From NCBI GenBank assembly GCA_903930675.1, contig CAIYZJ010000040.1:1-42102 (forward strand): a DNA stretch of 42,102 nucleotides. Direction: 5' to 3'. The first letter of the stretch is position 1; every line of letters begins with the position of its first letter. A model generated the notes under the pieces. It saw nothing but the letters and a program-made list of their open reading frames with translations. It was not told the DNA's origin and made no database searches. This document shows, piece by piece, positions 1-42,102 of this stretch. The position numbers were made by a program, and so were the translations under genes. Origin of the DNA: an uncultured Hyphomicrobiales bacterium (lineage in GTDB: Bacteria > Pseudomonadota > Alphaproteobacteria > Rhizobiales > Beijerinckiaceae).

Positions 1-1418
1 CCGCGGCGGTATTCGAATTTGTCGACCGCCTTCATCAGGCCGATATTGCCTTCCTGAATCAGATCGAGGAATTGCAACCCGCGATTGGTGTATTTTTTGG
101 CAATCGAGATCACGAGACGCAGATTGGCCTCGACCATCTCTTTTTTGGCCTGACGGGCTTCACGCTCGCCTTTTTGCACCAGATGGACGATTTTGCGGAA
201 TTCGAGAATTTCCAGACCGGTTTCAGCCGCCAGCGAATGGATTTCCTGCCGGATGTCGCGGATCATGTCCTTCTCGGAGGCGACAAAATCCTTCCAGCCG
301 CGCGTGCCGAGCTTGGACACCCGCAACAGCCATTTCGGATCAAGCTCCGAGCCCTGATAATTGCGCAAGAAATCATCGCGCACCACGCCGCTGGCTTCGG
401 CCAGCCGCATCAGACGGCCTTCAAGCCCGATCAACCGCTTGTTGATGTCGTAAAGCTGCTCGACCAGCGCATCGATGCGGTTCTGGTTGAGCGACAAAGA
501 CTTCACATCAAGGACGATTTCTTCCTTGAGCTTTTTATATTTGCGCTCCTGGGCAGGCGTCAGCGTGGTGTTGGCCAGCTTGGATTCGACATTCTGGTCC
601 TGCAAACGCCGCAATTTCTTGTAGGCATCGGCAATGCGGTCGAAGGTTTCCAGCACCTTCGGCTTCAGCTCGGCTTCCATGGCCGACAGGGAGACGTTGT
701 TTTCCAGATCGTCGTCGTCGAGATCGCCTTCGGGGATCGGCGGTTCGCCGTCCTCGCCGACCGCTTCGGCCTCGCCTTCGCCCTCGGCACCTTCGACCTT
801 GGGCGCGCCTTTGCCGTCGGGACCGGCATAGGTGGCTTCCAGATCGATGATGTCGCGCAGCAAAACCTTGCCTTCGACCAATTCGTCACGCCAGATGATG
901 ATGGCCTGGAAGGTCAGCGGGCTTTCGCACAGGCCCGCAATCATCGCCTCGCGGCCGGCCTCTATGCGCTTGGCAATGGCGATTTCGCCCTCGCGCGACA
1001 GCAATTCGACCGAACCCATTTCGCGCAGATACATGCGCACGGGATCGTCGGTGCGGTCGGAAGGCTCGGATTTGGTGGCCTTGGCCGGAACGGAGCTGGT
1101 CGTCTCGACGAGGTCGCCGCCTTCTTCCTCGGCCTCCTCCTCGGCGCCCTCTTCGGGCGCATCGGCGTCGGTTTCTTCCTGTTCCACCACATTGATGCCC
1201 ATTTCGTTGAGCATCGCGTAAATATCTTCGATCTGGTCGGAGGTGACCTCTTCGGAAGGCAAAACCTCGTTGAGCTGCTCATGGGTGACATAGCCGCGCT
1301 TTTTGGCGAGCTTGATCATCCGCTTTACGGCAGCATCCGAAAGGTCCAACAAGGGGCTGTCAGTCGCTGGGGCTTCCGTGGCTTCGCCTTCGGGCTTCTC
1401 TGTCGTCTTTGTCGCCAT
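1..1418 (-). CDS. rpoD: RNA polymerase primary sigma factor RpoD (sigma-70), C-terminus cut off by the window edge
   Basis: This is the housekeeping sigma factor that directs RNA polymerase to most promoters. About 472 residues are visible. The N-terminus carries region 1.1, including the motif [16 protein letters not shown] near residue 40. A long acidic stretch (runs of E and D, residues about 80-105) follows, then region 1.2 ([21 protein letters not shown]) at about residue 125. A large non-conserved insert rich in D and E comes next, and then region 2.1-2.2 ([34 protein letters not shown]) runs into the window edge. Regions 2.3 to 4.2, with the -10 and -35 recognition helices, lie outside. 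The ATG at 1416-1418 gives the usual MATK-type alphaproteobacterial start. It lies downstream of dnaG on the same strand, about 200 bp away, in the classical dnaG-rpoD order. Identification is secure; only the missing end is unknown. Confidence 0.97.
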
Positions 1419-1615
1419 TGCTCTGGACAGCTCCATCCGCCTACTTCAATCGAATTATTCCGCATCAACGAAAAAACAGGCCGTAACGAAAGCCGCTACG
1501 ACCACTTCTCATCATTGGTACAGAACAAGACTCTTCATCGCCTTATTCTCGCATATAACACTTAATTCATCACTAAGGCCACCTGCCCCGGTGAAAAAAA
1601 CGTGATAAATCAGGT

Positions 1616-3595
1616 TCAAGCCGTCGCCAACCCCTGATCAGAGCCCACACTTGCCACCACATTCAGGCGGTCACGGTCCGCTTCCATGCCGTCCAATGCG
1701 GACAATTGCAACTGGAGATCGCGAATCACAGCCAAATTTGATTCGCTGTCATTCTCGGCCAGTGCCCTTTCGGCATCCATCAACTCTTTATGTAGTGTGA
1801 TTGCGCGACGATGCAAGATCATCGCCTGTTTTAATGCGCTATCAATGTCAACCGACGGAAAATCATGGTCCAGACAGCGCCTGTCGCCCGGCCTGACTGC
1901 CAATTCGATGCGCATCAGGGCCTGTTCCAGTCCTGAACGCTGCAAGCGCTGGCGCAGCTGATCGGCGGTGGTGACCTCCTCCAACGCCGCCAGATCGGCC
2001 AAAGCCCGCGCCAGATCGGTGGAATCGGGGGAAGCAAAGTCCATATTTGCCAATTCATCGGCATAACGGCCCAGCAGATCGGGACGAGAGGCCAAAACCG
2101 CCAGAATAAACGCCTCGCGCGGGGAAATACTGCGATGGGTCGAAAACAGCGGGCTGCTGGTCAGGCTCTGGCTGGCGCGGGCGGGTAAGCGCAAGTGGAA
2201 CGGTGTGGCGCGCTGGTTGCCGCCTGCCCGCACCGCACCGCGCCCGCCGAACACGCTGGAATTTTGTGCACGCGGATCACGGCTCCAGTCGCCGCGCTGG
2301 CCCTGATTACCCCCGCGCCTCGCCCCCGAGGGCATCAGCTCGGCCATGCGCTGGTCGATTTCGGCCTTGTAATGGCGGCGCAAATCCTCGTCCTTGAGCG
2401 TCGAAACGATGATCCGCACATCGCGCTCGAAGGCGGCACGGCGCTCGGGCGTATCGAGCGTGTGCTTTTCCAGCTCGCGCGCCCACAACAGATCGACCAG
2501 CGAGGTGGCGCGTTCCAGTACGTCATCAATCGCCTTTTTACCGCCCGAACGGGCCAGATCATCGGGATCCTGCCCCTCGGGCAACAGCGCGAAACGCAAA
2601 GATTTGCCCGGTTTGAGATGCGGCAAAGCGGTATCAATCGCCCGCCATGCGGCGCGGCGTCCGGCCTTGTCGCCGTCAAAGCACAGGATCGGCTCGTCGC
2701 ACATGCGCCACAGCAAAGCCAGCTGGTTCTCGGTCAGCGCGGTGCCCAGCGGAGCGACCGTTTCGGCAAAGCCGGTCACGCTCATGGCGATCACATCGAC
2801 ATAGCCTTCCACCGCGATCACCCGCCCCGTATCATGGGCAGCCTTGCGGGCATTGTGATGGTTGAACAGCACATCACCCTTGTGGAACAACGGCGTATCG
2901 GGGGAATTGAGGTATTTGGCCGAGACGTCCTTGTCGAGCGCGCGGCCGCCAAAGGCAATCGGACGACCGCGACTGTCGCAGATCGGGAACATCACCCGAT
3001 TGCGGAAACGGTCATAGGGCACCGGAATGTCCTCGCCCGCGATCATCAGCCCCGCCTCGATCATATCGGGCACAAGCACGCCTTTGCCGGTCAGGTAATG
3101 CTGCAAGGCATGGCGGTCATTGGGGGCAAAGCCCATGCCGAAATTGGCCCAGACCGCCTTGCCCAAGCCGCGACCGTCAAGATAGGCGCGCGCCTGGGAT
3201 CCGGCAGGGGCCATCAATTGCGCCTGAAAGAATTCCTGCGCCAAAGCCATCACCTGATGCAGGCCGGTGCGCCTGACCTCCTGCTCCTCGGCTTCGACAC
3301 TGAGCTTGGGCAGGATCACGCCCGCATCCGCGGCCAGCCGCTCGACGGCCTCGGGAAAGCTGACGCCTTCGGTTTCCATCAGAAATTTGAAAATATCGCC
3401 GTTTTTTCCCGACGAAAAATCGTGAAAGAAACCTTTTTGATCATTGACGAAAAAGGAGGGGGATTTTTCGGCGTTGAAGGGCGACAGCCCCTTCCATTCA
3501 CGGCCCGCTTTGACCAGCTTGACCCGACGCCCCACCACCGCCGACACGGGCAGGCGGGCACGGATATCATCAAGAATGGAGGGCGGGTAACGCAT
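1616..3595 (-). CDS. dnaG: DNA primase DnaG with a zinc-ligand-less N-terminal domain
   Basis: DnaG synthesises RNA primers for replication at the fork together with the DnaB helicase. The protein is 659 residues. Residues 1-100 form the CHC2-type domain, followed by the catalytic core with the Toprim motifs (VEGYVDVIAM near residue 265; CFDGDKAGRRAA near residue 305) and a divergent helicase-binding C-terminus. In the N-terminal fold, the four positions that are Cys/His zinc ligands in E. coli DnaG appear here as S38, N41, D59 and S62 (SPFNAEK and HDFSSGK). The fold is kept without the metal site. I recall similar sequences from other alphaproteobacterial primases, so this is probably a lineage trait. 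The ATG at 3593-3595 begins MRYPPSILDDIRARLP, the usual start. rpoD lies downstream; yqeY lies 264 bp upstream. Confidence 0.97.
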   Translation of the reverse strand: MRYPPSILDDIRARLPVSAVVGRRVKLVKAGREWKGLSPFNAEKSPSFFVNDQKGFFHDFSSGKNGDIFKFLMETEGVSFPEAVERLAADAGVILPKLSVEAEEQEVRRTGLHQVMALAQEFFQAQLMAPAGSQARAYLDGRGLGKAVWANFGMGFAPNDRHALQHYLTGKGVLVPDMIEAGLMIAGEDIPVPYDRFRNRVMFPICDSRGRPIAFGGRALDKDVSAKYLNSPDTPLFHKGDVLFNHHNARKAAHDTGRVIAVEGYVDVIAMSVTGFAETVAPLGTALTENQLALLWRMCDEPILCFDGDKAGRRAAWRAIDTALPHLKPGKSLRFALLPEGQDPDDLARSGGKKAIDDVLERATSLVDLLWARELEKHTLDTPERRAAFERDVRIIVSTLKDEDLRRHYKAEIDQRMAELMPSGARRGGNQGQRGDWSRDPRAQNSSVFGGRGAVRAGGNQRATPFHLRLPARASQSLTSSPLFSTHRSISPREAFILAVLASRPDLLGRYADELANMDFASPDSTDLARALADLAALEEVTTADQLRQRLQRSGLEQALMRIELAVRPGDRRCLDHDFPSVDIDSALKQAMILHRRAITLHKELMDAERALAENDSESNLAVIRDLQLQLSALDGMEADRDRLNVVASVGSDQGLATA

Positions 3596-3772
3596 AGGCT
3601 GTCTTTACCATTCCGTCGCGCTGTCTGGTAGGGTTTTGGCGGCAAAAGACCAAGGATAGTCCCCGCCCCTGTCAGATCCTGTCATCGCGGCATGCGGGAC
3701 CGTCTCCACCGGGCGGGATCGGGCCATGCCAGCCCGTTGTTGTGGCTTTGGAAAGTCCACTTGTCCCCGTGA

Positions 3773-3817
3773 CACAGGGTTCTCCCTGTGGATAAGCTGT
3801 GAACACCTGTGAAAAAC
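3773..3817. promoter_or_regulatory. Hairpin plus phased TGTG repeats with a perfect DnaA-box match, upstream of dnaG
   Basis: In the yqeY-dnaG gap, CACAGGG (3773-3779) and CCCTGTG (3784-3790) form a perfect 7-bp inverted repeat around TTCT. The nonamer TGTGGATAA at 3787-3795 is an exact complement of the consensus DnaA box TTATCCACA. TGTGAACAC starts at 3798 and TGTGAAAAA at 3808, so the TGTG cores repeat every 10-11 bp, about one helical turn. This may be a DnaA-responsive element controlling dnaG; that function is inference. The rest of the 264-bp gap (3596-3859) holds no gene that I can support. Confidence 0.45.
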
Positions 3818-3859
3818 CAGAATTTCGGCATTCCACAGGCGTATCCGGCGAAAATCCGG

Positions 3860-4312
3860 TCAGCCCAGCTTGGCTTTGACGATCGCGCTGGCCTTGCCGA
3901 AATCCATCTGACCGGCATGGGCCTGTTTGAGGGCGGCAACGACCTTGCCCATATCCTTGATGCCTGCAGCCCCTGTGGCGGCAATGGCGGCGTCGATGGC
4001 AGCAGCCACGGCGGCCTCGTCCATCTGCTGCGGCAGAAAGCCGGTGATCACGGCAATTTCGCCGCGTTCCTGCTCGGCCAGATCCATGCGTCCGGCGTCT
4101 TCATAAATTTTCAGCGATTCCTGACGCTGTTTCACCATTTTCTGAAGCAAAGCCAGAATATCGTCCTCGCCGATCTCCTTGCCGGTGCCGCGGGCTTCGA
4201 TTTCGCGGTCCTTCACGGAAGACGTAATCAGACGGATGGTCGACAGCCGCATTTTGTCGCCTGCCCGCATGGCGTCCTTCATGGACGAGGAAAATTCATC
4301 ACGCAGAGCCAT
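3860..4312 (-). CDS. GatB/YqeY domain-containing protein
   Basis: This is a 150-residue helical protein of the YqeY family, whose fold matches the tRNA-interacting tail of GatB (the amidotransferase subunit). Its cellular role is not firmly established, though tRNA-related functions are suspected for the family. Visible family features are the start MALRDEFSSSMKDAMRAGDK, the segment STIRLITSSVKDREIEARG, the ILALLQKMVKQRQES helix, and the C-terminal MGKVVAALKQAHAGQMDF segment. The start at 4310-4312 is chosen because AGGAAGG sits 9 bases upstream; an in-frame start 33 bases further upstream lacks such a site. It lies between carA (divergent) and dnaG-rpoD (same strand), the conserved alphaproteobacterial position. 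Confidence 0.93.
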   Translation of the reverse strand: MALRDEFSSSMKDAMRAGDKMRLSTIRLITSSVKDREIEARGTGKEIGEDDILALLQKMVKQRQESLKIYEDAGRMDLAEQERGEIAVITGFLPQQMDEAAVAAAIDAAIAATGAAGIKDMGKVVAALKQAHAGQMDFGKASAIVKAKLG

Positions 4313-4399
4313 TGTTATCAACCTTCCTGTTGGTTTCCGCGCCATGCCCTTTGAAGGGCGGCGGGAAAATAAATGTTATTACGCGGCCAATCCATCCCT

Positions 4400-4413
4400 T
4401 GTTGTTCACAACA
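4400..4413. promoter_or_regulatory. Perfect dyad TGTTGT-TC-ACAACA between divergent yqeY and carA
   Basis: A 14-bp perfect inverted repeat lies roughly mid-way in the 227-bp divergent promoter region. It could be an operator for the carA or yqeY promoter. The two-base centre is too short for a good RNA hairpin, so a protein-binding DNA site is more likely. No binding protein can be named. Confidence 0.35.
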
Positions 4414-4539
4414 GTGATTGACCTTGGCGTGGTCTGCGCCTAATTTCCGGCGATATCAACAGATTCAGCGTGACACGCCACCCTTCGCGATGCGCTAACC
4501 ACCTCGCAAACGGGCTGTGCAGGCAGATTTAGGACGAAA

Positions 4540-5739
4540 ATGGCTCCGCTTCAAGATCAAGCCCTTTCATCGGGTTGGGAAGAACCACGCGCCACGGCAC
4601 TGCTGGTGCTAGCCAATGGCATGGTATTCGAGGGTGTCGGCATCGGCGCGACCGGCGAAGCGACCGGCGAGGTCTGCTTCAACACCGCGATGACCGGCTA
4701 TCAGGAAATTCTGACAGATCCGTCCTATGCGGGGCAGATTATTACCTTCACCTTCCCCCATATCGGCAATGTCGGCACCAATGACGAGGATATCGAGACC
4801 GTCAACATGGCCTCGGCGTCCGGTGTGCGCGGTGTGATCGTGCATGCAGATGTGACCACGCCGTCCAACTGGCGCGCGGCCAAACATCTCGACGCGTGGC
4901 TGAAAGCCCGCGGTATTGTCGGCCTTGCCGGCATCGATACCCGCGCTCTGACCGCGCTGATCCGCGAACAGGGCATGCCGAATGCCGTGATCAGCCACCG
5001 GCCCGACGCGGCCTTCGATCTGCCCGCGCTGAAAAAGCAGGCCAAAGACATGCCCAGCATGGACGGGTTGGATCTGGTGCCGTTCGTCACATCCGCCCAA
5101 CTTTTTTCATGGGATGAGACCAGCTGGACGCTGGGCACCGGCTATGGCCGGCGCGAGATCGAGAATTGCCACATCGTGGCGATTGATTACGGCGTCAAGC
5201 GCAACATCCTGCGGTTGCTGGCGGATCGTGGCTGCAAAGTCACCGTCGTGCCTGCCAATACACCCGCCGCCGATATTCTGGCGCTCAAGCCCGATGGCGT
5301 GTTCCTGTCCAACGGTCCGGGCGACCCTGCGGCCACCGGCGTCTATGCCGTGCCGGTGATTCAGGCTCTGCTCGACAAGCATATCCCGACCTTCGGCATC
5401 TGCCTCGGCCACCAGATGATGGCACTGGCTGTCGGTGCCACCACGATGAAGATGCATCAGGGCCACCATGGCGCCAACCATCCGGTGAAGGATTTCACCA
5501 CCAACCAGGTCGAAATCGTCTCGATGAACCACGGCTTTGCGGTGGATCGCGACAGCCTGCCGCCGCATGCCAAAGAGACCCATGTCTCGCTGTTCGACGG
5601 CTCCAATTGCGGCATTGCGCTGACCGACCGTCCGGCTTTTTCGGTCCAGCACCATCCCGAAGCCTCGCCCGGCCCGCAGGACAGCCACTATCTGTTCAAC
5701 CGGTTTTTCGACATGGTGATGGCGCATAAAGCGGCCTGA
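4540..5739 (+). CDS. carA: Carbamoyl-phosphate synthase small (glutaminase) subunit
   Basis: CarA releases ammonia from glutamine and passes it to CarB for carbamoyl phosphate synthesis, which feeds arginine and pyrimidine biosynthesis in the cytoplasm. The protein has 399 residues, normal for the family. The N-terminal CPSase_sm domain covers about residues 18-160 (MTGYQEILTDPSYAGQ near 51). The class I glutamine amidotransferase domain follows, with SNGPGDP near 258, the nucleophile C288 in GICLGHQ, and the His-Glu pair in HHPEASPGP (H372, E374). The ATG at 4540 has AGGA nine bases upstream. Unusually, carB is not next to it: about 2.1 kb with three other genes intervenes, and a putative terminator follows the stop codon directly. 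Confidence 0.98.
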   Translation: MAPLQDQALSSGWEEPRATALLVLANGMVFEGVGIGATGEATGEVCFNTAMTGYQEILTDPSYAGQIITFTFPHIGNVGTNDEDIETVNMASASGVRGVIVHADVTTPSNWRAAKHLDAWLKARGIVGLAGIDTRALTALIREQGMPNAVISHRPDAAFDLPALKKQAKDMPSMDGLDLVPFVTSAQLFSWDETSWTLGTGYGRREIENCHIVAIDYGVKRNILRLLADRGCKVTVVPANTPAADILALKPDGVFLSNGPGDPAATGVYAVPVIQALLDKHIPTFGICLGHQMMALAVGATTMKMHQGHHGANHPVKDFTTNQVEIVSMNHGFAVDRDSLPPHAKETHVSLFDGSNCGIALTDRPAFSVQHHPEASPGPQDSHYLFNRFFDMVMAHKAA

Positions 5740-5740
5740 G

Positions 5741-5764
5741 ACAGCGCATTGTTGTGCTGTTTTG
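5741..5764 (+). terminator. Putative intrinsic terminator after carA
   Basis: ACAGCGCA (5741-5748) pairs with TGTGCTGT (5753-5760), 8 pairs including one G-U, around the loop TTGT. A short T tract follows, directly after the carA stop codon. The T tract is short, so termination may be partial. Confidence 0.55.
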
Positions 5765-5848
5765 CATCAAAGCATTGACCTTGAGGGGCTAGCTGTGTTT
5801 GCCTGTGCTTCAGGCAATTCACACCGCTTGCCCACCAAGGACGCAGTA

Positions 5849-6235
5849 ATGACGGCAAATAGTGATTCTATCCGCATTCCACAGGATTTTTCTGCAGCCA
5901 GAGGCATGATTGTGACTGTGGCAGCCAGTATCCTGCTGTTCACAACGGCAGCAAGCCAAGCTGCGCCCAAAGCCGATGCGATCAAACGCGGTGAAATGCT
6001 GGCCAGAGAGAATTGCGCGTCCTGCCATGCCATCGGGCTGAAGGGCGACAGTTCCAATCCGAAATCACCGCCCTTCCGCACCCTGTCGCAACGCTACAAG
6101 CTGGAAGCCTTGGAAGAAGCTCTGGGCGAAGGCATTACCATGGGCCATGGCGAAGCCAATATGCCGCATTTCATTTTCGAACCGGATGACATCGGCGATC
6201 TGATCAGCTATCTTAAAAAGATAAATCGCAAATAA
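5849..6235 (+). CDS. Small periplasmic c-type cytochrome (class I)
   Basis: This is a 128-residue exported electron carrier with one covalently bound haem. An N-terminal hydrophobic segment at about residues 20-38 (MIVTVAASILLFTTAASQA) serves as the signal peptide, with likely cleavage after A38. The mature part holds the haem motif C56-A-S-C59-H60 and a probable axial methionine M105 in GEANMPHF, then a C-terminal helix (IGDLISYLKKI). This is the compact fold of cytochrome c-552-like proteins. The ATG at 5849 is chosen because AAGGA lies about 8 bases upstream; an in-frame start 87 bases earlier would place non-export sequence before the signal peptide. The redox partner is not evident from the neighbours. 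The gene is co-oriented with carA, but a terminator candidate separates them. Confidence 0.9.
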   Translation: MTANSDSIRIPQDFSAARGMIVTVAASILLFTTAASQAAPKADAIKRGEMLARENCASCHAIGLKGDSSNPKSPPFRTLSQRYKLEALEEALGEGITMGHGEANMPHFIFEPDDIGDLISYLKKINRK

Positions 6236-6309
6236 GCGATTGATAAGAAATAAAAATATCGACTTGAAATTCAACGTGAATGCGTACCATCTCGGGGGAG
6301 GAAAACGCA

Positions 6310-7005
6310 TTGAATTGGCTAGATTTCTGGAACGGAAACCACAGCATCTATGTCTGTGAAAAGCACCGTCAACGCCATCACGAGCGGATCGGCGCAGATA
6401 TTGTTCAACGTCTGCCGCCTGAAACCGGGATCGTGATCGACTATGGCTGCGGAGAGGCCCTGTCGGCACCTCAAGTGGCAAGCCGTTGCCATAGGCTGAT
6501 TTTGAGCGATGGGGCACCGAGCGTGCGAGATCGCTTGAGCGAGTGGCATCAAGACGCCGCCAATATTGATGTCATGTCTCCCGAAGAGGTGTTGCGTATG
6601 GACAAAGGCAGCGTCGATTGCATCATCATCAATTCGGTCCTGCAATATCTGGCTCCCGAGGATACCCGAAACCTGTTGCAAGACCTGTCGCCCTTGCTTG
6701 CTCCCAATGGCCGAATCATTGTCGGCGATATCATTCCACCCGATCACACCGTGCTGGCCGATGCAGGAGCCTTGCTGCATTTTGCCTGGCAGGAACAATT
6801 CATGACCGAAGCGATGATCGGGTTGATGCGGACATTTCTGTCCGATTACCGCAAAATCCGCGCGACCTACGGCCTAACCTGCTATTCTGCCGATGACATC
6901 ACCGCCATTGGGACCAGATTAGGCCTTAAAACGCAGCGGACTGCCCTCAATATCGGCCATGACCAGGGACGAATGACCTTCGAGTTGCAACGGGTTGCGG
7001 CCTGA
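6310..7005 (+). CDS. Class I SAM-dependent methyltransferase, TTG start
   Basis: The product is a 231-residue cytoplasmic methyltransferase of unknown substrate. The Rossmann motif I is VIDYGCGEA near residue 41, with an acidic motif II region (LILSDGAPSVRDRL), a motif IV-like segment (SVDCIIINSVLQYL) and LAPNGRIIVGDIIPP as the post-motif strand. The N-terminus NWLDFWNGNHSIYV is a pattern I associate with alphaproteobacterial methyltransferases found near glycan genes. The start is taken as TTG at 6310, because GGGGGAGG at 6294-6301 sits 8 bases upstream. The in-frame ATG at 6280 has no ribosome-binding site. It converges on a GtrA membrane protein, which hints at a role in modifying an envelope glycan or lipid, but this is inference. 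Confidence 0.85.
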   Translation: MNWLDFWNGNHSIYVCEKHRQRHHERIGADIVQRLPPETGIVIDYGCGEALSAPQVASRCHRLILSDGAPSVRDRLSEWHQDAANIDVMSPEEVLRMDKGSVDCIIINSVLQYLAPEDTRNLLQDLSPLLAPNGRIIVGDIIPPDHTVLADAGALLHFAWQEQFMTEAMIGLMRTFLSDYRKIRATYGLTCYSADDITAIGTRLGLKTQRTALNIGHDQGRMTFELQRVAA

Positions 7006-7015
7006 GCCGTCCTAT

Positions 7016-7105
7016 CCATGCCAAGTCTACTTGCCATGCCAATTCCTTTTGCCATTCCAAGTCCACTTGCCATGCCAAGTCCTTTTGCCATTCCTAGTCC
7101 CTTTG
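7016..7105. repeat. Five tandem copies of an 18-bp repeat overlapping the gtrA stop codon
   Basis: Five units of exactly 18 bp run without gaps: 7016-7033, 7034-7051, 7052-7069, 7070-7087 and 7088-7105. The plus-strand consensus is CCATGCCAAGTCCTTTTG. Alternate units resemble each other (CAAAAG versus CAAGTR on the minus strand), pointing to a 36-bp duplication. The period is a multiple of three, so frames stay aligned. The last unit contains the gtrA stop: on the minus strand TTG in its sister units is TAG here, a single-base difference. Without it GtrA would gain about five hexapeptide repeats of the type DLAWQV/DLEWQK. Confidence 0.9.
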
Positions 7106-7486
7106 GCTGGCGCCGAAGGTCCAGATGCGGTTGGCGGTAAAACTCCACACCATCACCAGACTGGTGCAAACGAGCTGCACGAGCAGATAGTGGAACCCCA
7201 GCACATCGTGCAGCACGTGCATGGTTACACCTGTCCCCACAAAACCCACACCCGCCACAGCGGCAAAACGCCATGTGGCTTCGGCATGCGGGCGGGAACT
7301 GTGGAAGGCGTAACGGCGGTTCAGGCGGTATGAAAGCACACCGCCGAACAGATAGCCTGTCAGCGTGGCAGGCACTTCATCCATCAGATCCAGTTCAACC
7401 AAACCGATCAGCATGCCGTAATGCACGAAAGTGACAATGATGCCGATCACGACAAAGCTGCCGAACTGTTTTGTGACGCTGGACAT
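7094..7486 (-). CDS. GtrA-family four-helix membrane protein
   Basis: The product is a 130-residue inner-membrane protein. GtrA-family proteins take part in moving or handling polyprenyl-linked sugars for cell-surface glycans. Four hydrophobic segments are visible: about residues 9-29 (FVVIGIIVTFVHYGMLIGL), 40-58, 75-96 (FAAVAGVGFVGTGVTM), and 100-122 (LLVQLVCTSLVMVWSFTANR). Family-typical patterns are FVHY in the first helix, GYLFGGVLSYRLNRRYAF after the second, and the C-terminal NRIWTF. The ATG at 7484-7486 is preferred, with GGAAGAG five bases upstream; an adjacent TTG would be too close to it. It is on the opposite strand to carA and carB and ends inside a tandem-repeat array. Confidence 0.88.
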   Translation of the reverse strand: MSSVTKQFGSFVVIGIIVTFVHYGMLIGLVELDLMDEVPATLTGYLFGGVLSYRLNRRYAFHSSRPHAEATWRFAAVAGVGFVGTGVTMHVLHDVLGFHYLLVQLVCTSLVMVWSFTANRIWTFGASQRD

Positions 7487-7781
7487 CAAAGCTCTTCCAA
7501 AGACTTTCGCGCCGGATGCGCGCCAAAGTTGAGACGAGACGAGACTTAACGATTTATGGGGATGAAGTCATCTTTTTCCACAAGCTCTGCCCCCTGCAAA
7601 AGCACGAACATGCTAGTATTAGGTTGCATGGGTCTTCCCTCAGATGTGAAATTCGTCTAGAAGCGCACGACTTTCGGGCGATACAATCTCGCCGGATGGG
7701 TCATGCCAGATTGTCAGACGGGATCAGGTCCGAAACTCCGGTTTTGGCCAGAGCCGTCTGCAAGCCTGTCGATTGCCGCGA

Positions 7782-7801
7782 CCGGACCTGTTCAGGACCG
7801 G
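7782..7801. promoter_or_regulatory. Interrupted dyad in the 398-bp region upstream of carB
   Basis: CCGGACCTG (7782-7790) and CAGGACCGG (7793-7801) are inverted around TT with one central A/A mismatch per arm. The dyad ends 83 bp before the carB start. The rest of 7487-7884 contains no open reading frame I trust; it presumably holds the gtrA and carB promoters, which face away from each other. A pyrimidine- or arginine-responsive operator is possible, but nothing identifies a regulator. Confidence 0.35.
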
Positions 7802-7884
7802 CCGAAGCAGGCCGATGGTGAAGGCCATAAACCACCTGAAGCCGGCCTTCATGCGCCGGATGTGATGAAAGACAAGGGGCCGCT

Positions 7885-11193
<3,309 letters not shown>

Positions 11194-11340
11194 GCCCGAT
11201 TTTCATTTGAAATGACGGGTTGGAATGGCCTGGCAATTGGTTGACAAGGCGGGTGCTGACGCGCAAATCTCTTTGCATCGGCTCCGGAGCATGTCAAAAA
11301 CCGGATCAAAGGCCAACACGATCATCATGCTGTGCTTACC

Positions 11341-11388
11341 GTCCTAAGGCTTACACACCATAGGACAGGTATGGTTTTTGTATTTTTT
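11341..11388 (+). promoter_or_regulatory. greA leader with competing antiterminator and terminator hairpins
   Basis: In the 215-bp carB-greA gap, ACCATA (11357-11362) pairs with TATGGT (11370-11375) around a 7-base loop. It is followed by a U-rich tract (TTTTG TATTTTTT, to 11388), which looks like an intrinsic terminator 20 bases before the greA start. Upstream, GTCCTA (11341-11346) is the exact complement of TAGGAC (11361-11366), which overlaps the left arm and loop of the terminator, so the two folds exclude each other. It could alternatively be the carB terminator. A TTGACA hexamer at 11241-11246 is a possible -35 element for greA. E. coli greA is known to have a leader terminator that yields the GraL RNAs; the similarity here is by arrangement only. 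Confidence 0.55.
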
Positions 11389-11408
11389 AGGGTGACGGAA
11401 ACAAGACG

Positions 11409-11882
11409 ATGGAAAAAGTCCCGATGACAGCCGAGGGCCACAAGGCTCTGGTTGAAGAGCTCAAGCACCGTCAGCAGGTGGAGCGCCAGCGCATCATTCA
11501 GGCGATCTCGGAAGCGCGCGCCCATGGCGACCTTTCGGAAAACGCCGAATATCATGCCGCCAAAGAGCAGCAATCACTCAATGAAGGCCGTATCGCCGAG
11601 CTGGAAGACAAGCTTTCGCGCGCCGAAATCATCGATATTTCCAAATTGTCGGGCACCGTGATCAAGTTCGGCGCGACCGTGCAACTGATCGACGAGGATA
11701 CCGAGCAAGCCCGCACCTATAAAATCGTCGGCGATATGGAAGCGGATGTGAAACAGGGCAAGGTTTCGATTTCCTCGCCGATTTCCCGCGCGCTGATCGG
11801 CAAGACAATCGGGGACACTGTCGAGGTCAACACCCCCGGCGGCGGCAAGAGCTATGAAATCACCGGCGTGAAATTCATTTAA
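11409..11882 (+). CDS. greA: Transcription elongation factor GreA
   Basis: GreA binds the secondary channel of RNA polymerase and stimulates cleavage of backtracked transcripts, rescuing arrested complexes. The 157-residue length is standard. The N-terminal coiled coil starts [20 protein letters not shown] and carries the tip acidic residues in [15 protein letters not shown] (D and E near residues 41-44). The C-terminal FKBP-like domain ends with [20 protein letters not shown] and [14 protein letters not shown]. The ATG at 11409 is preceded by a weak GGTGACGGAAAC ribosome-binding region. A strong terminator follows the stop. The leader holds a possible attenuator. It lies downstream of carB, an order common in alphaproteobacteria. 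Confidence 0.97.
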
Positions 11883-11909
11883 ACACCCCCCGGCCTCTTG
11901 ATGAATGCC

Positions 11910-11940
11910 AAGCCCGCTGCCGAGCGGGCTTTTGCATTTT
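11910..11940 (+). terminator. Intrinsic terminator of greA
   Basis: AAGCCCGCT (11910-11918) and AGCGGGCTT (11923-11931) form a perfect 9-bp stem around GCCG, followed by TTGCATTTT. It ends a few bases before the convergent Lrp gene and may also serve it. Confidence 0.88.
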
Positions 11941-11947
11941 CACGGCC

Positions 11948-12418
11948 TCACAGCGGGATCAGCGGCTCGTCCTTGACCTGCCCGAGTGTCAGGGCCGAGC
12001 GGATGGTTTTGACATTGGGCAGGCCCGTCAATTCGCTGACCAGCGACTGGAAACCGGCGAGATCGGGAGCCACGCATTTGAGCAGAAAATCAATATCGCC
12101 CGACAGGGTCCAGCATTCGCGCACGGCGGGCCATGCGCGGATACGGGCACGAAAGGCTTCAAGATCGCTTTCGGCCTGTGATTGCAGATGCACCATGGCA
12201 AACCAGACGACATCGACACCGAGCTTTTTGGCATCGAGCTGGGCGCGATAGCCGGTAATCACCCCCGCCTCCTCCAACGCGCGCACGCGCCTTAGGCAGG
12301 GAGGCGCCGACATGCCGATGCGCTTGGCCAATTCGACATTGGTCATACGTCCATTCTTCTGCAATTCTTGCAAAATCGCACGGTCTGTCTCGTCAAGTCT
12401 GATTGACACGGTTGACAC
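11948..12418 (-). CDS. Lrp/AsnC-family transcriptional regulator
   Basis: This is a DNA-binding regulator that typically responds to amino acids. The protein is 156 residues from the chosen start. The N-terminal winged helix-turn-helix (LDETDRAILQELQKNGRMTN, VELAKRIGMSAPPCLRRVRAL) is followed by a RAM ligand-binding domain (VRECWTLSGDIDFLLKCVAPDL, with the G-D pair typical of the effector site). The start is uncertain. GTG at 12416-12418 has AGAGGG just upstream, another GTG lies three codons inside, and a TTG at 12430 overlaps the ribosome-binding site. It is divergent from the ELM1-like gene over 95 bp and convergent with greA. The target genes are unknown; Lrp proteins often control their divergent neighbour. 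Confidence 0.93.
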   Translation of the reverse strand: MSTVSIRLDETDRAILQELQKNGRMTNVELAKRIGMSAPPCLRRVRALEEAGVITGYRAQLDAKKLGVDVVWFAMVHLQSQAESDLEAFRARIRAWPAVRECWTLSGDIDFLLKCVAPDLAGFQSLVSELTGLPNVKTIRSALTLGQVKDEPLIPL

Positions 12419-12513
12419 TCGCCCTCTCAATGCTCAACGCTTGTTTAGACGCGATCATGCGTGCAGAACAACCTCTTTGTGACCATTGAGTTGTCAAGCG
12501 AAGGAAATCGGGC

Positions 12514-13482
12514 GTGGCCTCACTGAAAACAGCGTGGATTGTCACCGATGGCAAGGCCGGCGACGAGCTGCAATGCCTCGGTGTGACCGATGCCCTGCAT
12601 CTGAAACCCGAGATCAAGCGGGTTGCGCCGCGCAAGCCGTGGGTCTGGCTGGCCCCGTGGGGGCCGATGGATCCGCGCGAGCATCCCGATACACCCGGCT
12701 CGATCCTGGCTCCCCCCTTCCCCGATCTGGTGGTGGCTTCGGGCCGCAGGGCGATCCCCGCTTTGCGTGCCATCAAACGCGCTTCGCAGGGTAAAACTTT
12801 TACCGTCTGCCTCAAAGATCCGCGCACCGGCGCAGACACTGCCGATCTGATCTGGGTGCCCGAACATGACAGGCTGCGCGGCCCCAATGTGCTGGTGACG
12901 CTGACCTCCCCGCACCGGTTGCAAATGGCCGCCATTCAGGCCGCCAGAGCCGAACCGCCGCGCGCATTGATGTCGCTGCCGCATCCGCGCGTGGCCGTGC
13001 TGGTCGGTGGTGACAGCCGCAACCACCTGTTCACTCCCGACGATATCGCCCGTTTTGTCGGCCACTTGAAAAGCATCAGCCGTCAGGGCGCGGCGTTGAT
13101 TGTGACGCTGTCACGTCGCACCCCGCCCGCTCTGGCCGAGGCCGTCAAATCGGTGATTGCCGCGTCCGGCGGCTATTTGTGGGATGGCACCGGTGCCAAT
13201 CCCTATCTGGCCATGCTGGCTTTGTCGGACATGGTTGTGGTCACCGCTGATTCGGTGAACATGGTCGGCGAAGCCTGCATGACCGGCCATCCGGTGCTGG
13301 TTTTCGAGCCCTCGGCGCGACGTTTTGGCAACGCCGGTAAAATTAGACGCTTTATTCAGGGGTTAATTGACCACGGAGCTGTGCGTTTGTTTCAGGGCGG
13401 ACTTGAAAGCTATGCATATGAGCCTTTAGACTCAACCCCGGTGATTGCGCAGGCCATCCGGCAGGCGATGTCCCACCGTTAA
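12514..13482 (+). CDS. ELM1/GtrOC1-type (DUF1022) mitochondrial-fission ELM1-like protein
   Basis: The protein has 322 residues and belongs to the family named after plant ELM1, a mitochondrial fission factor. The bacterial role is not known. Visible features are [17 protein letters not shown] at the N-terminus, [20 protein letters not shown] near residue 70, [18 protein letters not shown] near 160, and a C-terminal half resembling a GT-B glycosyltransferase ([27 protein letters not shown]). The last segment looks like a nucleotide-sugar binding loop. No signal peptide or membrane segment is seen. The start is GTG at 12514 with AAGGAA seven bases upstream. It precedes trxB with a 44-bp gap and is divergent from the Lrp gene. 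An enzymatic, glycosyltransferase-like role is a reasonable guess only. Confidence 0.85.
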
Positions 13483-13526
13483 GCCGCCAAATCCATCTCG
13501 CCGTCTTGTTATTGGAAACCATACCG

Positions 13527-14507
13527 ATGTCCTCGTCCGCGTCCAAACCGCATCACCATGCAAAATTGATCATTCTCGGCTCCGGTCCAGCCGGATATAC
13601 GGCTGCGATCTATGCGGCGCGCGCCATGCTTGAACCGATGCTGATTGCAGGCATGCAGCAGGGCGGACAGCTGACCATCACCACCGATGTCGAGAACTAT
13701 CCCGGCTTTGCCGATGCGGTTCAGGGCCCTTGGCTGATGGAGCAAATGCATGCACAGGCCGTGCATGTCGGCACGATTATGGTGTCGGATCATATTCTCG
13801 AGGCCGATCTGTCGCAAAAGCCGATCCGGTTGACCGGCGATTCGGGCGCAACATATAGCTGCGACGCGTTGATCATTGCCACCGGAGCGCAGGCGCGCTG
13901 GCTCGGCATTCCGTCGGAAGAGGCTTTCAAGGGCTATGGCGTCTCGGCATGTGCGACCTGTGACGGGTTCTTCTTCCGCAACAAGCAGGTGGTTGTGGTC
14001 GGGGGCGGCAATACGGCGGTCGAAGAAGCGCTGTATCTCGCCAATCTGGCTGCCAAGGTCACCGTGGTGCATCGTCGCGACACGTTCCGCGCCGAAAAAA
14101 TCTTGCAAGACCGCCTGTTCGCCCATCCCAAGATCGAGGTGATCTGGAACGCGGCGATCGACGAAGTCACCGGCGACCAGTCTCCGCCCTCCGTCACCGG
14201 TGTCCGGCTGGTGGATACGCAAAACGGCAGCAAGCAAAACATTGCCGCTGACGGCGTGTTCGTCGCCATCGGCCATTCACCGGCCAGCCAGTTGTTCGAC
14301 GGGCAACTGCGCATGAAACAGGGAGGATATCTCTGGACCGCCGCCGATTCCTCGGCCACCTCGCTCGAAGGCGTGTTCGCCGCAGGCGATGTGACCGATG
14401 ATGTATTCCGCCAGGCTGTAACCGCTGCTGGTATGGGATGTATGTCTGCTTTGGAAGCAGAGCGTTGGCTGGCGGGCCATCATGGTGAGCGTAAGGCAGC
14501 AGAATAA
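13527..14507 (+). CDS. trxB: Thioredoxin-disulfide reductase
   Basis: TrxB uses NADPH and FAD to reduce thioredoxin in the cytoplasm. The protein is 326 residues from the ATG at 13527. It shows the FAD-binding GSGPAG motif (18-23), [12 protein letters not shown] near 116, the redox-active C142-A-T-C145 followed by DGFFFR, the NADPH-binding [17 protein letters not shown] near 155, and the C-terminal FAD motif [24 protein letters not shown]. The ATG is preferred over a TTG 21 bases upstream because the protein then starts like its relatives. The ribosome-binding site is weak (GGAAACC). Its TAA overlaps the ATG of the LysR gene by one base, so the two are translationally coupled. Confidence 0.97.
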
Positions 14508-15433
14508 TGGGTAAAACCAATCCGATTTACCACCCTCCGGGCATCGACTGGGACAAGATCCGGATTTTCTATACGGCAGCAGAGGCCGGTAGCTTTACCC
14601 ATGCGGGTGACAGCCTTGGCCTCAGCCAATCGGCGGTCAGCCGTCAGGTCGGTGCGCTCGAGCGCGACCTCGGCGTGCCGCTGTTCCACCGCCATGCGCG
14701 CGGTCTGATCCTCACCGAACATGGCGAGCAATTGTTCCGCACCGCCCGCGAAATGATGCTGAAGCTGGAAACCACCCGCGCCCGCCTGACCGACAGCCGC
14801 GAACGTCCAAACGGCGATTTGCGGATCACCACCACCGTGGGCCTCGGCACGCATTGGCTGACCCCGCGTCTGGGCGAGTTCATGGATCTTTATCCAGAAG
14901 TGCGGGTGCAGCTGATGCTGACCGACGAGGAACTCGATCTGTCGATGCGCGAGGCCGATATTGCCATCCGTCTGCGCCAGCCGACCCAGAGCGACCTGAT
15001 CCAGCGCAAACTGTTCACCGTGCATTTCCACGCATGGGCCTCGGCCGACTATATCAAGGCCCATGGTGCTCCCAAGGATGTGGCCGATCTCGACAATCAC
15101 CGCATCATGACCTTCGGCGGTATTGCGCCGTCCTATCTGGTCGGCGTGCACTGGCTGACCACGATGGGGCGCGAGCCGCGCAATCCGCGTCTGCCCGGCC
15201 TGACCGTCAGCAATATCACCGCCTTGAAACGGGCGGTGGAACGCGGTTTGGGTATTGCCGTGCTGCCCGATTATCTGGTGGAGCCGGAAACCGGTCTGGT
15301 CCAGATCCTCACCAATATGGAAATGGCCACGCTCGACAGCTATCTCGCTTACCCCGAAGAGATGAAAACTGTCGCGCGCGTGCAGGTTTTCAGGGATTTT
15401 CTGGTCTCGAAAGCCCAACGGTGGACCCATTGA
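14507..15433 (+). CDS. LysR-family transcriptional regulator
   Basis: This is a 308-residue LysR regulator. The N-terminal helix-turn-helix spans about residues 14-73 (WDKIRIFYTAAEAGSFTHAG, LGLSQSAVSRQVGALERDLG, LFHRHARGLILTEHGEQL). A linker and a periplasmic-binding-protein-like effector domain follow to residue 300. It overlaps the trxB stop in TAATG, so both genes share an mRNA. The pair trxB-LysR is conserved in many Hyphomicrobiales. The effector and target genes are not evident. The LysR itself contains no Cys-pair pattern like OxyR, so a direct redox sensor is not supported. Confidence 0.94.
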   Translation: MGKTNPIYHPPGIDWDKIRIFYTAAEAGSFTHAGDSLGLSQSAVSRQVGALERDLGVPLFHRHARGLILTEHGEQLFRTAREMMLKLETTRARLTDSRERPNGDLRITTTVGLGTHWLTPRLGEFMDLYPEVRVQLMLTDEELDLSMREADIAIRLRQPTQSDLIQRKLFTVHFHAWASADYIKAHGAPKDVADLDNHRIMTFGGIAPSYLVGVHWLTTMGREPRNPRLPGLTVSNITALKRAVERGLGIAVLPDYLVEPETGLVQILTNMEMATLDSYLAYPEEMKTVARVQVFRDFLVSKAQRWTH

Positions 15434-15693
15434 CGTTATAATGAGAGATTTTGCGGCATTACTCGCAAAATGCATAACTGCCATGACACCTTATGCGTTG
15501 TGCGCAAATCAGACTATTTGCTAAGTATTCAACGTGGAATACAGCTTTCGTCCCTGTCATCCCCCCTCCAGACGGGTCGATGAGAGCTCTTCCCTGGAAA
15601 GTGCCAACGCCGCAAGGTGGCAGCCTTTTTCTTGAAGCCGGTTGTTCATAACATGCTGTTTTCAGCGACATGTTTGGACGCCGGCTTTTTTTT
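15434..15693 (+). other. Hairpin-rich intergenic region, candidate small RNA
   Basis: No protein gene is supported here. TATAAT occurs at 15437-15442. ATTTTGCG/CGCAAAAT (15448-15455/15464-15471), GCAAAT/ATTTGC (15504-15509/15516-15521) and GTATTC/GAATAC (15525-15530/15537-15542) are perfect hairpins. The region ends in a composite stem: AAGCCGG/CCGGCTT (15635-15641/15681-15687) enclosing AACATG/CATGTT (15650-15655/15669-15674) and CTG/CAG, followed by eight T (15686-15693). A transcript of about 245 nt from near 15449 to 15693 would fit. It does not match tmRNA, 4.5S or RNase P RNA motifs that I know. It may instead be only the LysR 3' UTR with its terminator. Confidence 0.4.
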
Positions 15694-15712
15694 GACTTTT
15701 TGCTACCTGACC

Positions 15713-15744
15713 AACAAAAAACGCTCCGTTCTTCAACGGAGCGT
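15713..15744 (-). terminator. Intrinsic terminator of the aspartate aminotransferase gene
   Basis: ACGCTCCGTT (15721-15730) and AACGGAGCGT (15735-15744) form a perfect 10-bp stem around CTTC. On the minus strand the stem is followed by TTTTTTGTTGG, 22 bases past the stop codon. Confidence 0.92.
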
Positions 15745-15765
15745 CGGATGGCAGGATCGCAGGGC

Positions 15766-17118
<1,353 letters not shown>

Positions 17119-17174
17119 TTATGAAAGAGGGATTGTTGCGTCATTTTTTAATCATTGCTTATCGGAAATTATCC

Positions 17175-18467
17175 ATGACGCTATCAAACCACCCTGATGC
17201 ACCAGCGGATTCACACCAAACTGCCCCCCCTGCCGCGCCCCCTTCCCTGCTTCGGGAACTGCAGGATTTTCTGGACAGGTTCATCCCCCTTGCCCTTCCG
17301 GTTTTTAGCTTCTGCAATGTCGTCATGATCGTTGCCATTGTTGCCGCGCTCTTGCTTGACGCTTTGGGTTTGACCCACCTTGATACCGGGCCAAGCTGGC
17401 ATGATTTCCAGTCCTTCTGGTCCGCCGGCATTGCCGCCAAAACGGGGATGGGCGGGCACACCTATGACGTTCTGTGGTATGAAAACCATGTCAAAGCGGT
17501 GATCGGCGAACAGGGACAGGCATTCGGTTGGCATTACCCTCCCCAATTCTTCCTGCTTCTGGTACCTCTGACCGTCCTGCCGATGCCACTTGCCTTCGTG
17601 GTGTGGACCGTGATGCCCTTGGTCCTGCTGGGTCTGCTGGTCTATCGGCTTGTGCCGAAACCCACCGCGCCGCTGATCGCTCTTGGCGCACCTATTTTGA
17701 TCATCAATGCAGGCTATGCGCAAAACGGCATTTTAAGCACGCTGATGATCGGATTTGCCCTGCTGCCGTTTATCGAAGGCAGGCAGCCCTCTGCCTTCGG
17801 CACCAGTCTGCTGGCCTTCAAACCGCATTTGGGACTGGTCTTTCCTGTCGCCTATGCGAGCGGAGGCTTTTGGCTCAGTTTCGGCCTGACCATTTTATGG
17901 CTGCTGCTGCAAATCGGGGTGACGGCCCTTGTGTTCGGCCCGCAGATATGGCTGGATTTTCTGGGATCACTCGCACAAACCCAAGAGATCCTGTTCAGTG
18001 AAATCGGTGCCGGCGCCTTCCATTATGTCTCGGTCTATGGCGCGGTGCGCCTGCTGCATGGCGACCATGTCCCGGCCATGGCGGCACAAATTCTGGTCGG
18101 TGGCCTTGTGCTATACAAGCTCTGGACCGTCTGGAGACAGCCCGTCAACCGCCCACTAACAGCAGCACTACTGGTGGCATCCGTTCCGCTGACCGCGCCC
18201 TATCTCATGCATTACGATATGAGCATCGGCGTTCTGGCTGTGACCCTGTTAATCCGCCATCGCGCATTCGCGAACTGGCAACAGTCGGAGAGGATGGTGC
18301 TGGCAGGGGTGTGGTTGCTTAGCACCTGCAATATGGCGATCCAGAAACAATACAGCATCCCATCCGGCCTGATCTGCAATCTGGTCGTTTACAGTCTGGC
18401 TGTCGCCATGATCCGCAGGGACAGGCCTAGCCAAACCGCAGCTTCATCCCCAAAATCAGCGTATTGA
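17175..18467 (+). CDS. GT87/DUF2029-type polytopic membrane glycosyltransferase
   Basis: The product is an inner-membrane protein of about 430 residues. The GT87 family contains polyprenyl-phosphate-mannose dependent alpha-mannosyltransferases, but most members in proteobacteria lack a known acceptor. About ten hydrophobic segments are visible, the first near residue 45 (VFSFCNVVMIVAIVAALLLD). Family motifs include a DFQSFWSAGIAA segment with its Asp near residue 74, in the first periplasmic loop, and WHYPPQFFLLLVPL near 120. A further GYAQNGILSTLMIGFALLP segment near 181 and LLAFKPHLGLVFPVAY near 216 agree. The ATG at 17175 has GGAA upstream; a longer in-frame start exists at 17121. Its 3' end overlaps the convergent SemiSWEET gene by 41 bp. 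Confidence 0.85.
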   Translation: MTLSNHPDAPADSHQTAPPAAPPSLLRELQDFLDRFIPLALPVFSFCNVVMIVAIVAALLLDALGLTHLDTGPSWHDFQSFWSAGIAAKTGMGGHTYDVLWYENHVKAVIGEQGQAFGWHYPPQFFLLLVPLTVLPMPLAFVVWTVMPLVLLGLLVYRLVPKPTAPLIALGAPILIINAGYAQNGILSTLMIGFALLPFIEGRQPSAFGTSLLAFKPHLGLVFPVAYASGGFWLSFGLTILWLLLQIGVTALVFGPQIWLDFLGSLAQTQEILFSEIGAGAFHYVSVYGAVRLLHGDHVPAMAAQILVGGLVLYKLWTVWRQPVNRPLTAALLVASVPLTAPYLMHYDMSIGVLAVTLLIRHRAFANWQQSERMVLAGVWLLSTCNMAIQKQYSIPSGLICNLVVYSLAVAMIRRDRPSQTAASSPKSAY

Positions 18468-18693
18468 GGCACAAAGTCACGATATTGGCCCAAATCAGCG
18501 GCTGGTCGTCCATTTCCAGACCATAGACCAGCCACATCACGATGCCTGCCACCAATGTGGCCTGTGTGATCAGCGAAATCGAGCGCGTGTCGCGGGTGAG
18601 GATGATTTTCAACGCCTGCGGCACCCAACACAAGGTGGTCAACACCGCCGCCGCCGTGCCGATGGCGGGAACCCATTCTGCCGAAACCATCAT
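18427..18693 (-). CDS. SemiSWEET-type (PQ-loop) small sugar transporter
   Basis: This is an 88-residue membrane protein with three helices. SemiSWEETs dimerise and let sugars move down their gradient. Helix 1 ends in the PQ-loop motif CWVPQALKIILTRDTRSIS, helix 2 is TLVAGIVMWLVYGLEM, and helix 3 is NIVTLCLNTLILGMKL. Asn and Trp in helix 3 and 2 are positioned as in known family members. The start is uncertain: the ATG pair at 18693 and 18690 gives the usual length, and an in-frame ATG at 18702 is possible. The ribosome-binding site (GGGACGG) abuts the start. It is convergent with, and overlaps, the GT87 gene. The name reflects fold; the sugar is unknown. Confidence 0.82.
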   Translation of the reverse strand: MMVSAEWVPAIGTAAAVLTTLCWVPQALKIILTRDTRSISLITQATLVAGIVMWLVYGLEMDDQPLIWANIVTLCLNTLILGMKLRFG

Positions 18694-18848
18694 CCGTCCC
18701 ATCGCAATCGCGCCCGTGGCGGGCTCGTCTTCGCGGTTTTCCCATGACGGGCTTTGATTCGCAGTGGATTTAGTCCCGACGCCAAAAAGCCACCGGAATA
18801 TTGCACTGCCCTCTTGCTCCGGCAAAGGTTTCATCCCATTTACAGGTC

Positions 18849-21497
18849 ATGGTCAAATCCCCTAAAGCGGCTCCCAAGGGCAAAAGCCCGAAGGCCGCCA
18901 AGCCGGAACTGAAAGAATTGGGACCGCATCTGGCGGCCCTGCTGAATCCTGCCCTGAACCGGCAGGAGGAGGACAACCAGCGCCGCAACAATGCCATGCG
19001 GGGGTTTGCGGAAATTCCGCAGGCGCAATTCGACTCGGGCGAACCTGTCCCCGCCCTCTATATCGGCCGTGGCCGCGACAAGGACCTGTCGCGCGAGGCG
19101 ATGCTGTCGGAAAAGCCGCGCAAGGTGCGTCAGGGCAATGTCAAACGCTACAGCGACGAGCAAGAGCCCGATTCCGGTCTCGAAGAAGGCGGGACGGGTG
19201 CGGCCGCCACGCTGGATGCGCTGAAAGAATTGCTGGAACTGGGTGATCCGCAATTCCGCGACAAGAAAGAATGGACCCCGCACCGTCCCGTCCGCCCCGA
19301 TAAATCCGAAGGCGGCAAAACCTTCACCCTCGTGTCCGATTACGAACCCGCTGGCGACCAGCCGACTGCCATCGAAGAACTCGTGGCGGGTATTCAGGCG
19401 CAGGACCGCGATCAGGTGCTGCTCGGCGTCACCGGTTCGGGCAAAACCTTCACCATGGCGCAGGTGATTGCCCGCACCCAGCGCCCCGCCCTCATTCTCG
19501 CGCCCAACAAGACGCTGGCGGCGCAGCTTTATGGCGAGTTCAAAAGCTTTTTTCCCGACAATGCGGTGGAATATTTCGTCAGCTATTACGATTACTACCA
19601 GCCCGAAGCCTATGTGGCGCGCACCGATACCTTCATCGAGAAGGAATCGACCATCAACGAGCAGATAGACCGGATGCGCCACGCCGCCACCCGCGCTTTG
19701 CTGGAACGCGACGATGTGATCATCGTTGCCTCGGTCTCGTGCATTTACGGCATCGGCTCGGTGGAAACCTATACGGCGATGACGTTTGGCGTCAAAGTCG
19801 GCGAGGTGATCGAGCAGCGGCAGCTGATTGCCGATCTGGTCGCCCTGCAATATCGCCGCAACAACGAGGATTTCAGCCGCGGTACCTTTCGCGTGCGCGG
19901 CGATCTGATCGAACTGTTTCCGGCCCATTACGAGGATCGCGGCTGGCGCATCTCGTTGTTCGGCGACGAGGTGGAATCCATTGTCGAATTCGACCCGCTG
20001 ACCGGCAACAAGACCGGCGATCTCGACTTTGTCAAAGTCTATGCCAATTCGCATTATGTCACCCCGCGCCCGACCCTCAACCAAGCCACCAAAGGCATCA
20101 AGGACGAATTGCGCAAACGGCTCGACGAGCTGATCCGCGCCGGACGGCTGCTCGAAGCCCAGCGGCTCGACCAGCGCACCAGTTTCGATCTGGAAATGCT
20201 GGAAAGCACCGGCGTCTGTGCGGGCATCGAAAACTATTCGCGCTATCTGACAGGCCGCTTGCCGGGTGAGCCGCCGCCGACCTTGTTCGAATATCTGCCC
20301 GACAATGCACTGGTCTTCACCGATGAAAGCCATGTCACCGTGCCGCAAATCGGCGGCATGTATCGCGGCGATTTCAAGCGCAAGGCGACGCTGGCCGAAT
20401 ACGGCTTCCGCCTGCCCTCCTGTCTCGACAACCGCCCGTTGCGCTTCGAGGAATGGGATGCGATGCGCCCGCAAACCGTGTATGTCTCGGCCACGCCGGG
20501 CAAGATCGAGATGGAGAAATCCGGCGGCGTGTTTGTCGAACAGGTGATCCGGCCGACAGGGCTGATCGATCCGGAAATCGACATCCGCCCTGCCCGCGCG
20601 CAGGTTGATGATTTGCTGGGTGAAGTGCGCAAAGTCGCACTCAACGGCTATCGCACGCTCGTCACCGTGCTGACCAAGCGCATGGCCGAACAGCTGACCG
20701 AATATCTGCACGAAAACAATGTGCGCGTCCGCTATATGCATTCCGACATCGACACGATCGAGCGGATCGAGATTTTGCGCGATCTGCGTCTGGGGGCGTT
20801 TGATGTGCTGGTCGGCATCAACCTGTTGCGCGAGGGGCTGGATATTCCCGAATGCGGCCTTGTCGCCATTCTGGATGCCGACAAGGAAGGCTTTTTGCGG
20901 TCCGAAACCTCGCTGATCCAGACCATCGGCCGCGCTGCCCGCAATGTCGACGGGCGGGTGATCCTCTATGCCGACAAGATCACCGGCTCGATGGAACGCG
21001 CCATTGCCGAAACCAACCGCCGCCGCGAGAAGCAAAAGGCCTATAACGAGGCCCATGGCATCACGCCCGAAAGCGTCAAACGCTCGATCGGCGACATTCT
21101 CGACAGCGTGTTCGAGCGCGACCATGTGCAGATCGATCTCGGCATGGCAGGCCAGCAAGGCGGCATCGGCCATAATTTCCAGGCCAATATCACCGATCTC
21201 GAAAAGCGCATGAAAGCGGCCGCCGCCGATCTCGATTTCGAAACCGCCGCCCGCCTGCGCGACGAGATCAAGCGGCTGCAAGCCACCGAATTGATGCTGG
21301 CCAATGATCCGATGGCCAAGCAATCGGAGATCGAACGCGGCGCAGGACGCTTCGAGGGCGAGCGCCAATATGGCGAGCGCGCCAACACCCCCACCCGCGC
21401 CCGCAAGCCAACCCTCGACGAAATGGGCCCCGACGGCATGGGCGGCGGCGCAAGACCAAAAGGCGCAGGCCAGAAGCCGTCACGGTTGAAGCGGTAG
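18849..21497 (+). CDS. uvrB: UvrABC excinuclease subunit B with long N-terminal extension
   Basis: UvrB verifies DNA lesions handed over by UvrA and recruits UvrC for dual incision. The protein is 882 residues, about 200 more than E. coli UvrB. Residues 1-155 form a charged, low-complexity extension. The helicase core starts near residue 157 ([19 protein letters not shown]). It contains Walker A GVTGSGKT (193-200), the beta-hairpin segment [47 protein letters not shown], and QTIGRAARN of motif VI. The UVR domain near residue 780 ([21 protein letters not shown]) contacts UvrC. A basic, glycine-rich tail follows. The ATG at 18849 begins [11 protein letters not shown]; a TTG at 18801 is in frame but unlikely. 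Extended UvrB proteins are common in this class. Confidence 0.97.
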
Positions 21498-21563
21498 GTT
21501 CGGGCGGCTCTCAGACGCGGATTTTTTCCCCGCATGGATCGGACACCAGCCCCGAAGTCGTGG

Positions 21564-21586
21564 ATACCCGCCATGAGGGCGGGCAT
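21564..21586. repeat. REP-like palindromic element between uvrB and ilvE
   Basis: ATACCCGCC (21564-21572) and GGCGGGCAT (21578-21586) are inverted around ATGAG with one mismatch, in the context GTGGATACCCGCC...GGCGGGCATGACA. This resembles the common alphaproteobacterial intergenic palindrome (GTCATGCCCGCC...GGCGGGCATCCAC type). Only one copy was noticed in this window, so repetition in the genome is unproven. Confidence 0.5.
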
Positions 21587-21617
21587 GACAGGCGAGAAGC
21601 CCATCAAGAGTGAGCCC

Positions 21618-21650
21618 AACAAAAAACCCGCTCCGAAGAGCGGGTTTTCA
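21618..21650. terminator. Bidirectional intrinsic terminator between uvrB and ilvE
   Basis: AAAACCCGCTC (21623-21633) and GAGCGGGTTTT (21638-21648) form a perfect 11-bp stem around CGAA. On the minus strand it is followed by TTTTTTGTTGGG, so it is a strong ilvE terminator. On the plus strand the T tract is shorter, and it may stop uvrB transcription less efficiently. Confidence 0.9.
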
Positions 21651-21673
21651 ATCTCGCAACAGTCCCAAAAGCC

Positions 21674-22549
21674 TTATTTCGGCGTCACGGCTGCCGTGTA
21701 AGCATCGATCAGCGTTCGCGAAATTGTGCCCGGGGCGAAGGTGTAAGGGCCGATTTCCGAAACGGGGGTGACTTCCGCACCCGTGCCGCAGATGAAGCAT
21801 TCTTCCAGATCGGACAGCTCGTCCGGCATGATGCGGCGTTCGACCACTTCGATGCCGTTGGCCTTGGCCAGATCGATCACCGTGTTGCGGGTGATGCCGT
21901 TGAGGAAGCAATCGGCAATCGGGGTATGGATCACGCCGCCTTTGGTGAAGAAGATATTGGCACCGGTGCATTCGGCCACGCGGCCCTGCCAATCCAGCAT
22001 CATCGCATCGGCATAGCCCTTGCGCTCGGCGCGATGCTTGGAAATCGTGCAGATCATATAGAGACCCGCCGCTTTGGCATGAACCGGAGCGGTTGCCGGA
22101 TCGGGACGGCGGTAATCGGCCACATCCAGACGGATGCCCTTCATCTTCTGTTCCATGTCGAACATCGACGGCCAATCCCACACCGTAATTGCCACATGGA
22201 TGGTGGCATGCTGGGCGGCAACTGCCATCATTTCGCTGCCGCGCCAGGCGACAGGGCGGACATAACAGCTCTGGAAACCATTACTGGCCACAACCAGATC
22301 TTTGGCGGCATCCAGTTCGGCAACCGAATAGGGAATGGTGAAATCCATGATTTCAGCCGATTTATGGAAACGTTGCGAATGTTCGGTGGTCTTGAAGATC
22401 TTGCCGCCATAGGCGCGCTCGCCCTCGAACACGCTGGAGCCGTAATGCAAACCGTGGCTGAGCACATGCAGCTTGGCATCCTGCCATGGCACGAGCTTGC
22501 CATTGAGCCAAATCCAGCCGTCACGCAGATCAAATGGGATGATGGACAT
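21674..22549 (-). CDS. ilvE: Branched-chain amino acid aminotransferase
   Basis: IlvE interconverts leucine, isoleucine and valine with their 2-oxo acids using PLP. The 291-residue protein shows the class IV fold. Features are LSHGLHYGSSVFEGERAYGG near residue 30, YVRPVAWRG near 96, the PLP lysine K159 in PVHAKAAGLY, LDWQGRVAECTGANIFFTKG near 184 (E and the GxxxN PLP-phosphate region), GITRNTVIDLAKANGIEVVE, and the C-terminal ECFICGTGAEVTPVSEIGPY. The ATG at 22547-22549 has AGAGGAG eight bases upstream. It is divergent from the MarR gene. The ilvE-petP-petR order is common in Hyphomicrobiales, so the MarR protein may affect ilvE, though this is not shown. Confidence 0.96.
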   Translation of the reverse strand: MSIIPFDLRDGWIWLNGKLVPWQDAKLHVLSHGLHYGSSVFEGERAYGGKIFKTTEHSQRFHKSAEIMDFTIPYSVAELDAAKDLVVASNGFQSCYVRPVAWRGSEMMAVAAQHATIHVAITVWDWPSMFDMEQKMKGIRLDVADYRRPDPATAPVHAKAAGLYMICTISKHRAERKGYADAMMLDWQGRVAECTGANIFFTKGGVIHTPIADCFLNGITRNTVIDLAKANGIEVVERRIMPDELSDLEECFICGTGAEVTPVSEIGPYTFAPGTISRTLIDAYTAAVTPK

Positions 22550-22635
22550 TGCGGTCGCTCCTCTGGTTCATCGCCACACCCAACCGCGAAGACCCCAATC
22601 CGGAAGCGGTTGATCATTTTATGTCGTTTCTAGGT

Positions 22636-22681
22636 CTTGACGGGTAACAATCAAGCTGAAATATGTCAATAAGACTGACGT
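22636..22681. promoter_or_regulatory. Two dyads in the divergent ilvE-marR promoter region
   Basis: CTTGA (22636-22640) and TCAAG (22651-22655) are a perfect dyad with a 10-base spacer. ATGTCA (22663-22668) and TGACGT (22676-22681) are an imperfect dyad with one mismatch. TTGACG at 22638-22643 could be a -35 element for the marR gene. MarR-family proteins usually bind such dyads near their own promoter, so an autoregulatory operator is plausible. Confidence 0.3.
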
Positions 22682-22743
22682 AAAATTTCTGTGTTTCACC
22701 CTGCTTCATGCTCTTTTTATCAATCCCGAAGGATGCGCGCTGG

Positions 22744-23232
22744 ATGAATGAGGCCACCCGACCCGTCGATCACCCCGCAACTCCGGCCGATGCCGCAGCG
22801 GTTCCCTATGATCTGATCGAGCTGTTCTTTTTTGCCTATCGGGATTTTGTGAGCGATCCCGACCGGATTCTGGAGAAATACAGCTTTGGCCGCGCCCACC
22901 ATCGCGTGCTGCATTTCGTCAACCGCCGCCCCGGTCTGACCATTGCCGCGCTGCTCGATATTCTGAAAATCACCAAGCAAAGCCTCAACCGCGTGCTGAA
23001 AGAACTGATCGAACAGGGCTATATCGACAGCCGCGCCGGAGAAAACGACCGGCGGCAACGCCTGCTGTTTCCCACCGCGGCGGGGCGTCAACTGGCGGGG
23101 GATCTGGCCTTGTTGCAGGCCCGCCGCATCAACCGCGCCCTGTCCGAATTCGGTCCCGATGCCCGCGCCATGACAAAAGACTTCCTGCTGGCCATGATCA
23201 ACCCCGAAGACCGCGATGTGGTGGCCGGATAG
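22744..23232 (+). CDS. MarR-family transcriptional regulator (PetP-like)
   Basis: The product is a 162-residue winged-helix regulator. The N-terminal dimerisation helix (LIELFFFAYRDFVSDPDRIL) is followed by RAHHRVLHFVNRRPGLTIAALL, the recognition region LKITKQSLNRVLKELIEQGYI, and the wing RAGENDRRQRLLFPTAAG with the typical D-R-R motif. This matches MarR/PetP proteins that precede a response regulator of the PetR type. PetP-PetR was named from Rhodobacter capsulatus, where they influence bc1 complex expression. The ATG at 22744 has GAAGGA 10 bases upstream; an in-frame ATG at 22708 exists. A 41-bp gap separates it from the response regulator. Confidence 0.9.
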   Translation: MNEATRPVDHPATPADAAAVPYDLIELFFFAYRDFVSDPDRILEKYSFGRAHHRVLHFVNRRPGLTIAALLDILKITKQSLNRVLKELIEQGYIDSRAGENDRRQRLLFPTAAGRQLAGDLALLQARRINRALSEFGPDARAMTKDFLLAMINPEDRDVVAG

Positions 23233-23273
23233 AAGCTGTCCCCCGCGATCCGAAACCGTGCTAGGATGAAGCC

Positions 23274-23987
23274 ATGACGAAATCATCTGCCCAACCGCTT
23301 GCCGATGATGCCCCGCATGTTCTGGTGGTGGATGACGACCGCCGCCTGCGTGAATTGCTGGCGCGGTTTCTGGGCGATCACGGCTACCGGATCAGCGTGG
23401 CGCGCGACACCACCGATGCGCGTGCTGCTTTGTCGGTGATGCAATTTGACGGGGTGATTCTGGATGTGATGATGCCGGGCGAAAACGGTTTTGATTTCGC
23501 CAAAAGCCTGCGCACCACCTCCGATGTGCCGATCCTGATGCTGACGGCGCGCAGCGAGACCGATGACCGCGTGCGCGGGCTGGAAATCGGGGTCGATGAC
23601 TATCTGTCCAAACCGTTCGAGCCGCGTGAATTGCTGTTGCGCCTCAACAATATCCGCCGCCGCACCACGCAGGCCGCCGCAGTGGTTGAGACGGTCGAAC
23701 AGGTCAGTTTCGGCCCCTATGTCTATCATATCGGGCGCGGCGAATTGCGTTGCGACGGCGAGGGTGTGAAAATCAGCGAGCGCGAACGCGATATTCTGAC
23801 CCTGCTGGCCACGCGTCCGGGCCAGACCGTGCCGCGCGAGGAATTTGCCGCCCACGAGGATATTTCCAACGAGCGCACGGTGGATGTGCAGATCAACCGC
23901 CTGCGCCGCAAGATCGAGGCCGATCCGGCCAATCCCACCCATTTGCAAACCGTTCGCGGGGTAGGATATCGCCTTGTCGCCACCTGA
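23274..23987 (+). CDS. OmpR-family response regulator (PetR-like)
   Basis: The product is a 237-residue two-component response regulator. The receiver domain has the acidic pair DDD (20-22), the phosphoacceptor D64 in VILDVMMPGENGFD, T91 in MLTARSE, and K113 in LSKPFEP. The C-terminal winged-helix domain starts near residue 150, with SERERDILTLLATRPGQTVPRE and a recognition helix in TVDVQINRLRRKIEADP. The ATG at 23274 has AGGA eight bases upstream. Its TGA is one base before the ATG of the kinase, so both are co-translated. The neighbouring MarR protein likely belongs to the same transcript. Targets cannot be read from the sequence. Confidence 0.95.
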   Translation: MTKSSAQPLADDAPHVLVVDDDRRLRELLARFLGDHGYRISVARDTTDARAALSVMQFDGVILDVMMPGENGFDFAKSLRTTSDVPILMLTARSETDDRVRGLEIGVDDYLSKPFEPRELLLRLNNIRRRTTQAAAVVETVEQVSFGPYVYHIGRGELRCDGEGVKISERERDILTLLATRPGQTVPREEFAAHEDISNERTVDVQINRLRRKIEADPANPTHLQTVRGVGYRLVAT

Positions 23988-23988
23988 T

Positions 23989-25362
23989 ATGTCCCAACCC
24001 GCCCGCCCTGCCATGCGACCGCTGCCGATCCGCCTCTGGCGGCGGCTGACCGGCTGGCTGGGCCGCCAGATGCCGAGCGGCTTGCTGGCGCGCGCGCTGA
24101 TCACCATCATCGCACCGATGGTGATCTTGCAAACCGTGATCGGTTTGACCTTTATGGACCGGCACTGGCTCTCGGTGACACGGCGGTTGTCGGCGGCGGT
24201 CTCACAGGATATTGCGGCGGTGATCGACGTGCTCGACACCTATCCGCAGGATGCCGAATTCGACCAGATCAACCGTCTCGCACTCGACCGGATGCTGTTG
24301 GATGTCGACATTCTGCCTGCCGGCCCCCTGCCTGCGCCGGTGAAGCGGCAATTCCTGTCGCGCTTCCATGATGTGTTTGCCGACCAGCTCAAACGGCGGA
24401 TCGACCGGCCTTTCTGGCTCGACACCACCAGCAATCCCAGCATTGTCCGCATTCAAATCCCTATCAATCAGGGGATTTTGGCGGTCAAATTCCGCAGCTC
24501 GCTGGCCTATGCCGCCAATTCGCATATTTTCATCGTCTGGATGCTCGGCACGGCGCTGGTCCTGCTGGCGATTGCCGTTATTTTCATGCGCAACCAGATC
24601 AGGCCGATCCAGCGTCTTTCCGAAGCGGCCGAGAGTTTCGGCATGGGGCGCGATGTCGATTTCTCGCCGCGCGGGGCGCGCGAGGTGCGGCGGGCGGGCT
24701 ATGCCTTTCTCGAAATGAAACGCCGCATCGAGCGTACGATGCAGCAGCGCACCACCATGCTGAACGGCGTCAGCCACGATCTGCGCACCATTCTGACCCG
24801 TTTCCAGCTGTCGCTGGCGATTATGGACGACAATCCGGAAACCGAAGCGCTACGCCGCGACATCGACGAGATGAGCCGGATGCTGGAAGGCTATCTGGCT
24901 TTCGCGCGCGGCGAGGATACCGTCAGCAGCGCCAGCGAAGTGGATATGAACCAGTTTCTCGAAGAAGTGCGCGAGGATGCCGCCCGCTCGGGTGACCATG
25001 TCACGGTGTCCTTTGCGGGTGACCCGATGGTGACGCTGCGCGCCGACATGTTCAGACGCTGTCTGCTCAACCTTCTGGCCAATGCCGCCCGTTACGGAGA
25101 CAATCTGGCGATCATCGCCGAACGCGACAGCCGCTGGCTCACCGTCCATATCGACGATGACGGCATGGGAATTCCGGTCGACCAGCGCGAAGAAGTGTTC
25201 CGGCCCTTTGTCAGGCTCGACGAGGCCCGCAATGTCGATGAAGGCGGTTCTGGCCTCGGCCTGCCGATTGCCCGCGATATCGCGCGCGCCCATGGCGGGG
25301 ATTTATATCTCAATGACAGCCCGCTGGGCGGCTTGCGCGCCACCGTACGCATTCCGATCTGA
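23989..25362 (+). CDS. EnvZ-type sensor histidine kinase
   Basis: The product is a 457-residue inner-membrane kinase, the cognate partner of the preceding response regulator. Transmembrane helix 1 is at about residues 34-54 (ALITIIAPMVILQTVIGLTF) and helix 2 at about 183-200 (MLGTALVLLAIAVIFM), with a periplasmic domain between. A HAMP domain follows, then the H box at GVSHDLRTILTRFQLSLA with H263. The ATPase domain shows LLNLLANAARYGDN (N box), DDDGMGIP (G1) and GGSGLGLPIARDI (G2). In the H box, the canonical proline of DLRTP is isoleucine; I believe this is shared with related alphaproteobacterial kinases. The gene starts one base after the regulator's stop, and its stop abuts the stop of the convergent csaA-like gene. 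Confidence 0.94.
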   Translation: MSQPARPAMRPLPIRLWRRLTGWLGRQMPSGLLARALITIIAPMVILQTVIGLTFMDRHWLSVTRRLSAAVSQDIAAVIDVLDTYPQDAEFDQINRLALDRMLLDVDILPAGPLPAPVKRQFLSRFHDVFADQLKRRIDRPFWLDTTSNPSIVRIQIPINQGILAVKFRSSLAYAANSHIFIVWMLGTALVLLAIAVIFMRNQIRPIQRLSEAAESFGMGRDVDFSPRGAREVRRAGYAFLEMKRRIERTMQQRTTMLNGVSHDLRTILTRFQLSLAIMDDNPETEALRRDIDEMSRMLEGYLAFARGEDTVSSASEVDMNQFLEEVREDAARSGDHVTVSFAGDPMVTLRADMFRRCLLNLLANAARYGDNLAIIAERDSRWLTVHIDDDGMGIPVDQREEVFRPFVRLDEARNVDEGGSGLGLPIARDIARAHGGDLYLNDSPLGGLRATVRIPI

Positions 25363-25716
25363 TCAGAACATCCGGCCGCCCAGGGGCACATCGCGTTCGG
25401 GATGCAGCAGAATCACCGCACCCTCGGAATCGGGCACGCCCAGCGTCAGCACTTCCGACATGAACGGGCCGATCTGGCGCGGCGGGAAATTCACCACCGC
25501 CACCACCAGCCTCCCCAGCAAATCCTGCTCGCTGTAGCGGGCGACCAATTGCGCCGAGGAGCGTTTGGTGCCGATCTCAGGCCCGAAATCGATGGTGAGT
25601 TTCCATGCCGGTTTGCGCGCCTGCGGAAAGGCTTCGACCCCGACAATCTTGCCGACACGGATATCGACGGCATCGAATTGATCAAACGTGATCACCGGAC
25701 CGACTGCTTCCACCAT
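25363..25716 (-). CDS. CsaA-like tRNA-binding-domain protein
   Basis: The protein is 117 residues with a single OB-fold of the tRNA_bind type. CsaA proteins bind tRNA and have been described as chaperones assisting export. Features are FDQFDAVDIRVGKIVGVEAF near the N-terminus, WKLTIDFGPEIGTKRSSAQL, VVAVVNFPPRQIGPFMSEVL and the C-terminal LHPERDVPLGGRMF. These match the family closely. The ATG at 25714-25716 is followed by MVEAVGPVITF. The stop codon abuts the stop codon of the histidine kinase with no spacer. Upstream, 15 bp separate it from the TetR gene, so the two are probably co-transcribed. Confidence 0.92.
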   Translation of the reverse strand: MVEAVGPVITFDQFDAVDIRVGKIVGVEAFPQARKPAWKLTIDFGPEIGTKRSSAQLVARYSEQDLLGRLVVAVVNFPPRQIGPFMSEVLTLGVPDSEGAVILLHPERDVPLGGRMF

Positions 25717-25731
25717 ACCAAACCTCTCCGG

Positions 25732-26403
25732 TCAGGCCGCTTCGTCACTGCGTCGCGCACGGCGAGGGCGCGGGGCAGACCGGCCTGCCTTCAACCGCTC
25801 GCACAAGCCGTGCAACGGGCTCTTTGCCCCTGCAAAACCTTCGATTTTATGGATGATTTTTCCGGCCTGATCCAGCTCGCGGTCCAGCCGTGCCATGGTT
25901 TTGGCCATGTCCTTGTCCTCGTCATCCACCCAGACTTCGACAACACGGGCGAACAGCAGCACACCGCCCTGAATCCGCAAGGCACCGAGCGGCCCCTCGG
26001 TATCGATCCCGGAAGCCGCCAGCATGAAGCGCATCGAATTGACCGCTGTCTGGTTGAGCGCGAGCAGCATCAGGGGATCACGCCGCAGCGCTTTCATGAC
26101 CGAGCGGATCGCCGCTTTGTAAGGGGTCATGGCATCGAGACGGCGCATCAGCACGTCGAACAGGCGTTCGCGCGCCGGCTCACCGGCCAGTTCTTTGGCC
26201 TCGTCGGCCAGAACGGCCTGATCGATCCGCCGCGCCAGCCCTGCCAGCACAGCCCCTTTGGAGGGGAAGCAATCGCGGAACTCGCTCAAGCCCACATCGG
26301 CCTGCCGCGCCACATCGGCAATGTCGAACGAGTCCCAGTCCCGATGCGCAGCCATCAGCATGGTGGCATCGATGATACGGTCACGGATCGAGTGGTTCTG
26401 CAT
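25732..26403 (-). CDS. TetR-family transcriptional regulator
   Basis: The protein is 223 residues. The N-terminal helix-turn-helix is recognisable (IRDRIIDATMLMAAHRDWDS, FDIADVARQADVGLSEFRDC, FPSKGAVLAGLARRID), typical of TetR regulators. The C-terminal ligand-binding region is helical and ends in a basic, arginine-rich tail (RSAPRPRRARRS). The wing and recognition helix use VGLSEFRDCFPSKGAVL. The ligand is unknown. A relationship to COQ9-type proteins, which share this fold, is possible given the C-terminal helices but is not established. It lies in a minus-strand group with csaA, proC and ybjN. Upstream of it is a 69-bp gap to proC. Confidence 0.85.
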   Translation of the reverse strand: MQNHSIRDRIIDATMLMAAHRDWDSFDIADVARQADVGLSEFRDCFPSKGAVLAGLARRIDQAVLADEAKELAGEPARERLFDVLMRRLDAMTPYKAAIRSVMKALRRDPLMLLALNQTAVNSMRFMLAASGIDTEGPLGALRIQGGVLLFARVVEVWVDDEDKDMAKTMARLDRELDQAGKIIHKIEGFAGAKSPLHGLCERLKAGRSAPRPRRARRSDEAA

Positions 26404-26472
26404 GTCCTGTTCCTTTGCGAACGACGCTACAGAAACAAGATAGGGTCAAGCGGGCACGATATCCAGTGCTGT

Positions 26473-27297
26473 TTAGCCCGACAGGGCAACAGCGCGCTTG
26501 CGGGCGGCATCGACCGCCGAGACCATCAAGGGGCTCAAACCGTCACCGGCCATCAACACTTCGAGCGCGGCCGCGGTGGTGCCGCCGGGCGAGGTGACAT
26601 TCTGGCGCAAAGTGGCGGGCGACAGATCGGACCGGTGCAGCAATTCACCCGCGCCGGTGATGGTCATCCGCGCCAGACGCGCGGCCACATCCGCAGGCAG
26701 GCCCTGCGCCTCGCCGGCCTTGGCCAGACATTCAACCAGCAAAAACACATAGGCAGGGCCGGAACCCGACACCGAGGTCACAGCATCGATCAGGCTTTCA
26801 TCACCCACCCATTCCACGCCGCCGACGCAAGACAACAAGGTGGTTGTCATATCACGCTGGGAATCGGACACGCCGTGCGCGGCATAGCAGCCGGTGACCC
26901 CGCGCCCCACCGAAGCCGGAAGATTGGGCATCGCCCGCACGATGGCCGGTGCGGTTTTGCTGTGCGGCAGGCGTGCCGCGAGATCGGCGACAGTCTTTCC
27001 CGCCAGCACCGAGACCACCAATGTCTCCGGACCGATCACATGTTGGACATGCGGCGCGGCCTCGTCCAGCATTTGCGGCTTGATCGCCAGCACAACAACC
27101 TCTGCGGCAGATATTGCCCCCTCGGGATTGAGTGCGAAGCCGTGTCGGGCGGCAAGAACCTTGAGGCTATCGGCGGGTTGGGGGTCGATCACGCTGATAT
27201 GGCGCGGATCAAACCCGCCCGCCAGCCAGCCTTCCAGCATCGCCCCGCCCATTTTTCCCGCGCCGACAAGAACCAGTGAAGCAGGAAAACGAGCCAT
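26473..27297 (-). CDS. proC: Pyrroline-5-carboxylate reductase
   Basis: ProC catalyses the last step of proline synthesis, the NAD(P)H-dependent reduction of pyrroline-5-carboxylate. The 274-residue length is normal. The dinucleotide-binding motif VGAGKMGGAM (11-20) is at the N-terminus. VVLAIKPQMLDE near residue 68 and RAMPNLPASVGRGVTG near 121 follow. The family signature lies near 170 (SVSGSGPAYVFLLVECLA), and the C-terminus has VTSPGGTTAAALEVL, the conserved PGGTT substrate region. The ATG at 27295-27297 is 3 bases downstream of the ybjN stop, so the two are tightly coupled. Confidence 0.96.
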   Translation of the reverse strand: MARFPASLVLVGAGKMGGAMLEGWLAGGFDPRHISVIDPQPADSLKVLAARHGFALNPEGAISAAEVVVLAIKPQMLDEAAPHVQHVIGPETLVVSVLAGKTVADLAARLPHSKTAPAIVRAMPNLPASVGRGVTGCYAAHGVSDSQRDMTTTLLSCVGGVEWVGDESLIDAVTSVSGSGPAYVFLLVECLAKAGEAQGLPADVAARLARMTITGAGELLHRSDLSPATLRQNVTSPGGTTAAALEVLMAGDGLSPLMVSAVDAARKRAVALSG

Positions 27298-27300
27298 GGC

Positions 27301-27804
27301 TTAAGCCTCTCCGACAGTCTCGAACATCGCGCTGGCCAGCGCATCGGCAGGGCTTTTGCCCGCCCACAACAAAAACTGGAAGGCCTGATAATAACGGTCA
27401 CAGGCTTCCACCGCCACCTTCAACAAGGCCTGACACTGGTGACCATTGGGTTCGGCACCACCTGCCAGCAACAAGGAATGGCGGAACATCACCACATCAT
27501 CCTTGGCCCACAGATCGAAATGGCCGATCCACAAATGTTCGTTGATCAGCGAGACCAGCTCGTTCACATCGGCGCGGCGGCGTTGTGATGTTTTGAGATC
27601 GAACGCGCAGCCGACATGCAGGGCCTCCATCTCGTCAAGCCAGGTAAACGCAATCTGGTAATCGCACCAGCTGCCTTCCACCGTGATGGAAATTTCGTTC
27701 TCGTCCGCCCGGTCAAACGACCAGTCGTGCAAAGCGGCGAGCCGTTCGACAATGTCGAGCGGATGCTCACTGCGTTCGCTGAGATCAAATTCGATGGCGG
27801 CCAT
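27301..27804 (-). CDS. YbjN-domain protein
   Basis: The protein is 167 residues with the YbjN fold, resembling the type III secretion chaperone fold. Features are MAAIEFDLSERSEHPLDIVE, the central LKTSQRRRADVNELVSLINE, HFDLWAKDDVVMFRHSLLLA, and the C-terminal ALLKVAVEACDRYYQAFQFLLW. In Hyphomicrobiales the gene is typically next to proC, as here, where the stop lies 3 bases before the proC start. In E. coli YbjN has been linked to stress and motility phenotypes, but the molecular function is unknown. The 229-bp stretch upstream (27805-28033) shows no gene I can support. Confidence 0.9.
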   Translation of the reverse strand: MAAIEFDLSERSEHPLDIVERLAALHDWSFDRADENEISITVEGSWCDYQIAFTWLDEMEALHVGCAFDLKTSQRRRADVNELVSLINEHLWIGHFDLWAKDDVVMFRHSLLLAGGAEPNGHQCQALLKVAVEACDRYYQAFQFLLWAGKSPADALASAMFETVGEA

Positions 27805-28033
27805 TGCGGTCCCGTCTCCAGATCACCTGCTCTGGACGAGAACCGTCCAGACCATGCCCGATCTGAAAAGCGTCACCGAGGCCGGTTGAACCAACTGGCC
27901 AGAGGCGACTCACATCGACACCGAGCGAGATGGACACTCATGGATTCGCAGCACATGCACAATCGCTACAAAACAATGTCCACACCCGATTGCATTTTTT
28001 TTGGATGCGGGCCGCGGATGGAAGCTTTGATCC

Positions 28034-28294
28034 TTATTCGCCGGAGGCCTGCGGCAATTTGGCTTCGAGCGCTTCGAGACGCGCCAGCAGGGCGTCGTTT
28101 TCCTCGCGCGCTTTGACAGCCATATCGCGCACCGCCTCGAATTCCTCGCGGGTGACCAGATCCATATCGCGGATCATCCGCTCGAATTGCGATTTGAACA
28201 CACCTTCGGCTTCGCGCTTGACGCCTTGGGCCATGCCTGCGGCATCGGTCATCATGCGTGCGAAATCATCGAGAATCTTGTTGCCGCCTTGCAT
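28034..28294 (-). CDS. BMFP/UbiK-family accessory factor
   Basis: This is an 86-residue protein of the family that includes membrane-fusogenic BMFP of Brucella and UbiK, an accessory factor of ubiquinone biosynthesis. The sequence starts MQGGNKILDDFARMMTDAAG, continues as a helix with REAEGVFKSQFERMIRDMDL, and ends in a coiled coil (REENDALLARLEALEAKL). This is the usual amphipathic helix plus trimerising coiled coil. The ATG at 28292-28294 has AGGAGA seven bases upstream; an in-frame ATG 63 bases upstream is less likely. It is divergent from lgt over 193 bp. Confidence 0.88.
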   Translation of the reverse strand: MQGGNKILDDFARMMTDAAGMAQGVKREAEGVFKSQFERMIRDMDLVTREEFEAVRDMAVKAREENDALLARLEALEAKLPQASGE

Positions 28295-28487
28295 GATCGT
28301 CTCTCCTGAACCGGTGTGTATAGGCTGTTCTCTAGCACGATTGCGCTGGGGTTTCACCCATAGGCATGCATTTTTTCCCGCAACCGGCGGGCGGTCCGAT
28401 TGCTTTTTGCGTTGCCTGTCCGCGAAGCCGCTTGACGAAAGCCCGCCAGAGGGGGCATCTCAGAGGGGCACCCATGGAGCCAGCCGA

Positions 28488-29330
28488 ATGCCGTTTTTCG
28501 TGATCCCCTTTCCCGCCATCGATCCCGTATTGATCAGCGTCGGTCCGTTTGTGATCCGCTGGTATGCGCTGGCCTATATCGGCGGCTTGATGCTCGGCTG
28601 GAAATTCTGCGTGCGTCTGGCGCAACAATCCTTCTTGTGGGGACAGCGGACCCCGCCAAGCCTCGCGCTGCTCGACGACATGATTTTGTTTGCCGCCCTC
28701 GGTGTGGTGCTGGGCGGCCGCACCGGCTATGTGCTGTTTTACAATCTCGATCATTTTATCGCCCATCCCGAAAATATCCTGAGCGTCTGGCAGGGCGGCA
28801 TGTCGTTTCACGGCGGGCTGGCCGGCTGCGCTTTGGGTCTGGCGATCAGCGCGCGCCGCCATGGCGAGGCGGTGGCGGGCATGTTCGATGTCGCGGCCAC
28901 GGTGGCACCGATCGGCCTGTTTTTGGGCCGCATCGCCAATTTCATCAATGGCGAATTATGGGGCCGCACCACCGATGTGGCCTGGGGTGTGGTGTTTCCG
29001 CTGGCTGGGCCTGTGCCGCGCCATCCCAGCCAGATTTACGAGGCGGGACTGGAAGGCATCCTGCTCGGCCTGCTGCTGATCTGGGCGGTGCGGCGGGGCG
29101 CATTGAAGCGTCCGTGGCTGGTGTCGGGCCTGTTCGGCATGGGCTATGGTCTGGCGAGGATTGCCTCGGAATTCTTCCGCGAGCCCGACCCGCAGCTCGG
29201 CTTCCTGCTCGGCGGGGCCACCATGGGCATGCTGCTGTCACTGCCGCTGGTGCTGATTGGCCTCGCTCTTGTGATCCGCGCCATGCGCCGGCCTCCTGTG
29301 TCCCTGCGCGATGAAAGCCCGATGGTATGA
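28488..29330 (+). CDS. lgt: Prolipoprotein diacylglyceryl transferase
   Basis: Lgt attaches diacylglycerol from phosphatidylglycerol to the lipobox cysteine of prolipoproteins at the inner membrane. The protein is 280 residues with about seven transmembrane helices. Motifs are the H108-G-G-L111 signature in MSFHGGLAG, GRIANFINGELWGR with R148, N151 and E155, and HPSQIYEAGLEG near 179. A C-terminal RIASEFFREPDPQLG follows. The ATG at 28488 follows GGAG by about eight bases. The stop overlaps the midA start by four bases (ATGA). Several lipoproteins in the window (36910 minus strand and 41764 plus strand) would be substrates. Confidence 0.96.
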   Translation: MPFFVIPFPAIDPVLISVGPFVIRWYALAYIGGLMLGWKFCVRLAQQSFLWGQRTPPSLALLDDMILFAALGVVLGGRTGYVLFYNLDHFIAHPENILSVWQGGMSFHGGLAGCALGLAISARRHGEAVAGMFDVAATVAPIGLFLGRIANFINGELWGRTTDVAWGVVFPLAGPVPRHPSQIYEAGLEGILLGLLLIWAVRRGALKRPWLVSGLFGMGYGLARIASEFFREPDPQLGFLLGGATMGMLLSLPLVLIGLALVIRAMRRPPVSLRDESPMV

Positions 29331-30448
29331 GTGCTCCGCTGATCCCTTTGCTGAAAGAACTGATCCGCACCGAGGGTCCGCTCGGCATCGAACGCTATAT
29401 GGCGATCTGTCTGGGTGATCCGCGCTATGGCTATTACATGACGCGCGATCCGTTCGGCAAAACGGGTGATTTCATCACCTCGCCGGAAATCTCGCAGATT
29501 TTCGGGGAATTGATCGGATTGTGGGCAGGCGAATGCTGGCTGCAGATGGGCGCGCCCTCCACCGTCAATCTGGTGGAACTGGGACCGGGTCGCGGCACGC
29601 TGATGGCCGATGCCTTGCGGGTCTTGCGGGTTGTGCAGGGCTTCCAGCGCGCCATGCGGGTGCATCTGGTGGAAACCAGTCCTGTCCTGCGCCAGATGCA
29701 GGAGCAGACGCTGGCCCCGTGGATCGACCAGATCGAATGGCATCCGAGCATCGAAACCCTGCCGAACGGCCCGTGCATCATCCTCGCCAACGAGTTTTTC
29801 GATGCTTTGCCGATCCGGCAGATGCAGAAGACCGAGCATGGCTGGCACGAGCGGCTGGTCGGGCTGGATGATGACGGCTCGCTGTGCCTCGGCCTGTCGA
29901 TGGAGCCCGACACCTCGATCACGCTGGATGCACCGGTCGATACGGTGCTGGAACTGCCGCGCATCGGCACCTTCATCATGGACCAGCTGGCGCGGCATCT
30001 CGCGCAAAATCGCGGGGTCTGTCTGGCGATCGATTACGGCTATGCCAGCAAAGGCAGCAAGGACCATTCCGCCCTGTTTGATTCATGGCAGGCGCTGAAA
30101 AACCACCAGCCGGTCGATCCGCTCGATGCGCCGGGCGAATGTGACCTGACCAGCCATGTCAATTTCACCTTGCTGATGGAAACGGCGCGCGCCGCCGGTA
30201 TCCGTCCGCAAAGCCTGCTGACCCAGCGCGAATTGCTGTTGCGGCTCGGGCTGGAACCGCGCGTCGAACAATTGAGCGCGGGCAATCCCGACCAGGTCGC
30301 CGCCATCCGCGAGGCCGCCAACCGGCTGATCGACGACAGCAGCCCCGTGGCGATGGGCCGCCTGTTCAAGGCGGCGGCGATGGCTTCGGCCGATTTCAAA
30401 CTTGTGCCCGGTTTCGACCGGCCCGACCCTGCTTTGGCCACATCATGA
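29327..30448 (+). CDS. MidA/NDUFAF7-type SAM-dependent methyltransferase
   Basis: The protein has 373 residues and belongs to the family of NDUFAF7, which dimethylates an arginine of a complex I subunit in mitochondria. The bacterial substrate is not established, though complex I is a plausible one. Visible motifs are GPLGIERYMAICLGDPRYGYY at the N-terminus, GDFITSPEISQIFGELIGLW near residue 46, the SAM-binding VELGPGRGTLMADALR near 82, and ILANEFFDALPIRQM near 148. YGYASKGSKDHSALF near 232 and GECDLTSHVNFTLL near 265 follow. The start overlaps lgt in ATGA, and its stop overlaps pgeF the same way, so the three genes form a translationally coupled operon. Confidence 0.93.
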   Translation: MSAPLIPLLKELIRTEGPLGIERYMAICLGDPRYGYYMTRDPFGKTGDFITSPEISQIFGELIGLWAGECWLQMGAPSTVNLVELGPGRGTLMADALRVLRVVQGFQRAMRVHLVETSPVLRQMQEQTLAPWIDQIEWHPSIETLPNGPCIILANEFFDALPIRQMQKTEHGWHERLVGLDDDGSLCLGLSMEPDTSITLDAPVDTVLELPRIGTFIMDQLARHLAQNRGVCLAIDYGYASKGSKDHSALFDSWQALKNHQPVDPLDAPGECDLTSHVNFTLLMETARAAGIRPQSLLTQRELLLRLGLEPRVEQLSAGNPDQVAAIREAANRLIDDSSPVAMGRLFKAAAMASADFKLVPGFDRPDPALATS

Positions 30449-31236
30449 GCGCCGTTTCCTCTGCCAGCCTGCAACCCATCCTTGCCGCACCTTTGATGCT
30501 GGAAGGGATCAGCCACGCCTTTTTCACCCGTCAGGGCGGGGCCTCGGGCGGCATTTATGCCTCGCTCAATGGCGGACAGGGCTCGAATGACGATCCCGCA
30601 GCCGTGGCCATCAACCGCGAGCGTATGGCAGGCTTTATGGGGGTGCCGTCCGGCGATCTGCTGTCATGCTGGCAAATCCATTCGGCCGATGTGGTGACCG
30701 TCACCGCACCTTGGTCGCGTGACCAGCGTCCCAAAGCCGACGGCATGGTGACAAACCGGTCCGGCCTGTGTCTGGCCATTGCCACCGCCGATTGCGGCCC
30801 CGTGCTGTTTGCCGATTCCGAAGCGCGGGTGATCGGCGCCTGCCATTCGGGCTGGAAAGGTGCCTTTACCGGCATTCTGGAAGCGACCCTTGACGGCATG
30901 GAGGCCTTGGGAGCCAAGCGCGCTAGAATACACGCCGTTCTGGGCCCGACCATTTCGGCGCGCGCCTATGAAGTCGGACCCGAATTTGTCGCCCGCTTCC
31001 TCGACGCCGATCCGGCCTTTGCGATGTTTTTCACGCCCTCGCCCAAAGACGGTCATCGAATGTTCGATCTGCCCGCTTTTATCGGGCTCAGGCTGCGACA
31101 GGCCGAAGTCGGCTCTTTCACCAATCTCGACCGCTGCACCTATGGCGAACCCGAGCTGTTTTACAGCTATCGCCGCACCACGCACCGGAACGAACCCGAT
31201 TACGGGCGATTGATGGCGGCGATTGCGCTCGATTAA
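30445..31236 (+). CDS. pgeF: Polyphenol oxidase / purine nucleoside phosphorylase family protein PgeF (YfiH/LACC1)
   Basis: The protein has 263 residues. The family (YfiH/YlmD/LACC1) acts on purine nucleosides in characterised members, and pgeF has been linked to removal of mis-incorporated residues in peptidoglycan precursors. The catalytic His-Cys-His set is visible: H79 in CWQIHSADV, C117 in ATADCGPVLF, and H134 in GACHSGWKG. SHAFFTRQGGASGGIYASLN near residue 23 and GPTISARAYEVGPEF near 168 are typical. FDLPAFIGLRLRQ and DRCTYGEPELFYSYRR complete the fold. It starts inside the midA stop (ATGA). Three bases separate its stop from the stop of the convergent SDR gene. Confidence 0.93.
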   Translation: MSAVSSASLQPILAAPLMLEGISHAFFTRQGGASGGIYASLNGGQGSNDDPAAVAINRERMAGFMGVPSGDLLSCWQIHSADVVTVTAPWSRDQRPKADGMVTNRSGLCLAIATADCGPVLFADSEARVIGACHSGWKGAFTGILEATLDGMEALGAKRARIHAVLGPTISARAYEVGPEFVARFLDADPAFAMFFTPSPKDGHRMFDLPAFIGLRLRQAEVGSFTNLDRCTYGEPELFYSYRRTTHRNEPDYGRLMAAIALD

Positions 31237-31239
31237 GCG

Positions 31240-32001
31240 CTAAAGAACCACGTCGGGGGTTTTCCAGCCCAGATGCTGGCCGCCATCGACCGCGATCATC
31301 TGGCCTGTCACCTGCTTGGCCTGCGCCAGATAGACCACCGCTTCGGCAATATCGGCGGGATTTGGCCCGTGCGACAGCAGCAAAGCGGACCGCTCCTGCT
31401 CGAAACCGGCTTCACCGTCATGCTGGTTGGCCAAAGTCGGGCCCGGCCCGACCCCGTTGACCCTGACGCGCGGGGCAAAGCTCTGCGCCATGGTGCGGGT
31501 GGCGGTCCATAAAGAGGATTTGGTCAGCGTATAGGAAAAGAACTGCGGATTGGGCCGCAAGACCCGCTGGTCGAGCAGGTTGATGATCGAGGCATCATCG
31601 GTCCCATGCAGATCAAGCTGCGCGACAAAACCTTCCGCCAACAGGCAGGGCGCGCGCAGATTGACGGCAAATTGGCGGTCCCACACAGTTTGATCGATGC
31701 GTTCGGCCTGATCGGTTTCGAACAGCGAGGCATTGTTGACCAGCAAGGACAAAGGCCCCAAAGCCGCTTTGGCCTGCCCGATCAATCCCTTGGTGGCCGC
31801 AACATCGGAGAGATCGGCACAGACAACAACCGCCTTGTGGCCTTGGGCAATCAGGCTGTTGGCCAGCGCATCCCCCTCGTGGCGCGAGGCGTGGCAGTGG
31901 ATGGCAACATCATAGCCAGCCTGCGCCAGCGCCTCGACAATCGCCCGCCCGATCCGTCTGGCTCCCCCCGTCACAAGGGCCGTTTTGCTGCGCTGCTGCA
32001 T
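31240..32001 (-). CDS. SDR-family oxidoreductase of pteridine-reductase (FolM/PTR1) type
   Basis: The protein has 253 residues and a Rossmann fold. The N-terminal motif TGGARRIG (11-18), with an Arg pair instead of the usual TGxxxGxG, is typical of NADPH-dependent pteridine reductases. NNAS at 89-92 and the catalytic Y157-x3-K161 in SYTLTKSS are present. The usual catalytic serine region reads NLLDQRV, with Asp as in PTR1. GPGPTLANQ and TGQMIAVDGGQHL are typical C-terminal segments. Likely substrate: dihydrobiopterin or folate, but this is by similarity only. The ATG at 31999-32001 follows AGGAG by seven bases; upstream in-frame sequence is not family-like. It is divergent from the first porin gene. 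Confidence 0.88.
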   Translation of the reverse strand: MQQRSKTALVTGGARRIGRAIVEALAQAGYDVAIHCHASRHEGDALANSLIAQGHKAVVVCADLSDVAATKGLIGQAKAALGPLSLLVNNASLFETDQAERIDQTVWDRQFAVNLRAPCLLAEGFVAQLDLHGTDDASIINLLDQRVLRPNPQFFSYTLTKSSLWTATRTMAQSFAPRVRVNGVGPGPTLANQHDGEAGFEQERSALLLSHGPNPADIAEAVVYLAQAKQVTGQMIAVDGGQHLGWKTPDVVL

Positions 32002-32200
32002 TCCGATCTCCTGAAAAGCACCGCATTGCGGCCTTTTCTGCCTTATTTCCGCCATGGAGTTTAACAAGCCCCTACCGGCCAACCGTTTTGTTTAGAGACT
32101 GTTGACCCTGTTCCCAAGCTGTCCTTTGTCCCGCCTCCCATCCGTTTTAGATGTGAAGCGGGCAGGATCAAGTCCCGCCTGCCAAAAGGAGAAACAGGTC

Positions 32201-32869
32201 ATGACACAGTTTCGCATCTCGACAGCAATGGCAACATCACTGCTGGCCCTCTGCCTTGCAACAGGTGGCGCGGCAGCGGCTGACCTCTCCAAGAACAAAG
32301 GATACGGCAGCAACCCCTATGGCAGTTCATACGGCAATTCGGGGTCTGGCGGATCATCCTTCAGCGGCAATTGGCAGGGCGCTTATTTCGGCGGCAATAT
32401 CGGCGGCGGTTTCGGCAAAGCCGGCGTCAACCGCATCTCCGGTATCGCCGGCGGTCTGCAAGCCGGTTACAACTGGCAGTCCGACCGTTTCGTGTTCGGT
32501 CTGGAAGCCGACGGATCCGGCAGCGATGTCATCAGCCGCTCGGTGGCCGATACCTATCGCCAGAACTGGCTGGCCAGCGGGCGCGGGCGCGCGGGATACC
32601 TGATTGCCAACAATCTGATGCTTTACACGACCGCAGGCATGGGCTTGGCCGGCACCGAATACAAGAGCACCACCGGCACCAAGAGTTTGACCGCCATGGG
32701 CTGGGTCGCAGGTATCGGGGCCGAGTTTCAAGTGGACCAGCGTTTCTCGTTGCGCGGCGAAGTGCTGCATTACGACCTGAACAGCTACACCTATCCAGCC
32801 TCGACGGGTCCACAATCCATCGGCGCCACCAACAACCTGCTGCGGGTTGGCGGGAATTATCGTTTTTAA
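32201..32869 (+). CDS. Outer-membrane beta-barrel protein, Omp25/Omp31 type
   Basis: The protein is 222 residues with a signal peptide (residues 1-27, MATSLLALCLATGGAAA hydrophobic core, likely cleaved before ADL). A Gly/Ser-rich linker follows, then an eight-strand-type barrel ending in the C-terminal aromatic residue F222 (VGGNYRF). Repeated patterns such as FSGNWQGAYFGGNIGGGFGK, VFGLEADGSGS and TAGMGLAGTEYKSTTG are typical of Omp25/Omp31-like proteins of Hyphomicrobiales. The ATG at 32201 follows AAAGGAG by nine bases. The gene stands in tandem with a second barrel gene 226 bp downstream; low similarity between the two suggests old divergence. Confidence 0.9.
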   Translation: MTQFRISTAMATSLLALCLATGGAAAADLSKNKGYGSNPYGSSYGNSGSGGSSFSGNWQGAYFGGNIGGGFGKAGVNRISGIAGGLQAGYNWQSDRFVFGLEADGSGSDVISRSVADTYRQNWLASGRGRAGYLIANNLMLYTTAGMGLAGTEYKSTTGTKSLTAMGWVAGIGAEFQVDQRFSLRGEVLHYDLNSYTYPASTGPQSIGATNNLLRVGGNYRF

Positions 32870-33008
32870 TCAATAAGATTATAAATAATATTTACGCTTT
32901 ATTCATGATATTCTTACGCAAAAAACAATAATATGCCGCAATAGGTTCATATTCTCGCCACTTTTTAATATGAAAACCACCAGCAAGAGATTGCTTCTCA
33001 CTCGACCG

Positions 33009-33031
33009 TTTTCTCACTGATATTGAGAAAA
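33009..33031. promoter_or_regulatory. Perfect 8-bp inverted repeat upstream of the second porin
   Basis: TTTTCTCA (33009-33016) and TGAGAAAA (33024-33031) are exact inverted repeats with a 7-base spacer, in the AT-rich 226-bp region between the two porin genes. The dyad lies 65 bp before the start codon. It could be an operator or a 5' UTR hairpin that stabilises the mRNA. Confidence 0.45.
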
Positions 33032-33095
33032 TATTGATCCTCTACGCAGAAGAACAATAGTTCATCTGCTCCCTGAACTTTTGGAGACTGATACA

Positions 33096-33740
33096 ATGAA
33101 AAAACTGCTTTCGCTTAGCTTAGCTGCTCTCGCCCTGACTGCCGGTGCTGCTTCTGCTGCCGACTTGCCAAACCGCAAGCAGGCCCCTGCACCTTACGTC
33201 GCGGCCCCAAGCTATAACTGGTCGGGCAGCTATATCGGTATCAACGCCGGTTACGGCTTTGGCTCCTTCTCGGGCGCTGCCGGTTCGCAGTTCAAGAACC
33301 CGAGCAATTTTGTCGGCGGTGGCCAGATCGGCTTCAACCAGCAGCTTGCCAACAAGGTTGTTGTCGGCGTCGAAGGCGACTTCGATTACAGCGGCCTGCA
33401 GGGCAAGGCAACCTCCACCGGCACCGCCGGTTCGAAAGCGCGCCTCGACACGCTCGGCACCGTCCGTGGCCGTCTGGGTTATGCCATGGATCGTGTGATG
33501 CCTTACATCACTGCCGGTTATGCCGGCGGCAATGAAAAGATCACCATTCCGGGTTCGAACAACTCATCGGGCTGGCGCAATGGCTATGCCGTCGGTGCAG
33601 GCATTGATTATGCCCTCACCAACAATGTCTCGGCCCGCGTCGAAGGCCTCTATGTCAGCCTCGAAAACAAGAATACAGCTGCCGGCAAAGTCGGCAACGA
33701 TCTGGGCATCGTGCGTACGGCCCTCAACTACAAGTTCTGA
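33096..33740 (+). CDS. Outer-membrane beta-barrel protein, Omp25/Omp31 type (second copy)
   Basis: The protein has 214 residues. The signal peptide is MKKLLSLSLAALALTAGAASA, cleaved before ADLPNRK. The mature barrel has SYNWSGSYIGINAGYGFGSF near the start, VVVGVEGDFDYSGLQ, RGRLGYAMDRVMPYITAGYA, a C-terminal RVEGLYVSLENKN hairpin, and ends in F214 (LNYKF), the usual barrel-assembly signal. The ATG at 33096 follows GGAG by nine bases; an in-frame TTG at 33081 is not used. Codon usage looks like that of a highly expressed gene (many preferred codons such as GCC, CTC, GGC, AAC), as expected for an abundant porin. A strong terminator follows. Confidence 0.92.
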   Translation: MKKLLSLSLAALALTAGAASAADLPNRKQAPAPYVAAPSYNWSGSYIGINAGYGFGSFSGAAGSQFKNPSNFVGGGQIGFNQQLANKVVVGVEGDFDYSGLQGKATSTGTAGSKARLDTLGTVRGRLGYAMDRVMPYITAGYAGGNEKITIPGSNNSSGWRNGYAVGAGIDYALTNNVSARVEGLYVSLENKNTAAGKVGNDLGIVRTALNYKF

Positions 33741-33760
33741 TGATCGCAAGATCATGACGG

Positions 33761-33788
33761 AAAAGCCCGCTTCGCAGCGGGCTTTTTT
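33761..33788 (+). terminator. Intrinsic terminator of the second porin gene
   Basis: AAAAGCCCGCT (33761-33771) and AGCGGGCTTTT (33776-33786) form an 11-bp stem around TCGC, followed by further T residues (33783-33788 is a run of six). It lies 20 bases past the stop and faces the convergent GST gene. Confidence 0.93.
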
Positions 33789-33810
33789 GTGCTTGGTCTG
33801 ATGAAATGAC

Positions 33811-34419
33811 TTAGGCCGCAGGCGGGCGTGTCAAATCGAATGCAGGCACTGCGGCTGCAAAGTCCTTGAGCCAGGCCACCAGTTTCGGGTGGTCCTTGCG
33901 CCACGCACCCTGAAAACGCAAATCCTGATAGCCAAGAGCACAGGCCAGCGCGATCGCGCCGACATCGGGGCGCGCGGAAATGGCCGGCAAGTGGCTGTTT
34001 TCCAGAAACGTCAAAGCGCGTTTGACCTTTTCGGCCTGATAGGAGATCCAGCCGACCTCGCGGCGGTCCTCGGCCCGAAAGCGGTTTTCATACACCTGCA
34101 GGATCGAGGCATCGAGAATCCCGTCAGCCAAAGCCTGCATCCGCATTACGGTGAACTTGGCTTCACCCTTTGGAATTACAGCCCCTTCACCGGCCAGATG
34201 ATCGAGATAATCGACAATCACGCGGGAATCATAGAGCGACGAGCCATCTTCGAGCACCAGAACCGGCAATTTGCCGAGCGGATTATCGACCCGCAACGGG
34301 TCATTGGGATCGGATGGATCAGCCGTGGCAATGCCCAGCCGATCAGACAAACCGAGGATATGGGCGACCATAACCACCTTACGGCCGAACGGGGAGAACG
34401 GAGACGAACGCAATTTCAT
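33811..34419 (-). CDS. Glutathione S-transferase family protein
   Basis: The protein has 202 residues. The N-terminal thioredoxin-like domain begins MKLRSSPFSPFGRKVVMVAHIL, with VDNPLGKLPVLVLEDGSSLYDS (cis-Pro and the glutathione-contacting ED-S) at residues about 44-65. The C-terminal all-helical domain contains RADVGAIALACALGYQD-type segments (DVGAIALACALGYQDLRF near 153). The serine near position 6 (SPFSPF) occupies the place of the usual catalytic residue. The substrate is not known. The ATG at 34417-34419 has AGAGGG eight bases upstream; a long in-frame extension upstream does not resemble a GST. It lies downstream of a cold-shock gene on the same strand. Confidence 0.93.
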   Translation of the reverse strand: MKLRSSPFSPFGRKVVMVAHILGLSDRLGIATADPSDPNDPLRVDNPLGKLPVLVLEDGSSLYDSRVIVDYLDHLAGEGAVIPKGEAKFTVMRMQALADGILDASILQVYENRFRAEDRREVGWISYQAEKVKRALTFLENSHLPAISARPDVGAIALACALGYQDLRFQGAWRKDHPKLVAWLKDFAAAVPAFDLTRPPAA

Positions 34420-34480
34420 ATGCAGCCCTCTTAACATGCGGCAAACCACCACTGGTCCCAGATGCCAAGCTGTAAACGGC

Positions 34481-34699
34481 TCACTCGGGCAACACAACCA
34501 GTCCGACGGCTTTTGGCCCTTTGCCCTTTTTATCGGGTTCGACCTCGAAAGAGATTTTCTGGCCCTGATCAAGGCTGGACAATCCCGCACTGCTGACCGC
34601 AGTGACATGGACGAACACATCGGTTCCCCCGTCATCGGGCTTGATGAATCCATAGCCTTTATCGGTATTGAAGAATTTCACGACACCTGTACGCGGCAT
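34481..34699 (-). CDS. Cold-shock protein (CspA family)
   Basis: This is a 72-residue single OB-fold protein that binds single-stranded nucleic acid. RNP1 (KGYGFI, residues 14-19) and RNP2 (VFVHV, 28-32) are intact, and the end ([18 protein letters not shown]) matches CspA proteins. The ATG at 34697-34699 follows AGGAG by about eight bases. The 375-bp upstream region holds an unusual duplicated motif. As a CspA member it may melt RNA structure after cold shock or serve as a general RNA chaperone; the condition of expression is unknown. Confidence 0.95.
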
Positions 34700-34845
34700 G
34701 CTTATCGCTCCTGATCAGGGGACCGGCCCGTATTACGAACCCGCCCGAATGACGAACCGCCAGGTCGAACCCGAGGTAAAGCCCAAGGTCAAACCGTCTG
34801 GCCTTTGCATTCCATCAGATCGCGTCAAGATAAAACGCCCACAGG

Positions 34846-34916
34846 CTATGTTTCCCCTCGCGCAACCTTCAGGAATGCAAAACGAGATCTGCAATTCCCA
34901 CTTTCTATGTTTCCCC
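34846..34916 (-). repeat. Duplicated motif GGGGAAACATAG-N3-GTGGG upstream of the cold-shock gene
   Basis: Read on the minus strand, GGGGAAACATAG followed after three bases by GTGGG occurs twice, as two copies 59 bp apart (CTATGTTTCCCC at 34846-34857 and 34905-34916 on the plus strand). The copies share the downstream GTGGG, so they agree at 17 of 20 positions. They lie about 150-220 bp upstream of the cold-shock start. The rest of 34700-35074 contains no gene I can support; a hairpin at 35001-35023 is listed separately. Confidence 0.5.
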
Positions 34917-35000
34917 GAAGGCCCGTTGGATCGGCTTTTTGCTCTTAGGAAAAACTTATCGTTGTGTGACAGGATATGTCGGCAATTCGCAGGCGTCCAC

Positions 35001-35023
35001 CATCAAAAATGAAATTTTTGATG
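35001..35023. other. Perfect AT-rich hairpin downstream of rlmJ
   Basis: CATCAAAAAT (35001-35010) and ATTTTTGATG (35014-35023) form a perfect 10-bp stem around GAA, 51 bases past the rlmJ stop. It lacks a long T tract, so it is more likely an mRNA end or a protein site than a strong terminator. Confidence 0.4.
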
Positions 35024-35074
35024 CCTGTACGATCAAATAAACTCGAATAAGTTGCAGCTCGGCTCAACTGCGCG

Positions 35075-35923
35075 TCATGAGGGTGTCAACCACGTCACCG
35101 ACCAGCCACTGCCTGCTGCCTGTTTGAGAATGGACAGCAATTCCGGCAACAGCTGACCCATCTGTTCGGCCAGCACAAATGGCGGGTTGATCAGCATCAG
35201 GCCGCTGCCCGAAAACAGGCCGCGGTCCTGCTCCTCGCGCACCCGCATTTCGACACAGAGCATGCGCGGTATCCCGCTATCGCTCATGGTCTGCCGGAAC
35301 AGGTCGCTGGCGGTTTTGTTTTTGAGCGGATACCAGACGGCATAGATACCGGTCGGCCATTTGCGATAGGCCTTGACCACATTGCGTGCCAATGCATCGA
35401 ATTCGTCGGGCACTTCGAACGGCGGATCGATCAGCACGACACCGCGCCGTTCGGGAGGCGGGATATAGGCCTTCAAAGCTGTCCAGCCATCAAGTTCGAT
35501 CACCTTGATCCGCTCGTCTCCTGCCATCGTGTCTTTCAAGGTCTGGGCATCGCGCGGATGTTTTTCGACAAAGATCATACGGTCCTGATCGCGGGTCAGA
35601 TGCTGGGCAATCGCGGGGGAGCCGGGATAGGCGGTCGGCTTGACCAGCCCTTTGACCGCTGCCACCGCTTCCAGATAGGGAGCCAGCAAGGCGGTTGCCC
35701 CGGGCGACAGATCGGCATCGAGCAGGCGGCCGATGCCCGCATGCCATTCGCCGGTGCGCTGGGCCTCGTCGCCTGCCAGATCATAGATACCGATGCCCGA
35801 ATGGGTGTCGATCACCCGAAACGCGCTGTCCTTGCGCTTCAAATACTCGAGAATGAGCGCGAGCGCCGCATGTTTGACAACATCGGCAAAATTGCCTGCG
35901 TGGTAAGCGTGTCTGTAATTCAT
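35075..35923 (-). CDS. rlmJ: 23S rRNA (adenine2030-N6)-methyltransferase RlmJ
   Basis: RlmJ methylates A2030 of 23S rRNA. The 282-residue protein starts MNYRHAYHAGNFADVVKHAA, the conserved N-terminal segment of the family. SAM-binding motif I is VIDTHSGIGIYDL (37-49), and the N6-adenine motif DPPFE is at 166-170. EKHPRDAQTLK near 120 and GLMLINPPF near the C-terminus also fit. The ATG at 35921-35923 is the only reasonable start. It is separated by 54 bp from the extensin-like gene that lies further upstream on the same strand. Confidence 0.96.
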   Translation of the reverse strand: MNYRHAYHAGNFADVVKHAALALILEYLKRKDSAFRVIDTHSGIGIYDLAGDEAQRTGEWHAGIGRLLDADLSPGATALLAPYLEAVAAVKGLVKPTAYPGSPAIAQHLTRDQDRMIFVEKHPRDAQTLKDTMAGDERIKVIELDGWTALKAYIPPPERRGVVLIDPPFEVPDEFDALARNVVKAYRKWPTGIYAVWYPLKNKTASDLFRQTMSDSGIPRMLCVEMRVREEQDRGLFSGSGLMLINPPFVLAEQMGQLLPELLSILKQAAGSGWSVTWLTPS

Positions 35924-35977
35924 GGGGCCTTTGATGACAGAACCAGCCGCAAGGTCAACATCTGAATTGGCTTTGCT

Positions 35978-36910
35978 CTAATACAACCCGCCCAGACGCG
36001 GAGGCCGTACCGGCGGCAACAGCATGTTGGGTGCGGGCACACCCGACACCGGCGGGGTGGGAGGGCTCTGGTTCATCATTTGCGGTTGTACCGGCGGCAG
36101 CGGAGTGGATTTGACCGATCCGCCATTGGGTGCGGAAGGTTCTGCAAATTCGCCGGAATTGTCCTCTTCCTCCTGAATGGCCCGCTTCGGCGGCACTTTC
36201 ATGCTCATCGGAGCTTTGACCATTGCAGGGGTTACACGCGGCTCGAATTTGATAACCGGCTTGCAGATCTGGCGTCCGCCGGCATGCCGCCCCAGATCCA
36301 TATGCAAGTGATTGTAATGGAACATGTCCGATCCGGGCGCGAGCACGGTTGAAAAAAACCGGCAGCCGCCGACAAACACTTCCCTGAGGAAATTCTGGTC
36401 TGCCGATGCGCCGCGCCAGCCGCGCTCGACGGTGAGCGTACGCCCGTCCTCGAATTTGAACGACATCACATCCACCGCATTGCCGTAGGAATGCTCGGAT
36501 TTATTGCCGCTCCACTGGTTGTTGACGTTGCGGCAGGAATAGGAGCCGAGATTGACCTCGGCCAGCTCGGTGCCAAGATACAGTCGGGCGGCGGGCTGGA
36601 CCACCCCGATCAGCCATTGATCAAGCACGCTGACCATAGGACAGGCCAGCAAAGCGCGGCTTTTGAGACCGACACTGCCCTCTGCCAGAGCCGAAATACG
36701 GAAGGGTTTCAGCATCCCGCACGAGCCCGGACCATCGACCTCGCGGGCTGGCTCGATATAGCTGTTAATTTTGACCGCCCCCGCCGACAGGCATTCGCGT
36801 TCTGCCTGATCCCGCCACGGAGCACGTTGCTCGAAACGAAACAGTCCGCACCCCGCCACAACCAGCAGGATCAGCACGGCCGAACATTTGCGCACGAGAC
36901 GGGAATTCAT
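35978..36910 (-). CDS. Extensin-like C-terminal domain lipoprotein
   Basis: The 310-residue protein has a lipoprotein signal: basic N-terminus MNSRLVRK, hydrophobic core, and the lipobox VAGC with C21. The extensin-like domain (about residues 38-225) contains H140 and D147 in SEHSYGNAVDV and H201/H203 in YNHLHMDLG. The order is that of M15/LAS-type metallopeptidases, so a peptidoglycan-related zinc peptidase is plausible. Several Cys (C40, C64, C90, C126, C183, C216) suggest disulfides in the periplasm. The tail after 225 is proline-rich and disordered. It is a substrate for Lgt. It is divergent from the Tim44-domain gene across 185 bp. Confidence 0.9.
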   Translation of the reverse strand: MNSRLVRKCSAVLILLVVAGCGLFRFEQRAPWRDQAERECLSAGAVKINSYIEPAREVDGPGSCGMLKPFRISALAEGSVGLKSRALLACPMVSVLDQWLIGVVQPAARLYLGTELAEVNLGSYSCRNVNNQWSGNKSEHSYGNAVDVMSFKFEDGRTLTVERGWRGASADQNFLREVFVGGCRFFSTVLAPGSDMFHYNHLHMDLGRHAGGRQICKPVIKFEPRVTPAMVKAPMSMKVPPKRAIQEEEDNSGEFAEPSAPNGGSVKSTPLPPVQPQMMNQSPPTPPVSGVPAPNMLLPPVRPPRLGGLY

Positions 36911-37015
36911 CCTCTGTCTCTAACGCGATCCTGTTACTTTTTTACTAAGGAAAAGCCGAAAATACCTCGGCCCGTTTCCTCTGGAAAGCTCAGGATTTTT
37001 CGGACGAAACAGGGC

Positions 37016-37056
37016 TTGAACAACACTCCTACATAGACCATATAATTAGGTATAAT
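37016..37056 (+). promoter_or_regulatory. Putative promoter of the Tim44-domain gene with tandem TATAAT
   Basis: TATAAT occurs twice, at 37041-37046 and 37051-37056, exactly 10 bp apart, with TTGAAC (37016-37021) 19 bp upstream of the first as a possible -35 element. Transcription would start about 40 bases before the start codon. Two perfect -10 hexamers in a GC-rich genome are unlikely to be chance in this divergent gap. Confidence 0.5.
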
Positions 37057-37095
37057 GTATCGTGATCGAACATGACATTGCGAGGGGAATTCAAG

Positions 37096-38064
37096 ATGAG
37101 CGGCATTGCTGGCGTCAATACTTCCAATTTGATGAAGCGTATGGGTGCGGTGCTGGCCATCGCGCTCTTGATATGCGGACAAACAGTCACTCCGGTTGAT
37201 GCCCGCCCCGGCGACGGCGGCAGCATGGGCAGCCGTGGCAGCAAGACATTTTCAGCTCCTCCTGCCACCAATACGGCCCCGGGCGGCGCCGCACCAATGC
37301 AGCGCAGCATCACCCAACCCACTCCTTCCTCTCCGTCCATGGGCGGTCAGGCTCCGATGCAACAGCCCGCAGCCGCTCCCTCCTTCGGGCGCAGCCTGCT
37401 GGGCGGTCTGGCAGGCGGTTTCCTCGGCGCGGGCCTGTTCGGCATGCTTTCGGGGAGTGGTTTCATGGGTGGCATGGGCGGATTCATGAGCATGATCGGG
37501 CTGGTTTTCCAGGCCTTGCTGGTGGTCGGATTGATCTATTTGGTGGTGAGCCTGTTCCGCAAATCCCGTCAACAGCCTGCCTATGCCGATCAGGGCTATG
37601 CACGCTCACCGGTCGAGATGATGCCCGCATCGGGCGGCGCGGGAGTATCAAGTGCGCCACTTCAGATCGGTGACAGCGATTATGCCGCCTTCGAGAAGCT
37701 ATTAAGTGCGGTGCAGGATGCCTATAGCCGCGAAGATCTGTCCGCATTGCGCGGCTTGGCCACGCCTGAAATGGTCTCTTATTTCGGCGATGATCTGGCC
37801 CGCAACAGCCAGAAGGGCTTGGTTGACAGTGTCACGCAGGTCAAGCTGCTTCAAGGCGATCTGGCCGAAAGCTGGACAGAGAGCGGCAGCGATTATGCCA
37901 GCGTCGCCATGCGCTTTTCCTTCATCAATACGATGATCGAGCGCGCCAGCAACCGCGTGGTGTCGGGTGATCCCAACCAGGTTCAGGAAGCTACCGAAAT
38001 CTGGACATTCCGCCGCGCGTCGGGTGGCACATGGATGCTGTCAGCCATCCAGCAGACACATTAA
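37096..38064 (+). CDS. Tim44-like domain membrane protein
   Basis: The protein has 322 residues. The N-terminal hydrophobic segment (residues about 14-30, MGAVLAIALLICGQTV) can be an export signal or anchor. A low-complexity Gly/Ser/Pro/Gln region follows (residues 35-110), then a second membrane helix near residues 135-152 (IGLVFQALLVVGLIYLVV) and a soluble Tim44/MBA1-type domain near 205-322 (AFEKLLSAVQDAYSREDLSA, ASRNVVSGDP-like segment, EATEIWTFRRASGGTW). In bacteria the function is unknown; the domain resembles the mitochondrial inner-membrane import motor subunit. The ATG at 37096 is chosen because GAGGGG lies nine bases upstream; an ATG at 37072 is in frame. Confidence 0.88.
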   Translation: MSGIAGVNTSNLMKRMGAVLAIALLICGQTVTPVDARPGDGGSMGSRGSKTFSAPPATNTAPGGAAPMQRSITQPTPSSPSMGGQAPMQQPAAAPSFGRSLLGGLAGGFLGAGLFGMLSGSGFMGGMGGFMSMIGLVFQALLVVGLIYLVVSLFRKSRQQPAYADQGYARSPVEMMPASGGAGVSSAPLQIGDSDYAAFEKLLSAVQDAYSREDLSALRGLATPEMVSYFGDDLARNSQKGLVDSVTQVKLLQGDLAESWTESGSDYASVAMRFSFINTMIERASNRVVSGDPNQVQEATEIWTFRRASGGTWMLSAIQQTH

Positions 38065-38065
38065 C

Positions 38066-38082
38066 GGCTAAACCTCTTAGCC
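38066..38082. terminator. Short hairpin between convergent Tim44-domain gene and moaE
   Basis: GGCTAA (38066-38071) and TTAGCC (38077-38082) form a perfect 6-bp stem around ACCTC, spanning the 12-bp gap and overlapping the moaE stop codon. Only CTTT follows on the plus strand, so termination would be weak. Confidence 0.35.
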
Positions 38083-38568
38083 CTTTGAGAAAGCTTGTGC
38101 CGCAGACCAGCGTTCTGCGGCCAAGTCGTCATGGGCCTTGGCTTCGACCCAACTGCCGCTGGACCCGTCCGCCAGATGTTCCTTTTTCCAGAACGGCGCG
38201 CGGGTTTTCAGATAATCCATCAAGAAACTGGCTGCCTCGAAAGCGGCCACGCGATGCGCCGAGGCAGTGACGACCAGCACGATCACCTCGCCCGGCCTGA
38301 TCAGTCCGAAACGATGGATCACCCCCACTGCCTGCAAGGGCCATCGCTGCTCGGCCTCATCCACCACGCGGGCCATCTCGTCCTCGGCCATGCCGGGATA
38401 ATGTTCGAGCTCCAGTGCCGACAGTTGGCCAGCCTCGTCGCGGCACAGGCCGGTAAAACTGACCACCGCGCCGATATCGGTACGGCCTTTTGTCAATTTC
38501 TCGACCTCGACGGCGAGATCAAAAGGAGCGGCTTGCACGCCGATATGGCGCGTGACAGGTCCGGCCAT
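38077..38568 (-). CDS. moaE: Molybdopterin synthase large subunit MoaE
   Basis: MoaE and MoaD form molybdopterin synthase, which adds the dithiolene sulfurs to cyclic pyranopterin monophosphate. The 163-residue protein shows GAVVSFTGLCRDEAGQLSALELE near residue 32, IHRFGLIRPGEVIVLVVTASAHR near 83, and the active-site lysines in DYLKTRAPFWKKEHL near 117. The end is SWVEAKAHDDLAAERW. The gene lies 4 bases after moaD on the same strand, so the two are almost certainly co-translated. Upstream pgsA and uvrC are on the same strand. Confidence 0.95.
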   Translation of the reverse strand: MAGPVTRHIGVQAAPFDLAVEVEKLTKGRTDIGAVVSFTGLCRDEAGQLSALELEHYPGMAEDEMARVVDEAEQRWPLQAVGVIHRFGLIRPGEVIVLVVTASAHRVAAFEAASFLMDYLKTRAPFWKKEHLADGSSGSWVEAKAHDDLAAERWSAAQAFSKG

Positions 38569-38572
38569 CGGC

Positions 38573-38827
38573 TCAGCCTCCGGTCATCGGCGGGAAAAAG
38601 GCGATTTCACGAGCACCCTTGACGGGGGTTTGCGGGGAGACATGGTGCTTGTCGATGGCTGCACGCACAACCTCGGGATTGGCAAAAGCCAGCGCTGCCC
38701 CTTCGTCGCGGCCGGCCAGCCAGAGCGCGAGATCGGCAATGGTTACCACTGAGGCGGGCAGTTCGACCATCTCCTCGGCCATCCCCATTCTCTCCCGCAC
38801 CCAAGCAAAATAAACCAGTTTGACCAT
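38573..38827 (-). CDS. moaD: Molybdopterin synthase small subunit MoaD
   Basis: This is an 84-residue ubiquitin-fold sulfur carrier. It ends in the Gly-Gly tail (FFPPMTGG) that is adenylated and thiocarboxylated to deliver sulfur to MoaE. The start is MVKLVYFAWVRERMGMAEE, typical for the family. The 24-bp gap to pgsA and the 4-bp gap to moaE support a single transcript. Intact catalytic tail and normal size show a functional protein. Confidence 0.94.
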   Translation of the reverse strand: MVKLVYFAWVRERMGMAEEMVELPASVVTIADLALWLAGRDEGAALAFANPEVVRAAIDKHHVSPQTPVKGAREIAFFPPMTGG

Positions 38828-38851
38828 TGTCGCTCCTCAATGCCGGATGGA

Positions 38852-39478
38852 TTACTGACCATCCAATTCGACGACATGACGAAAGCCTACGCGGAAATAA
38901 TCATAGCCGGTATAAAGCGTCAGGACGGCGGCCACCGCCAGCAACCACAGGCCGATTTCGATGGTTTGCGGCAAAATCACCTTGCCAGCATCACCGACTA
39001 TCAAAAAGCCCAGCGCGAACAGTTGCATCGCGGTTTTCCATTTGGCGACGGTAGACACCGGCACGCTCACATGCAGTTCGGCCAGAAATTCACGCAGGCC
39101 CGACACCAGAATTTCGCGGCACAGGATCACAATCGCCGCCCATAACCACGGCCCTTCGATCGTATGATCGGCGACCAGCATCAGCAGGCAGGACGATACC
39201 AGCAATTTATCGGCAATCGGATCCAGCATCCGTCCCAGCGAGGATTGTTGCGACCACAGCCGCGCCAGCCAGCCATCGAAAAAATCTGTGATCGCGGCAA
39301 CGGTATAGATACCAAGCGCGATCCAGCGCATCGTGCCGTCTTCGGACCAGAACAGGCAGGCCACAACGGCAGGAACCGCCACCACCCGTGCATAGGTCAG
39401 CAGATTGGGCAGACTCAATGGCCCTCCCCCGCGCAATTTGCGGGGTGCAGCCGAAGATTCGCTCATATTCTCGCTCAT
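38852..39478 (-). CDS. pgsA: CDP-diacylglycerol--glycerol-3-phosphate 3-phosphatidyltransferase
   Basis: PgsA makes phosphatidylglycerol phosphate, the first committed step to phosphatidylglycerol and cardiolipin, at the inner membrane. The protein is 208 residues with about five or six transmembrane helices. The CDP-alcohol phosphotransferase motif is complete: D-F-F-D-G-W-L-A-R, then G-R-M-L-D-P-I-A-D after eight residues (near 75-98). The start is uncertain: the ATG at 39476-39478 was used, another ATG four codons inside is possible, and the ribosome-binding sites are weak. It follows uvrC with a 61-bp gap. The uvrC-pgsA-moaD-moaE order is conserved in Hyphomicrobiales. Its product is the lipid donor for Lgt. 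Confidence 0.93.
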   Translation of the reverse strand: MSENMSESSAAPRKLRGGGPLSLPNLLTYARVVAVPAVVACLFWSEDGTMRWIALGIYTVAAITDFFDGWLARLWSQQSSLGRMLDPIADKLLVSSCLLMLVADHTIEGPWLWAAIVILCREILVSGLREFLAELHVSVPVSTVAKWKTAMQLFALGFLIVGDAGKVILPQTIEIGLWLLAVAAVLTLYTGYDYFRVGFRHVVELDGQ

Positions 39479-39539
39479 GAAATGACAAAACATCGTCAAA
39501 CGCCAAGCGTCAACGATGAAATTGAACAAAACCTATGGA

Positions 39540-41561
39540 TTAACCGCCAGCATCGTGGAAAAAGTCAAAAATCATCCGCGCCATGTTCAAATTGATACCC
39601 GGTGTGCGGGCCAGATCATCCAGCGAAGCCTGTTCCACCGCCTTGGCCGTACCGAAATACATCAGCAAAGCGCGCTTGCGTGTGGGACCGATTCCCGCAA
39701 TGTCATCCAGACTGGAGCGGGTGAAATCCTTCTTGCGCTTGGCCCGATGCGAGCCGATGGCAAAGCGGTGGGCCTCGTCGCGCAAGCGCTGGATGAAATA
39801 GAGCGCGGGATCACGCGGCGGCAGCCTGAACGGGGCACGACCGGGGATGATAAAGGTCTCGCGCCCCGCATCGCGGTCCACGCCCTTGGCCACGCCGACC
39901 AGATGGACACCCTCGACGCCCAATTCCCTGAACACCGAGACTGCGACGTCCAGCTGGCCCTTGCCGCCGTCGACCAACACCAGATCGGGCCAGGCTGGCA
40001 TGGCATCGGCCTGCTCCTCGCCTGCCGATTTGGGCTCGTCGGCAAGCGGCGGCTTCGGCCCCTCTTTGACCAGCCGCGCGAACCGCCGCTGCAACACTTC
40101 GCGCATCATCGCATAGTCATCGCCCGGCGTCAGTTCGGTCGATTTGATGGTGAACTGGCGATAATGAGGTTTGGAAAACCCCTCGCGTCCCGCAACAATC
40201 ATCGCGCCCACCGCATTGGTGCCCGAGATATGCGAGTTGTCATAGACCTCGACCCGACGGAGCGGGCCATCCAGCTCCAGGGCCTGTCCCATCGCCACCA
40301 GCAATTTCTGCTGCGAGGAGGTATCAGCCAGACGCCGCCCCAAGGCCTCGCGGGCATTGGTCAGAGCGTGATCGACCAGCACGCGCTTTTCACCGCGCTG
40401 GGGCACCTGAATCTCGACCTTCTCGCCCGATTTCGACGAGAGCGCGTCTTCCAGCACATCGCGGTCCTCGATCTCGTGGGTCAGCAGGATCAAAGCGGGG
40501 GCGGGCTTGTCGTCGTAAAACTGCGCCAGAAAGGCACCAAGCACTTCGGCAGGTTCCAAGCTCTGGTCGGCCCGCGGGAAATAGGCGCGGTTGCCCCAAT
40601 TCTGGAAGTTGCGGAAGAAGAACACCTGAATCGAAAACTGCCCCGCTTCCATATGCAGGGCAAACACATCCGCCTCTTCAACCGAATGGGGATTGATATC
40701 CTGCGAGGACTGGATCGCCGACAGCGCCGCCAGACGTTCACGCAGACGGGCGGCGGTTTCGAATTCCAGCGCGTCGGAAGCGGCTTGCATGTCCTCGGCC
40801 AGCATTTTCTTGATGCTGATCGAGCGGCCGCGCATGAAGTCGCGCGCTTCCTTGGTCAGTTTCTGGTAGTCCTCGATGCTGATTTCGCCCGTGCAGGGGC
40901 CCGCGCAACGCTTGATCTGGTGCAGCAGGCAAGGCCGCGTGCGGTTTTCGTAATAGCTGTCGGTACAGGTGCGCAGCAAAAAGGCGCGTTGCAGCGCGGT
41001 CAGCGTGCGGCTGACCGCCCAGGTGCTGGCAAAGGGACCGAAATATTGGCCCGGCCTGTTGCGCGCGCCGCGATGCTTGGTCAGTTGCGCGGCCTCGTGA
41101 TCGGCACTGATCAGGATATAGGGAAAACTCTTGTCGTCGCGCAGCAACACGTTGAAACGCGGCTTGAGTTGCTTGATCAGATTGGCTTCGAGCAGCAAGG
41201 CTTCCGATTCCGTGCCGGTGGTGATGAATTCCATCGCCGCCGTCAGCGCGATCATCCGCGCGATGCGGTTGGAATGGCCCGATTCGCGCACATAATTGGC
41301 CACCCTTTTTTTGAGGCTCTTGGCTTTGCCGACATAGAGCACATCGCCCGCGTGATTGAACATGCGGTAGACACCCGGCTTGTTGGGCAGTGTCGCATGG
41401 CATTTGCGGATGACCTCGACACCGGCCGCCAATTCGCCGAGATCGGAGGGCTGGTCAAAGCCCAGATCGAGCGGTTCGGCTGCAGATCCGGCCTCGACAG
41501 GCTCGTCGGGCTCGTCCGCATCCGGTTCGGGCAGATCATGATCGGGCTTCGGTGTCACCAT
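39540..41561 (-). CDS. uvrC: UvrABC excinuclease subunit C
   Basis: UvrC makes both incisions around a lesion bound by UvrB. The 673-residue protein has an acidic N-terminal extension (residues 1-45). The GIY-YIG nuclease domain follows ([26 protein letters not shown], residues 61-85, with Y65, Y77 and R near 86). A Cys-rich segment ([22 protein letters not shown]) lies near 205. The UVR domain ([19 protein letters not shown]) is near 262. The RNase-H-like nuclease domain has [17 protein letters not shown] near 441 and [15 protein letters not shown] near 538. The tandem helix-hairpin-helix ([20 protein letters not shown]) ends the protein. The ATG at 41559-41561 is followed by an acidic stretch. 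Confidence 0.97.
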
Positions 41562-41763
41562 GGACCAGATGTAGGGTGCCCAAGCCTTTCGGGAAAGAGG
41601 CCGCGCACCGGCCTGCCCGCTTTATCCCGTCATTTTATGGCAGGTTGTTGTGGCTAACCCCTCTTGACCGTGCCCTTGTCTGTCAACAATCACTTTTCCG
41701 TTCGGTCGGGATACAACCTGCCGACAGTTTCCCCGCCGTCGCGTCTGCTATATGAAGAGTGCC

Positions 41764-42102
41764 ATGAGTCTGACCATTCGCACCCTCACCCGCCTGTTCT
41801 TCATGCTGATTCCAGCCTTGCTGCTGGGTGCCTGCCAAGGCACCGGCAACGGATCCGCCCGCCCCCATCTCGGCGCGGGGACCATTGTGGTGATCGAGGG
41901 CATCGACGGTGTGTCCAAGCCCTTGCAGCAAGCCGTGCAAGAGGGGCTCGCAACTGGTGCGCAACGCTATGGTGTCAAATTGCCCAATGCGCCCGCTCAG
42001 GCAGGCCTGCATTTGCGCGGTTATCTGACAGCGGGCCCCCATTTGCCGCAGGGACAGGCGGCCACGCTGGTCTGGGATGTGTTCGATGCACAGGAAACCC
42101 GC
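41764..42102 (+). CDS. Putative lipoprotein of unknown function, 3' end outside the window
   Basis: An open frame runs to the window edge, at least 113 residues. The start MSLTIRTLTRLFFMLIPALL gives a basic N-terminus and hydrophobic core, followed by the lipobox LLGAC with C24. The mature part has an alternating strand/helix pattern (TIVVIEGIDGVSKPLQQAVQ, LHLRGYLTAGPHLPQG, TLVWDVFDAQETR) that I have seen in Hyphomicrobiales lipoproteins of unknown function located next to uvrC. The ATG at 41764 follows GAAGAG closely; an in-frame ATG at 41752 is equally possible. It is divergent from uvrC over about 200 bp (41562-41763), which contains no other gene I can support. Confidence 0.75.
   Translation, partial: MSLTIRTLTRLFFMLIPALLLGACQGTGNGSARPHLGAGTIVVIEGIDGVSKPLQQAVQEGLATGAQRYGVKLPNAPAQAGLHLRGYLTAGPHLPQGQAATLVWDVFDAQETR

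Follow-up and report, generated by a model that had tools for sequence, protein, structure and literature searches.

The window, i.e., the whole stretch of 42,102 nucleotides that was analyzed, carries on its forward strand an ORF corresponding to carB, encoding the large subunit of carbamoyl-phosphate synthase (positions 7885–11193; NCBIfam NF003671, 1744.7 bits), which is located upstream of, and in the same direction as, the ORF of the transcription elongation factor greA (11409–11882; NCBIfam GreA model NF001261, 248.4 bits with a cut-off of 167). The two genes are separated by a gap of 215 nts, whose 3′ end is occupied, on the same strand, by a terminator-like hairpin at 11334–11375 (−15.3 kcal/mol) and by the T-tract TTTTTGTATTTTTT at 11375–11388; the T-tract lies 20 nts before the greA ATG and is kept with small changes in the five genomes of the genus. 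An earlier note on this DNA had drawn attention to four 6-mers of this region, all of which are present at the positions where it had placed them: GTCCTA (11341–11346) is complementary to TAGGAC (11361–11366), while ACCATA (11357–11362) is complementary to TATGGT (11370–11375), which is directly followed by the T-tract. These two pairings cannot coexist. On the other side of greA, 3′ of the gene, an ordinary terminator-like hairpin (AAGCCCGCTGCCGAGCGGGCTT) is found at 11910–11931, ahead of the converging gene of an Lrp-like regulator.

Terminator-like hairpins were ranked using the score d, which combines the stem energy with a scoring of the T-tract. The top-scoring hairpin ending at the T-tract is that at 11335–11374 (d = 13.6), in which GTCCTA constitutes the 5′ core and TAGGAC the 3′ core of the stem; in truncated leaders whose 5′ end is at 11275 or 11320, this stem forms with P of at least 0.86. 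When chance expectation was estimated by dinucleotide shuffles of the region 11196–11375, the score of the large hairpin was matched by 103 out of 1000 shuffles in which the T-tract was retained. Furthermore, folding of the leader gave z-scores of −1.30 and −1.31, and a simple terminator scan of the window lists neither this hairpin nor the small one formed by ACCATA and TATGGT. As a single sequence, the leader is therefore only mildly unusual, and the support for the large hairpin has to come from its relatives.

Within the genus, five genomes were compared, namely this one (G000) and four sisters (G001–G004). Hairpins at the same position are found in G001, G002, and G003, with d ranging from 16.6 to 18.5, and G004 has a 35-nt hairpin of unrelated sequence, which ends at −34 and scores d = 41.9. 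The inner stem of the large hairpin is mostly conserved, two inner pairs being broken in one genome each; of the three outermost pairs, two are lost in all four sisters, and the third is reduced to a G-U in one of them. Changes on both sides of a pair occur at 11337–11371 and 11346–11361, both in G003. In RNAs ending at the T-tract, the large stem reaches P of at least 0.93 in G000 as well as in G001–G003, the sisters covered by the fold comparison, given that the hairpin of G004 is not alignable by column. Across the five genomes, no upstream segment pairs consistently with the 5′ arm of the large hairpin (P from 0.05 to 0.49, at differing places), and a conserved stem excluding the terminator before the T-tract is synthesized, as expected for a classical terminator/antiterminator attenuator, was not found.

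The comparison with wider relatives comprises 231 greA leaders, derived from 50 of 59 matching genomes, from the best 80 of 587 named records, and, for the remaining 101, from a family search in which 157 of 159 genomes matched. A hairpin with d > 0 ending between −60 and −10 of the start codon is present in 127 of the 230 scorable leaders, L013 having been dropped because of its short upstream DNA. In the matched relatives, a set which left out L013 and one aatA locus with too little upstream DNA, such a hairpin precedes greA in 32 of 49 cases, as compared to 5/30 for carB, 2/30 for trxB, and 2/29 for aatA. The corresponding Fisher test of greA against the control-gene leaders taken together (9/89) gives p = 2e-11, a value that is too strong because related genomes are not independent. 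These counts bear out the idea, put forward in the earlier note, of a leader terminator, insofar as a terminator-like hairpin is found in the equivalent place before greA in many relatives. A clear strand bias was also observed: near the start codon, hairpins with d > 0 occur in the greA-sense strand of 152/229 leaders vs. 34/229 for the opposite strand, and at d > 15 the figures are 97/229 and 5/229, respectively.

When the stretch considered in the same matched set was widened to −110 to −10, hairpins were counted before greA in 35 cases, before carB in 11 (of 30), before trxB in 5, and before aatA in 2; with 11 of its 30 leaders in this group, carB is not a clean negative control. These 11 carB leaders (among L236–L260) have a terminator-like hairpin of their own at about −23 to −87, often with a GCGGCC end followed by TTTTTTT, which may possibly represent a carB attenuator. 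As to trxB, its match in G003 (L265) contains one in-frame TAA and could be either a broken gene or a match overrunning the gene end. In 30 of the 80 named genomes (the best 80 of 587) no hairpin with d > 0 is found at −110 to −10 before greA. The hairpin-less leaders include L051, whose GreA is the closest among the named genomes listed, the five Bradyrhizobium-titled records without exception, and, out of four rechecked records called Rhodobacteraceae, two; the closest named GreA among the matches listed is 80% identical and belongs to a MAG filed as Alsobacter soli, a match that would place the window in the Rhizobiales/Hyphomicrobiales.

Given that carB lies directly upstream of greA in 187 of the 231 leaders, the hairpin could be the terminator of carB. 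Being leaky, it would let greA be expressed by read-through, with no regulation aimed at greA itself. This explanation is consistent with the finding that hairpins with d > 0 at −110 to −10 are similarly common with carB adjacent (125/187) and without it (28/44), and with a regression of hairpin position on gap length, which does not separate carB from greA (126/175 leaders, gaps of 40–290 nts). It also agrees with the promoter search in the window's own group (103 leaders), where promoter hits do not peak anywhere between carB and the hairpin, the bins containing 3 to 9 hits each. On the other hand, similar hairpins precede greA where the upstream neighbor is divergent, and in the Rhizobiaceae-type leaders the hairpin is preceded, with fixed spacing, by a −10-like box. 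Overall, we consider a leaky carB terminator possible, but on the doubtful side.

The Rhizobiaceae-type leaders are a set of 15, picked by eye, from Ensifer, Shinella, Rhizobium, Agrobacterium, Mesorhizobium, Hoeflea, Endobacterium, Brucella endophytica, and others. They share a similar hairpin, which begins with a CGGTTCCG-like arm and ends with a TTTTCTTTT-like tract. The upstream ORF, which runs in the opposite direction, proved to be a genuine gene in 6 of the 7 cases tested (radical SAM in three, GSDH in two, and MFS in one), while the seventh, that of L082, has no Pfam match. A −10-like box is located 25–29 nts upstream of the hairpin in 13 of the 15 leaders, and TATAAT-like hits accumulate in the bin from −30 to −21, with 17 hits vs. 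3 or fewer in every other bin. The divergent neighbor, together with the −10-like box at a fixed distance, indicates that the terminator of these leaders belongs to greA; it would release an RNA of approximately 50–60 nts. RNAalifold returned no structure when all 15 hairpins were analyzed, a result ascribed to misaligned 3′ arms; with the 11 cleanly aligned rows (i.e., without L061, L062, L063, and L065) it gave 13 stem pairs, 3 of which have changes on both sides.

In the window itself, a loose-rule script detected a weak promoter-like site at 11241–11268 of the forward strand, consisting of TTGACA, 16 nts, and GCAAAT (9/12 matches). This candidate greA promoter, whose TTGAC at 11241 is conserved in 4 of the 5 genomes of the genus, is not listed in a stricter promoter scan of the window, which lists no promoter in the leader. 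A greA promoter hidden in the 3′ end of carB was also looked for, and no convincing −10 box was seen there. The same 3′ end, at about 11068–11110, displays strong synonymous conservation over an 11-residue motif, which is present in 138 of the 187 carB-adjacent relatives; the Leu codon just before HK is TTG in 107 of 135 cases. To judge from this codon usage, the region may perhaps contain an overlapping element. A leader-peptide attenuator was considered as well and rejected: according to a by-eye reading of the alignment, the 18-codon ORF at 11291–11347, which ends inside the hairpin, is open in G000 and G002 and broken in G003 and G001. Finally, Rfam at the gathering score gave no matches in the window or in 20 greA loci.

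The hairpin could also be an element for the processing or the stability of a carB-greA transcript, and not a terminator. Such a role would also suit a stable hairpin located between genes of the same direction, but it predicts neither the run of T residues right after the stem nor the excess of hairpins in the greA-sense strand, and we regard it as improbable.

A still lower probability is assigned to the switch between two mutually exclusive folds, proposed in the earlier note, in which ACCATA/TATGGT would be the terminator and GTCCTA/TAGGAC the antiterminator. Both pairings exist. The small hairpin (11357–11375 of the forward strand) is part of the best fold of the fragment 11330–11395 (−16.8 kcal/mol), and, of the five fragments folded for this genome, two give it a P of 0.14 to 0.39, the higher value being that of 11330–11394. 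However, it is a weak alternative (−4.6 vs. −15.3 kcal/mol), and the large hairpin dominates until the T-tract has been transcribed: for partial transcripts that begin at 11275 or 11320 and have their 3′ end at 11366–11388, P is 0.99–1.0 for the large stem and 0.0 for the small one. When RNAs with the same starts extend past 11388, the small hairpin attains at most 0.14. Since its fold needs nucleotides 11385–11394, downstream of the T-tract, it gains weight only after the termination decision; moreover, its P is 0.00–0.01 in the sister genomes G001, G002, and G003. The supposed antiterminator stem, in turn, itself abuts the T-tract and constitutes the better-scoring terminator. Rather than an antiterminator, GTCCTA/TAGGAC forms the core of a single, larger hairpin of terminator type; no conserved antiterminator was found in the five genomes, and the roles given in the earlier note are swapped.

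As regards the covariation of the two stems, each has two pairs with changes on both sides in G003, the small hairpin being pairable in G001–G003 with energies of −3.6 to −4.3 kcal/mol. The conservation of the small hairpin would favor a switch, but weakly, because the four sequences concerned are related to each other and because the 3′ end, being rich in G, can pair with many partners. Among the shuffles, 24 of 5000 yielded a perfect hairpin of 6 bp adjoining the T-tract, and in 3 of 5000 it was accompanied by a competing upstream 6-mer; when the real hairpin was kept fixed and the upstream DNA alone was shuffled, a competing 6-mer appeared in 329 of 5000. The least probable explanation is a short-leader promoter overlapping the T-tract, with TATTTT (11381–11386) as the −10 box and greA independent of read-through: these letters are present and nearly conserved in the genus, but CCATAG (11358–11363), 17 nts upstream, does not look like a −35 box, nor does the scan report a promoter at this position.

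Most likely, with a probability that we put at roughly 0.55, the hairpin is a GraL-like terminator of the greA leader, which would limit greA expression by read-through. The hairpin is a computed feature; in relatives it recurs before greA, with a bias for the greA-sense strand, and is present also where greA has no co-directional neighbor. In the cell, we infer, RNA initiated at any upstream promoter would have to pass through 11334–11375 and the T-tract in order to reach greA. A fraction of the polymerases would stop at about 11376–11390, releasing a short leader RNA, and greA would be made by the remainder. The level of GreA would probably influence this step in turn, making read-through less frequent, as it does in E. 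coli, and the whole arrangement would consist of a single leader terminator with no antiterminator stem. The earlier note had suggested that, if GreA aids the polymerase past this site, greA expression could be self-limiting; the sign of this argument is backwards, because a GreA helping the polymerase past the site would lead to self-stimulation of greA, not to self-limitation.

More tentatively, greA leader terminators close to the promoter could represent a widespread feedback device that has been reinvented repeatedly, in which the GreA-stimulated cleavage of backtracked polymerase would set the termination rate. Such a device would be characterized by a short and fixed distance from the start, by hairpins that differ among Enterobacteria and several alphaproteobacterial lineages, by the lack of an antiterminator, and by little sequence conservation between lineages. 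This generalization is conceivable rather than probable. If the Rhizobiales share the layout with unrelated hairpins, the comparison would show that the start-to-terminator distance and the T-tract matter, and not the sequence. The Rhizobiaceae-type leaders, with their −10-like box at a fixed distance and an often divergent neighbor, would be a clean test case.

The GreA of E. coli acts through GraL to repress its own gene, for which its residue D41, involved in RNA cleavage, is required; approximately one third of the transcripts pass the GraL terminator (PMC6829880). The repression is observed in vivo and not in vitro, and an unknown extra factor has been invoked; according to passages of this paper, the mechanism of GreA self-limitation in E. 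coli is still open, which makes a comparison with the Rhizobiales layout of interest (PMC6829880). In E. coli, as in the window, the greA leader contains a terminator hairpin, and those passages mention no antiterminator; the start deduced for the Rhizobiaceae-type leaders would lie about 15 nts before the hairpin, vs. 19 nts in E. coli (PMC6829880). The comparison with GraL made in the earlier note holds to this extent, a terminator-like hairpin being found in the greA leader of the window, as in E. coli and in many relatives. The same d scorer recovers the GraL terminator of E. coli (d = 35.5) at 101 nts before the ATG. Unlike GraL, the hairpin of the window is located 34 nts before the ATG and has carB upstream, and no hairpin sequence shared by the two is apparent.

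The S. meliloti gene SMc01218 is presumably greA. In this organism, the sRNA candidate sm23 adjoins SMc01218 in a divergent intergenic region of 292 nts and is placed on the SMc01218 strand (Valverde et al., 2008; PMC2573895). The gap between greA and its divergent neighbor in the Ensifer leader L075 is of similar size, about 294 nts. With its predicted promoter and terminator, sm23 was put forward, in the passages of that paper, as a separate 148-nt sRNA gene, without microarray signal, and not as a greA attenuator (PMC2573895). No mention of SMc01218 or greA was found among the main-text passages listed for PMC2873474 and PMC3616915, and the greA-lpsB passages of PMC3788101 contain nothing on the greA leader.

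Attenuation of greA/rnk leaders has been predicted in other phyla, this family being the seventh among the attenuated gene families (Naville and Gautheret, 2010; PMC2965389). Each cluster modelled there has a clear antiterminator, whereas no conserved one was found in the genus of the window, and the passages available from that study include no alphaproteobacterial greA leader (PMC2965389). Among the literature matches listed, we found no description of alphaproteobacterial greA leaders with such a layout. GraL of E. coli and the predicted greA attenuators of other phyla are known already; what is new is the present example of an alphaproteobacterial leader.
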